Below are positions 1 to 64,000 of a stretch of 64,000 nt of DNA, one piece after another. The stretch comes from Beijerinckiaceae bacterium (GTDB lineage: Bacteria; Pseudomonadota; Alphaproteobacteria; Rhizobiales; Beijerinckiaceae): NCBI GenBank assembly GCA_947478405.1, contig CANJVX010000010.1:1-64000 (forward strand), in the 5' to 3' direction. Under the pieces are notes generated by a model. It saw only the letters and a program-made list of their open reading frames with translations, was not told where the DNA came from and ran no database searches. The position numbers were made by a program, and so were the translations under genes. How positions within the stretch are numbered: the stretch's first letter is position 1; each line of letters begins with the position of its first letter.

Positions 1-650
1 AAGAGCAACCTCACGGTTGCTCAAAGCGAATGGTGTTCAGAAAACGTGACCGTCGATAGTCTCTTTTCGACCTGCACTTCACAGTACAGATCTCGCAAGG
101 ACACCGCCGTCCACGTTTCTCTTTCTTCCGATTTACATGTCAAACAGCGCAGTCTTCTCAACCTAGACGCGTCCGAACGCAAAGTGACCCGGTTGCCCGG
201 CACTATGCGCCATAGAAGGTCAGGAAGAACGGCAATGCCTCCATAAGGAGTTCATCGCCGGTGTGGGGCGTTTCTAGTCGCTGCCTGAGAATGAGTCAAC
301 AGCGATTTGAAAAAAGGCAGAACGACTTACCCACAAGCAGTCCGGTCCCAAAAAACTATCCCCCCAAGATCCCCGGATGGGGGAATTAAGTCAGTTTTGA
401 CAAAGGGTTACTCGGCTTTTTCCAAGCTAGCGTCGCATCATCACCCAACCAAGCCGGCAAGCTGTTGGAAAATGACTTTGCTGGCATTCCCAGCCTGCGT
501 TTCGGTCAGCCGAAATTGGTCCCCGAGACAGGCCCCGCCCAGCCTGCGGTTCAGCTTGCAGCCAAGCCAAGCCCCAGACGCTTGACCGCGGAGCCCCTCG
601 CCCGCCACAACAGGCCCTCAAAACCAAGAACAGCACATTCTGGCGGGGCC
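1..650. other. Gene-free stretch upstream of the zinc exporter gene
   Basis: No reading frame here has family resemblance, a good ribosome binding site and sensible composition together. A perfect 8-bp inverted repeat (GAGCAACC, loop TCAC, GGTTGCTC) lies at 3-22 without a T-run, so it is a hairpin rather than a clear terminator. A reading frame runs continuously from about 465 into the exporter gene at 651, but its first 62 codons look like non-coding sequence. No tRNA, rRNA or known riboswitch was recognised. Confidence 0.5.
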
Positions 651-1613
651 ATGCACGATCACCATCATCACGACAATCATGTCCATGCGCATAAGCCTGG
701 CGATAAGCACGGTCATCACCACCATCACCATCATGATCACGCGCCTAAGGATTTTGGGCGCGCGTTTCTCGTCGGCCTGATCCTCAACATCGGTTTCGTC
801 ATTGCGGAAGTGGCTGCCGGCATTATCGGCAATTCTATGGCGCTGATTGCCGATGCCGGACACAATGCGTTCGATGTTCTTGGACTGGTTGTTGCCTGGG
901 CCGGCCTCAGCCTCGCAAAACGTCCGCCCAATGCTCGTTTTTCTTTCGGCCTTGGAAAATCATCTGTTCTCGCCGCTTTCATCAATGGCATGTTGTTGCT
1001 CGTGGCTGTCGGGGCCATCACCATTGAAGCTGTGCAACGACTGATGAATCCATCCCCTGTTGCCACCAATCTGATGATGGCTGTTGCTGCAGCCGGTGTT
1101 GTTGTGAACGGCATCACTGCTTTCATGTTTGCAGGCGGCGCCAAGAGCGACATCAACATTCGCGGCGCTTTCATTCACATGGCAGGCGACGCGTTGATTT
1201 CAGCGGGCGTTGTGGTTGCAGGCCTGATCATTTCACTCACAGGTCTTGTCTGGATCGATCCGCTGATGAGCCTTGTTCTGAACATCGTCATCATCTGGGG
1301 CACATGGGGCCTTCTCACCTCTGCTTCGCGCATGGCTTTGTCGGGTGTGCCCGACGATGTCGATCCTGACGCCATTCGCTCAACATTGCTCGGCATGCCG
1401 GGCGTACGCGAAGTTTGCGATGTGCACATCTGGTCACTCTCAACTCAAGAAAAGGCGATGAGCTGCCATCTGGTCATGCCCGCCGGCCATCCGGGCGATG
1501 CTTTTTTGGTCGAGGCCGCGCGCATGATGAAAGCGCGCTATAAAATCGGTCACCCGACCTTTCAGATTGATCTCGAACGTCAGGTCAATTGCCCGCTCCA
1601 CACGCCATCTTGA
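651..1613 (+). CDS. Cation diffusion facilitator family zinc transporter with His-rich N-terminus
   Basis: Inner-membrane cation/proton antiporter of 320 aa that should export Zn(II), and perhaps Co(II) or Cd(II), from the cytoplasm. The first 30 residues contain 17 histidines, a metal-buffering tail seen in ZitB/CzcD-type proteins. About six membrane segments follow. The metal-site pattern HxxxD is visible in the second segment (ADAGHNAFD) and again in the fifth (HMAGD), the arrangement usual for zinc-selecting members. The last 90 residues form the cytoplasmic ferredoxin-like domain (DVHIWSL). The start at 651 is chosen because it sits behind a GGCGGGG stretch and begins exactly at the His-rich tail; the longer in-frame version adds 62 residues that look non-coding. 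It appears monocistronic. Confidence 0.9.
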   Translation: MHDHHHHDNHVHAHKPGDKHGHHHHHHHDHAPKDFGRAFLVGLILNIGFVIAEVAAGIIGNSMALIADAGHNAFDVLGLVVAWAGLSLAKRPPNARFSFGLGKSSVLAAFINGMLLLVAVGAITIEAVQRLMNPSPVATNLMMAVAAAGVVVNGITAFMFAGGAKSDINIRGAFIHMAGDALISAGVVVAGLIISLTGLVWIDPLMSLVLNIVIIWGTWGLLTSASRMALSGVPDDVDPDAIRSTLLGMPGVREVCDVHIWSLSTQEKAMSCHLVMPAGHPGDAFLVEAARMMKARYKIGHPTFQIDLERQVNCPLHTPS

Positions 1614-1633
1614 TGTTGCAGAGAAGCAGCCAA

Positions 1634-1662
1634 CCTGATCTGATCTCAAAAAAAAGATCAGG
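1634..1662 (+). promoter_or_regulatory. Hairpin abutting the ribosome binding site of the next gene
   Basis: An 8-bp perfect inverted repeat (CCTGATCT / AGATCAGG, 13-nt A-rich loop) whose 3' arm runs into the GGGAGGGG Shine-Dalgarno sequence at 1661-1668. It could weakly end the exporter transcript or mask the ribosome binding site. There is no U-run after it. Confidence 0.3.
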
Positions 1663-1671
1663 GAGGGGACG

Positions 1672-2631
1672 ATGGCTGCAGAGGATACAACGGATCGCCG
1701 TGCATTTCTGGCCGCGACCAGTCTTGGTGTAGCCATGAGCGCAAGCCTATCGGGCCTCGGCACAACACAAGCACAGGCGCAAACACTGCCCGTGCGCACG
1801 GATAGCAATTCGCCGTTCCAGCACATGCCACCTGCAGAACAAGCGCCTGCAAAAACGGGATTGATCGATATTCCCGGCGCGCAGCTTTTCTATTGGGACA
1901 CTGGCGGGAATGGAACGCCGATTGTCTTGATGCATCCGGCTTCCGGCAGCGCGATGATCTGGGCCTATCAGCAAGGCGTCTTTGCCAAAGCAGGCTATCG
2001 CGTCATTGCTTATTCGCGCCGCGGCTATGCCAAATCATCACCCTTTGACAAAGCCAACCCCGGTAGCGGCTCGCAAGATCTCGCGGCTTTTGCAGCCGCG
2101 CTCAATCTGCCGCGATTCCATCTCATTGCGTCTGCAGCTGGTGGTTCCATCTCGATGGATTTCACCCTGTCTTATCCGGAAAAGCTTCTGTCGCTCATCA
2201 TCTCCAGCAATTCAGCTGGTGTGCGTGATGGCGCTATTTTCAAGGCGGCTGAACAATCCAAGCCTCAGGGCTGGGATAAAATGCCTGTCGATTTTCGCGA
2301 GCTTGGGCCATCCTATCGCGCTGTCAATGCAGAGGGCGCGAAGCTCTGGCTTGATCTCGAACATCATGCGCTGATTGGCACGGATTATCGACAGACGCCA
2401 ACCAATCGCATCACGGATGCCGCGCTCAAAAATGTTAAAGTGCCAACTTTGCTGATTGCAGGCGCTGCGGATCTCATTACGCCGCCATCGATCATGCGCC
2501 TGGTGCGCGATGCCATCCCCGGCGCACAGATGGTGGTGGCAGAAGAAACCGGGCATTCGGTCTATTGGGAGCGCCCTGACCTATTCAACGCGGCAGTTCT
2601 TGATTTTCTCGCGCGCCACAATTCACGTTAA
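1672..2631 (+). CDS. Tat-exported alpha/beta hydrolase-fold protein lacking the canonical Ser nucleophile
   Basis: A 319-aa alpha/beta hydrolase-fold protein. The N-terminus has a twin-arginine type signal (DRRAFLAATS, Arg9-Arg10) and a cleavage-like AQAQ near residue 35, so a periplasmic location is inferred. The oxyanion strand (VLMHPASG), the acid (Asp267 in AADLITPP) and the histidine (His295 in TGHSVYW) are in place. The nucleophile elbow reads ASAAGG instead of GxSxG, which puts Ala155 where the catalytic serine belongs; Ser154 is one place early. It may be a non-hydrolytic member or use another nucleophile. A strong AGGGAGGGG ribosome binding site supports the start. It leads a same-strand run with a Bug receptor, a bicupin, a reductase and a second hydrolase, which suggests a role in degrading one compound class. 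Substrate unknown. Confidence 0.75.
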   Translation: MAAEDTTDRRAFLAATSLGVAMSASLSGLGTTQAQAQTLPVRTDSNSPFQHMPPAEQAPAKTGLIDIPGAQLFYWDTGGNGTPIVLMHPASGSAMIWAYQQGVFAKAGYRVIAYSRRGYAKSSPFDKANPGSGSQDLAAFAAALNLPRFHLIASAAGGSISMDFTLSYPEKLLSLIISSNSAGVRDGAIFKAAEQSKPQGWDKMPVDFRELGPSYRAVNAEGAKLWLDLEHHALIGTDYRQTPTNRITDAALKNVKVPTLLIAGAADLITPPSIMRLVRDAIPGAQMVVAEETGHSVYWERPDLFNAAVLDFLARHNSR

Positions 2632-2753
2632 ATCGCACAAAGCCTGAAAGACAGATGAGGTGATCTGTCAAACCCTTGACTCTGGCGGCCTCAGATGATG
2701 ACTTGCCAGCACAAAAATGAGCGCGAAAACAGCGCATAAATCGGGAGAAAATC

Positions 2754-3809
2754 ATGAGCAGCGAGACATCGCACCTGACACGGCGCCAGACGCTCGCCAT
2801 TTCAGTTGGAAGCCTTGCGGGGCTAATCACGCCCCCGGCATTGGCCGATGTTGAACCCTTCTACAAGGGCAAGAATATCGACCTGATCATCGGCTATCCG
2901 CCGGGTGGCAGCAACAATCTCTATGCGCGCGTGCTCGCCAATCACATCGGTAAATATATTCCCGGCAATCCCGGCGTCGTTGTGCGCAACATGCCGGGCG
3001 CAGGCAGCGTCACGGCAGCAGCCTTCGTCGCAAATTCTGCGCCCCGCGACGGCACAGTGCTCGCACTCGCCTCCCCAACACTGCCGCTTGAAGAACGCCT
3101 CACGCCGGCTGGCAGCGGCCAGCGTTTCAAATCCTCGGAATTTTCCTGGATCGGGCGCATCAACACGCTGGTAAATGTGATTTTCACGCGCGGCCCCTCC
3201 ATCAAGACCTTTGAAGATGCCTTCAAAACCTCAGTGCGCCTGTCGGCAACAGGTGCGGGCTCGGCCATCACCGTCTATCCCAATGCGACGAACACAATTC
3301 TGGGAACAAAGTTCGACATTGTGCGCGGCTATTCAGGCTCGATGGAAGGCATGCTCGCGGTTGAACGCGCCGAAGTCGATGGACATTGCACGGGTTGGGA
3401 CACGCTGAAGACAAGCCACCCGCAATGGATCGAAGACAAGAGCGTCAATATCCTTACGCAATTTGCTTCCAAGCGGCATGCAGAAATGCCGAACGTGCCA
3501 ACGGTTGTCGAATTCGCAAAAACAAAGCGGCAGATCGATCTGATGCGCGCCATCGTCAATGCTGCCGATATTGGGACAAGCTTTTTCTCCTCGCCGCAGA
3601 TTCCCGCAGACCGCCTGGCGGCACTGCGCACGGCCTTTCTGCGCTGCATGGAAGACAAGGATTTTCTTGCCGAAATTGCGACGCTGAAAATCGGCCTTGA
3701 TCCGATGACCGGCGAGCGCGTGGCCGAAACGGTTGCTGAAATTGCAAAAATTCCGGACGAGCTTGTGCCTGAGCTGCAACAGGCCAGCCTCATGATCACC
3801 AATAAATAA
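2754..3809 (+). CDS. Tripartite tricarboxylate transporter (Bug/TctC family) substrate-binding protein
   Basis: A 351-aa periplasmic solute receptor of the Bug/TctC family, which captures carboxylic acids such as citrate, aromatic acids or other small acids for TTT transporters. The N-terminus carries a Tat-like signal (TRRQTLAIS, Arg10-Arg11, with AxA-type cleavage after PPALA). The diagnostic opening of the mature domain, including the GYPPGG loop and NMPGAGS, follows. It is preceded by AGAAAATC and a GGGAG sequence. No TctA or TctB membrane component lies in the window, so the receptor must borrow a permease encoded elsewhere or act as a sensor-type receptor. The adjacent bicupin, reductase and hydrolases suggest the ligand is the substrate of that cluster. 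Confidence 0.88.
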   Translation: MSSETSHLTRRQTLAISVGSLAGLITPPALADVEPFYKGKNIDLIIGYPPGGSNNLYARVLANHIGKYIPGNPGVVVRNMPGAGSVTAAAFVANSAPRDGTVLALASPTLPLEERLTPAGSGQRFKSSEFSWIGRINTLVNVIFTRGPSIKTFEDAFKTSVRLSATGAGSAITVYPNATNTILGTKFDIVRGYSGSMEGMLAVERAEVDGHCTGWDTLKTSHPQWIEDKSVNILTQFASKRHAEMPNVPTVVEFAKTKRQIDLMRAIVNAADIGTSFFSSPQIPADRLAALRTAFLRCMEDKDFLAEIATLKIGLDPMTGERVAETVAEIAKIPDELVPELQQASLMITNK

Positions 3810-3830
3810 AAGAACATCAGGAGAAACTCG

Positions 3831-4901
3831 ATGAACATCCCCACCAAAGCCAAGGAATTTATGACGACATGGCACACGTCGGCCAGATCCTATCTCCCGG
3901 CCTGGGCCTTGCGCCAGAAATCGAGTCTGATGAACTCGGGTAAGAGCACACGCGCTTTGCCGATGTTCCGCGCCTTCGATCTTCTAAAGAACCCGAATGA
4001 TCGCGCGACCATCTTGCAAAATGCCGATCATAAAATCGGCGTTGAAAGTGTCTGTGGCGCTCAGCCCGAATTCGTGCGCCATGTCGATTATGACACGGTC
4101 TACATGCAATTTGCCGGCTGCACCACGATTGAAACCGAATTTGCCATTTACGAGATGGCCGCTGGCGACATCATGCATATTCCCGAGGGCATTGCGCATC
4201 GCTCATGCGGCTCTGCCGACAGCCTGCGCTGGTTTGCATGGGTGAACGCACCCTTCACACAATTCATGGGCGAAGAAGATCAGGTCTCCGAGACCAAATT
4301 TCATGTACGCCGCGTCAATGGTCCGAACTGGACCATCCCCGTAGATCGTATGAGCGCACCAAAGGACAAAGTCATCGAGCGCATGATCTGCTGGGACGAC
4401 AAGTCGACCGACGAAACCGTTTTTGAGCGTGATTATGTGGACCTTGTGCCTGCCGGCTCGACCAGCCCGCGCGAGGCAAAGAGCGGCATTCTGAAGCTGC
4501 GCGCTTTCGATCTGTTCAAGGAAATTGCCGGCACCAGTGGTGAGCCAAAGCCCGTCATGCGCGGCAAGCATCTAGAGATCAAGGTCTACAACATCATCGG
4601 CGAACAATTCGCCTTCCATCGTGCTCTGCGTTCGGAAGAAGTGCGCGTTCAGTTCCGCGGAAAAGCGCTCGACATGTCGGAAACCGGCAATGCCGATACC
4701 GCACCTGGCACTGTGACGGTGATCCCGCGCGGCATTGGTCACAGCGTCATCACCGAACCGGTTGATTGTCAGCAATTCCTGCGCATGAATTTCTACAGCG
4801 AGCTGCCATGGTCCTACCCGACGGATGTGACCAAGCATCATCATGACAGCCATTTCGAAATCGAGACACATGTGATCAAGAAAGCGGCTTGGCGCGCCTG
4901 A
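3831..4901 (+). CDS. Two-cupin-domain protein (homogentisate-dioxygenase-like bicupin)
   Basis: A 356-aa protein with two cupin barrels, at about residues 60-150 and 230-325. Each shows the second cupin motif (GDIMHIPEGIAH and GTVTVIPRGIGH) with its histidine. The first motif of each barrel lacks a clear HxH pair, so metal binding cannot be claimed from sequence. The layout resembles non-canonical bicupins related to homogentisate or gentisate dioxygenases. A GGAG ribosome binding site precedes the start by 7 nt. It lies 21 bp after the Bug receptor gene and ends in a strong terminator, so receptor and bicupin are probably co-transcribed. A ring-cleaving or isomerising enzyme is possible, but the function is not determined. 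Confidence 0.7.
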   Translation: MNIPTKAKEFMTTWHTSARSYLPAWALRQKSSLMNSGKSTRALPMFRAFDLLKNPNDRATILQNADHKIGVESVCGAQPEFVRHVDYDTVYMQFAGCTTIETEFAIYEMAAGDIMHIPEGIAHRSCGSADSLRWFAWVNAPFTQFMGEEDQVSETKFHVRRVNGPNWTIPVDRMSAPKDKVIERMICWDDKSTDETVFERDYVDLVPAGSTSPREAKSGILKLRAFDLFKEIAGTSGEPKPVMRGKHLEIKVYNIIGEQFAFHRALRSEEVRVQFRGKALDMSETGNADTAPGTVTVIPRGIGHSVITEPVDCQQFLRMNFYSELPWSYPTDVTKHHHDSHFEIETHVIKKAAWRA

Positions 4902-4913
4902 TCATTGCATTCC

Positions 4914-4944
4914 AAAAGGGCGCGCGTTACAGCGCGCCCTTTTT
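4914..4944 (+). terminator. Rho-independent terminator after the bicupin gene
   Basis: Perfect 8-bp GC stem (GGGCGCGC / GCGCGCCC, 6-nt loop) flanked by AAAA and followed by TTTTT. It also rules out the in-frame ATG at 4945 as the start of the following gene, because that ATG lies at the end of the T-run. Confidence 0.9.
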
Positions 4945-4959
4945 ATGGCGGGAACAAGA

Positions 4960-5952
4960 ATGATACACACAACATGCCTGCCGCGCGCTATTGGTGCTAG
5001 CGGATTGACGAGCTTTCCGATTGGTCTTGGCTGCGCCTCGTTGTCTGGCAGCTATGGCCCCTCAGATGAAACCAATGCGCTTGCTGTCCTACAGGAAGCC
5101 TATGCACGCGGCGTAAGGATGTTCGACACGTCGGATAAATATGGCAACGGCCATAATGAAGAATTGCTCGCACGCGCTTTCGGCGCTGTGCGCAATCACG
5201 TCATCATCGCCTCCAAATTCGGAAATATGGCGGGGAAGGATGGCAAGATTGCCGACAATAGCGCAGCAACCATCTTTGCCTCCTGCGAGGCATCGCTGAA
5301 GCGACTCAAGTCTGACGTTATCGACCTTTATTACATCCACCGCATCGATCCTGCCGTGCCGATTGAAGAAACCATCGGCGCGATGTCGCGCCTTGTCGAA
5401 CAAGGCAAGGTGCGCGCGCTGGGTATTTGCGAGGTCAATCCGCACACTTTGCGCCGCGCACATCAGGTGCATCCGATCGCTGCGATCCAGAGCGAATATT
5501 CGGTCCTCTACCGGCAGGAAGCCGAAGAAGTTCTCCAAACCACGCGCGAGCTTGGCATTGCTTTTGTCGCCTACGCTCCACTCGGGCGTGGCCTGCTAAC
5601 AGGCGCCGTGCAACCGGGCTCATTGGATGATAAAGACGAACGCTTGCGACACCCCCGCTTCTCGGCCGAAAATCTCCCCAAGAATCTTGAATTGGTAGTC
5701 GCCATTCGTGCGATTGCCGATCAGCGCGGCTGCACATCGGGGCAAATCTCACTCGCCTGGCTGCTTGCGCAAGGCGACGACATCATCCCAATTCCCGGCA
5801 CAAAGACGATGAGCCGCTTGATCGAAAATATCAATGCTGCCGCCGTCATATTGTCGAATGACGAAATTGGCTTTATTGCCAAGTCCATCCCGCCCGATGC
5901 GGCGGCCGGCCTGCGCTATCGGGCCGAGCATATGAAGAACATGTATCTTTGA
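4960..5952 (+). CDS. Aldo/keto reductase
   Basis: A 330-aa NAD(P)H-dependent oxidoreductase of the aldo/keto reductase superfamily, cytoplasmic. The catalytic tetrad is present: Asp56 and Tyr61 (FDTSDKYGNG), Lys86 (IIASKFG) and His127 (LYYIHRID). The C-terminal cofactor segment (IIPIPGTKTMSR) suits the phosphate-binding loop of this family. The start at 4960 has GGCGGG seven bases upstream; an in-frame ATG at 4945 lies in the previous terminator. The gene runs into the next hydrolase gene with 14 bp between them. In this context it would reduce or dehydrogenate a carbonyl intermediate. Substrate unknown. Confidence 0.88.
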   Translation: MIHTTCLPRAIGASGLTSFPIGLGCASLSGSYGPSDETNALAVLQEAYARGVRMFDTSDKYGNGHNEELLARAFGAVRNHVIIASKFGNMAGKDGKIADNSAATIFASCEASLKRLKSDVIDLYYIHRIDPAVPIEETIGAMSRLVEQGKVRALGICEVNPHTLRRAHQVHPIAAIQSEYSVLYRQEAEEVLQTTRELGIAFVAYAPLGRGLLTGAVQPGSLDDKDERLRHPRFSAENLPKNLELVVAIRAIADQRGCTSGQISLAWLLAQGDDIIPIPGTKTMSRLIENINAAAVILSNDEIGFIAKSIPPDAAAGLRYRAEHMKNMYL

Positions 5953-5966
5953 AGGGCGAGCATTTT

Positions 5967-6872
5967 ATGGCCGAGCAGGACATCACATTCATCTCCGACG
6001 GACTGACGCTCACGGGCACTGTCTCTGTGCCTGATGGCATCGGGGCCAATGAAAAGCGCCCCGCGTTTATTGTGCTGCATGGCTTTGGCTCGACGCGTCA
6101 CGCCGGCAATGTCATCACGCCCTGCAATATGCTCAACAAGCTTGGCTATGTGACGCTGCGTTTTGACTTCCGCGGGTGCGGCACGAGCGAGGGGCCCAAA
6201 GGGCGTCTCATCTGCTTGGAACAGGTTGAGGACACGAAGAACGGCCTCTCCTTCTTGCAAAACCATCCGAATGTTGATCCGGCACGCATTGCGGTGGCCG
6301 GCTCGTCATTCGGCGCGGCTGTGGCCATCTATACGGCTGGCACCGACAAGCGGGTCGCAGCGTGCATTTCAGCTTCAGGCTGGGGCAATGGCGCGCTGAA
6401 GTTTGAAGGCCAGCACGGCGACAATTATCCAACCTTCCTGAAAATGCTGGAAGAAGGCCGCGCCTACAAAGCCAAGCACGGCACGTCGATGATTGTGTCA
6501 CGCTATGACATTGTGCCGATTCCCGAGAAGCTGCGCAGCCATGTGCTGAAGGGCTCGATCATGGATATGCCGGTCGATACCGCGCAAAGCATGTTCGATT
6601 TCACGGCGGAAAATGTCATCGGTGACATCGCACCCCGCCCGACCCTTCTCCTGCACAGCGCAGTCGATAGCGTGACACCGCCCGGCCAGACGGTGCGCAT
6701 GTATGAGCGCTCGCAGGCGCCGACCGAAATGCACCTTTTCTCGGGCACCGATCACTTCATGTTTGCTGAGAAGAACCAGCGCGTGCATGAGGTCTTCACC
6801 GCATGGCTCAGGGATTTCTTCCCTGTCAGCGGCGAGGCCGCCGGCATCAAGGCCATGGCCGAGCACCACTAA
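5967..6872 (+). CDS. Alpha/beta hydrolase (S33 / dienelactone-hydrolase-like)
   Basis: A 301-aa cytoplasmic hydrolase without a signal peptide. The HGFG oxyanion motif, the nucleophile elbow GSSFG (Ser114), a late Asp (HSAVDSVTPP) and a His (GTDHFMF) form a full catalytic triad. The central cap-like insertion runs at roughly residues 140-200. Esters, lactones or thioesters are possible substrates. The ATG at 5967 is preferred because AAGGGCGAG precedes it; a TTG at 5949 overlaps the reductase stop. It is probably translated from the same mRNA as the reductase and ends at a strong terminator. Confidence 0.85.
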   Translation: MAEQDITFISDGLTLTGTVSVPDGIGANEKRPAFIVLHGFGSTRHAGNVITPCNMLNKLGYVTLRFDFRGCGTSEGPKGRLICLEQVEDTKNGLSFLQNHPNVDPARIAVAGSSFGAAVAIYTAGTDKRVAACISASGWGNGALKFEGQHGDNYPTFLKMLEEGRAYKAKHGTSMIVSRYDIVPIPEKLRSHVLKGSIMDMPVDTAQSMFDFTAENVIGDIAPRPTLLLHSAVDSVTPPGQTVRMYERSQAPTEMHLFSGTDHFMFAEKNQRVHEVFTAWLRDFFPVSGEAAGIKAMAEHH

Positions 6873-6875
6873 AAG

Positions 6876-6904
6876 AAAAGGCCCGCTAAATGCGGGCCTT
6901 TTTT
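6876..6904. terminator. Bidirectional rho-independent terminator
   Basis: Perfect 11-bp stem (AAAAGGCCCGC / GCGGGCCTTTT) with a 5-nt loop, flanked by A-run and T-run. It serves the hydrolase gene on the plus strand and the secreted-protein gene on the minus strand. Confidence 0.9.
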
Positions 6905-7871
6905 ATTTGCGCTTCTGCATCACGATTTCATAATCGGATGCGCCGTCGTCTGTCTCATAGCGGCAGATGACGTCAGGTGTGATCAATTCGCCGCGCGTGC
7001 CGCGTGAATCCGTAACCGCTTTCCAATCCTGCTCGCGCCCGCGACATGCTTCATTCAACGCTTCGCGCACTCTGCGTGGGGGAGTGGCGGCGGGCACTTG
7101 CAAACGGCTTGACGCAACATGGTCCTGCTCGACATTCACGGTCGCCTTGTTGATTTTCAATCCATGAAAATCAGAGAAAGACGCAAGCCCGCCTTCATCT
7201 TTGAAGGCTTCCCAGAGCCTCCGCGATCCGGTCAGGGGATTAGCCGCTGCCTCAAGCAGGCTGAGATTGCGCGTGCCTTGCACACCACCGCGGCCGGCCG
7301 GCACAACAACAATGGAATTGCTACCCGGCACAACGACCACGCGCCCGCCGTCTGCCTGAACCGGAAAATCAGCAAGCCCGCTGTCACGCCCGGTCGGAGA
7401 TAGAAGCGTCGAACCTGATTGGCCAACAGAATTGGCTGGAGCCACAGGTGGCGGCGTGAAAGATGGCGCTGGCGCATTTGCGCCATCACGCTGTACGGGC
7501 AAACCGAAACATTCGCGCCGATAGGGCGCAATCCCGTCATCAGAAGCCGACACACCGAGATTGATGAGCTGATCAACCGTTCGCCCATCCAATTCTAGCT
7601 TGGCATTAATGCAGGCTTTGATTTCCGGCCGCACCGCATTCCATGAGCTTCGCGCTTCAATGCGCTTTTGCGCGAGCTGTTGACGCGCGCGATCATCGGC
7701 CCGCTCCAGCTCGCATTCACGCTCCAGCATGCGCTTCTGCACGACTTCAGCAGGGCCATTGATATCAGGCCCCGCCATCATCAAGGCGCGGGCGCATGCA
7801 CCTTGCGCGAAAGCGGGCGAGGACAGGCCGATCAGGGCGAGTGTGACGAGGGGGAGGAGTTTCTGCTTCAT
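6903..7871 (-). CDS. Hypothetical secreted protein
   Basis: A 322-aa protein I do not recognise. It begins with a clear Sec signal peptide (hydrophobic LLPLVTLALIGL, cleavage-like AFAQ near residue 23). Residues 35-85 are charged and probably helical, residues 120-160 are Pro/Ala rich, and residues 165-190 contain Val-rich strands. Four cysteines are scattered through the mature part (two in the first half, two at the end), which suits a periplasmic protein. An in-frame TTG lies two codons upstream; the ATG is preferred. It is monocistronic and convergent with the hydrolase gene. No function can be assigned. Confidence 0.65.
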   Translation of the reverse strand: MKQKLLPLVTLALIGLSSPAFAQGACARALMMAGPDINGPAEVVQKRMLERECELERADDRARQQLAQKRIEARSSWNAVRPEIKACINAKLELDGRTVDQLINLGVSASDDGIAPYRRECFGLPVQRDGANAPAPSFTPPPVAPANSVGQSGSTLLSPTGRDSGLADFPVQADGGRVVVVPGSNSIVVVPAGRGGVQGTRNLSLLEAAANPLTGSRRLWEAFKDEGGLASFSDFHGLKINKATVNVEQDHVASSRLQVPAATPPRRVREALNEACRGREQDWKAVTDSRGTRGELITPDVICRYETDDGASDYEIVMQKRK

Positions 7872-7927
7872 GCGCAAAGTCTAGCGCCGAGAAGCTTGCA
7901 GAAGATGAAACAAAAGATGCGCGTGCG

Positions 7928-8036
7928 GCTTTCTGGATTGCCACGTCGCCTTCGGCTTCTCCCAATGACGGCGTGAGCGCACCATCATTGCGAGCAAAGC
8001 GAAGTAATCCAGAGGCAACCAGCCCCGCCTCTGGAT
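7928..8036. repeat. Dispersed palindromic intergenic repeat, two partial copies
   Basis: Contains a right-half unit (TTCTGGATTGCC ... CAATGACG) followed by a left-half unit (CATTGCGAGCAAAGCGAAG ... AATCCAGAGG). Same family as the copies near 9309, 25568, 30240, 34577, 37199, 40114, 55478 and 58197. Confidence 0.75.
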
Positions 8037-8048
8037 CAAAGAGCCGTC

Positions 8049-9062
8049 TCAGACCTTGCGCGTATCAGGCATGGTCAGGAATTCACGCATGGCATGCCAG
8101 ACGCGGTGGCGGTTAATGCCAAGCACAGCCACATGGGCGATGCCGCGCATCATGACGAATTGCTTATCCTTGGTGTTGAGCTTGCCAAAAAACTCGACCA
8201 GCTCTTCATCCGTCGCATTGCCGTCTGTCTCGGCGCGGGTAAGCAGCACTGGGCATTTGATCTTGGCGGGGTCCACCATCGGCATGTTGATCGCCATATC
8301 GATGTAGGAGCCTGACGGGGCCGTATCACCATATTTCAATTCATAAGCGGCCAGTGCCTTCGGCACTTCCTTTTCGAAGGTCGACGGATCGTCGCGACTG
8401 AAAATGCCCATGAACGTGTCGAGATCCATCTTGCGATTGGTATTCTTCTTGTAGCTTTCCACCTGCTCACGACGGCGCATGATTTCCGGCGCTTTTTCAC
8501 CCGTCCAGGTGAAAGCATCGAGAACGAGACGCTGAACGCGCTCGGGGTGGCGCATGGTGAACACGCCCGCACGGATCGCGCCTGACGATTGGCCCATGAA
8601 CAAAAAGCTCTTCTGGCCGGTCACCTTTTCAACGATCGGCATGGCGGCTTCAATGTCCGCAACGCCTGTTTCGATGTTGGAATTGACCCCCGTGCCGCGC
8701 GTCGAGCGGCCGTAATTTTCATGATCGAGCGACCAGACGTCGTAACCGGCGCGCGCAAATTCATCCATGAAGGAATAATTCGGCTTGCCTGGCACCTGTA
8801 AATCATAACCACCGCGGCCCGAGAAAGACGAACCGTGCACGATGAAGAAAACCGGCTTGTTCTTCTTGCCGTCAGCCAGCTGCTTGCGCCAGAGATAGAG
8901 TTTCACATTGCCCTTTTGCGCCCAATGCTCTTCGCCGATGATCTTACCGCCAGCGGCTTGCGCATCGTTGATGCTGGCTGCAACCAGTGGCGCAGCCGCT
9001 ACCGCCAGTGCGGCCCCCCTCAGGAGCGCACGGCGCTCTGGGTTTTTGGTGGTTTCGGTCAT
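8049..9062 (-). CDS. Tat-exported alpha/beta hydrolase
   Basis: A 337-aa hydrolase with a twin-arginine signal (ERRALLRGAAL) and a cleavage-like site after AQA near residue 37, so probably periplasmic. The oxyanion loop (IVHGSSFSG), the nucleophile elbow GQSSG (Ser159), an acid in ETDGNATDE and the histidine in GIAHVAV support an active esterase or lipase-like enzyme. The start at 9062 is chosen because GGGAGGATCGA stands directly before it; the longer in-frame reading adds 43 residues without coding character that run into the tRNA. Orthologous function is unknown. It may belong to the same scavenging programme as the hydrolases at 1672 and 5967, but it is transcribed separately. Confidence 0.83.
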   Translation of the reverse strand: MTETTKNPERRALLRGAALAVAAAPLVAASINDAQAAGGKIIGEEHWAQKGNVKLYLWRKQLADGKKNKPVFFIVHGSSFSGRGGYDLQVPGKPNYSFMDEFARAGYDVWSLDHENYGRSTRGTGVNSNIETGVADIEAAMPIVEKVTGQKSFLFMGQSSGAIRAGVFTMRHPERVQRLVLDAFTWTGEKAPEIMRRREQVESYKKNTNRKMDLDTFMGIFSRDDPSTFEKEVPKALAAYELKYGDTAPSGSYIDMAINMPMVDPAKIKCPVLLTRAETDGNATDEELVEFFGKLNTKDKQFVMMRGIAHVAVLGINRHRVWHAMREFLTMPDTRKV

Positions 9063-9161
9063 TCGATCCTCCCGGTTTTTGATGCTTGCCCTAAGCGTTA
9101 AGCCAGCTATGGGCCAGCGGCAACGGTCGGGGCCGCAGAACACAGAGATTACCGATGAAAG

Positions 9162-9237
9162 TGGTGGGCCCGGCAGGACTCGAACCTGCAACCAGACCGT
9201 TATGAGCGGCCGGCTCTAACCATTGAGCTACAGGCCC
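9162..9237 (-). tRNA. tRNA-Ile2 (anticodon CAT, lysidine-dependent)
   Basis: 76 nt including an encoded CCA. The acceptor stem GGGCCTG pairs with CGGGCCC, allowing one G-T pair, and a T-loop GTTCGAG is present. The anticodon loop CTCATAA carries CAT. The D-arm (GCTCAATGGTTAGAGC) and the anticodon-stem and variable region resemble ileX-type tRNA rather than initiator or elongator tRNA-Met, so it should read AUA after TilS adds lysidine. Assignment to Ile2 rather than Met rests on this resemblance. Confidence 0.85.
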
Positions 9238-9308
9238 GTGCCGTCAGGAACGGGTGACTTGAGATAGCTTGAAGCAGTGGCAAGTGGCAAGGGCAGAGGA
9301 AAGCCAGG

Positions 9309-9394
9309 TCATTGCGCGGGCCAAAGAGACGAAACAGCCCAGAAGGCAGCTTTCGCTGCTTTCTGGATTGCTTCGCTACGCTCGAAAGGACGAC
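9309..9394. repeat. Dispersed palindromic intergenic repeat
   Basis: Full-length but diverged copy between the tRNA and rpoD: GTCATTGCGCGGGCC at one end, CTGGATTGCTTCGCTACGC at the other. It may act as the 3' hairpin of the rpoD transcript. Confidence 0.7.
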
Positions 9395-9396
9395 GA

Positions 9397-11406
9397 TTAA
9401 TTGTCCAAGAAGCTACGGAGTTTGCGCGAGCGGCTCGGGTGCTTCAACTTACGAAGTGCCTTGGCCTCGATCTGGCGAATACGTTCGCGCGTGACCGAGA
9501 ATTGCTGTCCTACTTCTTCCAGCGTGTGATCGGTGTTCATGCCGATACCGAAGCGCATACGCAGCACACGCTCTTCACGCGGAGTGAGCGAGGCCAGCAC
9601 GCGGGTCGTTGTCTCACGCAGGTTCGAATGGATCGCCGCATCAATCGGCAAAATCGCATTCTTGTCTTCGATGAAATCGCCAAGGTGTGAATCTTCTTCG
9701 TCACCAATCGGGGTTTCAAGCGAGATCGGCTCTTTGGCGATCTTCAATACCTTGCGCACTTTTTCGAGCGGCATGGCGAGCTTTTCGGCCAATTCTTCTG
9801 GTGTCGGCTCGCGCCCAATCTCGTGCAACATCTGGCGCGACGTGCGCACGATCTTGTTGATCGTCTCGATCATATGCACGGGGATACGGATGGTGCGCGC
9901 CTGATCTGCAATCGAGCGCGTGATCGCTTGGCGGATCCACCAAGTCGCATAGGTCGAGAATTTATAGCCGCGGCGATATTCGAACTTATCGACCGCTTTC
10001 ATCAGGCCGATATTGCCTTCCTGAATAAGATCGAGGAATTGCAGGCCGCGGTTGGTATATTTTTTCGCAATCGAGATGACGAGACGCAGATTGGCCTCAA
10101 CCATTTCCTTCTTGGCCTGACGGGCTTCGCGCTCGCCCTTCTGCACCATCTGGACGATCTTGCGGAATTCTTGAATCTCAAGACCTGTCTCGGTGGCCAG
10201 CGAATGAATGTCGCCGCGCAGAACCTTGATCGGATCTTTCTCTTTCGCGATGAAATCTTTCCAACCGCGCGTGCCAAGCTTGCCAACGCGCAGCAGCCAT
10301 TTGGGATCAAGCTCCGAACCCTGATAGTTTTTCAGGAAATCTTCGCGGCCCACGCCATGCGATTCACCCAAGCGCATCAGCTTGGTTTCCATACCGATGA
10401 GGCGCTTGTTGATGTCATAAAGCTGCTCGACCAGCGCATCGATGCGGTTCTGGTTGAGCGAAAGAGACTTCACATCCGTGACGATCTCTTTCTTCAGCGT
10501 CTTATATTTGCGCTCTTGGGCTGGCGTCAGCGTTTCATTCTTGAGCTTGTTCTCGACATTCTGATCCTGCAAGCGGCGTAGCTTCTTGTAAGCATCCGCA
10601 ATGCGGTCAAAAGTCTCCAAAACCTTCGGCTTCAGCTCGGCTTCCATCGCCGAAAGCGACACGGAGTTTTCCATGTCGTCTTCATCGTCGAAATTCTCTT
10701 CTGAGTTCGGCGCTTCAGGTTCGGGCGCGGGCATTGGCCCACGCTGCACAGACGCCATCATTTCGGGCGAGGTCATATCCACCTTCGGCGTGTTCTTGCC
10801 ATCGGGGCCAGCATAAGTGGCCTCAAGATCGATAATGTCGCGCAGCAAAACTTTGCCGTCGTTCAATTCATCGCGCCAAATGATAATGGCCTGGAAGGTG
10901 AGCGGGCTTTCGCAAAGCCCAGCAATCATCGCTTCGCGGCCGGCCTCGATGCGCTTGGCAATGGCTATTTCGCCTTCGCGCGAGAGCAGCTCAACCGAGC
11001 CCATTTCGCGCAAATACATGCGCACCGGATCGTCGGTACGATCCGTCGGTTCCGCACGTGTAGCTACAACCGGTGCGGGGCGAGCGACATCGACGAGGTC
11101 TGTCGATTCCGATTCCTCGGCCGCGTCCTCCGGCGTCTCTTCCGCATCGCCGTCTTCATTATCTTCGGCTTCGGAAACGGTAATGCCCATTTCATTGAGC
11201 ATTGAGTAAACATCTTCGATCTGGTCGGAGGAAACTTCTTCCGAGGGCAGGACGGCGTTCAGTTCATCATGGGTGACGTAGCCGCGCTTTTTGGCGAGCT
11301 TGATCATCCGCTTTACGGCGGCATCCGAAAGGTCGAGCAGCGGGCTGTCGGACGTCTCGGGGGCGGCCGTTTCGCCTTCGCGCTTCTCTTCGTCCTTCTT
11401 CGCCAT
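9397..11406 (-). CDS. rpoD: RNA polymerase sigma factor RpoD (primary sigma-70)
   Basis: The housekeeping sigma factor, 669 aa, directs RNA polymerase to -35/-10 promoters. Region 1.1 covers about residues 25-85 and an acidic linker follows. Region 1.2 ([12 protein letters not shown]) lies near residue 128, and a long non-conserved region spans about 160-380. Region 2 ([17 protein letters not shown] and the [12 protein letters not shown] recognition helix) lies near 430-490. Region 4 ends the protein with the helix-turn-helix [19 protein letters not shown]. The ATG at 11406 is preferred because GGAG stands six bases before it; an ATG four codons upstream has the ribosome binding site too close. 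It follows dnaG on the same strand, the classic macromolecular-synthesis order. Confidence 0.98.
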
Positions 11407-11459
11407 ACCCAACTCCATCCTGCCTTGCCGGCGCGAATCACTTTGCCGACAATAGGCCC

Positions 11460-11477
11460 GACTGGCTTAAACCAGTC
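11460..11477 (-). promoter_or_regulatory. Inverted repeat in the dnaG-rpoD spacer
   Basis: GACTGG and CCAGTC are separated by CTTAAA, 54-71 bases before the rpoD start. It may be an operator or a processing hairpin between the dnaG and rpoD messages. There is no T-run. Confidence 0.3.
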
Positions 11478-11530
11478 CTAAACAACGATATTCGCGAGCG
11501 AACCCCATGGGCTCCCCGCTCTTTATCGCC

Positions 11531-13483
11531 TCACAAAACCTGCCCCTGACGCCCGGAGGATAGTCCAAATCCTTCGACCGCCGCTTCGCGCCCTTCGAGC
11601 CCGGAAAGCTCCGCCTGAATCTCGCGCAACCTCGCAAGGTTCTGCTCGCTGGCATCCTCGCCCAGCGCGATTTCGGCGGATTTGAGTTCCCTATGTAATG
11701 CCCGCGCGCGCCGATGCAAGGCCAGCGCCTGTCGTAAAACCTCTCCGGCATCATTCTCTGCCGCATCGGGCTTCAGCGGCCAGGGCATGGGCTGGGCTGC
11801 CGCCTCGACGGCCACCCGCTCGGACTGAAGGCCCATACGGTCCAGCGCCAAGCGCAATTCAACATGATCCGCGTAGGTCTCGGCCGCGAGCGCGGTCATG
11901 GCACCGCGCAGGCGCTGCGTCTCCCGGCCGACCAGCTCGATATCCGCCAGATCCTCGGCGTGTTGGGCGAGAAGACCGGGATGATTCAACATGTTAAGGA
12001 GGATCTCCGCCTCCCGTCGGGGAACCCCGCCCGAGCCTGAAAATACCCTGCTACGGGTCAAAGCCGCACTGATCAACGGCGGCGCCGACGTGTAGGCGGG
12101 CGGCTGCCCATAGGCGCCAAAACCACCCCGGCCCGGACGGGCCCCACCGGCCATACTGCGCCCTTGCGGGGCGCGACCCCGCTGCGCGCCGCGCGGATAG
12201 GCCGAACCCTGCCCGCGCCCGGACAGAACATCGAGGCGTGAGCGGATTTCATCGCGGTAGTAACGGCGCAGGGTCTCGTCGCGGATTTCATTCATCAGCT
12301 CGCCCAAGCGGCGCTCCAGCGCAGCACGGCGCTCGGGCGTATCAAGCGGCCCTGCTTCCGTCTCGCGCATCCACATGACGTCGACCAGCGGCTTGGCGCC
12401 TGCCAACACCTCGGCAATCGCCTCCTGCCCGCCCGAGCGCGCCAGATCATCGGGATCCTGCCCGTCTGGCAGAAAAGCAAAACGCAAAGAGCGTCCAGGC
12501 CCGATCAACGGCAACGCTGTATCGATGGCGCGATAGGCAGCTTTGCGGCCCGCCTTGTCACCATCAAAACAGAGCACGGGCTCTTCGCTCATGCGCCAAA
12601 GCAAGTCGCATTGATCGGGCGTCAGCGCAGTGCCCAGCGGCGCCACAACATTCGGGAAGCCCGCCACCGTCATCGAGATGACGTCGACATAACCTTCGAC
12701 AGCAATCACCTGACCCCTGTCATGCGAGGCCTTGCGCGCATTGTGGTGATTGTAGACGATCGAACCTTTGTGAAAGAGCGGCGTCTCGGGCGAATTGAGA
12801 TATTTGGCACTCACATCTTTATCTAGCGCGCGTCCACCAAAGGCGATGACTTTTCCGCCGCGATCGCAAATCGGAAACATGACGCGATCACGAAAACGAT
12901 CATAGGGCACAGCAATATCTTCGCCATGCACCAGCAAGCCGGTCTCGATCATCTGCTCGAGCGAGGCACCCTTGCCCGCGAGATATTCGCGCAGCGCGAA
13001 TTTCTCATTCGGTGAATAGCCAATCCTAAATTGCTTCTGAATGGCCGGCCCAAGACCACGATCAGCCAGATAGCCGCGCGCGCGCGCACCTATCTGCGCT
13101 TGCAATTGGCTCTCGAAAAAGACCGCAGCCATTTCGAGTACATCTTGTAGGCTCGCGCGCTTGCGCTCACGCTCCTGCGTTTCCGGCGTGATGGTGGGCA
13201 GAGAAAGCCCCGCGTCCGAGGCCAGACGCTCCACGGCCTCGGGAAAAGTCAGACCTTCCGTCTCCATGACAAAGTCAAAGACATTGCCATTGCGACCGGA
13301 GGAAAAATCAAACCATGCCATTTTCTGGTCATTAACGAAAAAGGATGGTGTCTTTTCCTGATTGAAGGGCGAGAGCCCTTTCCACTCGCGGCCGGATTTC
13401 TGCAACTTGACGCGCCGACGCACGACTTCCGAAACCGGGAGCCGGGCTTTGATCTCGTCCAGAAAGGAAGGCGGAAAGCGCAT
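11531..13483 (-). CDS. dnaG: DNA primase DnaG
   Basis: Synthesises RNA primers at the replication fork; 650 aa. The order is an N-terminal zinc-ribbon-like domain (about 1-100), the catalytic TOPRIM core (about 250-345, with VIAVEGYVDV and LCFDGDKAG), a Gly/Arg-rich linker near 420-460 and a helicase-binding C-terminal domain. The zinc ribbon has lost its ligands: the CxxH position reads SPFN (Ser38, Asn41) and the CxxC position reads DFSS (Asp59, Ser62), although the surrounding EKTPSFFV is well kept. The start at 13483 (MRFPPSFLDEI) matches the family N-terminus and has AGGAG upstream; a longer in-frame start lacks a ribosome binding site. It lies between yqeY and rpoD. Confidence 0.97.
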   Translation of the reverse strand: MRFPPSFLDEIKARLPVSEVVRRRVKLQKSGREWKGLSPFNQEKTPSFFVNDQKMAWFDFSSGRNGNVFDFVMETEGLTFPEAVERLASDAGLSLPTITPETQERERKRASLQDVLEMAAVFFESQLQAQIGARARGYLADRGLGPAIQKQFRIGYSPNEKFALREYLAGKGASLEQMIETGLLVHGEDIAVPYDRFRDRVMFPICDRGGKVIAFGGRALDKDVSAKYLNSPETPLFHKGSIVYNHHNARKASHDRGQVIAVEGYVDVISMTVAGFPNVVAPLGTALTPDQCDLLWRMSEEPVLCFDGDKAGRKAAYRAIDTALPLIGPGRSLRFAFLPDGQDPDDLARSGGQEAIAEVLAGAKPLVDVMWMRETEAGPLDTPERRAALERRLGELMNEIRDETLRRYYRDEIRSRLDVLSGRGQGSAYPRGAQRGRAPQGRSMAGGARPGRGGFGAYGQPPAYTSAPPLISAALTRSRVFSGSGGVPRREAEILLNMLNHPGLLAQHAEDLADIELVGRETQRLRGAMTALAAETYADHVELRLALDRMGLQSERVAVEAAAQPMPWPLKPDAAENDAGEVLRQALALHRRARALHRELKSAEIALGEDASEQNLARLREIQAELSGLEGREAAVEGFGLSSGRQGQVL

Positions 13484-13525
13484 GCGGGGGGCAAGCTCCT
13501 GAGTACCCTTCATATAGGAGGCAGA

Positions 13526-13548
13526 CGCCCCCGAAACATCCGGGGGCG
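13526..13548 (-). promoter_or_regulatory. GC-rich hairpin in the dnaG leader
   Basis: Perfect 8-bp stem (CGCCCCCG / CGGGGGCG, 7-nt loop) between yqeY and dnaG. No T-run follows on the minus strand, so it is more likely an mRNA processing or stability element than a terminator. Confidence 0.35.
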
Positions 13549-13569
13549 ACGAAGCCGTGTTTTTTCACT

Positions 13570-13578
13570 TTATCCACA
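13570..13578 (+). promoter_or_regulatory. Perfect DnaA box upstream of dnaG
   Basis: TTATCCACA matches the E. coli R1-type DnaA box exactly. It sits in the yqeY-dnaG spacer, about 90 bp before the primase start. A single box is compatible with chance. Confidence 0.35.
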
Positions 13579-13626
13579 GGCAGGGGGCCTCATTTCGAGG
13601 CAGCCCGCCGGAGCGGCCTCGCAGGC

Positions 13627-14082
13627 TCACCCGTTGAGCGCGGCCTTCACCAAGGCGCTGGCCTTGGCGAAGTCCATCTGGCCGGTAAACTTGGCCTTCA
13701 GCGCACCTACAACCTTGCCCATATCCTTCATGGAGGCCGCACCCGTCTCGGACATAGCGACCGCAATGGCTGCCTTCACCTCGTCATCAGACATTTGGGT
13801 CGGCAGGAAATCCAGAATAACAGCGATCTCGCCGCGTTCCTGGGCGGCCAGATCCTCGCGGCCGGCCTGCTCAAACATGCCCAAAGATTCCTGCCGGCTT
13901 TTCACCATCTTCTGCAGCAGAGCGAGAATGTCCTCTTCCGAGACCTCCTTGCCCGCGCCGCGCGCCTCAATATCGCGATCTTTCAGGGCCGCCTGCATCA
14001 TGCGGATGGTGCCAAGGCGGCTTTTGTCGCCCGCCTTCATGGCGTCCTTCATCGACTGGGTAAAACGCTCGCGCAGCGACAT
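13627..14082 (-). CDS. yqeY: GatB/YqeY domain-containing protein
   Basis: A 151-aa cytoplasmic protein with the all-helical YqeY fold, related to the tail domain of the GatB subunit of tRNA amidotransferases. Family features are the N-terminal MSLRERFTQSMKDAMK, the central KGKEVSEEDILALLQKMVKSR-type helix near residues 40-65, and the C-terminal GKVVGALKAKFTGQMD near 125-140. The precise role in the cell is not settled; a link to tRNA or translation quality control is assumed from the fold. AGGAG precedes the start. It is the upstream member of a yqeY-dnaG-rpoD array, divergent from carA. Confidence 0.92.
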   Translation of the reverse strand: MSLRERFTQSMKDAMKAGDKSRLGTIRMMQAALKDRDIEARGAGKEVSEEDILALLQKMVKSRQESLGMFEQAGREDLAAQERGEIAVILDFLPTQMSDDEVKAAIAVAMSETGAASMKDMGKVVGALKAKFTGQMDFAKASALVKAALNG

Positions 14083-14163
14083 CTTGTTCTCCTGATCCGG
14101 CGGTTCTTTGACACACCCAACTAAGCGGCTGAAAATTCTCAGTCTTCTGACTATCCCACAGGG

Positions 14164-14192
14164 TTGACGCGCAAGGCGCCCTCACCTAGCTT
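14164..14192 (+). promoter_or_regulatory. Candidate sigma-70 promoter for carA
   Basis: TTGACG at 14164-14169 and TAGCTT at 14187-14192 are separated by exactly 17 bp, about 120 bp before the carA start in the carA/yqeY divergent region. Confidence 0.4.
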
Positions 14193-14312
14193 CCGCGCGA
14201 TTGCCGCGCCCTTTAAGGTGTCCGCGACCCTAGAGATTCTTCATATCAACCGTCCGGCCGCGCCAGCGATTTCTTGCGCCGCGCCCGAACGCGCGAAAGA
14301 CGGTGTAGAGCC

Positions 14313-15533
14313 ATGACCACGCCCGTTCAAGACAAAGCCGCAAGCCAAGGCTGGCAAAAGCCGGTTGCCACTGCCCTTCTGGTGCTCGCCGATGGCACAG
14401 TGATTGATGGCTTCGGCTTGGGCGCAGCCGGAACATCCGTGGGCGAAGTCTGCTTCAACACAGCTATCACAGGCTATGAGGAAATCCTCACCGATCCCTC
14501 CTATTCCGGCCAGATTGTCACCTTCACCTTCCCCCATATCGGCAATGTCGGCACGAATGAGGAAGATATTGAGACGGTGAACATGGCTGCCGACAGCGGC
14601 ATTCGCGGCGTCATCGTTCATGCGCCGATCACAGAACCAGCCAATCATCGTGCGACCAGCCATTTCGATGCATGGCTCAAGGCCCGCAAGATCGTTGGCA
14701 TGTGCGGCCTCGACACGCGCGCCCTTACTGCGCTCATCCGCGAAAAAGGCATGCCCAATGCCGTCATCGCGCATGCGCCCGATGGCAAGTTCGACATTAC
14801 TGCCCTCAAGAAACAAGCCGCCGAATGGCCAGGCATTGACGGCATGGATCTCGTGCCCGGCGTGACGACGGCAAAAAGCTACACATGGAAAGAAACCACC
14901 TGGACGCTTGGCCAAGGTTATGGCGAAACAAAAAATACCAAGTTCAAAGTTGTTGCGATCGACTATGGCGTGAAGCGCAACATTCTGCGCCTGCTCGCGG
15001 ATGCAGGCTGCGACGTGACCGTTGTGCCGGCCACCACCAGCGCCGACGACATTCTCGGCCTGAAGCCTGATGGAGTGTTTCTGTCGAATGGCCCTGGAGA
15101 TCCGGCCGAGACTGGCAAATATTCCGTGCCGGTCATCCGCAAACTTCTGGATGCAAAAGTACCGACCTTCGGCATTTGCTTGGGCCATCAAATGCTGGCG
15201 CTCGCGGTGGGCGCCAAAACCATGAAAATGCATCAGGGCCATCATGGTGCGAACCATCCGGTGAAGGATTTCACGACCAACAAGGTCGAGATCGTCTCGA
15301 TGAACCATGGCTTTGCCGTTGATCCGCAATCTCTGCCTGCCAATGCAGTCGAGACCCATCGCTCGCTGTTTGACGGCTCCAATTGCGGCATCGCCCTGAC
15401 CGATCGCCCGGCCTTTTCGGTCCAACACCACCCGGAAGCCTCGCCCGGTCCGCAAGACAGCCATTATCTCTTCGCCCGTTTCGTCGAGATGATGCAGGGA
15501 AAAATGCCTGCTCAGCCAAAAGATAAGGCTTAA
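14313..15533 (+). CDS. carA: Carbamoyl-phosphate synthase small subunit CarA
   Basis: The glutamine amidotransferase subunit, 406 aa. It hydrolyses glutamine and passes ammonia to CarB to make carbamoyl phosphate for arginine and pyrimidine synthesis. The N-terminal CPSase small-chain domain covers about residues 18-160 (GYEEILTDPSYSGQ). The class I amidotransferase domain covers about 200-395 with nucleophile Cys289 (FGICLGH) and the His373/Glu375 pair (HHPEA). The start is placed at 14313, where family similarity begins; the 13 codons upstream are Arg-rich and look non-coding. The partner carB lies about 26 kb away on the other strand, so the two are not in one operon. Confidence 0.97.
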   Translation: MTTPVQDKAASQGWQKPVATALLVLADGTVIDGFGLGAAGTSVGEVCFNTAITGYEEILTDPSYSGQIVTFTFPHIGNVGTNEEDIETVNMAADSGIRGVIVHAPITEPANHRATSHFDAWLKARKIVGMCGLDTRALTALIREKGMPNAVIAHAPDGKFDITALKKQAAEWPGIDGMDLVPGVTTAKSYTWKETTWTLGQGYGETKNTKFKVVAIDYGVKRNILRLLADAGCDVTVVPATTSADDILGLKPDGVFLSNGPGDPAETGKYSVPVIRKLLDAKVPTFGICLGHQMLALAVGAKTMKMHQGHHGANHPVKDFTTNKVEIVSMNHGFAVDPQSLPANAVETHRSLFDGSNCGIALTDRPAFSVQHHPEASPGPQDSHYLFARFVEMMQGKMPAQPKDKA

Positions 15534-15627
15534 CAGGCTCCGTTCACGTTTCCATGATCTCGCCATCTAGCGACTCCACGCTCCGCCCATGCTATGGAGG
15601 ACAAAGGAAACGCTCGCGAGGCCAATG

Positions 15628-16317
15628 ATGTCTTGGCGCGAATTTTGGAACGGGGCGCACTCGATCTATGTGAACGAGCGTCACCGCACATTGCATTACG
15701 ACCGCATTGCAAAAGACATTGCGGCGCACCTGCCCTCACGCGAGGCATGCGTGCTCGATTACGGCTGCGGTGATGCGGAAAGCTCGGAAGCCATCGCAGC
15801 GGGCTGCGCCATGCTCTATCTCTATGATGCCGCATCTAATGTGCAGGAGCGTTTGCGTCAGCGATTTGGCCACAACAACAAGATCGTGGTTTTGTCGGCC
15901 AGCGCGCTGGAAGCGATGCCGGATGCCGCGCTTGATCTCTTCATCGCCAATTCCATGATTCAATATTTGAGCCCTGCGGAATTCGAATCCCTGCTGGAAA
16001 CCGCGCGCTGCAAGCTAAAAGCGGACGGTAAGCTCATCGTGGCCGACATCATCCCCACCCAAGTCAATGCGATTGATGATGCCAAAGCCCTTCTGAATTT
16101 TGCTTGGGTCGGCGGCTTCCTCATTCCAGCCCTGACCGGACTCGTCTCCACCTTCTTTTCGGACTATCGCAAATTGCGCGGGGAAATTGGCCTCACGCGC
16201 TATACCCCGCAAGACATTGAGACACTGTTTGCCGCTCATGGATTCAGGGCTAGACGTGCGCCGGAAAATATCGGCTACAACCAATCACGCATGATGTTTG
16301 TGGCAGAGCCTATTTAA
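15628..16317 (+). CDS. Class I SAM-dependent methyltransferase
   Basis: A 229-aa Rossmann-fold methyltransferase. SAM-binding motif I is VLDYGCGDAES near residue 45, an acidic residue ends strand two (LYDAAS), and DLFIANSMIQYL is the post-II segment. A membrane-like hydrophobic stretch (WVGGFLIPALTGL) near residues 150-165 suggests a lipid or membrane-associated acceptor, but this is inference. The start at 15628 is chosen because GAGG lies six bases before it; ATGs at 15625 and 15589 are alternatives. Its stop overlaps the convergent pgeF stop by 4 bp. Acceptor unknown. Confidence 0.8.
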   Translation: MSWREFWNGAHSIYVNERHRTLHYDRIAKDIAAHLPSREACVLDYGCGDAESSEAIAAGCAMLYLYDAASNVQERLRQRFGHNNKIVVLSASALEAMPDAALDLFIANSMIQYLSPAEFESLLETARCKLKADGKLIVADIIPTQVNAIDDAKALLNFAWVGGFLIPALTGLVSTFFSDYRKLRGEIGLTRYTPQDIETLFAAHGFRARRAPENIGYNQSRMMFVAEPI

Positions 16318-17084
16318 CGCAGCGCAATCGCGGCTACGAGCCGTCCATAATCCTCTTCCCCCCGATGCACCGAGCGGCGGTAGGAGAAGAAGCGCGCCTC
16401 TTCTGCGTAAGTATCCAGCGCGAGATTTTCAAAATGCACGATGCCGGCGGCTTTCAGCCGCACACCAATATAAGCAGGCAAATCGAACATGAAATGCGCG
16501 TCTTGGCTTGACGGCAAAAAGAACCACGCATTATGCGGATCAGCCTCCAGAAAACGCGTGCGAAATTCCAGCCCCACTTCATACGAGGCTTGCGCAATCG
16601 TTGGCCCCAGCACGACATGAATGGAGGGACGTGAAGCGCCCGCCTCTTCCATCTTCTGCAAGGTCGATTCCAACACGCCTGTGAAAGCGCCTTTCCAACC
16701 TGCATGGGCGGCACCAATCACACCAGCTGCATGGTCTGCAAAAAGCAGGATTCCGCAATCAGCACCCGTGACACCCAGCGCCAGACCGCGGGTCTTGGTC
16801 ACAAGAGCATCGCAGCGCGGCCGATTCTCCCCAAAGGGCGCATCCACAATTAGGCAATCGGGAGAATGAACGAGATAAGGCAGCAGGAAAAGGTCTGGCT
16901 GCACACCAAGAGCGCCGGACATCCGCGCTAAATTTTGCTCGACATGCTCGGGATTATCGCGCGACCCGCGCCCGCCATTGAGACCTGCATAAACACCTTG
17001 CGACACACCGCCTTCGCGCGTGAAAAATGCGTGGGTGATGCCCTCGCCCCGCAACAGATCGCTGGTAATGAGCGGGAGCGACAT
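16314..17084 (-). CDS. pgeF: Peptidoglycan editing factor PgeF (YfiH / laccase-domain family)
   Basis: A 256-aa member of the DUF152/YfiH multicopper-oxidase-like family. Family members act as purine nucleoside phosphorylases or deaminases or correct misincorporated amino acids in peptidoglycan precursors (PgeF). Visible motifs are FFTREGG, the histidine in YLVHSPD, TGADCGILLF with the conserved Cys, and AAHAGWKG with the metal-binding His. The usual GPCI motif reads GPTI here, so one family cysteine is missing. The ATG at 17084 has GAGG seven bases upstream; a GTG at 17090 overlaps the upstream stop. It is translationally coupled to the midA-like gene. Confidence 0.88.
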   Translation of the reverse strand: MSLPLITSDLLRGEGITHAFFTREGGVSQGVYAGLNGGRGSRDNPEHVEQNLARMSGALGVQPDLFLLPYLVHSPDCLIVDAPFGENRPRCDALVTKTRGLALGVTGADCGILLFADHAAGVIGAAHAGWKGAFTGVLESTLQKMEEAGASRPSIHVVLGPTIAQASYEVGLEFRTRFLEADPHNAWFFLPSSQDAHFMFDLPAYIGVRLKAAGIVHFENLALDTYAEEARFFSYRRSVHRGEEDYGRLVAAIALR

Positions 17085-17086
17085 AT

Positions 17087-18178
17087 TCACGCCTCGCGCC
17101 GGAAGCCCGGCAAAACCGGCGCGCCGCGCGGCGCAATGGCAATCGCCTTGAACAAGAGACCCATGCCCGGCGCCGCACCGACACGCTCAGTGACCAAACG
17201 CGCCAGTGCGAGATCAATGGCGCATGCCTGATCTTCGGTCGCCCGTTTCTTCAAAGCATCGGCGCGCTGTGCAATGCCAAGCCGCATCAGCAATTCGCCT
17301 TGTGTCACGGGACCAAAAACATCAGCGCCCGCGGCTTGAGCCGCGCGCGTCAGCGCGGCAAAATCCACATGAGCCGTGAGATCTGCTTCACCGGGACAAT
17401 CAAGCGGATTGACTCTCTTATGTGCCTTCAATGCCTGCAGCGTTTCGCCATAGCTTGTTTCGCCATACCCATAGTCAACGACCAAAGCAGCCGATTGCCC
17501 TTTGGCGATACGCGCAGCGAGTTGCGTCATCATCAATTGCGCGGCGGGCGAGATTTCGAGCACGGCACCATCGGGTGCTTCCATTGTGAGAAGCGGCTCA
17601 GGGTCAGGCGCAAGACCAAAAGCCAGATCACCTTGCGTATCGAACCCAACAAGACGCTGATGCCAGTGCCTCGCCGCTTTCACATAATGGCGCACGGGCA
17701 GACAATCGAAAAACTCATTGGCGAGGATGATCGCGGGGCCGTCTGGCACGTCTTCAAGGCTCTTGTGCCAGCTCACCGGCACTGGCGATTGCGCCAATGC
17801 GCGCGCCTGAATCTCCTGCAAGACGGGCGACGTCTCAACCAGATGCACCTCGAGAGCAGAGGAAAATTCGTTTGAAATGCGCGCCGCGCGCAAGGCATCG
17901 GCCATCAAAGTGCCACGCCCTGGGCCCAGCTCGACCAAATAAATCTTGTCGGGCGAGCCTAGCATCGTCCAGCATTCAGCCGCCCAAAGGCCCAGCAATT
18001 CGCCAAACATTTGCGAGATCTCAGGCGCGGTGACGAAATCGCCTTTCACCCCGAACGGATCGCGCGTCATATAATAGCCATGCTGCGAATGGCTCAGGCA
18101 AACCGCCATGAATGTATCAAGCGGCATCGGCCCGTCATGGGCGATGGAGTCTTTGAAAATGCGTGTCAGCTCACTCAC
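17087..18178 (-). CDS. NDUFAF7/MidA-family class I SAM-dependent methyltransferase
   Basis: A 363-aa protein of the COG1565 (DUF185) family. The mitochondrial relative NDUFAF7 methylates an arginine of a complex I subunit. The family signature MTRDPFGVKGDFVTAPEIS lies near residues 35-55, and the SAM-binding YLVELGPGRGTLM lies near 80-95. Later blocks include NEFFDCLPVRHYV near 155 and a C-terminal RLVTERVGAAPGMGLLFKAIA. A complex I assembly role here is inferred from the family. The start overlaps the lgt stop by 4 bp (ATGA) and its end overlaps the pgeF region, so lgt, this gene and pgeF form one operon. Confidence 0.92.
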   Translation of the reverse strand: MSELTRIFKDSIAHDGPMPLDTFMAVCLSHSQHGYYMTRDPFGVKGDFVTAPEISQMFGELLGLWAAECWTMLGSPDKIYLVELGPGRGTLMADALRAARISNEFSSALEVHLVETSPVLQEIQARALAQSPVPVSWHKSLEDVPDGPAIILANEFFDCLPVRHYVKAARHWHQRLVGFDTQGDLAFGLAPDPEPLLTMEAPDGAVLEISPAAQLMMTQLAARIAKGQSAALVVDYGYGETSYGETLQALKAHKRVNPLDCPGEADLTAHVDFAALTRAAQAAGADVFGPVTQGELLMRLGIAQRADALKKRATEDQACAIDLALARLVTERVGAAPGMGLLFKAIAIAPRGAPVLPGFRREA

Positions 18179-19002
18179 GCACCAACCTCCTTGTGACGCA
18201 AGGCATGAGCAATGAAGGCCAGACCGGCTAGCACAAGCGGCAGCGAGAGCAGCATGCCCATTGTGGCGCCACCAAACAGAAAGCCCAATTGCGGATCAGG
18301 CTCACGGAAAAATTCGCAACCAATGCGCGCTACGCCATAGCCTAAGCCAAAAATGCCGGTGGCCAGACCCGGACGCTTCAAAGCGCCCATACGCAAAGCC
18401 ATTTGCAACAAAATAAACAACAGCACGCCTTCACTGGCGGCTTCATACAATTGGCTTGGATGACGCGGGAAAGACCCAGCCAAGGGCTCAGGAAACACCA
18501 TTGCCCAATCGACATCACTCACACGACCCCACAATTCCGGCTTGATGAAATTGGCGAGGCGACCAAAGAAAATCCCCAGCGGAACAACAGCGGCACAAAG
18601 ATCAGCGACCGACAGCATCGGCACTTTCTCACGCCGCGCAAACAACCAAATGCCTAAGGTCGCACCGGCAAGCCCGCCGTGAAACGACATGCCACCTTCC
18701 CACACCGCCGGGATCGACGCGGGATGGGCGAGGAAATATGTCGGATTGTAAAACAGCACATAGCCAAGCCGACCGCCCAACACGACACCAAGCGCGGCAT
18801 AGACGAGCAGATCATCGAGGCTTTCAATCGCCGGGCGGATGCGCGCGCCCCAAAATGAGTCTTGCGCGGCAATGCGGCGCGCCAGCCACCAGCCCAGGAC
18901 GAGCCCCGCAATATAGGCCAAAGCATACCAGCGGATCGGCAGCGGTCCGATTTCGATCAGAACCGGGTCAATGACCGGAAAGGGCAAGATAAAAATCGGC
19001 AT
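18175..19002 (-). CDS. lgt: Prolipoprotein diacylglyceryl transferase Lgt
   Basis: An inner-membrane enzyme of 275 aa that transfers diacylglycerol from phosphatidylglycerol to the lipobox cysteine of prelipoproteins. About seven membrane segments are visible. Key family motifs are the GGMSFHGG loop with the essential histidine near residue 105, and the signature GIFFGRLANFIKPELWGR near 138-155 with the catalytic arginine and asparagine. The start at 19002 (MPIFILPFPV) fits the family N-terminus and has GGAGG about 12 bases upstream; a longer in-frame start adds 20 polar residues. It is divergent from ubiK and heads the lgt-midA-pgeF operon. Confidence 0.96.
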   Translation of the reverse strand: MPIFILPFPVIDPVLIEIGPLPIRWYALAYIAGLVLGWWLARRIAAQDSFWGARIRPAIESLDDLLVYAALGVVLGGRLGYVLFYNPTYFLAHPASIPAVWEGGMSFHGGLAGATLGIWLFARREKVPMLSVADLCAAVVPLGIFFGRLANFIKPELWGRVSDVDWAMVFPEPLAGSFPRHPSQLYEAASEGVLLFILLQMALRMGALKRPGLATGIFGLGYGVARIGCEFFREPDPQLGFLFGGATMGMLLSLPLVLAGLAFIAHALRHKEVGA

Positions 19003-19152
19003 GCGAAAGGCGAGCCTCCAAAAGGTCTCCCCGTGATGCGATGCAAGCCCCGTATCCGTCAAGGCTCAGCGTGGCGGCAACTCTTGCCTCTTGCCTCTTG
19101 CGCTTGCGCCCGCGAGGCGCGAAAAGAGGGCGTTCCGAAAAGAGAGACCGCT

Positions 19153-19407
19153 ATGCCACAGACCAGCAACCCGATCCTCGACGATCTCGCCCGCCTGATG
19201 ACGGATGCCGCCGGCATGGCACAAGGTGTGCGCCGCGAAGCCGAAACCCTTGCCAAGACTCAGATTGAGCGCTTGCTCTCGACGATGGACGTCGTCACGC
19301 GCGAGGAATTCGAAGCCGTGCGTGAAATGGCAATCCTGGCCCGTGAAGAGAACGACAAGCTTGCAGCCCGCATTGCCTATCTCGAAGCCAAGCTCGCAGC
19401 CAAATAA
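19153..19407 (+). CDS. ubiK: UbiK-type accessory factor (BMFP domain protein)
   Basis: An 84-aa protein of the BMFP/YqiC family, needed for aerobic ubiquinone biosynthesis in enterobacteria as a scaffold for Ubi enzymes. The N-terminal half is an amphipathic helix (ILDDLARLMTDAAG). The C-terminal half is a coiled coil with the family signature VTREEFEAVREMAILAREEN, followed by LAARIAYLEAKLA, which should trimerise. It stands divergent from lgt, directly upstream of the GANTC-rich spacer. Confidence 0.88.
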   Translation: MPQTSNPILDDLARLMTDAAGMAQGVRREAETLAKTQIERLLSTMDVVTREEFEAVREMAILAREENDKLAARIAYLEAKLAAK

Positions 19408-19787
19408 GCCAAATCGGAAAAGGTTAACGACCTAAAATTGCTGCTGAGAGTCACGCGTGACTCGTTGCAAGGGTCGTCAACAAAGATTCCACAGCGCATT
19501 TTAGCTTCGCGCTGGCTCACGTCCCAGAGTCAGAACGTCTGTGGACACAACAACTTGCGTCATAGACGCCACCTTCCGAATCCACGAGTTTGCACATCCA
19601 AGGGTACGCCGACTCTAGGCGATCGGACTCAGTTGCGTATATTCCTGAAGCGGACTGATTCGCTGGTTCTTTCAGTATGTAAGCCACCAGCTTTCAAAAG
19701 AGTCTCCGCTTACGGGTTGCGCCCTGCGTCGTCGTCACGAGTTAACAGAACCGCGTTCAGCCCATTCAGGTCCCAAGGCTTCCGCCT
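19408..19787. promoter_or_regulatory. 380-bp gene-free region with nine GANTC (CcrM) sites
   Basis: Nine GANTC sites start at 19448, 19459, 19485, 19527, 19578, 19611, 19626, 19657 and 19700. The first two form the ends of a perfect 16-bp palindrome, GAGTCACGCGTGACTC, at 19448-19463. At about 60 percent GC one site is expected per about 280 bp, so nine in 257 bp is a strong excess. GTTAAC occurs near both ends (about 19423 and 19740) and there are two weak DnaA-box-like 9-mers (GATTCCACA at 19485, GTTTGCACA near 19588). GANTC is the CcrM methylation site in alphaproteobacteria and marks cell-cycle promoters and origins. No coding frame or known RNA is visible. It could be a methylation-controlled promoter for the following ybjN-proC genes or a protein-binding chromosomal site. 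Confidence 0.65.
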
Positions 19788-20288
19788 ATGTCATTCACGC
19801 ATGCTGAACTCGAACGCACCGAGCATCCGGTCGATGTGGTCGAGAGAATTGCCTCCGTCAACGATTGGCGCTTTGATCGCGACGACGACGATGAAATCTC
19901 CATTACGGTCGGCGGTGGCTGGACCGATTATCAAGTGGCATTTACCTGGTTGCCGAATGTGGAATCGCTCCATGTCGCCTGCGCCTTCGATGTGAAGATC
20001 GCCGAACGCCGCCGCTCTGAAGTCCATTCTCTCGTCTCGCTCATCAATGAGCAGCTCTGGGTGGGCCATTTCGGCCTATGGGAATCCGAGAATGTTGTGA
20101 TCTTCCGTCACGCGATCATTCTGTCGGGTGGCGCGGAGCCCACGCCCCAGCAATGCGAAGCAGTGCTAAAGGCCGCAATCACCGCTTGCGAGCGTTACTA
20201 TCAGTCTTTCCAATTCGTCATGTGGGCGGGCAAGACCGCACGCGAAGCGTTGGAGGCAGCCATGTTCGAGACGGTCGGCGAAGCCTGA
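19788..20288 (+). CDS. YbjN domain-containing protein
   Basis: A 166-aa protein of the YbjN family, whose fold resembles type III secretion chaperones; the family's role in alphaproteobacteria is not known. Visible features are the acidic stretch RDDDDEISITVGG near residue 35, the strand YQVAFTWLPN, and the alternating strand/helix segments RRSEVHSLVSLINEQLWVG and GLWESENVVIFRH to residue 110. A helical C-terminus follows. The last base of its stop is the first base of the proC start (TGATG), so the two are translationally coupled. The GANTC cluster directly upstream makes cell-cycle-linked expression possible. Confidence 0.82.
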   Translation: MSFTHAELERTEHPVDVVERIASVNDWRFDRDDDDEISITVGGGWTDYQVAFTWLPNVESLHVACAFDVKIAERRRSEVHSLVSLINEQLWVGHFGLWESENVVIFRHAIILSGGAEPTPQQCEAVLKAAITACERYYQSFQFVMWAGKTAREALEAAMFETVGEA

Positions 20289-21121
20289 TGTCGTCGACTG
20301 CAGATAACTTTCCCGCGTCGATCACTCTGGTGGGCGCGGGCAAGATGGGCTCAGCCATGCTGTCGGGCTGGATCGCCATGGGGCTGAACGCCCAAACCAT
20401 CACGATTTTAGAACCAGCACCTCATCCCGATCTGGAAGCGACCTGCAAGACGGAGGGCGTTGCGCTCAATCCGCCGCTGAGCGCGCTCACGCCCGCTGAA
20501 GTCCTGATCCTGGCGATCAAGCCGCAAATGCTGGAGAGCGTTGCACCCGCTCTGAGCCCCCTCGTAGGTCCCGGCACACTCATTCTCTCCATACTGGCAG
20601 GCAAACGCATTGCCGATCTTGCCGCGCGCCTGCCCGGCACAAGCGCCATTGTGCGCGCCATGCCCAATACGCCTGCCGCCATTGGGCGCGGTATTACGGG
20701 CGTAGCCGCCAGTAGTAGCGTCACAGAGCGCCAGCGCGGCATGACCGACGCCCTGCTGGGCGCTGTGGGCGCTGTCGAATGGCTGGCCAGCGAAACACTC
20801 ATTGATGCGGTGACTGCGGTCTCTGGCTCCGGCCCCGCTTATATTTTCTATCTCGCAGAAGCCTTGGCCAAGGCGGGAGAAGCAGCGGGCCTACCCGCCG
20901 ATCTTGCCGCCCGTCTGGCGCGCGCCACCGTTGAGGGCTCGGGCGAACTAATGCATCTCTCGCCAGAGCTGACACCTGCCAAATTACGCGAGAATGTCAC
21001 ATCGCCCGGCGGCACAACCGCCGCTGCCCTTGCTGTTTTGATGGCAGATGGCGGGCTTTCCCCTCTCATGCGCGACGCCGTGGCTGCGGCGCAGCGCCGC
21101 GCTGGCGAGCTGTCGGGCTGA
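20288..21121 (+). CDS. proC: Pyrroline-5-carboxylate reductase ProC
   Basis: The last step of proline synthesis: reduces pyrroline-5-carboxylate with NAD(P)H. It has 277 aa, the usual length. The N-terminal Rossmann motif is ITLVGAGKMGSAMLSGW, and the central RAMPNTPAAIGRGITG near residue 120 is typical of the family. The C-terminal dimerisation domain contains the signature SGSGPAYIFYLAEAL near 175 and ENVTSPGGTT near 235. The start is fixed by the 1-base overlap with the ybjN-like gene. A longer in-frame reading that begins inside the upstream gene is rejected. Confidence 0.97.
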   Translation: MSSTADNFPASITLVGAGKMGSAMLSGWIAMGLNAQTITILEPAPHPDLEATCKTEGVALNPPLSALTPAEVLILAIKPQMLESVAPALSPLVGPGTLILSILAGKRIADLAARLPGTSAIVRAMPNTPAAIGRGITGVAASSSVTERQRGMTDALLGAVGAVEWLASETLIDAVTAVSGSGPAYIFYLAEALAKAGEAAGLPADLAARLARATVEGSGELMHLSPELTPAKLRENVTSPGGTTAAALAVLMADGGLSPLMRDAVAAAQRRAGELSG

Positions 21122-21191
21122 GGCCCATTGGAAAGCGCACAGATGCGGCCTAAATAAGAGAGACGAATATCTCCCTTGAAGGCTATTTTCC

Positions 21192-21917
21192 ATGAGCGAG
21201 ACCCAGACATCCAAAACCAAGCGCGACCTGATCGTCGATGCGCTGATGGAACTTGCCGCCGAGCGGCGCTGGGAAGACATTTCCATCCATGATGTCGCAG
21301 TGCGTGCTGGCATCAGCCTGTCCGATTTCCGTGATCAATTTCCCTCCAAGGGCGCAGCTCTCGCCGCCTTCTCGCGCTACATCGACAAAATCGTGCTTGA
21401 TGGCACCAGCGATGATCTGGCCGGAGAGCCAGCCAAAGACCGCCTCTTCGATGTGCTGATGCGGCGCTTGGATGCCATGGCGCCACAGCGAGAGGCCTTG
21501 CGCGCCATCGTCGAATGGGCGCGGCGTGATCCTGTGTCTGCGACGGCGCTGAATTCCATGGCGCTGAATTCCATGCGCTTCATGCTGGAGGCGGCCGATA
21601 TTTCGTCCGAAGGCGCCACAGGCCATGTGAAACTGCAAGGCTTGGTGCTCGCCTGGACGCGCATTCTCGATGTCTGGCTGGATGATGAAGATCCGGCACT
21701 GGCCCGCACCATGGCAGCGCTTGATCGTGAATTGGCGCGCGGTGAAAAACTGGTTGCGCGGGTCGAAGACATGAATCGCTTAGCCGCGCCTTTACGCACA
21801 CTCGCGCGCTCATTTCTGACCATGGCGCGCTCACGCGAACCCGGCGCACGGCGCGCTCATTTTGACGAAGAGACGGGGCCCAATACGTCAGAAGAGCGCC
21901 GCACGCATACGCTCTAA
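21192..21917 (+). CDS. TetR-family / COQ9-like regulator-fold protein
   Basis: A 241-aa protein with an N-terminal TetR-type helix-turn-helix (RDLIVDALMELAAERRWEDI, then VAVRAGISLSDFRDQF) at about residues 10-55 and an all-helical C-terminal domain. The segment DRLFDVLMRRLDAMAPQREA and the later ILDVWLDDEDPALARTMAAL resemble COQ9 proteins, which bind isoprenoid lipids in ubiquinone synthesis. It could therefore be a TetR regulator or a COQ9-like lipid-binding factor. A perfect 15-bp tandem duplication (21546-21575) produces ALNSMALNSM. Its stop overlaps the convergent kinase gene by 4 bp. Confidence 0.75.
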   Translation: MSETQTSKTKRDLIVDALMELAAERRWEDISIHDVAVRAGISLSDFRDQFPSKGAALAAFSRYIDKIVLDGTSDDLAGEPAKDRLFDVLMRRLDAMAPQREALRAIVEWARRDPVSATALNSMALNSMRFMLEAADISSEGATGHVKLQGLVLAWTRILDVWLDDEDPALARTMAALDRELARGEKLVARVEDMNRLAAPLRTLARSFLTMARSREPGARRAHFDEETGPNTSEERRTHTL

Positions 21918-23287
21918 ACCGGCACCCTGACACTGGCGCGCAATCCACCCAATGGGCTTTGTGCGAGTTGGATATCGCCACCATGTGAGCGCGCAATATC
22001 GCGTGCAATGGCCAATCCCAGCCCCGTGCCAAACCCCTCTTCCAAAGTGCGTGCTTCATCGCGCTGGTAAAATGGACGAAACACATCCTCGCGCTCATTG
22101 GCAGGAATGCCTGGGCCGTCATCATCCACATTGACGGTAAGAAAGCGCGCATCGCGCACAGCGGAAATCTCGATCTTGTTGCCATAGCGCAATGCGTTGG
22201 ACACGAGATTAACCAAGCAACGCTTGAACGCATCGGGCCGCACAATCACCGTACTCTCGCCCGACACTTCAATCTGCGCAGGGTGACCCTGCCGCTCGGC
22301 ATCAGCTTTTAATTCTTCCAGCAAGATACGCATATCGGTGGGCTCGGCCACCTCGCCTGCGTCACCACGTGCGAAGGCGAGATAGGCCTCAAGCATGCGC
22401 TGCATTTCTTCGACATCTTTCTGCACGGCTTCAAATTCCGGCCCATCACCCAGCAAGGCCAATGACAATTTGAATCGCGTCAGCACCGTTCGCAAATCAT
22501 GACTGACGCCATTGAGCATGGCTGTGCGCTGTTCCATCGCGCGCTCAATGCGCCGCTTCATTTCCATGAATGCATAGCCAGCTTGGCGCACCTCACGCGC
22601 GCCATGGGGACTCCATTCAGCATCTCGTCCCTTACCGAAATCTTGCGCGGCTTGTGCCAGGCGCAGAATCGGCCGGATCTGGTTGCGCAAAAAAGCAACC
22701 GACACGGCTAGCAAAACAAGTGACGTACCCACCATCCAGACCAGAAAAATGTGGGAATTGGACGCGTAGGCCGCATTGCGACGCGCCACCACGCGCATCA
22801 TCGAATCTTCCAGCTGGATGCGGATTTCAACAAGGCTCGACTTGCCGACCGTATCTATCCAGAAGGGCCTGCGTATTTGCGTCGAGATTTCGCGCGACAA
22901 AGCCTGATCGAGAATGGAGAAAAACGGCTTTGGTAAGGTCGGGGGCAGCGGCTCCCGGCCGGTGAAACGCAGATCAAGTCCCATGCGGCTGGACGCAATT
23001 TTTTGCAGCATCACGACATTGTCAGGGCTTGGATTGGCGCGATACAGATCCGCAATGCTCGCAATATCCTGAACCACCGCCGTCGACAGGCGGAAGGTGA
23101 CGAGCTGCCAATGCCGCTCCATAAAGAAGTAAGCAATAGCCGATTGCAAGATCACCATCGGCACGATGACGATCAACAGCGAACGCGCATAAAGCCCTTT
23201 CGGCATATATTCTGCAACGTTACGCGCAAAATTTCGCCATGCCGTGCGCGGACGCTCGAAATAGGCCGGAAAGAAGGACAGGCTCAT
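21914..23287 (-). CDS. Membrane sensor histidine kinase (EnvZ-like)
   Basis: A 457-aa kinase. Two membrane helices (about 33-55 and 180-200) bracket a periplasmic sensor of about 120 residues. A HAMP linker, the DHp domain and the HATPase domain follow. The H-box reads GVSHDLRTVLTRFKL: the phosphoaccepting histidine is kept but the usual proline after RT is valine. The N-box (NLVSNALRYG), G1 (DDDGPGIP) and G2 (GTGLGLAIARDI) are intact. It should phosphorylate the response regulator encoded 10 bp upstream. The signal is unknown. By gene order with MarR and OmpR-type genes it resembles the PetR/PetP group of alphaproteobacteria, known in Rhodobacter to be needed for growth with cytochrome bc1. 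Confidence 0.9.
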   Translation of the reverse strand: MSLSFFPAYFERPRTAWRNFARNVAEYMPKGLYARSLLIVIVPMVILQSAIAYFFMERHWQLVTFRLSTAVVQDIASIADLYRANPSPDNVVMLQKIASSRMGLDLRFTGREPLPPTLPKPFFSILDQALSREISTQIRRPFWIDTVGKSSLVEIRIQLEDSMMRVVARRNAAYASNSHIFLVWMVGTSLVLLAVSVAFLRNQIRPILRLAQAAQDFGKGRDAEWSPHGAREVRQAGYAFMEMKRRIERAMEQRTAMLNGVSHDLRTVLTRFKLSLALLGDGPEFEAVQKDVEEMQRMLEAYLAFARGDAGEVAEPTDMRILLEELKADAERQGHPAQIEVSGESTVIVRPDAFKRCLVNLVSNALRYGNKIEISAVRDARFLTVNVDDDGPGIPANEREDVFRPFYQRDEARTLEEGFGTGLGLAIARDIARSHGGDIQLAQSPLGGLRASVRVPV

Positions 23288-23297
23288 GGGCTGCGCC

Positions 23298-24029
23298 TCA
23301 CCTGTCGAGCATCAGGCGATAGCCTGTGCCGCGTGCTGTTTGCAGATAAAGCGGATTGGTCAGGTCAATCTCGATCTTGCGGCGCAGCCGATTGATCTGC
23401 ACATCGACCGTGCGTTCATTATTGGCGCCGCCATCGCCAGCCAGCGTCTCGCGCGCCACAGGCCCACCCGCCGCATTGGCGAGAAGGCGCAGCATGAAAC
23501 GTTCACGATCCGTGAGGCGGATGAGATCTTCGCCCTGTCGCAATTCTCCGCGCTCCAGATTGAAGATGAAATCGCCAAAGCGCACGCTGGGAACAGACGC
23601 CACAATCAGTGCATCGCTGCGCGCAACAGTACGCCGCAAAATTGAGGCGATGCGAAGCGACAATTCCTTCGGTTCAAAAGGCTTTGCCAGATAATCATCC
23701 GCACCGACTTCCAATCCGCGCACGCGATCATCTGTCTCGGTGCGAGCGGTGAGCATCAGGATCGGCACATCCGAATCCTCGCGGAATTTTTCTGCAAATT
23801 CCAGCCCTGTTTCGCCGGGCATCATCACATCGAGGATAATAAGATCGAAGGACAAGGCACGCAGTTTACCCCGCGCCTCTTGCGCCGTCCCTGCGGCGGT
23901 CACACGATAACCCTGCCCCGTGAGATAGCGAGCAATCAGCGCACGAATGCGCCTGTCATCATCCACGACCAACACATGCGGCGCATCATCGGGCAAAGCA
24001 ATCGCGACATTAGCCATCGCGCTGTTCAT
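23298..24029 (-). CDS. OmpR-family response regulator (PetR-like)
   Basis: A 243-aa two-component regulator. The receiver domain (about 18-130) has the acidic pocket VVDDD, the phosphoacceptor Asp in LIILDVMMPGETG, the Thr/Ala switch in MLTARTE and the Lys in DYLAKPFEPKEL. The C-terminal winged helix (about 150-240) carries LTDRERFMLRLL and ERTVDVQINRLRRKIE. It lies between the MarR-type gene (4-bp ATGA overlap) and the kinase gene (10-bp gap), so all three are one operon. The domain pattern and neighbourhood fit PetR; targets in this organism are unknown. Confidence 0.92.
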   Translation of the reverse strand: MNSAMANVAIALPDDAPHVLVVDDDRRIRALIARYLTGQGYRVTAAGTAQEARGKLRALSFDLIILDVMMPGETGLEFAEKFREDSDVPILMLTARTETDDRVRGLEVGADDYLAKPFEPKELSLRIASILRRTVARSDALIVASVPSVRFGDFIFNLERGELRQGEDLIRLTDRERFMLRLLANAAGGPVARETLAGDGGANNERTVDVQINRLRRKIEIDLTNPLYLQTARGTGYRLMLDR

Positions 24030-24559
24030 GACTTCTCCTCGCGCGACTTACCCCAGACCAGCGAGCAAACCCTATCGCGCTCGGCAGGGTCAATCATCGC
24101 GAGAAGAAAGTCGATGGCTGGCCCTCTGGCGTCCGTTGGTAATTCGCCTAAGGCCCGTTCGAAGCGGCGGCTTTGCAGATCAGACAGATCCATGGCGAGC
24201 CGGTGGCCCTTGGGGGTGGGAAAGAGCAGACGCTGGCGCCGGTCGGTCACGCCCGCACGTGCTTCGACATAGCCAGTATCCAGCAATTCCTTCAAAACAC
24301 GATTGAGGCTCTGCTTGGTGATGCCCAATATGTCCAGCAATTCAGCGATCATCAGGCCGGGCTGGCGGTTGACGAAATGCAGCACCCGGTGATGGGCCCG
24401 GCCAAAGCCGATATCCTCAAGCAGGCGATCTGCATCCCCGACGAAATCGCGATAGGCGAAGAAGAACAATTCAATCAAATCGAACGCGGGCGCCGAGACT
24501 TCAGCCGACGTCTGAGCAGCTTTGTGTGATTGGGAGTGAGCCTGCAGAGCCTGATCCAT
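24026..24559 (-). CDS. MarR-family transcriptional regulator (PetP-like)
   Basis: A 177-aa winged-helix regulator. After a variable N-terminus, the family core runs from FDLIELFFFAYRDF near residue 30 through the recognition region LLDILGITKQSLNRVLKELL near 75-95. The wing VTDRRQRLLFPTPKG and a helical C-terminal dimerisation segment follow. The start at 24559 has AAGGGA seven bases upstream; GTG and TTG codons just before it are less likely. As first gene of the marR-regulator-kinase operon it probably autoregulates from the divergent region shared with ilvE. Similar to PetP of Rhodobacter by family and linkage. Confidence 0.9.
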   Translation of the reverse strand: MDQALQAHSQSHKAAQTSAEVSAPAFDLIELFFFAYRDFVGDADRLLEDIGFGRAHHRVLHFVNRQPGLMIAELLDILGITKQSLNRVLKELLDTGYVEARAGVTDRRQRLLFPTPKGHRLAMDLSDLQSRRFERALGELPTDARGPAIDFLLAMIDPAERDRVCSLVWGKSREEKS

Positions 24560-24582
24560 CAACACGTCCCTTTTACGTCAGC

Positions 24583-24619
24583 CATATTGACATATTTCAG
24601 GTTGGTTGCTACTCGTCAA
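24583..24619 (-). promoter_or_regulatory. Candidate promoter and operator of the MarR operon
   Basis: On the minus strand TTGACG (24614-24619) and AATATG (24591-24596) are spaced by 17 bp, about 30 bp before the MarR start. An inverted repeat ATAT-TGAC-ATAT (24584-24595) overlaps the -10 element, as expected for an autorepressing MarR protein. Confidence 0.4.
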
Positions 24620-24671
24620 GACCCGCTTGAGATCCAAAAAGCGGGAGAAACCTTTGTAAAATCAGCGAGAC

Positions 24672-25550
24672 ATGTCCATGTCAGTTCTGCCCTTCGACCA
24701 GCGTGACGGTTTCATCTGGATGAACGGTGCCTTGGTCCCGTGGAAGGATGCCAAGCTCCATGTTCTCTCGCATGGCCTCCACTACGCCTCCTGCGTTTTC
24801 GAGGGCGAACGCGCCTATGGCGGCAAGATCTTCAAGATGACCGAACATTCTGAGCGCTTCCGTAAATCGGCCGAATTTCTCGATTTCGAGATTCCCTATT
24901 CTGTTGGCGAGCTTGATGCTGCCAAGCGCCTGACGCTGGAAAAGAACGGCTTCCAGAACTGCTATGTTCGCCCTGTCGCCTGGCGCGGCTCGGAGATGAT
25001 GGCGGTCGCCGCCCAGCACGCCACTATCAATGTCGCCATTGCGGTCTGGGACTGGCCAAGCATGTTCGACGTGAACGAGAAGATGAAGGGCATCAAGCTC
25101 GATATGGCGGACTATCGCCGCCCGGACCCGATGACAGCACCCTGCCATTCAAAGGCCGCTGGCCTCTATATGATCTGCACGATCAGCAAGCATCGCGCCG
25201 AGCGTAAGGGCTTTGCTGATGCGATGATGCTCGACTGGCAGGGCCGCGTGGCCGAATGCACGGGCGCCAATATTTTCTTCACCCAGGGCGGCAAGATCCA
25301 CACGCCGATCGCCGACTGCTTCCTCGACGGGATCACGCGCCGCACGGTGATTGAGCTGGCCAAGCGTCGCGGCATTGAAGTGATCGAACGGCGCATCATG
25401 CCAGACGAACTGGCGAGCTTGGAAGAATGCTTCATCTGCGGCACGGGTGCAGAAGTGACGCCCGTTTCGCAGGTCGGCCCATTCAACTTCGTCCCCGGCG
25501 CGATTTCGCGTCAGCTGATCGAAGATTATACGGCTGAAGTGAACGCCTAA
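24672..25550 (+). CDS. ilvE: Branched-chain amino acid aminotransferase IlvE
   Basis: A class IV PLP enzyme of 292 aa that transfers the amino group in the last step of Leu, Ile and Val synthesis and the first of their breakdown. The family entry VLSHGLHYASCVFEGERAYGG lies near residues 32-52. The PLP lysine is in HSKAAGLYM near 163, ECTGANIFF near 197 is the cofactor-tail binding segment, and the phosphate-binding loop GTGAEVTPV is near 259. ATGs at 24672 and 24678 are both possible; the first is used. It is divergent from the MarR operon. Confidence 0.95.
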   Translation: MSMSVLPFDQRDGFIWMNGALVPWKDAKLHVLSHGLHYASCVFEGERAYGGKIFKMTEHSERFRKSAEFLDFEIPYSVGELDAAKRLTLEKNGFQNCYVRPVAWRGSEMMAVAAQHATINVAIAVWDWPSMFDVNEKMKGIKLDMADYRRPDPMTAPCHSKAAGLYMICTISKHRAERKGFADAMMLDWQGRVAECTGANIFFTQGGKIHTPIADCFLDGITRRTVIELAKRRGIEVIERRIMPDELASLEECFICGTGAEVTPVSQVGPFNFVPGAISRQLIEDYTAEVNA

Positions 25551-25567
25551 CATAAGCCGCCACCTCG

Positions 25568-25670
25568 CCGTCATTGCGAGGAGCAAAGCGACGCGGCAAT
25601 CCACTGCGCTACCGTCAAAACTGGGCGCACTGGATTGCCGCGTCGGCCTTTGTCCTCCTGGCAATGACGA
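25568..25670. repeat. Dispersed palindromic intergenic repeat
   Basis: Full copy with nearly complementary ends (CCGTCATTGCGAGGAGCAAA and CTCCTGGCAATGACG). It lies between the convergent ilvE and moaE ends, where it can fold as a long hairpin and terminate both. Confidence 0.8.
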
Positions 25671-25672
25671 GA

Positions 25673-26128
25673 TTACTTCCAGCGCTCCAGCGCTTTGTCG
25701 TCGGCGTCTTTCGCCTCGACCCAATCGCCGCTTGAGCCATCGACCTTATGCTCGCGCTTCCAGAAGGGCGCGGAGGTCTTCAGAAAATCCATAATATATT
25801 CGCAGGCCGCAAAAGCCTGGCCGCGATGCGCACCTGACACAGCGACAAACACAATGCGCTCTCCCGGCACAATCTTGCCATAGCGATGCAACACCGTAAT
25901 GCCCTGCACAGGCCAACGCGCGCGGGCTTCATCGGCAATGCGCTGCAATTCCTTCTCCGCCATGCCTGGATAATGTTCCAGCTCCAGCGCAGATAAGGCG
26001 CCCGCTTCATGGCGGCAAAAGCCTGTAAATGTCGTCAGCGCGCCCACATCATTGCGACCACGGGTCAGCGCATCCGCTTCCGCCTGCGGGTCAAAATCCT
26101 CGCGCTGGATGCGGATGGTGGTCGACAT
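25673..26128 (-). CDS. moaE: Molybdopterin synthase catalytic subunit MoaE
   Basis: The large subunit of molybdopterin synthase (151 aa). With thiocarboxylated MoaD it converts cyclic pyranopterin monophosphate to molybdopterin. Family motifs are GALTTFTGFCRHEA near residue 30, the helix MAEKELQRIADEARARW, HRYGKIVPGERIVFVAVSGAHRG near 90-110 and FWKREH with the conserved Lys near 130. Its start codon directly follows the moaD stop (TGA then ATG), so the two are coupled. The molybdoenzyme MsrP encoded at 36241 is one likely consumer of the cofactor. Confidence 0.96.
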   Translation of the reverse strand: MSTTIRIQREDFDPQAEADALTRGRNDVGALTTFTGFCRHEAGALSALELEHYPGMAEKELQRIADEARARWPVQGITVLHRYGKIVPGERIVFVAVSGAHRGQAFAACEYIMDFLKTSAPFWKREHKVDGSSGDWVEAKDADDKALERWK

Positions 26129-26380
26129 TCAGCCCCCCGTCATCGGCGGGAAAAAGGCGATCTCGCGCGCGCCTTCAATCAAGACATCATGTTTGACATG
26201 GGTCTGGTCGATGGCGACGCGAATGATCTTCGCGGCCTCGAATGCATGCTCATATTCCTCACCGCGACCCTTCAGCCAGGCCAAAAGATCAGCAACGCTC
26301 TTCACCTCTGCAGGTGGCGCAATCTCTTCTTCGGATTTGCCAACGCGCTCACGCACCCAGGCGAAATAGACGGCTTTCAT
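26129..26380 (-). CDS. moaD: Molybdopterin synthase sulfur carrier subunit MoaD
   Basis: A ubiquitin-fold sulfur carrier of 83 aa. The C-terminus ends in FFPPMTGG; the final Gly-Gly is adenylated and thiocarboxylated and donates sulfur in the MoaE active site. The start at 26380 (MKAVYFAWVRE) is chosen because GAGG precedes it by six bases; an ATG two codons upstream also occurs. It follows pgsA after only a few bases and abuts moaE, so the order pgsA-moaD-moaE is one transcript. Confidence 0.94.
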   Translation of the reverse strand: MKAVYFAWVRERVGKSEEEIAPPAEVKSVADLLAWLKGRGEEYEHAFEAAKIIRVAIDQTHVKHDVLIEGAREIAFFPPMTGG

Positions 26381-26388
26381 GCCCATCC

Positions 26389-26973
26389 TCAATCGACGTG
26401 TTTCAGACCCGACCTCATATAATCAATGCCGGTGTAAAGCGTCAGAAGCGCTGCAGTCCACAAGAGCACAAGGCCGATCATCTGCGTGCCGGGCAAAACT
26501 TCTTCACCCGCCGGGCCCGCAATGAGGAAACCCAATGCAACAAGTTGCACCGTTGTCTTGTATTTTGCCACACGCGTCACAGGTACGGACACATGCAGCT
26601 CCGCCAGATATTCGCGCAAGCCCGAAACCAGCATCTCGCGGCAAAGAATGACAATGGCCGCCCAAATGTCCCAGCTCTTGATCGACTGTGTAGCAACCAA
26701 AATCATCAAGCAGGAAGCAACCAGAAGCTTGTCGGCAATCGGATCAAGCATGCGGCCCAGCGAACTCTGCTGATCCATGGTGCGGGCCAGATAGCCATCG
26801 AGAAAGTCGGTGATGGCGGCGGCGGCGAAAATACCAAGCGCCGTCCAGCGCACCCAGTGAAGCTCCGACCAAAACATAAGTGAGGCCACCACGGGCACGG
26901 CTGCGAGCCGCCCGTAGGTCAGGAGATTGGGAAGACTCCAGGTCCCGCCCCGATTGATGCTTTTTACGGTCAT
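26389..26973 (-). CDS. pgsA: CDP-diacylglycerol--glycerol-3-phosphate 3-phosphatidyltransferase PgsA
   Basis: A membrane enzyme (194 aa) that makes phosphatidylglycerophosphate, the committed step to phosphatidylglycerol and cardiolipin. The CDP-alcohol phosphotransferase signature is complete: DFLDGYLAR, then LGRMLDPIADK with both aspartates. Four to five hydrophobic segments follow the opening SLPNLLTYGR. The start is placed at 26973 (MTVKSINRGG) to fit the family N-terminus; an in-frame ATG at 27027 with a GTGAG sequence upstream would add 18 residues and cannot be excluded. It follows uvrC on the same strand, a common alphaproteobacterial order. Confidence 0.93.
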   Translation of the reverse strand: MTVKSINRGGTWSLPNLLTYGRLAAVPVVASLMFWSELHWVRWTALGIFAAAAITDFLDGYLARTMDQQSSLGRMLDPIADKLLVASCLMILVATQSIKSWDIWAAIVILCREMLVSGLREYLAELHVSVPVTRVAKYKTTVQLVALGFLIAGPAGEEVLPGTQMIGLVLLWTAALLTLYTGIDYMRSGLKHVD

Positions 26974-27050
26974 GTCGGAGGGAGGGAAACAGTCTGCAGT
27001 CGCCCGCGTCAAGCGGGCGGGAGCCATCTCGGGCTCACTTTCGTGCAGGA

Positions 27051-29114
27051 TCAGTCTTTGTCGTGGAAAAAGTCGTAGACGAGCTTGGCCGTGGCGGCAT
27101 TGATGCCCGACACTTTCTCCAAATCGGCAAGCCCCGCGCGGGAAATGGCCTTGGCGGTTCCAAAGGCGTGCAGCAGTGCGCGCTTGCGAGCCGGGCCGAC
27201 GCCGGCAATCTCGTCGAGTGGGGATTTGGTGAATTCCTTCTTCCGCCGCGCCCGATGCGTGCCAATGGCAAAGCGATGCGCCTCGTCGCGCAGCCGCTGC
27301 ACGAAATAGAGCGCGGGATCGCGCGGCGGCAGGCGGAACGGCTCTTTGCCGGGCAGAAAGAAGGTCTCACGCCCCGCATCGCGATCAACACCCTTTGCGA
27401 TGGAGGCAATCTCAACGCCCTCTACTCCCAGCTCGGTGAGAATCTCACACGCGATTTGAAACTGGCCGCGCCCGCCATCGATCAGAATGAGATCGGGCCG
27501 CGAGGGGAATGTGTCGACAGGGTCTGCATGTTCATCCAGCGTCACCGGCGGAGCGTCCGCCCCCTCATCCTTCACAAGTCGCGCAAAACGGCGGCGCAAG
27601 ACTTCGCGCATCATGCCGTAATCGTCGCCCGGCGTCAGCTCTTCGCCCTTGATGTTGAATGTCCGGTAATGAGTTTTCATAAAACCCTGCGGCCCAGCCA
27701 CAACCATAGCGCCGACCGCATTGGTGCCCATGATATGGGAATTGTCGTAAATCTCCACGCGGCGCAATTTACGCTCGAGTCCGAAAGCCGCGGCCAGAGA
27801 TTCCAAAAGCTTTGTTTGCGCCGACGTCTCGGCCAATTTTCGGCCAATCGTCTCACGCGCATTTTTGGCTGCATGCTCGACCAGGTCGCGCCGCTCTCCT
27901 CGTTGCGGCACAGCCACTTCAATCTTACGCCCGGCGCGCAAGCTCAGCGCCTCTTCGAGCAATGCGCGGTTTTCCACATCATGCGAAAGAAGCACCACGC
28001 GCGCTGCAGGCTTCTCGGCATAGAATTGCGCCAGGAAGGCATCGAGCACCTCGGCCTCACCCATGCTTTTATCGGCGCGTGGAAAATAGGCGCGATTGCC
28101 CCAGTTCTGAAATGTGCGGAAGAAGAAAACCTCGACGCAGAATTGTCCAGCCTGCTCGATGATGGCAAAGACATCGGCCTCTTCCACCGTGCGCGGATTA
28201 ATGCCCTGCTCACCCTGAATGGCAGAAAGCGCCGCAATGCGATCACGCAGACGCGCGGCGCGCTCGAATTCGAGCTGCTCGGAGGCCTGCGTCATCTCGG
28301 TGGCCAGATTTTCGCGTACAGCGCGACTCTTGCCTGACAGAAAATCGCGCGCCTCATTGGCAAGTCGCGCATAATCCTCCTGCGCAATCTCGCCCGTGCA
28401 AGGCCCGGCGCAGCGCTTGATCTGATAAAGCAAGCATGGGCGCGTGCGGTTTTCGTAAAAGGAATCTGTGCAAGAGCGCAACAGAAATGCGCGCTGCAAA
28501 GCATTCAACGTGCGATTGACCGCCCAGACGCTGGCAAAGGGACCGAAATAATCGCCCTTGCGCGCGCGCGCGCCGCGATGCTTGGTCAATTGCGGGGCCG
28601 CATGATCACCCGTCAGCAGAATATAGGGAAACGACTTGTCATCGCGCATCAACACATTGAAGCGCGGCTTCATCTGCTTGATGTAATTGGTCTCCAGCAA
28701 CAGGGCTTCAGTCTCGGTTGCGGTCGAGACAAAGACCATGGAGCTGGCGAGCGAAATCATCCGCGCGATGCGGCCGTTATGTCCACCGTCGCGCGCATAA
28801 GAGGCGATGCGTTTTTTGACGCTCTTCGCCTTGCCGACATAGAGAACCTCGCCCTCGGCCGAGATCATCCGATAGACGCCGGGGCCCGTGGGGGCATCGC
28901 GCAGATAGGATTTGATGACCTCCGACCCGCGCTGGAGGGAGGCAGACACGGTCTCGCCTTCAGCAGCAAGATCAAGCGCGCCTGCTAATTCGTCTTCGGG
29001 CTCGGAGACGGCCTCTTCACCCTTAGCTGCGCCGGGCATGGCGAAGCTGACCACCCCATCGGGGGGCGTCGCAAAATCCGGCTCGGGTTTGGGGCGGCGG
29101 CTCATTCCCGACAT
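27051..29114 (-). CDS. uvrC: Excinuclease ABC subunit UvrC
   Basis: The incision nuclease of nucleotide excision repair, 687 aa. A low-complexity N-terminal extension of about 70 residues precedes the GIY-YIG domain ([21 protein letters not shown]). A Cys-containing middle part ([15 protein letters not shown]), the UvrB-contacting UVR segment ([15 protein letters not shown]) and the RNase H-like endonuclease half ([28 protein letters not shown]) follow. A helix-hairpin-helix pair ([16 protein letters not shown]) closes the protein. The ATG at 29114 is used, but 29105 is equally likely. uvrB is also in the window but 26 kb away. Confidence 0.97.
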
Positions 29115-29272
29115 CTAGGCACAGACAGAGCCCAAAGAAAGCCTCGCGCAGCCCGGAACGCCCATGTTTTCCGGTGGATCGTCAATGGATGGGGCAAGGT
29201 TTGGTTGTTTGCCCATGGCAAGCTTGGTAAGACGCCGCTCATAGAGGTCGGCACGGGCAAGGACTTCCGGAC

Positions 29273-30214
29273 ATGAGCGACATCAAACTTCTCGCAGGAA
29301 ACTCCAACCGGGCTCTGGCTGATTCTATCGCCGCTTATCTCGGCGTCTCGTTGACCAAATGTCAGGTCCGGCGTTTTGCCGACATGGAAATCTTCGTCGA
29401 GATTCAGGAAAATGTCCGCGGGCAGGATACGTTCATTATCCAGTCGACATCCTTCCCCGCAAACGACCACCTGATGGAACTGCTGATTATGACCGACGCG
29501 CTGCGCCGCGCGTCAGCGCGCCGCATCACCGCGGTTGTCCCCTATTTCGGCTATGCCCGGCAGGACCGCAAACCCGCCCCGCGCGCGCCGATCTCGGCCA
29601 AACTCGTGTCCAATTTGATTACCCGCGCCGGCGTTGACCGCGTCCTGACAGTTGATCTGCATGCAGGCCAGATCCAGGGCTTCTTTGATATTCCAACCGA
29701 CAATCTGTTCGGCGCACCTGTGATGGTTCGCGACATCAAGGAACGTCTTGATCTCAACAATGTCATGGTGATTTCGCCTGACGTTGGCGGTGTGGTGCGC
29801 GCCCGTGCGCTCGCCAAGCGTATCGATGCGCCGTTGGCCATCGTCGACAAGCGCCGCGAGCGCGCTGGCGAATCCGAAGTCATGAATGTCATCGGCGATG
29901 TGTCGGGCAAGAGCTGCATTCTGGTTGACGATATCGTCGATTCCGGTGGCACGCTTTGCAATGCGGCGGAAGCCCTGCTGTCACGCGGCGCCAAAGAAGT
30001 GCGCGCCTATATCACCCATGGCGTGCTCTCGGGCGGCGCGGTGGCGCGCATTACCTCATCCAAGCTGAAGGAATTGGTGGTCACCGATTCCATCCAGCCC
30101 ACCGAAGCTGTGCGGGTGGCAAGCAACATCCGCGTCATCTCCATCGCCCCCCTGATGGGCGAAGCCATTGCACGCACGGCCAAGGAAGAATCCGTGTCGA
30201 GCCTGTTTGATTGA
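29273..30214 (+). CDS. prs: Ribose-phosphate pyrophosphokinase (PRPP synthetase)
   Basis: Makes phosphoribosyl pyrophosphate from ribose 5-phosphate and ATP for purine, pyrimidine, histidine and tryptophan synthesis. It has 313 aa, the usual length. The ATP/flexible-loop region is [34 protein letters not shown] is the Mg-binding segment near residue 130, and the PRPP loop [13 protein letters not shown] lies near 218. The preceding 158 bp separate it from the divergent uvrC. It supplies the apt-type salvage enzyme encoded at 34688. Confidence 0.97.
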
Positions 30215-30239
30215 GGGCTAGACCGAGAGCACACCAAAC

Positions 30240-30307
30240 CGTCATTGAGAGCGTAAGCGAAGCAATCCGGATGCCTCACGTGGAACCCCTGGATTGTTTC
30301 GTCGCCT
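30240..30307. repeat. Dispersed palindromic intergenic repeat
   Basis: Diverged copy downstream of prs (CGTCATTGAGAGCGTAAGCG ... CTGGATTGTTTCGTCGC). It may act as the 3' hairpin of the prs message. Confidence 0.65.
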
Positions 30308-30455
30308 AGAGCCCCCGCGGTGATGGCGCAAGGCAGGGAGGTTTTGCTACCAATTTCAGCTTGTTGGCGCCAAATCTGGACCCGGCAAGCCTTGGCCTTC
30401 ACTAATCCCGCCCGCGCCATTGCCTCCCCAGCTCTTTTCCCTTAAACACCGCCCT

Positions 30456-30492
30456 GCTCCCGCCGACACCCTTGGAGGCACGGGAGCTTTTT
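30456..30492 (+). terminator. Terminator-like hairpin just upstream of rplY
   Basis: A 7-bp stem (GCTCCCG / CGGGAGC, 18-nt loop) with TTTTT directly after it, ending 21 bases before the rplY start. It could end upstream transcription or attenuate rplY. Confidence 0.6.
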
Positions 30493-30513
30493 GTTTCAAG
30501 AAGGACGAAACCA

Positions 30514-31137
30514 ATGGCAGCGGCAACAAAGCAGCTTGCGGCCACGGTTCGCAGCGGGTCTGGCAAGGGGGCCGCCCGCAGCGTACGCCGTGAAGGCCGT
30601 GTACCGGGCGTAATTTATGGTGGCGGCGTCGACGCCGAAGCCATCTCGGTCGATTACCGTGAAATCAACAAGCTTATTTACGCGGGTCACTTCCTGACCA
30701 CGATCTTCGAGATCGACATTCAGGGCCGCAAGGAACGCGTTATTCCGCGCGACTACCAGCTCGATGTCGTGAAAGATACCCCGCTGCATGTCGACTTCCT
30801 GCGACTGCGTCCGGGCTCACGCCTGAAGGTGAACGTGCCCGTGCATTTCATCAATCAGGACACCTGCCCCGGCATCAAGAAGGGCGGCGCTCTCAACATC
30901 GTCCTGCACAATGTCGAATTGCGCGTTCCCGCCGATCAGATACCGGATTCGCTCAAGGCCGATCTGTCGACGCTCGACATTGCCGAGGCTCTGCACATTA
31001 GCGCAGTGACAATGCCGGAAGGCTGCAAGCCGACCCAGGCCGGCGACTTCACCATCGCCTCGATCACGCCGCCGGCCAAGGCTGAAGAAACACCGGCCGC
31101 TGCTGCGGCCGCCGCCGCTCCCGCCGCGAAGAAGTAA
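30514..31137 (+). CDS. rplY: 50S ribosomal protein L25 (general stress protein Ctc type)
   Basis: A 5S-rRNA-binding ribosomal protein of the long CTC form, 207 aa. The N-terminal L25 domain (about 1-95) includes [21 protein letters not shown]. The C-terminal beta domain (about 100-185) includes [21 protein letters not shown] at its border. The tail is Ala-rich ([13 protein letters not shown]). AAGGAC precedes the start at 30514; an in-frame codon 14 residues upstream lies in the terminator hairpin and is rejected. It precedes pth, the standard pairing in this class. Confidence 0.95.
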
Positions 31138-31163
31138 TCTTCACGGATATGTGGCACAAGATC

Positions 31164-31192
31164 CCGCCCGCGCCTCTCGCGCGGGCGGTTTC
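31164..31192 (+). terminator. Strong hairpin between rplY and pth
   Basis: A perfect 10-bp GC stem (CCGCCCGCGC / GCGCGGGCGG) with a 5-nt loop, followed by only TTTC. Probably a partial terminator that lowers pth expression relative to rplY. Confidence 0.55.
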
Positions 31193-31208
31193 ATATTGAG
31201 GGGTCGCA

Positions 31209-31814
31209 ATGCTGCTCTTTGTCGGGCTTGGCAATCCTGGCCGCCAATATGCGGGCAACCGCCACAATATCGGCTTTATGGCCATTGAAGCCATTGCGCG
31301 CGCATATAACTTTCCTGCAGCGCGGCAAAAATATCAGGCGCTCTGCACCGAGGGCACAATTGGCGCGGAACGCGTCCTTCTCATGCAGCCGCAAACCTAC
31401 ATGAATGAAAGCGGCCGCGCGGTTGGCGAGGCTGCACGCTTTCACAAAATCGGCCTAGATGAGATCGTCGTCTTTCACGACGAACTGGATCTGCCGCCTG
31501 CCAAATTGCGCGTGAAAAAAGGCGGCGGCAATGCCGGTCACAATGGCCTGCGCTCCATCACAGCCCATCTCGAGAATGACTATCGCCGCGTACGGCTTGG
31601 CATCGGCCACCCGGGCGACAAAGCGCTCGTTCATTCCTTCGTGCTGAATGATTTTGGCAAAAATGAAATGAAATGGGTGGAAGCGCTCTGCGATTGCATC
31701 GCGCGTGACGCTGCCTTGCTTGCCAAGGGCGAAGACGCAAGCTTCCAAAACCGCATCCACCTTGCGATGGATGCCGCCGGCTTTAAGGATGAGAAGATTC
31801 CGGGCGGGAAGTGA
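31209..31814 (+). CDS. pth: Peptidyl-tRNA hydrolase Pth
   Basis: Cleaves peptidyl-tRNA released by drop-off so that the tRNA can be reused. It has 201 aa. The family motifs are [20 protein letters not shown] near residues 4-23 with the catalytic His, PQTYMNESG near 62 with the substrate-binding Asn, VFHDELDLP near 90 with the Asp, and [14 protein letters not shown] near 105. GGGG precedes the start. Its stop abuts the stop of the convergent YchJ-like gene with no spacing. Confidence 0.97.
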
Positions 31815-32345
31815 TCAGGCCACTGCCCCGCAGCATTTCTTGAATTTCTTGCCAGACCCGCAGCTGCACGGATCGTTCCGGCCTATCTGCGCGCCCTTCA
31901 CAATGGTGCGGCCCTTGGGGCGCGCGCCATCGAGGAAATACCAGCACTGGTCTTTCTCGTCGTAACGGAAAGTCGAGCGCTCATGGTGCGCCTCGCGATC
32001 GTCGCCCGCGCGGGTGAAATGTGCGACGAATTCGACAATACCCGTTTTATTGCCGGACCGGCCCTCGACCGTCTCGACAATATCCAGACCATGCCATTCG
32101 CTTTCGCGCGCCCAGGCTTCCAGCGATCCGCGCTCGATATCCGAGCGGGCCTCGGGCGCCACCGAGCTGATCAGATAATCGATATTGCCCGTAGCAAAGG
32201 CCGAATAGCGCGCCCGCATCAAGGCTTCGGCGCTTGGCGCCTTGGCCTGGCCTGAAAGATAGGGCTCGCAGCATTCTGCGAAAGGGAGGGTTTTTTCAGC
32301 CGTCTTGCGGCAAGGGCAAGTCAGGGGAGTGTTGATCTGTGTCAT
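31815..32345 (-). CDS. YchJ family protein with SEC-C metal-binding motifs
   Basis: A 176-aa protein of the UPF0225 (YchJ) family. It opens with a Cys cluster (TCPCR, then [11 protein letters not shown]) and ends in a classic SEC-C motif ([16 protein letters not shown]), both expected to bind zinc. The middle is an NTF2-like domain ([18 protein letters not shown] near 60). The function of the family is not known; SEC-C motifs often mediate ribosome or SecB contacts. The start at 32345 ([12 protein letters not shown]) matches the family; upstream in-frame codons look non-coding. Confidence 0.88.
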
Positions 32346-32475
32346 GGGCGGGGGATAGCTTGCCAGCCTCTCAAGTGCAAGCTCCCCTACCCCCGCCTTG
32401 CCTTTTCCTCGCCTGCGTTCCATAGGACAGGGCAATCGGGCGCCTTGCCCTCCCCCTCAGCCATCCGAGACGATC

Positions 32476-33573
32476 ATGGGCTTTAAATGCGGCATTGTGG
32501 GCCTGCCGAATGTCGGCAAGTCGACCCTCTTCAACGCCCTCACACAGACGGCGGCAGCGCAGGCGGCCAATTACCCCTTCTGCACCATCGAGCCTAATGT
32601 GGGTGATGTCGCCGTGCCCGATCCGCGGCTTGACAAGCTCGCCGCGATCGCTGGCTCGAAAGAAATCATCCCGACCCGCCTCACCTTCGTGGATATTGCC
32701 GGCCTCGTGCGCGGCGCCTCCAAGGGCGAGGGCTTGGGCAACCAGTTTCTCGCCAATATCCGCGAATGCGACGCCATTGCCCATGTCGTGCGCTGCTTTG
32801 AAGATTCCGACATCACCCATGTCGAAGGCAAGATTGATCCGCTGGCTGATATTGAGACGATTGAGACCGAGCTGATGCTGGCCGATCTCGAAAGCCTCGA
32901 AAAGCGCGTTGGCAACACCGAGAAAAAAGCCAAGGGCGGCGACAAGGAAGCCAAAGAGCTGTTCGATCTGATGAACCGCTGCCTCGTGCTGCTGCGCGAA
33001 GGCAAGCCCGCCCGCATGGTTGAGCGTAGCGCTGATGAGCGCAAATTGTTTGAGGGGCTGGGCCTGCTCTCCTCAAAGCCTGTGCTTTATGTGTGCAATG
33101 TCGAGGAAGCTTCGGCCGACAAGGGCAATGCTTTCACAGAAAAGGTCGCTGGCCGCGCCAAAGCAGAAGGCGCAGTGGCTGTTGTCGTCTCCGCCAAGAT
33201 CGAGAGCGAGATCGCCGTTCTGCCCGCTGATGAACAGAAAGATTATCTTGAAGCCGTCGGCCTTGAAGAGCCCGGCCTCAACCGCGTCATCCGCGCGGGC
33301 TACCAGCTCTTGGGGTTAGTGACCTATTTCACCGTGGGCCCGAAAGAAGCACGCGCTTGGACGATCGAGCGCGGTACAAAGGCCCCGCAAGCAGCCGGCG
33401 TCATCCATACGGATTTCGAAAAAGGCTTCATTCGATCTGAAACGGTTGCTTACGAAGATTATGTCGCCTTCAATGGCGAAGCGGGCGCCCGGGAAGCTGG
33501 AAAGTTCCGGCTCGAAGGGAAAGAATATGTAGTGCAGGACGGCGACTGCCTGCACTTCCGCTTTGCCAATTGA
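32476..33573 (+). CDS. ychF: Redox-regulated ribosome-binding ATPase YchF
   Basis: An Obg-family P-loop protein of 365 aa that prefers ATP and associates with ribosomes, with a role in the oxidative stress response. The P-loop is GLPNVGKSTLFN (residue 9 on), switch I is NYPFCTIEPNVG, the G3 segment is FVDIAGLVRGASKGEGLGN, and the specificity loop is NVEE rather than NKxD. A coiled coil (about 125-200) and the C-terminal TGS domain (TYFTVGPKEARAWTI onward) follow. The start is set by the conserved MGFKCGIVG. Confidence 0.97.
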   Translation: MGFKCGIVGLPNVGKSTLFNALTQTAAAQAANYPFCTIEPNVGDVAVPDPRLDKLAAIAGSKEIIPTRLTFVDIAGLVRGASKGEGLGNQFLANIRECDAIAHVVRCFEDSDITHVEGKIDPLADIETIETELMLADLESLEKRVGNTEKKAKGGDKEAKELFDLMNRCLVLLREGKPARMVERSADERKLFEGLGLLSSKPVLYVCNVEEASADKGNAFTEKVAGRAKAEGAVAVVVSAKIESEIAVLPADEQKDYLEAVGLEEPGLNRVIRAGYQLLGLVTYFTVGPKEARAWTIERGTKAPQAAGVIHTDFEKGFIRSETVAYEDYVAFNGEAGAREAGKFRLEGKEYVVQDGDCLHFRFAN

Positions 33574-33606
33574 GGCGCTAGGCACCACTTCACCAATGGC
33601 ACGCGC

Positions 33607-34575
33607 ATGAGTAACGCCCCGCAGCTTTTTTTCGAAGACTTCCCCGCCGGAAGTCGGCTCGAATTCGGCAGCTATGGCGTCACCAAGGACGAGATCATTG
33701 CATTTGCCAGCGCCTTTGATCCGCAATCTTTTCATCTCGATGAACAGGCGGCCGAGCGCTCTATCTTGGGCGGGCTCTCTGCCTCTGGCTGGCACACCTG
33801 CGCCATCGGCATGCGGCTCATGTGTGAGGGCTTTCTCAATATCACGGATGGGCGCGGCTCACCGGGCATTGACGAGGTGAAATGGCTGAAGCCTGTGCGC
33901 CCCGGCATGATCTTGTCGATGCAGGCCGATATTGTCTCAGCCCGCGCCTCACAATCGCGCCCCACGATAGGCCTCGTACAATTTCGGCTGACATTGCGTG
34001 ATGAAAACGGTGCCGGCGTGATGGTGCAAGACAATATCATCATGATGGGCCGACGCGGAAGCGCGCGCCAACCCCATCCTGGTTTGAAGCCACAGACATC
34101 GACACCCATGTTGCCCTTCGATGGCGCGGATCAGATTCCGGGCTTTGCTGACATGCAAACGGGCAAACGCATCGTGCTGGGCGGAACATATTTTTCTGCC
34201 GAGAACATTATCGATTATGCAAGCCGTTTCGATCCGCAGCCTTTTCATGTCGATTTAGACGCTGCGGCAACAGGGCCTTTTGGCGCACTCGCCGCATCAG
34301 GCTGGCACACAGCTGCTGCATGGATGCGCTGCTTTGTGGATACGAAAGAACGAAGCGGCGTGATCGCGCAATCGGGCCCCTCACCGGGGTTTTCAAACTT
34401 GCGCTGGCTGAAGCCTGTCTATGCGGGCGACACAGTCACTTACGACACAAGCGTCATCGAAAAACGCGTCACCTCGCGCCCCGGCTGGGGATTGGTGAAG
34501 GCCAAAAACAGCGGCATTAACCAGCATGGTGCTGCGGTCTTTGAATTCGAGAGTGTTAGCTTTTGGAAAACTTAG
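33607..34575 (+). CDS. Double-hotdog MaoC-family dehydratase
   Basis: A 322-aa protein made of two complete MaoC/hydratase-2 hotdog domains, residues about 5-150 and 165-320. Each half has its own active-site pattern with Asp and His (FDPQSFHLDE and FDPQPFHVDL) and the following ASGWHT segment, so both halves could be catalytic. MaoC enzymes hydrate enoyl-CoA or related thioesters; the substrate here is unknown. From memory, relatives may encode the two halves as neighbouring genes, so this may be a gene fusion. It lies 33 bp after ychF and ends at a palindromic repeat. Confidence 0.88.
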   Translation: MSNAPQLFFEDFPAGSRLEFGSYGVTKDEIIAFASAFDPQSFHLDEQAAERSILGGLSASGWHTCAIGMRLMCEGFLNITDGRGSPGIDEVKWLKPVRPGMILSMQADIVSARASQSRPTIGLVQFRLTLRDENGAGVMVQDNIIMMGRRGSARQPHPGLKPQTSTPMLPFDGADQIPGFADMQTGKRIVLGGTYFSAENIIDYASRFDPQPFHVDLDAAATGPFGALAASGWHTAAAWMRCFVDTKERSGVIAQSGPSPGFSNLRWLKPVYAGDTVTYDTSVIEKRVTSRPGWGLVKAKNSGINQHGAAVFEFESVSFWKT

Positions 34576-34576
34576 C

Positions 34577-34679
34577 CGTCATTGCGAGGAGGCCATAGGC
34601 CGACGCGCCAATCCATAGCACCAGCCATGAAAGATAAGCGCTATGGACTGCTTCGTCACTGCGTTTCTCGCAATGACGA
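34577..34679. repeat. Dispersed palindromic intergenic repeat
   Basis: Full copy between the convergent MaoC and apt genes, ends CCGTCATTGCGAGGAGGC and TTTCTCGCAATGACGAG. Confidence 0.8.
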
Positions 34680-34687
34680 GGCGAGGG

Positions 34688-35227
34688 CTAATGCCCCTCA
34701 AACTTCACCAGCGCGCGCACAGGAACACCGAGTGCCTCAATCTTCTTGGTGCCGCCCAGCTCCGGCAGATCAATTACAAAACAGGCGGCCACAACCTCCG
34801 CGCCCATTTGCTGCAACAATTTCACCGCTCCCTCTGCTGTGCCACCTGTCGCAATGAGATCATCAACCAAAATCACACGCTCGCCCTTCGCAATGGCATC
34901 GATGTGCATTTCCATTTCATCCACGCCATATTCGAGGGAATAGGCAACCGACACTGTTGTGAACGGCAACTTGCCCTTCTTGCGGATCGGCACAAAGCCG
35001 GCTGACAGCTGGTGCGCGACAGCGCCACCTAAAATAAAGCCGCGCGCCTCCATACCCGCGACCTTATCCACTTTGGTGCCAGCCCAAGGCTGCACCAATT
35101 CATCCACAGCGCGACGAAAGGCGCGCGGATTGCCCAGCAATGTCGTGATGTCACGAAACATAATACCTGGCTTGGGATAATCGGGAATTGTGCGGATGGA
35201 CGCACGCAAATCGTTTTCGATTGTCAT
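34688..35227 (-). CDS. apt: Adenine phosphoribosyltransferase Apt
   Basis: A salvage enzyme (179 aa) that converts adenine and PRPP to AMP. The opening [18 protein letters not shown] is typical, [14 protein letters not shown] lies near 65, and the PRPP loop [16 protein letters not shown] lies near 125. The start at 35227 ([10 protein letters not shown]) matches the family; the 14 upstream in-frame codons overlap the mtnP end region. It follows mtnP by about 10 bp on the same strand: mtnP releases adenine from methylthioadenosine and Apt recycles it, so the pair is a functional operon. Confidence 0.97.
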
Positions 35228-35237
35228 TTTTTGTCCT

Positions 35238-36113
35238 TCAACGCGCATTGACGCGCGCCATGATGGCATCGATCTTATTGAGAAGATCTGGATCCCGCAT
35301 CGCTGGCGCTGTCATGATGGCATTGTCGAGCGCGCGATCTGAACCGACAGGGCAGGCCTGATGCTCTTTGGGAAAATCGGAAATGAGCCGCGCTAAAAGC
35401 TTTGCGGCTTTTGCCGCATTGTCATGCACAACCTTGATGACGGCCGCGACATCCACTTCATCATGATGAGGGTGCCAGCAATCAAAATCCGTGACCATGG
35501 CGACCGTCGCATAGGAGATTTCAGCCTCGCGCGCGAGCTTGGCTTCGGGCATGGCGGTCATGCCAATGACGTCGCAGCCCATGGCCTTGTAGGCAAGCGA
35601 TTCTGCGAGGGAGGAAAATTGCGGACCCTCCATGCACACATAAGTCCCGCCGCGCACGACCTCTATTCCTTCGGCATTTGCAGCGGCCGCAATGCAATCC
35701 TGCAACTTGGGCGCAACAGGGTGAGCCATGGAGACATGAGCCACACAGCCATTGCCGAAGAAGGACGATGCACGACCTACAGTGCGATCCATAAATTGAT
35801 CGACCAGAACGAATGTGCCCGGCGACAGATTTTCCCGGAAAGAGCCACAGGCCGAAACTGAGACAAGATCGGTGACGCCAACCCGCTTCAGCGCGTCAAT
35901 ATTTGCCCGATAATTGATGCCCGATGGCGACAGGCGGTGCCCGCGTCCGTGACGGGGTAGAAACACAGCCGCGGTCCCGCCAATCCGGCCAAAGCGCAAA
36001 GCATCCGAGGGCTCACCCCAAGGTGTAGAAACACGCTCTTCGCGCAAATCCTGCAGCCCAGGGAGATCGTAAATTCCTGAGCCGCCGATGATGCCAATCA
36101 AAGATTTTGTCAT
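35238..36113 (-). CDS. mtnP: S-methyl-5'-thioadenosine phosphorylase MtnP
   Basis: Phosphorolyses methylthioadenosine from polyamine and quorum-signal synthesis to adenine and methylthioribose-1-phosphate. It has 291 aa. Motifs are [15 protein letters not shown] at the N-terminus, [21 protein letters not shown] near 55-75 (phosphate and ribose site), [15 protein letters not shown] near 90, and [12 protein letters not shown] near 170. AAAGGA stands seven bases before the ATG at 36113, which fixes the start. It is the first gene of the mtnP-apt pair. Confidence 0.95.
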
Positions 36114-36240
36114 AGACGAATCCTTTCGGCGCATTTTCACCGAACGGCCATAGGCAAAGCAAGGCTTGAATGGATGTAATGTGACTTGCGTTCGCGTCAA
36201 AGCAGGCGATCATGACACGACAAGACAGAGGAGCTGCGCC

Positions 36241-37194
36241 ATGCATTATTTTCGCCATAAGGGCTGGGAAATCGCCGAGCGCGAAGCCACCCCAGAGGCC
36301 TTATTCCTGAACCGCCGTGCCTTGCTGGGCGCGGGCGCGGGCGCCATTGCTGCCAGCGGCCTGCCAGCCTTCGCTGCCGAGGACAGCGACCCCTCAGCCA
36401 GCATCTATCCCGCCCGGCGGAATGAGAGCTTCAAACTCGACCGTGACATCACGCCCGAAAAGCTCAACGCCCAATATAATAATTTTTACGAATTCGGTAT
36501 GGACAAGCGCATCTTCACACGCGTCGACACATTGAAGACGCGGCCATGGGAAATAGCCATCGACGGCCTTATAGAGAAACCGTTCAAAATCGCCATCGAT
36601 GATCTTTTGAAAAAAGTGCAGCTGGAAGAGCGGCTCTATCGCCATCGTTGCGTCGAAGCTTGGTCCATGACCGTGCCGTGGACGGGATTTCCGCTGAAAC
36701 AATTGGTCGATCTTGCCAAGCCAACATCAGGCGCCAAATATGTGCGCTTTGAAACCTTCCTTGATCCGAAAATGGGGCCAGGACAAAAACAGAGCTGGTA
36801 TCCCTGGCCTTATGTCGAGGGGCTTTCCATGGCGGAAGCCACCAATGATCTGACGCTGATGGTGACGGGCGCTTACGGGAAGCCGCTCGCCAAACAATTC
36901 GGTGCCCCGATCCGCCTGCATGCGCCGTGGAAATATGGCTTCAAATCAGTGAAATCGATCACGCGGATGTCTTTTGTCGCCGAACAGCCGAAGAATTTCT
37001 GGCAATCGCTGCAATCCTCCGAATATGGATTCTGGGCCAATGTAAATCCGGAAGTTGCACATCCGCGCTGGTCGCAAGCAACAGAAGAAGTACTCGGCAC
37101 AGGCAACCGCATTCCGTCCACATTATTCAACGGCTATGGCGAACAGGTTGCCCATCTCTACAAGGGGATGGAGAGCGAGAAAATCTGGTTCTAG
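36241..37194 (+). CDS. msrP: Protein-methionine-sulfoxide reductase catalytic subunit MsrP
   Basis: A periplasmic molybdenum enzyme (317 aa) that repairs oxidised methionines in envelope proteins. A Tat signal (NRRALLGAGAGAIAASG) covers about residues 24-45. The sulfite-oxidase fold follows with the Mo-coordinating cysteine in YRHRCVEAWSMTVPW near 140, and FGAPIRLHAPWKYGFKSVK near 220 contributes to the molybdopterin site. GAGGAG stands seven bases before the ATG. The heme membrane partner MsrQ, usually the next gene, is absent here: the next gene is a convergent lysR. MoaD and MoaE are encoded 10 kb upstream. Confidence 0.95.
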   Translation: MHYFRHKGWEIAEREATPEALFLNRRALLGAGAGAIAASGLPAFAAEDSDPSASIYPARRNESFKLDRDITPEKLNAQYNNFYEFGMDKRIFTRVDTLKTRPWEIAIDGLIEKPFKIAIDDLLKKVQLEERLYRHRCVEAWSMTVPWTGFPLKQLVDLAKPTSGAKYVRFETFLDPKMGPGQKQSWYPWPYVEGLSMAEATNDLTLMVTGAYGKPLAKQFGAPIRLHAPWKYGFKSVKSITRMSFVAEQPKNFWQSLQSSEYGFWANVNPEVAHPRWSQATEEVLGTGNRIPSTLFNGYGEQVAHLYKGMESEKIWF

Positions 37195-37198
37195 TTAC

Positions 37199-37250
37199 GA
37201 GCGAAGCAAATCAGAACCAAGCATTTGGCTTTCTGGATTGCTTCGCATTC
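37199..37250. repeat. Degenerate palindromic repeat remnant
   Basis: GAGCGAAGCAAATCAGA and TTTCTGGATTGCTTCGCATTC are recognisable ends of the dispersed repeat, between the convergent msrP and lysR genes. Confidence 0.5.
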
Positions 37251-37265
37251 GAATCGCGTTGGCGG

Positions 37266-38156
37266 TTAAAAATCCCAGCGCTGCGCACTTGTTACCAGAA
37301 AGTCGCGGAAGACCTGAATACGCGCGACATTCTTCAGCTCTTCCGGATAGACCAGATAGCAATCGAGCTCCGGCATGTCGGCTTCAGGCAAAATTCTCAC
37401 CAGCGATGAATCCGGCCCGACAAGATAATCAGGCAGAACGGAAATGCCTGCGCCCGCTTCCACCGCACGGCGGAGAGCTGGAATATTATTACAGGTCATT
37501 TGCGAGGGGCGCGGCGAGCGAGGCGGACGGCCGGCATATTGTAGTGAATTGATATTCGTCAGGTAATGCGCGGATGAGGCGCCGTAGGTGAGAATGCGGT
37601 GCTTGTCGAGATCGTCGAGCGATTTGGGCTGCCCATAGCGCTTGAGATAGCTCGCCGCCGCATAGGCGTGAAAATGCATAGTGAAGAGCCGGCGGCGGAT
37701 CAGATCGGGCTGCACAGGCTCGCGCACACGCAAAGCGACATCGGCTTCGCGCATGCCGATATCCAACTCATCATCAGACAGAATGAGATTGAGCTCGATA
37801 TCGGGATAAAGTTCCAAAAATTCGGCAATGCGCGGCGTCAGCCATTCGGTGCCCACACCAATCGTCGTTGTCACACGCAAGAGACCATGGGGCCGCTCGC
37901 GATTGTCAGACAGGCGCATGCGGGTCGCATCAAGCTTCTGCCAGACGTCTTTCACTGTACGAAACAGCAATTCGCCCTGCTCGGTCAGAATCAGCCCGCG
38001 CGCATGGCGATGAAACAGCGGCACCTTCAAATCTTGCTCGAGCGCACTGACCTGACGGCTAACCGCCGACTGGCTCAAGCCCAGCGCGTCACCCGCATGG
38101 GTGAAGGAGCCTGCCTCGGCAGCCGCATGAAAGATGCGCAGCTTGTCCCAATCCAC
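37266..38156 (-). CDS. LysR-family transcriptional regulator
   Basis: A 296-aa LysR regulator. The N-terminal winged helix is MDWDKLRIFHAAAEAGSF through ALGLSQSAVSRQVSALEQDL (residues 1-60) with a following linker helix. The periplasmic-binding-like effector domain covers about 90-290 and includes GVGTEWLTPRIAEF, the ligand cleft strand ADVALRVREP and AGAGISVLPDYL. It lies 40 bp downstream of trxB on the same strand and is probably co-transcribed with it. Effector and targets are not evident. Confidence 0.92.
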   Translation of the reverse strand: MDWDKLRIFHAAAEAGSFTHAGDALGLSQSAVSRQVSALEQDLKVPLFHRHARGLILTEQGELLFRTVKDVWQKLDATRMRLSDNRERPHGLLRVTTTIGVGTEWLTPRIAEFLELYPDIELNLILSDDELDIGMREADVALRVREPVQPDLIRRRLFTMHFHAYAAASYLKRYGQPKSLDDLDKHRILTYGASSAHYLTNINSLQYAGRPPRSPRPSQMTCNNIPALRRAVEAGAGISVLPDYLVGPDSSLVRILPEADMPELDCYLVYPEELKNVARIQVFRDFLVTSAQRWDF

Positions 38157-38196
38157 GAGGCATCTCCTTCAACAGGGGCGATGATGATTCAGCTGT

Positions 38197-39153
38197 CTAC
38201 GCTTTTGGCAGAGCGGCCAACCAACGCTCGGCTTCGAGCGCGGCCATACAGCCCATGCCCGCAGCCGTTACGGCTTGGCGATAAATGTCGTCCGTCACAT
38301 CGCCTGCTGCATAAACTCCTGGCACACTGGTCTGCGTAGAATCGGGCGCGGTCTGGATATAGCCGTTGGACTTGATTATGAGCTGACCAGCAAAGAGCTG
38401 CGAGGCGGGCTCATGGCCAATGGCCACAAACACACCGTCCACTTTGCGATCGCTGATGGCGCCTGTCTTGACGTTCTTCAACTTCACATGTGTGACGCCG
38501 GGCGGTGACGTATCACCGCAGATTTCCTCAATGGCGCTGTCCCAGACTATCTCAACCTTGGGATTATTGAACAGGCGATCTTGCAAAATGCGCTCCGCCT
38601 TAAACGTGTCGCGCCGATGCACGACCGTCACTTTAGAGGCCAGATGCGACAGATAGAGCGCCTCTTCGACCGCCGAATTGCCTCCGCCCACCACCATCAC
38701 CTCTTTGCCGCGATAGAAGAAGCCATCGCAGGTGGCGCAAGCCGACACGCCATAGCCCTTGAACTTTTCCTCCGACGGGATGCCCAGCCATTTGGCCTTG
38801 GCCCCTGTGGCAATCACCAGCGTGTCACAGGTGTAAATCGTGCCGCTGTCACCCCAAAGCGTGAAGGGGCGCTTGGTCAGGTCAACCTTGGTGATATGGT
38901 CGGAAACCATGTCGGTCCCCACATGCTCAGCCTGTTTGCGCATCTGGTCCATCAGCCAAGGACCCTGGATAGCATCTGCAAAGCCCGGATAATTCTCGAC
39001 ATCGGTCGTGATCATGAGCTGACCGCCGGGCTCAAAGCCCGAAATGAGCATGGGCTTGAGCATCGCGCGAGCTGCATAGATCGCCGTCGTATAGCCAGCC
39101 GGCCCGGAGCCGACAATAATCATGCGCGCATGCTGTGGGGCGGTGGACGTCAT
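38197..39153 (-). CDS. trxB: Thioredoxin-disulfide reductase TrxB
   Basis: An FAD/NADPH flavoenzyme (318 aa) that keeps thioredoxin reduced. The FAD-binding GSGPAGYTTAIYAARA lies near residue 16, the redox-active CATC is in SACATCDGFF near 142, and the NADPH-binding VVGGGNSAVEEALYL near 160. The C-terminal FAD motif VPGVYAAGDVTDDIYRQAV is near 285. The start at 39153 (MTSTAPQHARMIIVG) matches the family; a much longer in-frame reading adds 75 residues with no similarity. It is divergent from the 2OG-oxygenase-like gene and precedes lysR. Confidence 0.97.
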   Translation of the reverse strand: MTSTAPQHARMIIVGSGPAGYTTAIYAARAMLKPMLISGFEPGGQLMITTDVENYPGFADAIQGPWLMDQMRKQAEHVGTDMVSDHITKVDLTKRPFTLWGDSGTIYTCDTLVIATGAKAKWLGIPSEEKFKGYGVSACATCDGFFYRGKEVMVVGGGNSAVEEALYLSHLASKVTVVHRRDTFKAERILQDRLFNNPKVEIVWDSAIEEICGDTSPPGVTHVKLKNVKTGAISDRKVDGVFVAIGHEPASQLFAGQLIIKSNGYIQTAPDSTQTSVPGVYAAGDVTDDIYRQAVTAAGMGCMAALEAERWLAALPKA

Positions 39154-39428
39154 CGGTAAATCTCTGAAAAAGGCGGCTTCATAAATCCCGCGCGGGGCAG
39201 ATTCGGGGCCACAGGGGCCCTGGGGACTAGCCCTAACGTATAAGAACGACATGCACTGGCTGCAAGGCTGACGCACCGGTTGACCACAGCCCAGAGCCAG
39301 ACAGCGGCAGGACTTGTGTTGCTGGGACGCGCGAGCAAAAGCTTGCCCGTGAGAAGGGGCGGCACTAGTGTGCGGCAAATTTCGCGGGTCCAGACGACCC
39401 CAAAGCTTTCAAAAAGGCAGAACCTCCC

Positions 39429-40103
39429 ATGCCCGATACGAGCGCGATCACCACCGCTGATATCATTGCCAGCGTCGTTGCCAGCATCAATGCGCGCCAG
39501 ACTTTTGACGCGCCCTATCGCCATTGGCTGATTGAGAACATCTTTCCGGACCATGTCGCCGATGAGCTCGCCGACATTCCGGTCTCCGCTCCCGCACTCG
39601 CGGGTGTCTCAGGCAAGCGCGAATTGCACAATGACCAGCGCTCCTATTTCGATATCCCCTCGATGGACCGCTTCCCGGTAATGCGCAAAGTCGCCGAAGC
39701 GTTGCAATCGAAAGAGGTGACAAAGGCCATCTGCACAGGCTTTGGCGCGCCCATTGATGACACGTTCCTGCGTCTTGAATATGCGGTGGATACGGATGGC
39801 TTCTGGCTGCAGCCGCACACCGATCTGGGCGTGAAAAAATTCACCTGCCTGATCTATTTGTCGTCCGGCGCAGGCCATGATGAGCTTGGCACGGATATTT
39901 ACGAGCGCGAAGACAAGCATTTTGGCCGCTCGCCTTTCAAGCGCAACAGCGCGATGATTTTCGTACCCGGCGAAAACACCTGGCACGGCTTCGAAAAGCG
40001 CACGATCCAGGGCCAGCGCAAATCTGTGATCCTGAATTACGTGACACATGCCTGGCTGGCACGTGAACAGCTGTCTTACCCGAATGAAACGGTGCGGGTG
40101 TAA
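39429..40103 (+). CDS. 2OG-Fe(II) oxygenase-like protein
   Basis: A 224-aa protein with the double-stranded beta-helix pattern of 2-oxoglutarate/Fe(II) oxygenases. The iron ligands are visible as HxD (LQPHTDLGVKKFT, near residue 137) and a distal His in NTWHGFEKRT near 190. The following RKSVILNYV supplies the Arg/Ser that binds 2-oxoglutarate. Such proteins hydroxylate small molecules or proteins; some act near polysaccharide or nucleotide-sugar pathways. No partner genes give the substrate. It ends at a palindromic repeat and is convergent with the ELM1-like gene. Confidence 0.72.
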   Translation: MPDTSAITTADIIASVVASINARQTFDAPYRHWLIENIFPDHVADELADIPVSAPALAGVSGKRELHNDQRSYFDIPSMDRFPVMRKVAEALQSKEVTKAICTGFGAPIDDTFLRLEYAVDTDGFWLQPHTDLGVKKFTCLIYLSSGAGHDELGTDIYEREDKHFGRSPFKRNSAMIFVPGENTWHGFEKRTIQGQRKSVILNYVTHAWLAREQLSYPNETVRV

Positions 40104-40113
40104 TTTCAAAACC

Positions 40114-40204
40114 CGTCATTGCGAGGGAGCCCGCGGGGCCTAGGTGCCAATCCAGAATCCAAACATGAGGCTTATGTGGATTGCTTGGCTCCGCTCGCAA
40201 TGAC
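40114..40204. repeat. Dispersed palindromic intergenic repeat
   Basis: Full copy between convergent genes, ends CCGTCATTGCGAGGGAGC and GGCTCCGCTCGCAATGACC. Confidence 0.8.
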
Positions 40205-40209
40205 CGAGC

Positions 40210-41223
40210 CTAAAATCCCCGAAACGCCCGATACCTTCTCACCACATCTGCCGCAATAATTCCCGTGGCATCGACAGGCGGATAGGACCAGCGCTCCAGC
40301 GCCCACCCTGCCGTGCGCTGCTCCGGCAAGAGACGCAAAGCCCCCACATCAGCCAGCTTGCAAACGAAGCCGGACATTTTGGTAGCGCCACCTGTCGGCT
40401 CGTAGATGAAAATTGGGGCGCCGGTGGAGGCAGCCTCGCCCACCATATTCACACTGTCAGCCGTAACCACAAGGGCAGACGCTTGCGCCAGAATTTGCAC
40501 ATAAGGATTATCGCCCGTCCCGTCCCAGATAAAAGCCCGCTCCGCAGAGCCACTTTCGGCAACAGCCACTCGCAAGGCCTGCATCAAATCCGGCGGCGTG
40601 CGCCGAGAAGGTGTCACCATCAAACCCTGCCCGCTTTGCAAAATCTCACTCACGAGAGCCGTAAGTGCTGCCACATCGCGCGCTTCAAAACGATGCGCAC
40701 CACTATTGCCGCCCAGCACAAGGCCTATGCGGGTATGCGGCAAGTGGAGCAGACGGGGATCAGGATTGGCTCGCGCGGCCGCCAACACAGACGGGCGCAA
40801 GTGATGAGGGGATGTCGGAGTGACGAGAACATTGTCACCACGCAGACGATCATGCTCGGGTACCCAAATCAGATCAGCCGCACCTGTGCCGATACGCGGA
40901 TCCTGCAAAAAAACGGTGAAGGTTTTGCCGCCGGATAATTTCTTGATCGCCCGCAGATAGGGCACGGTCGTGCGACCCGATGAAAAGACGATATCGGGCA
41001 ACGGCCCGTGCAGCGGGGATTCAGGGTTTTGCGGATTGTCACGCGGATCAATCGGACCCCAAGGCGCGAAAAATTCGAAAAAAGAGCGCGCATGAACACG
41101 GCGCATCTGCGGCGCCAGACCCAGCTCATGCGCCACGCCCAGACAATTCACTTCATGTCCGATCTTGCCTGACAGCAAGATCCAGGCGCACGTGCCGTCG
41201 GGGAGCTTGGATTGATCTGACAT
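40210..41223 (-). CDS. ELM1 / GtrOC1 family protein (mitochondrial fission ELM1-like)
   Basis: A 337-aa protein of the ELM1/GtrOC1 family (COG3660). In plants ELM1 recruits dynamin to mitochondria; the bacterial role is not established, and the fold resembles GT-B glycosyltransferases. Visible blocks are ILLSGKIGHEVNCLGVAHEL at the N-terminus, FSSGRTTVPYLRAIK near 80, VLGGNSGAHRF near 170, and the GT-B-like C-terminal VVTADSVNMVGEAASTGAPIFIYEP near 250-275. A glycosyltransferase-like activity is possible but unproven. It follows greA on the same strand by about 48 bp. Confidence 0.85.
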   Translation of the reverse strand: MSDQSKLPDGTCAWILLSGKIGHEVNCLGVAHELGLAPQMRRVHARSFFEFFAPWGPIDPRDNPQNPESPLHGPLPDIVFSSGRTTVPYLRAIKKLSGGKTFTVFLQDPRIGTGAADLIWVPEHDRLRGDNVLVTPTSPHHLRPSVLAAARANPDPRLLHLPHTRIGLVLGGNSGAHRFEARDVAALTALVSEILQSGQGLMVTPSRRTPPDLMQALRVAVAESGSAERAFIWDGTGDNPYVQILAQASALVVTADSVNMVGEAASTGAPIFIYEPTGGATKMSGFVCKLADVGALRLLPEQRTAGWALERWSYPPVDATGIIAADVVRRYRAFRGF

Positions 41224-41271
41224 TGCTATCCTTGAACCCGCGCGCGGTCCGCACGGGCTACCGGAGTGCCG

Positions 41272-41745
41272 TCACTTGAAAGCGATGGCGGTGATTTCGT
41301 AGCTCTTGCCACCGCCCGGCGCATTCACCTCAACCGTATCGCCGACCTTCTTGCTGATCAGCGCGCGGGCGATCGGGCTGGTGATGGAAACCTTGCCTTC
41401 CTTTACATCGGCTTCGGTCTCGCCAACGATCTGGTAAGATTTCTCCTCTTCGGTATCCTCATCAATGAGGGTCACGGTGGCGCCGAATTTGATCGTATTG
41501 CCAGAAAGCTTCGACACATCGATGACTTCAGCCCTCGCGATCTTGTCTTCAAGCTCGGCAATGCGGCCTTCGTTCAGTGACTGCGATTCCTTGGCGGCGT
41601 GATATTCCGCATTTTCGGACAGGTCGCCGTGCGAACGCGCTTCAGAAATGGCCGCGATGATCCGCGGGCGCTCTTCCTGCTGGCGACGGCGCAACTCTTC
41701 TTCAAGAGCTACATAGCCGGGGCCGGTCATGGGAACCTTGTCCAT
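41272..41745 (-). CDS. greA: Transcription elongation factor GreA
   Basis: Rescues backtracked RNA polymerase by stimulating transcript cleavage. It has 157 aa, the usual length. The N-terminal coiled coil (about 1-75) includes [17 protein letters not shown] and the tip acidic residues in [15 protein letters not shown]. The C-terminal FKBP-like domain includes [21 protein letters not shown]. It lies downstream of carB on the same strand, an arrangement common in this group, with a 149-bp spacer. Confidence 0.97.
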
Positions 41746-41894
41746 ATCCGTGTCTTTCCGAATTCAGCTGTCAGGCCTGAGATGGGCTCACCCCACCCCC
41801 GACACAAAGAATCCCCGTCCACGAGGCCGAAACCCGGCCCCCCGAACTGCGGGTCTTCAGGAAAACGAGGGGGAGCGGAGCTGCCCGCCTCTCG

Positions 41895-44800
41895 TCAGTT
41901 GAAATAGTCCTGCAAAGCGCGGACCTCAAGATCGCCACCCTTATAGGCTTTGATACCCTGAGCTGCGGCAATCGACCCTGCTAGAGTGGTGTAGTAGGGC
42001 ACCTTATGCAAGAGGGCTGAACGGCGAAGAGAGCGGCTGTCGGCCAGGGCCTGGGCCCCCTCAGTCGTATTGAAGACCAAGTGGACGCTACCGTTCTTGA
42101 TCGCATCCACCACATGCGGGCGACCTTCGGAGACCTTGTTGATCTTTTCAGCCGCGACGCCCTCGCCCTCAAGGAAGCGCTGGGTACCACCTGTGGCCAG
42201 GATCTTGAACCCCAGTTCCGCCAGCATTTTCATGGTCGGCAGGACGCGGGCCTTGTCGGCGTCACGGACCGATACGAAAACCGTGCCGGAGGTCGGCACT
42301 TTCGTGCCCCCACCGAGCTGGCTCTTGGCAAAAGCCACCTCAAACGAGCGGTCGAGGCCAATGACCTCACCGGTCGAGCGCATTTCCGGGCCCAAAACTG
42401 TATCGACGCCGGGGAAGCGGGCGAAGGGGAAGACTGCCTCCTTCACGCCCACATGCTGCAGCTCGGTCTTCTTCAGGCCAAAGCTCGCAAGAGTTTCACC
42501 AGCCATAATGCGCGAGGCGATCTTGGCAATGGGCTCACCAATGACCTTGGCGACGAATGGCACCGTGCGCGAGGCGCGCGGATTGACTTCGAGCACATAG
42601 ATCTCGCCTTCCTTCAGCGCATATTGCACATTCATCAGACCGCCGACATTGAGCGCCAGCGCAAGTCTCGCGGTCTGCTCTTCCAGCGTCTTGATGACCT
42701 CGGGTGAGAGCGAACGGGGCGGCAATGAGCAGGCCGAGTCACCAGAGTGAATACCCGCCTCTTCAATATGCTCCATAATGCCAGCCACGAAGACATCCTT
42801 GCCATCGCACAAGCAATCGACATCGACCTCCACCGCATCAGACAGATAGCGATCAAACAGCAGCGGGTTCTTTCCCAGCACCGTGTTGATCTGGCCGGTC
42901 TTGTCGTTGGGATAGCGCGATTTGACATCTGCCGGCACAAGACCCGGCAGTGTACCCAGCAGATAATCATCAAACGCAGCCTGGTCGCGAATGATGGCCA
43001 TAGCGCGGCCGCCCAGCACATAGGACGGGCGCACAACGAGCGGCAGACCAAGCTCAGCTGCAATCAAGCGTGACTGCTCCACCGAATAGGCAATGCCATT
43101 CTTGGGCTGTTTCAGGCCAAGCTTGTCTAGCAAACGCTTGAAGCGATCACGATCCTCGGCGAGATCGATCGAGTCGACACTGGTGCCCAGGATCGGAATA
43201 CCAGCCTGTTCAAGGCTATGGGCGAGCTTCAAAGGTGTCTGTCCGCCAAATTGAACGATCACACCCTTGAGCGTGCCATTCATCTTTTCCTTGCGCAGGA
43301 TTTCAAGAACATCTTCCTGCGTCAGCGGTTCGAAATAGAGGCGATCCGACGTGTCATAATCGGTCGACACGGTTTCAGGATTGCAATTGACCATGATGGT
43401 CTCATAGCCCGCATCAGACAGCGCAAAACAGGCATGGCAGCAGCAATAGTCAAACTCGATGCCCTGACCGATGCGGTTCGGACCACCGCCCAGAATGACA
43501 ATCTTTTGGCGATTGGACGGATTGGATTCGCAAACCGGCTCCGCACCGGCAAAGGGCGTCTCATAGGTCGAATACATATAGGCCGTGGGTGAGGCAAATT
43601 CGGCCGCGCAGGTGTCGATGCGCTTGTAGACGGGATGCACATTGAGTTCGTAACGCTTGTCACTCACTTCACGCTCGGTGAGACCAACAAGCGACGACAG
43701 GCGCATGTCGGAGAATCCCGCCGCCTTCAGCATGCGGAAATTTTCTGCATCATCAGGCAGACCGAATTGCTTCACCTTATTTTCGAGATCGACGATTTCC
43801 TGCAGGCGATCAATAAACCAATGATCAATCTTGCAGGCCTCGTAGATTTCATCATGCGTCATATTGTGCCGCAAAGCCTGCGCCACAACGAGCAAACGAT
43901 CCGGTGTCGGCTTGCCAAGCGCGGCCCGGATGGCCGCGCGGTCATCGCCAAGCCCAAGCCCCTCGACCTCGACTTCATCGACGCCCGACAGGCCGGTTTC
44001 AAGCGAGCGCAAAGCTTTTTGCAGCGATTCACCGAAGGTGCGGCCGATTGCCATGGATTCGCCGACCGACTTCATAGCCGTGGTCAGCGTAGGCTCGGCG
44101 CCGGGGAATTTTTCAAAGGCGAACCGCGGGATTTTCGTGACAACATAGTCAATCGTCGGTTCGAACGAGGCCGGCGTTGCGCCACCTGTAATGTCATTGG
44201 CGATTTCATCGAGCGTATAGCCGACAGCCAGTTTCGCCGCGACTTTGGCAATCGGGAAACCCGTCGCCTTGGAGGCCAGCGCGGACGAGCGCGACACGCG
44301 GGGATTCATTTCAATGACAATCATGCGGCCGTCTTCGGGATTCACTGCAAACTGCACATTCGAGCCGCCCGTCTCCACGCCAATCTCGCGCAGGACCGCA
44401 AGCGAGGCGTCGCGCATGATCTGATATTCTTTGTCGGTCAGCGTCAGCGCAGGCGCCACAGTGATCGAGTCACCCGTATGCACGCCCATCGGGTCGATAT
44501 TTTCAATCGAGCAGACGATGATACAATTGTCCGCTTTGTCGCGAACAACTTCCATTTCATATTCTTTCCAGCCCAGAACACTTTCTTCGACCAGAACTTC
44601 ATTGGTCGGCGAGGCATCGATGCCACGCTCGATGATCTCGATATATTCCGCCTTGTTATAGGCAATACCGCCGCCTGTACCGCCCATGGTGAAGGACGGG
44701 CGAATGATGGCGGGCAGACCGATGTCGTCGAGAATGCCAAGCGCCTGCGTCAACGTCTTGACCTGATGGGAACGTGGCGTGTCGAGACCGATCTTGGTCA

Positions 44801-45221
44801 TCGCATCGCGGAAAAGTTCGCGATCTTCCGCCTTGTCGATGGCTTCCGCCGACGCGCCAATCATCTCGATGTCATATTTTTCTAGAATGCCCATCTTCTT
44901 GAGCGAGAGCGCGCAATTGAGCGCCGTCTGGCCGCCCATGGTGGGAAGCAGAGCAAAGCCGCCGGGAACGGCATAGCGCTCCTTCTCGATGATCTTGGCA
45001 ACAATCTCGGGCGTGATCGGTTCGACATACGTCCGATCTGCCATGTCCGGGTCTGTCATGATCGTGGCCGGGTTCGAATTGACCAGCACGATCCGATAGC
45101 CCTCCTCCCGCAGCGCCTTACAGGCCTGCGTTCCGGAATAATCGAATTCGCATGCTTGACCGATGACGATCGGGCCTGCGCCGATGATGAGAATGGTCTG
45201 GATATCTGTCCGCTTCGGCAT
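41895..45221 (-). CDS. carB: Carbamoyl-phosphate synthase large subunit CarB
   Basis: The 1108-aa synthetase subunit. It makes carbamoyl phosphate from bicarbonate, ammonia from CarA and two ATP. Two homologous ATP-grasp halves (about 1-400 and 555-940) open with [21 protein letters not shown] and [21 protein letters not shown]. The oligomerisation domain lies between them, and the C-terminal MGS-like allosteric domain (about 950-1100, [16 protein letters not shown]) binds UMP/ornithine-type effectors in relatives. The start at 45221 ([10 protein letters not shown]) is the family start. It lies far from carA, upstream of greA. Confidence 0.97.
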
Positions 45222-45266
45222 GATCGATCTTGTCTCTTGAAGCGCGCGCGGGCTGCCACGGCGCAC

Positions 45267-45290
45267 AAAAAAAGGCCGCGCTGTCGGCCT
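45267..45290 (-). terminator. Rho-independent terminator ahead of carB
   Basis: On the minus strand AGGCCG-ACAGCG-CGGCCT is followed by seven T. It probably ends the TadE/TadG transcript; at only 46 bp before carB it could also attenuate that gene. Confidence 0.75.
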
Positions 45291-45431
45291 GGATTTGGCC
45301 GGAGCGCGTCCTCCGAAAACCCCTGAGGGGAATCAAGCGGGAACTCCGGCCCGAAAGTCGTGCTGATGTAGCCCAAAAGGACGGGGGTGGGAACCCCCGA
45401 GCCAGGCGCGATCCCCAGCCGAAAATGGCAC

Positions 45432-47393
45432 CTACTGGACTTGGACCTTATAGGGCGCGCGGCTGCCCGCACTTGGCGGCATGGGCAACCAGGCCCCGAC
45501 CGGAGGCGGGGCCAGGGGATCATTGCGGTCAAACCCCCGCACCACGCGGGGTAGGCCCGCCCCCGCGGTGGGTCCACGAGCCAGTAGCTGAACCTGTGAA
45601 ATACGCCCGCCCTCCCCATCGGCAGGGCCCGACCCGACAAAAGTGATCCAGTATAACCCCGCACGATCCACTTTGAAGACGATCTCGCGGGGCACGGGGG
45701 TTCCCGCGGGGGCATCGGCGCAGAAATCAACGCCATTATTGATTATGGGCAGGCGCGGCAACCGATCCGACTTCAGGTCACGCTCGCTGACGCGCGACGA
45801 TGTGAACCATTCCGCACGTTCTCCCTCGCCCTGTCCGGCAACTTCGGGATGGAGGGAGGCAAAATCTGGATCGATATGCACGGAAACGCGCCGTGTATCT
45901 GCACCCCGTACGCGCGCCAGGCGCTGCAAGGCCGCATCGAGGCTGAAATAATTGCAGGCTGCCACAGCAACCAATGAGGCGGTCGTGCTGAAATTGTAAC
46001 GCAGGGCATAAAAACCCGGCACGAGCAAAAAGGGACGCGCCATGGCCCGGTTCTCGAAAGCGCCATTGGCGGCCCGCACATCCAGCTCGACAAATCCCGG
46101 TACGCCCTCACGCCCGGTGCGATAGGTGACATTGTTCTGCGGCCAGACTGTCCATCCCGTCGGCGACCAAGCCCAACCGCTTTTGCTCCGCGCAGGCGAA
46201 ACCGCAATCGGATTTGCACCTTCAGCCACAAAATTATCTTCAAACAGAAGCTCGTCAGCACGCCAAGGAAATTGGCTGATGCTGGCGCGGGGCGATCCAT
46301 CGTCATGGGCGCAAGGCTCACGACAGATCACGATATTGGCCACAGCCGCACCTATGCCGTCAGAGGCGCCCTCCGCATGGAAGGCAATCCAGTAATCACC
46401 GCGCGTAACAATATCGATTTTGATGACACGCTCGATCCATCTGCCACCTGAGGAATAGCAAGCATCCACCCGGTTGCCGGAGGCAAAAGTCACATCGCTC
46501 GCCGGCGGCTTGCCGGAATCGGGCACAAGATGCACCGAGAGCTGACTTGTGTTGCCAGACAATGATTTGTCGCGCGTGGCAATCCAGGCAAGATCGTCCT
46601 CGCGTGTCGTACACAGCCACGCGGGTGCCAGCATTTCATTGCGACCCTGCTCGCGGTACCAATAGCGTAACTGATGCATCCCCGGATCGGCGGCAAATTT
46701 CTTGGCGATAAAACTATTGCCAATTCCCACATCCAGCTCGACAGCCACTTTGACATCCAACGGCTTTTCGCCGCCATATCGAGTGGCATCGACCAATTGC
46801 ATGATCGGCGATCCGTTCGCCCGCGGGCGCGCGCTGGAAACCCAACCGCTCACTGGCGACAGTGTCTTCGAACCAGCAGCCTGCACCTCCTTCTCATAAT
46901 CGCCGAACCGATCATCAATCAAGGAATCGCGCGCGACCCATGTGGCGCTGGCCATTCCATGCAGGGCGAGGTCACGAAAGCCCAAGAGCCGCAGGAAGAT
47001 CGTGGGCTGGGCCGCGTCAAACTCAAAGGTCGCAATGAATGTGTTGGGCTCGTCCCCACGCTCCAGCCGGAAGCTTGTTTTCACATTGCGCACATTGGGC
47101 TTCTGCGCATTAAACACCATGTCCGCGCGCCCTCGTCCACGCTCCATCATTTCTTCAGGCTGCACACCCGGAGAAATGGCCCGCAATGCCCGGCTTTGTG
47201 CTACGGCGGCAGCGGCAGCCGATTGTGCGGCCACATCAAGCTTCTGGCGCGCCTGATAGGACATGCCAAAATCAAGCGCGCCACCGGCGGACATCATCAC
47301 GAGCACGAGCACGACGACAGCCCCCAACGGCATATTGCCAATCTGGCGCGCGCGCAGCTCCTGCCACATCCGAAAAATCCAATTCATGGACAT
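45432..47393 (-). CDS. TadG-like pilus-assembly protein with large C-terminal ectodomain
   Basis: A 653-aa protein. Residues about 20-60 form the Flp-pilus TadG-like N-terminal domain: a membrane helix (GAVVVLVLVMMSAGGAL), then DFGMSYQARQKLDVAAQSAAAAA, the usual signature. The remaining 560 residues are predicted to be outside the membrane, rich in beta strands and aromatic residues, and contain no von Willebrand A domain that I can see. Several segments recur in style (RADELLFEDNFV, GREGVPGFVELDVRAANG, VPREIVFKVDRAGLYWITFVG and TRGDYWIAFHAEG), hinting at repeated jelly-roll or pre-peptidase-like modules. It overlaps the preceding TadE-like gene by 10 bp, and GAGG precedes its start. Function beyond a surface or pseudopilus role is unknown. 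Confidence 0.72.
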   Translation of the reverse strand: MSMNWIFRMWQELRARQIGNMPLGAVVVLVLVMMSAGGALDFGMSYQARQKLDVAAQSAAAAAVAQSRALRAISPGVQPEEMMERGRGRADMVFNAQKPNVRNVKTSFRLERGDEPNTFIATFEFDAAQPTIFLRLLGFRDLALHGMASATWVARDSLIDDRFGDYEKEVQAAGSKTLSPVSGWVSSARPRANGSPIMQLVDATRYGGEKPLDVKVAVELDVGIGNSFIAKKFAADPGMHQLRYWYREQGRNEMLAPAWLCTTREDDLAWIATRDKSLSGNTSQLSVHLVPDSGKPPASDVTFASGNRVDACYSSGGRWIERVIKIDIVTRGDYWIAFHAEGASDGIGAAVANIVICREPCAHDDGSPRASISQFPWRADELLFEDNFVAEGANPIAVSPARSKSGWAWSPTGWTVWPQNNVTYRTGREGVPGFVELDVRAANGAFENRAMARPFLLVPGFYALRYNFSTTASLVAVAACNYFSLDAALQRLARVRGADTRRVSVHIDPDFASLHPEVAGQGEGERAEWFTSSRVSERDLKSDRLPRLPIINNGVDFCADAPAGTPVPREIVFKVDRAGLYWITFVGSGPADGEGGRISQVQLLARGPTAGAGLPRVVRGFDRNDPLAPPPVGAWLPMPPSAGSRAPYKVQVQ

Positions 47394-48055
47394 GGCGAAA
47401 CCTCATTGGCGAGGCCGAAAGGATTGATCGGCAGATCGCCAAAGGGCGGGACAAAATAGGCCTCACGCACAAGGCTGCGTTGACCCACAACAGAGGCTGG
47501 ATAGGCAGGCTTGTAATCATAAGCCAGCGTGACTGCCAGAAGGGTACCGCCCTTGAACAGGCGGGCCGGAAGCGACTGCGGCGCAGGCGTCTCTGAGCCA
47601 GGCGTCACCACCCCACAGGCGCGCAGAAGACCATTGGACTGCAGCAGAGCGCGCGAACCAGCCGTGCCGCCATCCCATGTCCAGACGACACGGGCGCGCG
47701 CATAGGTACAATCGCCTACACATTCGGGATCGGTCGGCTCGAAACGCACAACACTTGTCTGAACGCCCAGCAGGCTGCGCCATTGCATGCCCCCGAGCGC
47801 CGGCGCTTCAGGAAACAGCCAGTAGAGCGCACGCGCATCATCGCTCCAATTGGCATCACGCAAGGCATCGGCGCGCTGACCCATGACAGCAGCAAGCCCC
47901 TCGGCTGCCTGCCCCAAATGCCGCGCGAAGATGCTGTAGCGCTGCAGCTCCGACCCGTTGACCATGACAAGCAGGAGAATGATCATGATGAATGTGGATT
48001 CCACCAAAGTGAAGCCACGCTCATCGGCGCGAAAGCGCTGCAGACTGGCCAGCAT
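47384..48055 (-). CDS. TadE-like pseudopilin with prepilin-type GFTLVE motif
   Basis: A 223-aa protein with a near-perfect type IV prepilin motif: a short basic leader ending in DERGFTLVES followed by a hydrophobic helix (FIMIILLLVMVNG). Cleavage after the Gly by a prepilin peptidase is expected; the +5 Glu is present. The mature part has four cysteines, one pair close together (CVGDC) near residue 110. The start at 48055 is one base after the stop of the previous gene; a longer in-frame reading that runs back through that gene is rejected. It is the middle gene of the three-gene operon. Confidence 0.75.
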   Translation of the reverse strand: MLASLQRFRADERGFTLVESTFIMIILLLVMVNGSELQRYSIFARHLGQAAEGLAAVMGQRADALRDANWSDDARALYWLFPEAPALGGMQWRSLLGVQTSVVRFEPTDPECVGDCTYARARVVWTWDGGTAGSRALLQSNGLLRACGVVTPGSETPAPQSLPARLFKGGTLLAVTLAYDYKPAYPASVVGQRSLVREAYFVPPFGDLPINPFGLANEVSPCP

Positions 48056-48056
48056 G

Positions 48057-48575
48057 TCAGCAGGCCCCCGCCAAAACATTCGGCCCATTGCGCAAAGCAA
48101 ATGATGCAACATAATGGCGATTACTGTCCGCCAAGACACCCGCCCAGATGCGGGACAGAAAAGGCATCGGATAGGCGAGCTGCAACAACAAAGCCTCGCG
48201 CGGCTCTCCCGAGCACCACCGTGTCGCCTGAACATTGTCAGGCGAGATCATCCCCTCAGAGGCCAGCCCAGCCAGATTTACCACAACGCGCTCACAGGTG
48301 AGGGTGGGAACGGACGGGCACACAAACTGATCACGGAAAGATTGCGCGGAATGAGCCGCAGGATCGATCTGTCCCGCGCGCATTTGCACGATAAGCGCCT
48401 GTCCCGTTAGCTCGATCTGCTGGAACGTGATGTAATTGGCCGCCATATCGGCGACGAACAAAAGCACAGCGAGAAGCGGGGCTGCCGCAAGGGCAAACTC
48501 CACCGCGATCGCACCCTCACTGGCCCGACGAAAACCGACCAGAACGCGCCTGAAAAAAACATGGCGAAAAGCCAT
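48057..48575 (-). CDS. TadE-family pilus assembly protein
   Basis: A 172-aa TadE-like pseudopilin. The TadE signature EGAIAVEFALAAAPLLAVLLFV lies at residues 20-41 with the Glu expected at +5 after processing, followed by a soluble domain with cysteines at about 86, 94, 120 and 172. TadE proteins are minor pseudopilins of Flp/Tad pili, processed by TadV. It is first in the tadE-tadE-tadG operon. None of the Tad ATPase, platform, secretin or Flp pilin genes are in the window, so the products depend on a machinery encoded elsewhere or serve another purpose. Confidence 0.82.
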   Translation of the reverse strand: MAFRHVFFRRVLVGFRRASEGAIAVEFALAAAPLLAVLLFVADMAANYITFQQIELTGQALIVQMRAGQIDPAAHSAQSFRDQFVCPSVPTLTCERVVVNLAGLASEGMISPDNVQATRWCSGEPREALLLQLAYPMPFLSRIWAGVLADSNRHYVASFALRNGPNVLAGAC

Positions 48576-48812
48576 CGTGATCCCGAAATGAACAAAAGAA
48601 AATAAAAAGCCGTCTATCTATGCCCGAAAACGCTAACAAAACTCATAACAAGCGGCCAAGGTTCCGTAACGTCATATGAAAAAAGGATCAAAATTGCACA
48701 GCAAGCCCGACTCACATTGCCAAACAACATAAGAGCGGGAAAGCACAGAAAACAATGTCCGGCCTGTTCTGATAAGGATGACAAGGCCCTGACCGCAGGC
48801 TAGGAGAAGGAC

Positions 48813-49193
48813 ATGCTGCTGTCGCGCCAAATCTCCGCCTTCGTGATTGTTGGGCTTTTTGCCGTGATCGCCCATTACGGGGCTTTGATCGCGCTGGTTG
48901 AAATCTTTCACTGGGACGCTGTGCCTGCGACACTCGTTGGATATCTGTGCGGCGGTGTGGCGTCCTATGCGCTCAATCGTCGGCACACGTTCGAAAGTGA
49001 ACGTACTCATCAGGAAGCGGTATGGCGCTTCGCAGCCGTGGCCGGAATCGGGTTTTTGATCACGGGCGGTTTAATGTCTTTTTTCGTAGGGAAAATGCTT
49101 ATTCCTTATCTACTTGCACAAGCTCTAACGACAGGCATTGTCCAGTTCTGGAGTTTTCTCGGCAACAAGTTGTGGACATTCCGCGAGACCTGA
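48813..49193 (+). CDS. GtrA family membrane protein
   Basis: A 126-aa protein with four membrane helices, typical of the GtrA/DPMS family: ISAFVIVGLFAVIAHYGALI, then VGYLCGGVASYALNRRHTF, FAAVAGIGFLITGGLM and QFWSFLGNKLWTF. Family members flip polyprenyl-phosphate-linked sugars or assist membrane glycosyltransferases. AGGAGAAGGAC precedes the start. The upstream 237 bp between it and the divergent TadE gene are A/T-rich. No glycosyltransferase is adjacent. Confidence 0.88.
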   Translation: MLLSRQISAFVIVGLFAVIAHYGALIALVEIFHWDAVPATLVGYLCGGVASYALNRRHTFESERTHQEAVWRFAAVAGIGFLITGGLMSFFVGKMLIPYLLAQALTTGIVQFWSFLGNKLWTFRET

Positions 49194-49237
49194 CGTCATG
49201 ATTGCTGCATTGCGCATCATGAATTTCAAATCAGGCC

Positions 49238-49468
49238 ATGGAAATTTTTCGTTTGATGTTTTTAACAACGGCTTTTGTTGCCTTGACGCTGGTCCACGCC
49301 ACTTTGTTCATCTGGGATGAGGGCGTGAAAATCTGGTCAGGCAGCACCGGTGACGGCTGGCACATCGAGTGCGTCTATTACACGCCATTCCGATTGTTCA
49401 GTCAGGAGGTTTTTTTCGGACAGGATTGCCCTCCGCGCATCATCGCGCGGGCACCACCTCGAACTTAG
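49238..49468 (+). CDS. Hypothetical small membrane or secreted protein
   Basis: A possible 76-aa protein 45 bp after gtrA. It opens with a hydrophobic segment ([22 protein letters not shown]) that could be a signal or membrane anchor, followed by a short polar tail with two cysteines. CAGG precedes the ATG. Its end overlaps the convergent hemF stop by 4 bp, a spacing seen several times in this window, which supports a real gene. I recognise no family. Confidence 0.45.
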
Positions 49469-50376
49469 GGCCATTTCACGGTTGGAGGCATGGATGACAG
49501 GATGGAATCGACGTTGCCGCCCGTTTTCAGTCCGAAAATCGTTCCGCGATCATAAAGCAGATTGAATTCGACATAGCGACCACGGCGCACCTGCTGCTCG
49601 TAACGCATCTCATCCGACCAAGGCTTGACCATATTGGCGCGCGCAATCTGCGGATAGACTGACACGAAGGTCTCGCCAACATCGCGCGTCAGAGCAAAGT
49701 CCTTATCCCACGCACTATTATCTGCGTCGCCAGCTGAATTGAGATAATCATAGAAAATACCACCAATGCCGCGCGGCTCGCTGCGATGCGGCAGCCAGAA
49801 ATATTCTTCGCACCAGGCTTTATATTTCGGATAATCGGCGATCTCGTGACGACCACAGCAGGCTTCAAATGCCGCATGAAACGCTTTTGTATCGTCATCT
49901 TCCTGATTGCGGCGCGCCATCATCACAGGCGTGAGATCAGCGCCCCCGCCAAACCAGACTTTCGATGTGACGACAAAGCGCGTGTTCATATGTACGGTCG
50001 GCGCATTGGGGTTCCACGGATGCGCGATCAGCGAAATGCCCGACGCCCAGAATCGCGGATCTTCAGCCGCACCGGGAATCTGTTTTGCGAATTCCGGCGC
50101 GAATGTTCCAAAGACGGTCGAGGTGTGAATACCCGCCTTTTCAAAGAAACGCCCATGCAACATACCCATCCGGCCACCCCCGCCAGGCTGCCCATCATGA
50201 TTGTCGCGCGTCCAAGGCTTGCGCTCGAAACGGCCGGGCGCTTTGGGCGCATCTGGATGAAGGTGCATATCGGCCGCATCTTCCAACGCTTCGAAAGCGG
50301 CGATGATCTTGTCCTGCAAGCTTTCGAACCATGCTTTTGCCTGAGCCTGACGCTGCGCCAAAACTTGATCGCTCAT
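49465..50376 (-). CDS. hemF: Oxygen-dependent coproporphyrinogen-III oxidase HemF
   Basis: The aerobic heme-synthesis step from coproporphyrinogen III to protoporphyrinogen IX, with O2 as acceptor. It has 303 aa. Family blocks are [20 protein letters not shown] near residues 65-85, [16 protein letters not shown] near 118, [10 protein letters not shown] near 140 and [20 protein letters not shown] near 265. The start overlaps the trmL stop by 4 bp (ATGA), so trmL-hemF is one operon. It supplies heme for the adjacent cytochrome bc1 genes. Confidence 0.97.
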
Positions 50377-50876
50377 TCTTTTTCCTTCCCCAATTGGCGC
50401 AAGGCCTCGCCCATCACCATGGCAGCCGCCACAGCAACATTGAGCGAACGCAATTCTGCCCGGATCGGAATCACGACCCGCGCATTGGCAGCATCATGAA
50501 CCTGATCTGGCACACCAGCCGATTCTCGGCCGACCAAGAGTATGTCGCCCGGCAGATAGCTGAAATCTCTATAGTCGACAGCGCCCTTGGTGGTCAGCAG
50601 GACAAGCCTGCGGCCAGCCTCCGCCCGCCAGCCCTCAAAAGCGGTGAAGGAGACGTGCCGGTCAATGGGCACTTGGTCGAGATAATCCATCCCCGCCCGA
50701 CGGAAGTTCCGGTCAGAAACAGGAAATCCCGCAGGCTCGATCACGGCCACATCGACCCCCAGACAGGCACAGGTCCGAAACATAGTCCCCGCATTTTGGG
50801 GAATATCCGGCTGGTAGAGGGCAAGCGTCAGGCGGCCGGCGGGTGCCGCGGAGGACAGGCGATCAGGGTTCATCAT
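50373..50876 (-). CDS. trmL: tRNA (cytidine(34)-2'-O)-methyltransferase TrmL
   Basis: A SPOUT-fold methyltransferase (167 aa) that modifies the wobble ribose of leucine tRNAs. The opening [23 protein letters not shown] and the central [21 protein letters not shown] match the family. The knot region [11 protein letters not shown] near 113 and [21 protein letters not shown] near 133 form the SAM site. It is short and lacks the extra N-terminal domain of the TrmH type, which supports TrmL. It heads the trmL-hemF operon. Confidence 0.93.
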
Positions 50877-51237
50877 CGGGGCGGGGCGGCGGGCCTCAAA
50901 CAGGGTTTCGGACGCCCCTCCCCCAAGGGGATGATCAGGCAGGTGAAAACACGCATTGGACTAACCCATGTCACGGGGCTGTGACTATAGACAAGCGGGG
51001 CGAAGGGTGCGAAAGAACGCCCGCTCGAGAGCGGATTCTCCCCGCCGCAGGCCGTTTTTAACGGCTCCGGTGGCGATGGGTCGCATTGCCGCAACCGGGT
51101 GCCAGCCGTATTCCTTCGGCCGGCGAAAAGTCAGGCCTCACGGCCGCTTTTCAACGATGCCCCTCCGCAGGCCACCGGCGCCCGATGGCGACCCCTGCGC
51201 GTTGCGGCTGATGATGGCATGAATTTGGGGGTTAATC
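50877..51237. promoter_or_regulatory. Gene-free region with candidate petABC promoter and leader
   Basis: This 361-bp spacer lies between divergent trmL and petA. An inverted repeat GTCAC-N6-GTGAC (50970-50985) directly abuts TATAGA (50986-50991), a -10-like hexamer on the plus strand about 247 bp before petA. Further down, GCCGTT-TTT-AACGGC (about 51050-51064) forms a small hairpin. No coding frame is convincing. The palindrome may bind a regulator of bc1 expression; this is inference. Confidence 0.35.
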
Positions 51238-51756
51238 GTGGCAGAAGCAACGACGGTCGAGCCGACCCGCAGGGACTTTCTTTACATCGCCACCGGCGCA
51301 GTTGCGGCGGTTGGCGCTGGTTCAGTGGCCTGGCCGCTGATCCATCAGATGAACCCCGATGCCTCGACGCTTGCTTTGGCGTCGACCGAAGTCGACCTAG
51401 CGGCTCTGCCCGCTGGCGGCATCATGACCGTGAAATGGCGCGGCAAGCCGGTGTTCGTGCGTCACCGCACAGCCAAAGAAATTCAGGAAGCGCAGGCGAC
51501 CCCGCTCTCCCAGCTGCCCGACCCGCAGAATGATGCTGATCGCGTCAAAAAGCCGGAATGGCTGATCGTGACCGGCGTCTGCACGCATCTGGGTTGCGTG
51601 CCGCTCGGCCATTCGGGCGATTATGACGGTTGGTTCTGCCCCTGCCATGGTTCGCATTACGATACGTCGGGACGCATCCGTAAGGGTCCGGCGCCGCGCA
51701 ATCTCGAAGTGCCCCAGTACCAGTTTGTCACCGACGCGAAGGTTCGTATCGGCTGA
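51238..51756 (+). CDS. petA: Ubiquinol-cytochrome c reductase iron-sulfur subunit (Rieske) PetA
   Basis: The Rieske [2Fe-2S] subunit of cytochrome bc1, 172 aa. It carries electrons from ubiquinol to cytochrome c1 in the inner membrane. A Tat motif (TRRDFLYIATGAVAAVG) begins the single membrane anchor. The cluster ligands lie in CTHLGC near 121 and CPCHGSH near 141. The start is GTG at 51238 with GGGGG upstream, and no better ATG occurs in frame. It is first in the petABC operon. Confidence 0.97.
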   Translation: MAEATTVEPTRRDFLYIATGAVAAVGAGSVAWPLIHQMNPDASTLALASTEVDLAALPAGGIMTVKWRGKPVFVRHRTAKEIQEAQATPLSQLPDPQNDADRVKKPEWLIVTGVCTHLGCVPLGHSGDYDGWFCPCHGSHYDTSGRIRKGPAPRNLEVPQYQFVTDAKVRIG

Positions 51757-51835
51757 TTCATTCAGACATGGGCTCGCGCCCGGGTTGAGCGCTTCACCGC
51801 GCTGACGAGACAAGACATCGAAACGAGTGAATGAC

Positions 51836-53113
51836 ATGAGCGGACCTTCAACCTACGTCCCCAAGAGTGCCATCGGTCGCTGGTTCGAGAGCCGGCTTCC
51901 TATCATGGGGCTGATGCACTCATCCTTCGTGGCCTATCCGACCCCGAAGAACCTCAATTACTTCTGGACCTTCGGCGGCATCCTCTCGCTGATGCTCGGC
52001 GTGCAGATCATCACCGGAATCGTGCTGGCGATGCATTACACGCCGCATGTCGATTACGCTTTCCAGTCGGTAGAGCACATCATGCGCGACGTGAACTGGG
52101 GCTGGTTCCTGCGCTACACCCATGCGAATGGCGCCTCGATGTTCTTCATCGCCGTCTATATTCACATGCTGCGCGGCCTTTACTTCGGCTCCTACAAGGC
52201 GCCGCGTGAAGTGCTCTGGATCCTCGGCGTTGTCATCTTCTTGCTGATGATGGCCACTGCCTTCATGGGCTACGTTCTCCCTTGGGGCCAGATGTCCTTC
52301 TGGGGCGCGACCGTTATCACCAACCTGTTCTCGGCCATTCCGCTGGTGGGTGAATCCATCACGACCTGGCTGTGGGGCGGCTACTCGGTCGACAATCCGA
52401 CGCTGAACCGCTTCTTCTCGCTCCACTACCTGCTCCCCTTTATGATCGCAGCCGTTGTCGTGCTGCATGTTTGGGCTCTGCATGTGTCGGGTCAGAACAA
52501 TCCGACGGGCGTCGAAGTGAAAGATGTGAAGCGCGACACTGTGCCCTTCACGCCTTACGCGACCATCAAGGATGGTTTCGCCATGGTGGTGTTCCTGGCT
52601 TTCTTCAGCTGGTTCATCTTCTATGTCCCAAACTATCTCGGCCATCCCGACAATTACATCGACGCCAACCCGATGGTGACGCCTGCGCATATCGTGCCGG
52701 AATGGTACTTCCTGCCCTTCTACGCAATCCTGCGCGCCATCCCCGACAAGCTCGGTGGTGTCATTGCCATGTTTGGCTCGATTGCCGTACTGGCCTTCCT
52801 GCCATGGCTTGATACGTCACGCGTGAAATCGGCCAGCTATCGCCCGGTCTACCGCGTTTTCTTCTGGGTCTTCGTGGTCTGCGGCATTGGCCTTGGCTAT
52901 CTTGGCGCCATGCCGGCAGAGGGTGGCTATGTGATCGCTTCGCGTATCTTCACCGTCTATTACTTCGCCTTCTTCCTCATCATCATGCCGCTCTTGGGCC
53001 TCTTCGAGACACCCAAACCCCTGCCTGCGTCCATTGCGGATTCGGTGTTGGCGCGTGGTGGTTCAGCGAGTGCTGTTGCGGCTGGTGCCGCGCATGCACC
53101 CGAAAACAAGTAA
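51836..53113 (+). CDS. petB: Cytochrome b subunit of the bc1 complex PetB
   Basis: The membrane core of cytochrome bc1 (425 aa). Eight helices bind hemes bL and bH and form the two quinone sites. The Qo-site motif PEWYFLPFY is intact near residue 285, and [18 protein letters not shown] and LHYLLPFMI carry heme-proximal residues. The C-terminus is extended by an Ala-rich tail. The ATG at 51836 is preferred over a GTG three codons earlier because GAGTGA lies at the right distance. It is separated from petA by 79 bp and from petC by 18 bp. Confidence 0.97.
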
Positions 53114-53131
53114 GGCTGATTGAGGGACATG

Positions 53132-53965
53132 ATGACAATGATCAAGACCAAACTCAGCCTCACCATTCTCGGCCTTGCGTCGGCTCTCGTCGCGGGTCCG
53201 GTTCTCGCCGCTGGCGGTCATGACACCATGCTGCCCGAGCGGCAGCCATGGAGCTTTGCGGGAGCGTTCGGCAAATTCGATCGCGCCCAGCTGCAGCGCG
53301 GCTTCCAGGTCTATCGGGAAGTCTGCTCCAACTGCCATTCGCTGAAGCGCGTGGCCTTCCGCAATCTGTCGGAAGAAGGCGGCCCGCAATTCTCGGAAGC
53401 GCAGATCAAGGCGCTCGCTGCGGAATACAAGATCAAGGATGGCCCGAATGATTCGGGTGACATGTTTGAGCGTCCCGGACGCCCGTCAGACAAGTTCCCG
53501 GCTCCCTTCGCCAACCCTGAAGCAGCACGCGCGGCACTTGGCGCAGCTCCGCCTGACTTCTCGCTGCTCGCCAAGGCGCGCGGCTATTCACGCGGCTTCC
53601 CGCTCTTCCTGGTTGACGCTCTGCCGATTCCCGGTGGCGCCTATCAGGAACATGGCCCCGATTACATTGTGGCTTTGTTGAACGGCTATTCCAAAGCGGA
53701 TGATCCGAATTGGAACGATTATATGCCCGGCAACAAGATCGCCATGGCAGCCCCGCTCGCCGATGGCGCGGTGGATTACACAGACGGTTCGCCCAAGACG
53801 CTGCTGCAATATTCGCGTGACGTTTCGGCATTCATGATGTGGGCTGCCGAGCCGAAGCTCGAAGAACGCAAAAAGACGGGCTTCCGCGCCCTGGCCTTCC
53901 TGCTCGTCTTCGCCGGCCTCCTCTACTACACGAAGAAGAAAGTCTGGGCCGACGTCGCCCATTGA
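53132..53965 (+). CDS. petC: Cytochrome c1 PetC
   Basis: The heme-c subunit of cytochrome bc1 (277 aa). A Sec signal peptide (SLTILGLASALVAGPVLAA) exports it. The heme motif CSNCH lies near residue 68, and the sixth-ligand methionine is expected in KIAMAAPLAD near 205. A C-terminal membrane helix (FRALAFLLVFAGLLYY) anchors it. The start at 53132 has GAGG six bases upstream; ATG 53129 and TTG 53120 are in-frame alternatives. The operon ends at a strong terminator. Confidence 0.97.
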   Translation: MTMIKTKLSLTILGLASALVAGPVLAAGGHDTMLPERQPWSFAGAFGKFDRAQLQRGFQVYREVCSNCHSLKRVAFRNLSEEGGPQFSEAQIKALAAEYKIKDGPNDSGDMFERPGRPSDKFPAPFANPEAARAALGAAPPDFSLLAKARGYSRGFPLFLVDALPIPGGAYQEHGPDYIVALLNGYSKADDPNWNDYMPGNKIAMAAPLADGAVDYTDGSPKTLLQYSRDVSAFMMWAAEPKLEERKKTGFRALAFLLVFAGLLYYTKKKVWADVAH

Positions 53966-53987
53966 TCTCTGTCTTTTTGCAAGAAAC

Positions 53988-54017
53988 AAAAGGCCCCGGT
54001 TTTCCGGGGCCTTTTTT
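53988..54017 (+). terminator. Rho-independent terminator of petABC
   Basis: Perfect 12-bp stem (AAAAGGCCCCGG / CCGGGGCCTTTT, loop TTTT) with six T. Confidence 0.93.
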
Positions 54018-54033
54018 GTTAGCCACGCACCTA

Positions 54034-54076
54034 ACCTTCTCCCAAAGGGAGAAGGTGGCGGCGGAGCCGCCGGATG
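54034..54076. repeat. Second-type hairpin repeat, left copy
   Basis: ACCTTCTCCC-AAA-GGGAGAAGGT followed by GGCGGC-GGA-GCCGCC and GGATGAGGGG. It is the inverted counterpart of the copy at 54139-54193. Confidence 0.7.
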
Positions 54077-54091
54077 AGGGGGTAAAACGCC

Positions 54092-54123
54092 AAAAGGAAA
54101 GGCCCCGTCTCTCGACAGGGCCT
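54092..54123 (-). terminator. Terminator of aatA with GAGA tetraloop
   Basis: On the minus strand AGGCCCTGTC-GAGA-GACGGGGCCT (10 pairs, one U-G) is followed by TTTCCTTTT. The loop is of GNRA type. Confidence 0.75.
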
Positions 54124-54138
54124 CTATTGATTGAGAGG

Positions 54139-54193
54139 GTAACCCCTCACCCCGGCGCGTGCGCGCCGACCCTCTCCCTCTTGGAGAGGGTGG
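54139..54193. repeat. Second-type hairpin repeat, right copy
   Basis: CCCCTCACCCC, GGCGCG-TG-CGCGCC and ACCCTCTCC-CTCTT-GGAGAGGGT, in the opposite orientation to the copy at 54034. The two flank the aatA terminator. Confidence 0.7.
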
Positions 54194-58190
<3,997 letters not shown>

Positions 58191-58196
58191 ACGAGC

Positions 58197-58281
58197 CGTC
58201 ATTGCGAGGAGCAAAGCGACGAAACAGCCCAGAGGCCACACGTGAGACCTTCTGGGTTGCCTCGCTATGCTCGCAATGACG
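58197..58281. repeat. Dispersed palindromic intergenic repeat
   Basis: Full copy directly after uvrB, ends CCGTCATTGCGAGGAGCAAA and CTATGCTCGCAATGACGG. Confidence 0.82.
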
Positions 58282-58302
58282 GCGGAGAGAGCAGGATGCG
58301 AA

Positions 58303-58334
58303 ACGGGCGCCTTTCGGCGCCCGTCTTGTTCTTT
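58303..58334 (+). terminator. Rho-independent terminator of uvrB
   Basis: Perfect 9-bp stem (ACGGGCGCC / GGCGCCCGT, loop TTTC) followed by CTTGTTCTTT. It probably also serves the convergent Tim44-like gene. Confidence 0.75.
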
Positions 58335-59328
58335 AAGCGACCTGCTGGATCGCGGATAGTTTCCAGTCATCCGTCCGGCCACCCGCAGGGCGGGTGAAGG
58401 TCCAGATTTCCGTTGTCACGGATGGCTCCGTGCGATCACCCGAAACATAAGCGCCGGTTGCGCGATCCACCATTGTGTCAACGACCGAGAAGCGCATCGC
58501 CACTGTGGCGTAATCCGCGTTGGTCTCGCGCCAGGCTTCCGAAAGATCGCCTTCCAAAAGTTTTGCGCCCGAAACTTTATTGACGACGCCCTTGCGTGCA
58601 TTGTCAGCCAAGTCTTCCGAGAAATAGGAGGCCATTTCCGGCGTCACGTGACGGCGCAGATGATCCATATTTTCTTCGCCATAGGCGCTCTGGATTTCCG
58701 CCAGCTTGTGCTCGAAGGTTGCAAAATCCTCCGGGCTAATTTGAAGTTCAGCAGGCTGCGGGTCAGCAGCAGGTGCGGCGCCACCGGCGCCACCGCCAAA
58801 AATGCTGCCGAAGGCTTCACGCTGCATCGGCTGCGGCGCGGCACCTTGCGGGGTGGCTGTCGCCAATTCGCCTCCGCGCTTGCGGGCGAACCAGCCGATG
58901 GCAAAACGCACCACCAAGAATATCAGACCCAGCTGCAAGATGAGCCCGAAGATGGATGACATCGAGCCAAGACCACTGAACAGGCCAGAGCCCGACAGGA
59001 GGCCGAAAATGCCGGCGCCAACAAGGCCAGCCATCAGACCACGGCCAAGGCCCGAACTTAAGAAGCCGCCAGACTGCGCAGCTGCGGCGGCCGCGGCTGC
59101 CGGAGCGGCTTGCGCCGGGCTAGGTGTGTTGGGCGTCATAGTGCGCTGCATGGGCTGTGCAGCACCTGGCGCCGTCTGGGTCGCAGGCGGCGCGGAAGAG
59201 GTCTTGGAGCCGCGGCTACCAACGCTGCTTCCGGAGCCCGGCTTTGCCATGGCCAGAGCAGGCGCCAGCGCCAAAGTGACGGCAACCGCCATCGCAGCCA
59301 ATTTGCTGGTCGAGCGACGGATGGTCAT
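58333..59328 (-). CDS. Tim44-like domain membrane protein
   Basis: A 331-aa protein. It starts with a signal-like helix (LAAMAVAVTLALAPALAMA), then a Ser/Ala/Pro-rich linker (about 30-95). A Gly-rich hydrophobic region with one or two membrane segments (GLMAGLVGAGIFGLL, IFGLILQLGLIFLVVRFAIGW) is followed by the C-terminal Tim44/NTF2-like domain (about 200-331, SPEDFATFEHKLAEIQSAY onward). The mitochondrial Tim44 relative tethers the import motor; the bacterial function is not established, perhaps membrane protein biogenesis. GAGG stands eight bases before the ATG at 59328. Confidence 0.88.
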   Translation of the reverse strand: MTIRRSTSKLAAMAVAVTLALAPALAMAKPGSGSSVGSRGSKTSSAPPATQTAPGAAQPMQRTMTPNTPSPAQAAPAAAAAAAAQSGGFLSSGLGRGLMAGLVGAGIFGLLSGSGLFSGLGSMSSIFGLILQLGLIFLVVRFAIGWFARKRGGELATATPQGAAPQPMQREAFGSIFGGGAGGAAPAADPQPAELQISPEDFATFEHKLAEIQSAYGEENMDHLRRHVTPEMASYFSEDLADNARKGVVNKVSGAKLLEGDLSEAWRETNADYATVAMRFSVVDTMVDRATGAYVSGDRTEPSVTTEIWTFTRPAGGRTDDWKLSAIQQVA

Positions 59329-59539
59329 GGGTGTTACCTCATAGGTAAGAACGGGCAAGACGCCCGCCCCAATAATATAGGAAAGCATCACAGGCTTTAA
59401 AAGCTCACCCGGCGTCAAAATTTCCGTGATCGCCCGCTGCGCCGCCGCAAAATCCTGCGCATCAGAAAAGGCAGCGTTTTTCGCTCTTTCGCCACATTTG
59501 GTTTAGCAGGCCTTAACTGATCCTGAGCCAAAAGAGGGC

Positions 59540-60556
59540 ATGGCGCGTTGCGTATGGCCTATAGCAGCCTTGTCGGTTGCCGCTCTTGCTCTGTCCGGAT
59601 GTTCGCTGTTCCAGCGCCCGCAGAGGCCGGCTTGGCGTACCCAAGCGGAAAAAGCCTGTTTCGCAGAAAAGAAGATCCAGATGTCTTCCTTTGTCGAACT
59701 GGCGAAGGAAATCGACGGGCCGGGCATTTGCGGCCTGACCATGCCGCTGAAAGTCACCGCACTCGCGGGCGGCACAGTTGCCCTCACCTCAACCCAGACA
59801 ATCGGCTGCCCGATGACAGCGGCGCTTGATCAATGGGTCAGCGAATTCGTGCAGCCCGTCGCCGTAAAGCGTTACGGCCAGCCGATCACCGAAGTGAAGA
59901 GCATGGGCTCTTACGCCTGCCGTTCGATGAACAATCAAGGCGTGCGCCTGTCTGAACATGGTTTCGGCAATGCCATCGACATTGCCGGCTTTGTGCTGAT
60001 GGACGGACGCGAAATCACCTTTGTGAAAGATTGGACACGCGGCAAAGAGAACGACAAAGCCTTCTTGCGCGAAATTCAGGCGGGCGCCTGCCAGATTTTT
60101 ACCACCGTGCTGGCCCCGGGCTCTGATGTGTTCCACTACAATCACATGCATGTTGATCTGGCCATGCATGGCAATACATCGGAAGGCCCGCGCCGCTATT
60201 GCAAGCCTACACCGGCACCAGGCCTGATGCCCAAGCCCTTCAAGCAAGACGATCTGCCCGATCCGCCGGAACTCGACGAAGATCTCGATATGGCTGGCCT
60301 GATCGAGAAGACCGTGCCGCGCACAGCTGTGGCGAGCAATACGTCTACGAGCCTTTCAAACGGCTCGAAGATCACGCTCGGTCTGCCACCTGCTCCACCG
60401 CAAGCGCCGCGCGTGCGTGTGGCGCAAAATCTCACGCCGCTTGAAGTTGCGCCTTTGTCACCAAAGCCTGTCATTGATCCGCCGGCGAAACTGGCACCGC
60501 TCTCGCCGCTTGATCGCCTGCTGCTCAACGGCGAATTCGTGCCCAAGCGCCGCTGA
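59540..60556 (+). CDS. Extensin-like family lipoprotein
   Basis: A 338-aa lipoprotein. The lipobox is LALSGC with Cys21, a substrate for the Lgt enzyme encoded at 18175. The extensin-like C-terminal domain (PF06904) spans about residues 35-220. It includes SEHGFGNAIDIAGF, and HYNHMHVDLAMHG near 200 holds the likely metal-binding histidines, an arrangement like D-Ala-D-Ala metallopeptidases. A cell-wall role is therefore inferred. The last 110 residues are Pro-rich and probably disordered. No operon partner is evident. Confidence 0.85.
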   Translation: MARCVWPIAALSVAALALSGCSLFQRPQRPAWRTQAEKACFAEKKIQMSSFVELAKEIDGPGICGLTMPLKVTALAGGTVALTSTQTIGCPMTAALDQWVSEFVQPVAVKRYGQPITEVKSMGSYACRSMNNQGVRLSEHGFGNAIDIAGFVLMDGREITFVKDWTRGKENDKAFLREIQAGACQIFTTVLAPGSDVFHYNHMHVDLAMHGNTSEGPRRYCKPTPAPGLMPKPFKQDDLPDPPELDEDLDMAGLIEKTVPRTAVASNTSTSLSNGSKITLGLPPAPPQAPRVRVAQNLTPLEVAPLSPKPVIDPPAKLAPLSPLDRLLLNGEFVPKRR

Positions 60557-60567
60557 TCTATCGCGTC

Positions 60568-61446
60568 TCAAAGCGAGAAGCGGTTAATCTCGATCACGCC
60601 CTCGCTGTCGCGCGTCATGCCGCGAATGATGCCTTCAATCTGCCAGCACGAACCAGATCGCGTGATCTCGTAGAGATGCCAAGCGGCGCGGTGCCGATCT
60701 GTGCCGGGGACAGCCGAGGCTGAGGCCACGCCGACAACCGGCACTCGACCATCAGGCCCGTCCAGATAAACAACCGAATGGCGATGATTATGGCCGTGGA
60801 TGATCAGCTCTGCACCCTGTTCGCGAATGATCCTTTCAAAACGGCGCGAGTCGGTGAGGCCGCGCCCGGGCGTCGCACCAGATGTGTGCGGGGGATGATG
60901 GATCATCACCACACGCATCATGCCGCGTGTATCAGACAATATTTGTGCAAAGCGTGCGCGCTGATCAGCACCCAAACGTCCATTGGCAAGAAAAGGTGCG
61001 GTGGGCACGCCCGACGTCAGACCGATGATCGCAAGATCACCGCGCTGGCGCAGGTAAGGAAATGCAGGCCTGTCCGTCGCATCACCCGCCATCCAGGGCG
61101 AAAAAGTTTTTCCGATGTGAGGCAGGGCCGAGCGCACATAGGCATCGTGATTCCCCGGCACGAAACTCACTTGCTGCCCATTACCCAGCGTCGCCAGCCA
61201 ATCCCCCGCAACGGGGAATTCGGCAGGCAGACCGATGTTGAGAATATCGCCCGTCATCGCAACATGGTCGGGTGCTTGCGCGCGGATATCGGTGACGATG
61301 GCGCTGAGCACATCCATATTGTGAATAGAACTGCGCCTCTGCCAGTTGAGATAGCCCGTGAGACGCTTCCCCATCAGCTCGCGCCAATGAGGTTTTGGCA
61401 GCGGTCCAATATGCGGGTCGGAAAGATGGGCGAGGCGAAAGGTCAT
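60568..61446 (-). CDS. Metallophosphoesterase
   Basis: A 292-aa calcineurin-like phosphoesterase. All metal-site motifs are visible: LAHLSDPHIG (DxH) at residue 5, MTGDILNIG (GDxxN-type) near 62, FVPGNHDA (GNHD) near 93, VVMIHHPPH near 180 and IIHGHNHRHS (GHxH) near 225. Cyclic-nucleotide phosphodiesterase-like or lipid A-precursor-type substrates are possible. The ATG at 61446 overlaps the mbfA stop by 4 bp (ATGA), so it is translated from the iron-controlled mbfA transcript and may share that regulation. Confidence 0.9.
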   Translation of the reverse strand: MTFRLAHLSDPHIGPLPKPHWRELMGKRLTGYLNWQRRSSIHNMDVLSAIVTDIRAQAPDHVAMTGDILNIGLPAEFPVAGDWLATLGNGQQVSFVPGNHDAYVRSALPHIGKTFSPWMAGDATDRPAFPYLRQRGDLAIIGLTSGVPTAPFLANGRLGADQRARFAQILSDTRGMMRVVMIHHPPHTSGATPGRGLTDSRRFERIIREQGAELIIHGHNHRHSVVYLDGPDGRVPVVGVASASAVPGTDRHRAAWHLYEITRSGSCWQIEGIIRGMTRDSEGVIEINRFSL

Positions 61447-62414
61447 GCGCCGCCGATCAGAATGCCTGCCATCAGCACGATCACACCACCCAGCACGATC
61501 TGGAAGACCGCCTGCAAGAATGGCGTATCCATATATTTCGCGCGCACCCAGGCGATGATCCAAAGTTCGATGAAGACAACAATGCCCGCAAGCCCTGTCG
61601 CAATCCAGAACGCATTGTCCCAGCGGTCAGGCACAAGATAGGGCAATGTGTGGCCAATGCCGCCCAGTGTTGTCATGAGGCCGCAAATCGTGCCCCGCAG
61701 CCAAGGCGTGCCGCGCCCCGTCAGCGCACCGTCATCTGACAGCGCTTCAGCAAAGCCCATGGAAATGCCCGCACCAATCGAGGCGGCCATGCCAACCAGA
61801 AACGTCTCCCAATTGGAATGGGTGGCAAAGGCGGCCGCAAACAGTGGTGCAAGTGTGGAGACGGAGCCATCCATGAGACCCGCAAGACCCGGCTGCACAT
61901 ATTGCAGCACGAACATGCGATGTGAGGTGGAGGCTTCTTCTTCGCGCGCTTCTTCCGTCAGGAGATGGCGCTCCAGCTCGCCTGCATGGCGGCCGTGGCT
62001 CTTCTCCACTTCCGCAAGATCACCCAAAAGCTTGCGGATTTCCGTGTCGGTGGTTTGCGCAGCAGCTTTCTCATAAAAGCGCGCCGCTTGATATTCCATA
62101 TTCTCCGCTTCCTTGCGGACCGTCTCCAGAGACAGGTTTTTTGTCAGCCAGATCGGACGGCGTTTCAAAAAGCCCTTCACATCTTCACGACGGATCGGGG
62201 GCAGCTTGCTGCCAAAGCGCTGCTCGTAAATTTGCAGAAGCGCGTGGCGGTGCTCGCGCTCCTCATCGGCCATTTCCTCGAAAACTTTCGACGAGGCCGG
62301 GTAGCGCTCGGCCAGATCTTCGGCGAAGGTCGCGTAGATTCGGCTATCTTCCTCCTCGGAGGCAATAGCGACGGCGAGGATTTCGCGAGCGGACAGATCG
62401 GCGAAGCTTTTCAC
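61443..62414 (-). CDS. mbfA: Membrane-bound ferritin-like iron exporter MbfA (erythrin-VIT1 fusion)
   Basis: A 323-aa fusion of an N-terminal ferritin-like/rubrerythrin domain (about 1-150) and a C-terminal CCC1/VIT1 domain (about 165-323). The ferritin-like part has the di-iron ligands in AIASEEEDSRIY, MADEEREHRH, EAENMEYQAARFY and EVEKSHGRH. The VIT1 part has about five membrane helices and GLMDGSVSTLAP. In Bradyrhizobium and Agrobacterium MbfA exports iron under iron or peroxide stress and is repressed by Irr. An Irr-type palindrome lies about 30 bp upstream of the start, which fits that control. It overlaps the downstream phosphoesterase gene. Confidence 0.93.
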   Translation of the reverse strand: MKSFADLSAREILAVAIASEEEDSRIYATFAEDLAERYPASSKVFEEMADEEREHRHALLQIYEQRFGSKLPPIRREDVKGFLKRRPIWLTKNLSLETVRKEAENMEYQAARFYEKAAAQTTDTEIRKLLGDLAEVEKSHGRHAGELERHLLTEEAREEEASTSHRMFVLQYVQPGLAGLMDGSVSTLAPLFAAAFATHSNWETFLVGMAASIGAGISMGFAEALSDDGALTGRGTPWLRGTICGLMTTLGGIGHTLPYLVPDRWDNAFWIATGLAGIVVFIELWIIAWVRAKYMDTPFLQAVFQIVLGGVIVLMAGILIGGA

Positions 62415-62444
62415 AGGGACATGTCTCCAGACAATCGCTTGCTG

Positions 62445-62461
62445 TTTAGAACTCTTCTAAT
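62445..62461. promoter_or_regulatory. Iron control element (Irr-box-like palindrome) upstream of mbfA
   Basis: TTTAGAA-CTC-TTCTAAT: six-base arms TTAGAA and TTCTAA in perfect inverted repeat around CTC. This matches the ICE operator bound by Irr in Hyphomicrobiales. It lies 30 bp before mbfA and 47 bp before the divergent Nudix gene, so it could influence both. Confidence 0.75.
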
Positions 62462-62507
62462 ACGAGCGGAAGCGCTTTTTGGCTTTCCTCCAGACGGAAA
62501 AACATTC

Positions 62508-62987
62508 ATGCAGCGCATTATTCAGTCAGTCCTACGGCAATCGGTCAGCATGGCCATGCCCTATGTGGCTCGCCTCACCCGTCCGCTCACCATGGGCGTG
62601 CGGGCCATGGTGCTGGATGGGCGGGGGCAAATTTGCCTGATCCGCCATTCTTATGTGGCAGGCTGGCATATGCCCGGCGGGGCGATCGAGCCAGGCGAGA
62701 CCGCGGGTGAGGCGCTGGCGCGCGAGCTATGGGAAGAAACAGGGCTTGAGCTGCAGGGCCACCCCGAACTCTTCGCACTCTATCTCAACCGCCGCTGGTC
62801 AGCGCGTGATCATGTCGCCCTCTATCTGGTGCGCAGCTTTGTGCCCACCGATCACCGCCCCTCCCCGCGCGAAATTCTCGACGGTGGCTTCTTCCCGTTG
62901 GCCAATCTGCCCGACGGAACCACAGGCCCGACACGCCGGCGCATTACCGAAGTTCTGAACGCGACCAGACCTGACCCCCATTGGTGA
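62508..62987 (+). CDS. Nudix hydrolase
   Basis: A 159-aa Nudix protein. The Nudix box is complete: GGAIEPGETAGEALARELWE continuing EETGLEL near residues 58-83, supplying the Mg-binding glutamates. It should hydrolyse a nucleoside diphosphate linked to another moiety; the specific substrate is unknown. Two starts are possible: ATG 62508, used here, or ATG 62550 (MAMPYVARL). Much longer in-frame readings run through mbfA and the operator and are rejected. It is divergent from mbfA. Confidence 0.88.
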   Translation: MQRIIQSVLRQSVSMAMPYVARLTRPLTMGVRAMVLDGRGQICLIRHSYVAGWHMPGGAIEPGETAGEALARELWEETGLELQGHPELFALYLNRRWSARDHVALYLVRSFVPTDHRPSPREILDGGFFPLANLPDGTTGPTRRRITEVLNATRPDPHW

Positions 62988-63129
62988 GATTTGCGCTTGC
63001 GCCACGCCATGCTAAAGGGGCGTCCATGATGACGAAGAGCCCGATCCGCCAACGACGAAGCTGCTGACCGACGCCGCGCCCAAAGGCGCGTGCGTTTGAG
63101 CCTGCTTTGCTGCCTTTCAGGATCGCCAC

Positions 63130-63630
63130 ATGACCCAACTCACGCTCGACGTTGCCCCGCTCACGCCTGCTGATCTGCCAAATATCGAAAAGCTCGATGA
63201 GCGCGCCTTCGGCCCTGGCCGTTTCACCCGCACCGCCTATCGCTTGCGCGAAGGCATGACGCCACTGTCCAGCTGCTCCTTTGTGGCACGCGTCGGCACG
63301 TTTCTGGTGGGGGCGAATATCATGACGCCGATCCGCGCCGGCGCTGCGCCTGCGCTTTTGCTGGGCCCGCTCACGGTCGAGCCCGCCTTCCGCTCACGCG
63401 GCATTGGCGAGCGCTTGCTGGACACATCTCTGGAAGCAGCGCGCACGCATGGCCACAAGCTTGTCCTGCTGGTGGGTGATGAACCCTATTACAAGCGCGT
63501 TGGTTTCAAACGCGTGCCGATGGGCCGCTTAACCATGCCGGGCCCGGTCGATCCAGCACGCCTGCTCTATTGCGAATTGCAAGAGGGCGCGTTCGAGGGC
63601 GTACAGGGACCGGTGTCGCGCAACGCTTAA
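63130..63630 (+). CDS. GNAT family N-acetyltransferase
   Basis: A 166-aa acetyltransferase of the YhbS-like group. The acetyl-CoA site is visible as LLGPLTVEPAFRSRGIGERLL near 76-96 (motif A, RxxGxG/A) and VLLVGDEPYYKRVGF near 116-130 (motif B). The substrate is not predictable. It lies 142 bp after the Nudix gene on the same strand, and its stop overlaps the convergent membrane-protein stop by 4 bp. Confidence 0.87.
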   Translation: MTQLTLDVAPLTPADLPNIEKLDERAFGPGRFTRTAYRLREGMTPLSSCSFVARVGTFLVGANIMTPIRAGAAPALLLGPLTVEPAFRSRGIGERLLDTSLEAARTHGHKLVLLVGDEPYYKRVGFKRVPMGRLTMPGPVDPARLLYCELQEGAFEGVQGPVSRNA

Positions 63631-64000
63631 GCGCGGCGCTGACGACCTTCTGCGAGCCAGCCAGCAATCACGCTGCCCAGCAGAATGAGCAGTCCCAAAA
63701 AGCCCAGCGCGAGTGGTGCCACACCAATGCCCGTCACCACGCTGGCGCCTGTTCGCTTCACGCCCACATAATCAGAGCCGCCATAGACGCTGGCCTCGCG
63801 CATGGACACAAGACGGGGCAAATCGACGGCGCCATCATTGCCCGCCGCAATACGCCGCACGGTGCCCCCTGTGGCTTCAGCAATTGCGCGCAACTTGTCT
63901 GGAGTGGAGACGACATCTTGAAACTCGCGCGGATTTTCCGGGCCCACATTGACCAAAGCCGACAGCCCGCCATCATTGACACGGTAGAGGCCGAAATCCT
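63627..64000 (-). CDS. C-terminal part of a membrane protein (partial, runs off the window)
   Basis: The open frame continues past the right edge, so the start lies outside the window; about 123 residues are seen. A soluble segment (FGLYRVNDGG, LVNVGPENPREF, LRAIAEATGGTVRRI) precedes a final membrane helix (APLALGFLGLLILLGSVIAGW). The pattern resembles the C-terminus of the large VWA/glutamine-amidotransferase-like membrane proteins that sit with MoxR ATPase, DUF58 and DUF4159 genes in alphaproteobacteria. This assignment rests on recall of that family. Confidence 0.6.
   Translation of the reverse strand, partial: DFGLYRVNDGGLSALVNVGPENPREFQDVVSTPDKLRAIAEATGGTVRRIAAGNDGAVDLPRLVSMREASVYGGSDYVGVKRTGASVVTGIGVAPLALGFLGLLILLGSVIAGWLAEGRQRRA

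Follow-up and report, generated by a model that had tools for sequence, protein, structure and literature searches.

A 380-bp spacer between ubiK and ybjN in the genome of a Beijerinckiaceae bacterium carries nine GANTC sites within 257 bp, which raises the question of what such a cluster does there. We analysed it within a 64,000-nucleotide stretch of this genome, referred to here as the window. All nine sites are present where the preliminary description had reported them, at positions 19448, 19459, 19485, 19527, 19578, 19611, 19626, 19657 and 19700, inside the spacer at 19408–19787 (plus strand). Judging from sequence comparison, we consider it probable that this spacer supplies both the promoter and the 5′ leader for ybjN–proC, the former being a cell-cycle promoter of the CcrM/GcrA type that is possibly tuned by DnaA.

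Genomic context and density of the GANTC cluster

The neighbours named in the preliminary description agree with the Pfam assignments (BMFP/UbiK, YbjN and P5CR/ProC). Upstream of the spacer lies ubiK (19153–19407, plus strand; Pfam BMFP, 93 bits), with a minus-strand Lgt gene, as assigned by Pfam, on its other side. Downstream lie ybjN (19788–20288, plus strand; Pfam YbjN, 110.6 bits), the gene that the predicted promoter would drive, and proC (20288–21121, plus strand; Pfam P5CR_dimer). Because proC overlaps the ybjN stop codon by one base, the two genes probably form one operon. The spacer itself looks non-coding, as had been proposed, with no Pfam match and a reading frame that is broken in relatives. 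An open reading frame that runs through it (19438–19995) was considered as a hidden gene and rejected, since it lacks a Pfam match and stop codons break it in each of six relatives; L011, one of the six, has its own uninterrupted frame in a different phase.

The window contains 117 GANTC in total compared with a dinucleotide-shuffle mean of 293, and the background density is therefore lower than the preliminary description had assumed. Across a sample of 61 segments from the same genome, window included (1,258,681 of 3,033,194 bases, 41.5%), the rate is 1.62 per kb. The ranking of 257-bp windows that had been suggested as a check places the spacer first over this 41.5% of the genome, as the sole window with nine sites; two places with five GANTC and ten with four follow. 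A first, smaller sample (458,681 bases) had given nine here versus four for the next best. The two five-site places in the sampled part of the genome are L218:19039 and L201:17338.

Such a density might arise at an ordinary promoter if selection removed GANTC from genes but tolerated it in AT-richer spacer DNA, where sites then piled up by chance. GANTC is depleted overall in genomes of this kind, with a higher frequency in intergenic DNA (PMC3973325), and the spacer is indeed AT-richer, with a GC content of 0.53. Its own composition, however, predicts a mean of just 1.5 GANTC, and 200 shuffles never gave as many as nine. Together with the comparisons that follow, this makes a chance pile-up an unlikely explanation.

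GANTC enrichment recurs upstream of ybjN

YbjN is encoded in 39 of 41 genomes of the genus, which includes, at least partly, metagenome-assembled genomes. Thirty loci were fetched and 29 entered the spacer counts, one (L010) being left out as it ends 28 bp upstream of ybjN; counts were taken over the spacer or, at loci without a neighbouring ubiK, over 300 bp. These 29 regions hold 145 GANTC, compared with about 39 after shuffling, with up to 13 in one spacer, and 20 of them are enriched singly (p of 0.05 or less). The excess recurs even though the spacers of the relatives aligned below are only 50–74% identical to that of the window, which argues against a chance pile-up. So do the control pentamers: CTNAG, GTNAC, CANTG and TCNGA show no enrichment in the genus spacers. 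Across the order, GTNAC (28 versus a shuffle mean of 20.7) and CANTG (31 versus 27.6) are higher yet stay inside the shuffle range. Control genes give the same answer, with no GANTC excess at rpoD or carA: in the 300 bp upstream of each gene in the same genus, the mean number of GANTC is 4.62 for ybjN (29 of 30 loci), 1.56 for rpoD (27 usable of 30) and 1.07 for carA (30 of 30).

We found ybjN in 115 of 121 genomes of the order and used the 29 best-scoring new loci of these 115. Their GANTC total is 68–70 compared with about 39 shuffled; only 5 of the 29 loci are enriched singly at p 0.05, which counts against the promoter reading. Adding the best 80 of 589 ybjN loci from named records and dropping regions identical over 200 bp left 133 distinct upstream regions (29 genus, 29 order and 75 named, window included). 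All 133 contain GANTC in the 300 bp preceding ybjN, from 1 to 9 copies each; these locus counts are not independent, because best-scoring loci were chosen and all share ancestry. A Pseudolabrys metagenome-assembled genome (L197), whose record is named as another genus, also carries nine GANTC in the 300 bp before its ybjN gene; high counts may thus have evolved on several occasions.

Two of the nine sites are deeply conserved

Retention of the individual sites, which the preliminary description had proposed to compare with background, was counted in an alignment of 12 spacers, those of the window and of 11 genus relatives. Only two of these sites are present in all 11 relatives. One is the GANTC at 19578–19582 (CGAATC), 60 bp upstream of the predicted −10 box, and the other belongs to TGATTCG at 19656–19662 on the plus strand. 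Four more are kept only in the three closest relatives: 19485–19489, which overlaps a DnaA-box-like TCCACA core at 19488–19493; 19527–19531; 19611–19615, beside the expected −35 position; and 19626–19630, between the expected −35 and −10. The remaining three turn over and would suit a chance pile-up, the sites at 19448 and 19700–19704 (the latter in the leader) being kept in none of the 11 relatives and that at 19459 in one. Overall, retention of the nine sites is modestly higher than that of random spacer 5-mers (p 0.03 for the three closest relatives, 0.08 for all 11). With two sites deeply kept and the rest variable, the raised number of sites is preserved even as most positions turn over.

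TGATTCG is the only one of the nine sites that matches YGAKTCK, the reported consensus for activation by GcrA; the other eight do not, which counts against the promoter reading.

The sites at 19448 and 19459 make up a perfect 16-bp palindrome, GAGTCACGCGTGACTC (19448–19463), and GTTAAC occurs near both borders, at 19423 and 19741. Both features had been pointed out before and both are real, but the aligned relatives do not share them, and at the right-hand GTTAAC other relatives have a GAGTC site instead. We therefore rejected the palindrome and GTTAAC as functional marks, as they are lineage-specific, and the suggestion of an anchoring site finds no support.

A predicted −10 box and TGATTCG form a recurrent core

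Many ybjN upstream regions share one plan, in which TATANT is followed after 11 or 12 nt by TGATTCG. In the window, a predicted −10 box TATATT (19638–19643, plus strand) places the ybjN transcription start near 19650, and TGATTCG, a conserved GANTC that fits the activating consensus, stands beside it. Taking TATANT as the −10 box would put TGATTCG about 6–13 nt downstream of the start. TATANT-N0-20-GATTCG occurs at 20 of 29 genus loci (shuffle maximum 0 in 300 shuffles) and 14 of 29 order loci (shuffle maximum 1), and the looser TATANT-N0-20-GANTC at 20 of 29 order loci (shuffle maximum 2). A relaxed core, TA[TAC][AT]NT-N8-14-YGATTCG, was found in 59 of the 133 distinct regions, with a spacing of 11 or 12 nt in 54 of the 59. 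TGATTCG by itself is present in 91 of 133 ybjN upstream regions (26/29 genus, 8/29 order, 57/75 named); the 8/29 within 300 bp in the order count against the promoter reading, whereas the shorter GATTCG reaches 23/29 there. Among the control genes of the genus, TGATTCG lies upstream of rpoD at 7 of 27 loci and upstream of carA at 0 of 30, compared with the 26 of 29 for ybjN.

Sites also gather upstream of the −10 box. At the 59 loci with the relaxed core, GANTC starts cluster about 50–60 nt and 11–20 nt before the start of TATANT (raw profile), a further peak 18–19 nt after it being there by construction, and 32 of the 59 have a GANTC within 24 nt upstream of the −10 box. The site at 19626 in the window falls between the expected −35 and −10, a placement that goes with one activation time (PMC4287350).

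The strict core, TATANT-N11/12-TGATTCG, occurs a single time in the 1.26-Mb genome sample, at this spacer. Elsewhere in the sample, three places (four matches) carry the relaxed core, including the region upstream of rpoD; this counts against the promoter reading. Just upstream of rpoD (9397–11418), at window position 11454 on the minus strand, lies a core-like TATTGT-N12-TGATTCG, and a GANTC is present 60–85 bp upstream of rpoD in 20 of 27 genus relatives. Another arrangement of a −10 box and CGATTCG, TATATTTTGACTGCGTAACGATTCG, is present at L209:19703 on contig 5 of the same genome.

Some features weigh against a promoter. The −35 region is poor, 40 of the 59 core loci matching TTGACA at three or fewer of six positions. 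A simple consensus scan found no sigma-70-like promoter in the spacer; the sole site from that scan is inside ybjN on the minus strand. The same scan detected a weak terminator-like hairpin over TGATTCG (19649–19664, plus strand), whose pairs are kept in 8–10 of 10 genus leaders, without compensatory change; it is thus probably, but not certainly, without a part in terminating ubiK transcripts.

Hairpins of this kind invite the reading that a structured RNA, a small regulatory RNA or a ubiK terminator is encoded here, of whose sequence the GANTC sites are simply part. The spacer folds somewhat more stably than shuffles on the two strands (z of −1.87 and −1.77; 5 of 100 shuffles equal), terminator-like hairpins were detected by the scan, and a leader element, CCGCGTTCAGCC, is conserved before ybjN in close genus relatives. 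Against this, no Rfam match was obtained for 18900–20400 at E values up to 1, and in the consensus fold of the leader (plus strand, 10 sequences) 0 of 19 pairs show compensatory change. As Rfam, the single-strand folds and the consensus fold were all unconvincing, we rejected a structured RNA, and we regard this whole reading as the least credible of those considered here.

A DnaA-box-like element upstream of the core

The favoured reading, a ybjN–proC promoter, includes a second conserved element. A DnaA-box-like sequence, TGTGGACACA, lies at 19540–19549, 98 bp upstream of the −10 box, with a TCCACA core on the minus strand; we take TCCACA to be the core of the DnaA box. TCCACA/TGTGGA is present in all 29 genus upstream regions (shuffle maximum 8) and in 20 of 29 order regions (shuffle maximum 7). 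In the control comparison, TCCACA was found upstream of ybjN at 29 of 29 loci, of rpoD at 0 of 27 and of carA at 1 of 30. Among the TCCACA cores listed upstream of the −10 box, 31 of 50 are at a distance of 80–109 nt. Stricter DnaA box patterns are less frequent, matching just 3 of 29 loci in the genus and 12 of 29 in the order.

DnaA-box-like cores together with many GANTC could also signal a replication role, as an origin or in DnaA titration or sequestration of hemimethylated DNA, with any promoter secondary. The repABC loci usually carry GANTC above expectation, and they also have GcrA-dependent promoters (PMC11514494). In the 380-bp spacer, however, exact TCCACA cores number only two, and one of the two most conserved GANTC sites keeps a near-constant distance from the ybjN −10 box. 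GC skew, which the preliminary description had proposed as a test of origin proximity, is negative in 31 of 31 windows across the 64 kb, without a switch of sign. In a near-complete relative of two contigs (G022), ybjN is about 3 kb from a contig end, and no dnaA was recognised by eye near it among open reading frames of at least 200 aa in the first 20 kb of the contig. We therefore rejected a replication origin, and hold a replication role in the broader sense to be very improbable, somewhat more so than a chance pile-up.

CcrM and GcrA are encoded in the genome

A ccrM gene, whose absence would have spoken against the preliminary description, is encoded in the same genome: the candidate (an ORF of L089) aligns with the solved structure CcrMI 6pbd, which we take to be the Caulobacter CcrM enzyme, with 530.9 bits over residues 40–390. 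GcrA is encoded as well (PF07750, E = 1.9e-51; G000 contig 4). PF07750 was matched in 21 of 21 genomes searched; among 14 control genomes it matched Caulobacter but also Sulfolobus, which lowers the weight of such a match. The 300 bp upstream of the ccrM gene itself contain two GANTC and no TGATTCG. Two further proteins of the N6/N4 methyltransferase family, of about 490 aa and alike by eye, are encoded on contigs 40 and 74 of the genome (L090 and L091).

Of the roles put forward in the preliminary description, a methylation-timed promoter is thus well supported by comparison, because CcrM and GcrA are both encoded and a core of −10 box and TGATTCG with fixed spacing is conserved upstream of ybjN; an origin and an anchoring site are not. 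In the mechanism that we propose, RNA polymerase would act on the −10 box with a weak −35. GcrA would bind the core in a manner dependent on CcrM methylation, the extra GANTC sites of this clade being laid on top of that core, and DnaA, through the conserved element often found 80–109 bp upstream of the −10 box, may add its own control. Under such a promoter, transcription of ybjN may be timed to chromosome replication.

Comparison with known promoters

GcrA binds preferentially to promoters with methylated GANTC (PMC3667746). In Caulobacter, TGATTCG or YGAKTCK is presumed to be required for activation by GcrA, and in Brevundimonas no preference for an extended GANTC site is described (PMC7987155). 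According to the same account, GcrA control of replication and division genes is conserved within the Caulobacterales and not beyond that order, and popZ is likely to be GcrA-regulated only in the Rhizobiales. The ybjN spacer resembles the CcrM/GcrA promoters of Caulobacter crescentus (mipZ, podJ and ctrA P1) in having GANTC in the promoter, a YGAKTCK-type core, sites conserved in relatives, and CcrM and GcrA encoded in the genome. It differs in the number of sites, nine in the spacer compared with two juxtaposed sites at Caulobacter mipZ (PMC3667746), in having a conserved TGATTCG downstream of the predicted start in addition to the site between −35 and −10, and in its target, ybjN, for which we found no such report in the literature. 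With the repABC promoters and origins of Rhizobiales replicons it shares several GANTC in one regulatory stretch (PMC11514494); unlike them, it shows no origin signature, and a Pfam scan of 16 proteins from the window gave no repABC family.

The gene downstream belongs to Pfam YbjN, the family of Escherichia coli YbjN, Erwinia AmyR and Deinococcus DR1245. DR1245, a structural relative of YbjN, binds the SSB-like protein DdrB, and its loss slows growth (PMC3575483). Our literature search, which covered text outside figures and supplements, returned no link of YbjN to GANTC or to the alphaproteobacterial cell cycle. The promoter type itself is known; our comparison suggests ybjN as a new candidate CcrM/GcrA target. 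A near-fixed GANTC core in many Hyphomicrobiales would be a conserved GcrA candidate outside the Caulobacterales, and it makes ybjN, for which we found no cell-cycle role in the literature, worth testing. The natural variation from 1 to 9 GANTC in the 300 bp upstream of orthologous ybjN genes offers a handle on what the number of methylation sites does.

A bolder proposal, which we put forward tentatively and consider doubtful as it stands, is that ybjN is an unrecognised conserved cell-cycle output gene of the Hyphomicrobiales. Its promoter would then define a distinct class, in which GcrA acts at a methylated TGATTCG 11–12 nt downstream of the −10 box, DnaA exerts co-control and a variable GANTC array determines when, or how sharply, the promoter responds to replication. 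Were this true, YbjN would be a replication- or division-linked protein.

ybjN upstream regions outside the order

At the level of the class, 142 of 190 genomes proved to have ybjN, and 27 further loci from outside the order were read. No conserved TATANT–TGATTCG core was seen by eye in these 27. The 250 bp preceding ybjN contain five or six GANTC at four of these loci (L099, L104, L105 and L113) and none at eight. Several of these upstream regions (among L092–L118) contain, by eye, elements like CCACAAGATGTGG, CCACAATATATGG or CCACTAGATGT, which presumably resemble NrdR boxes.
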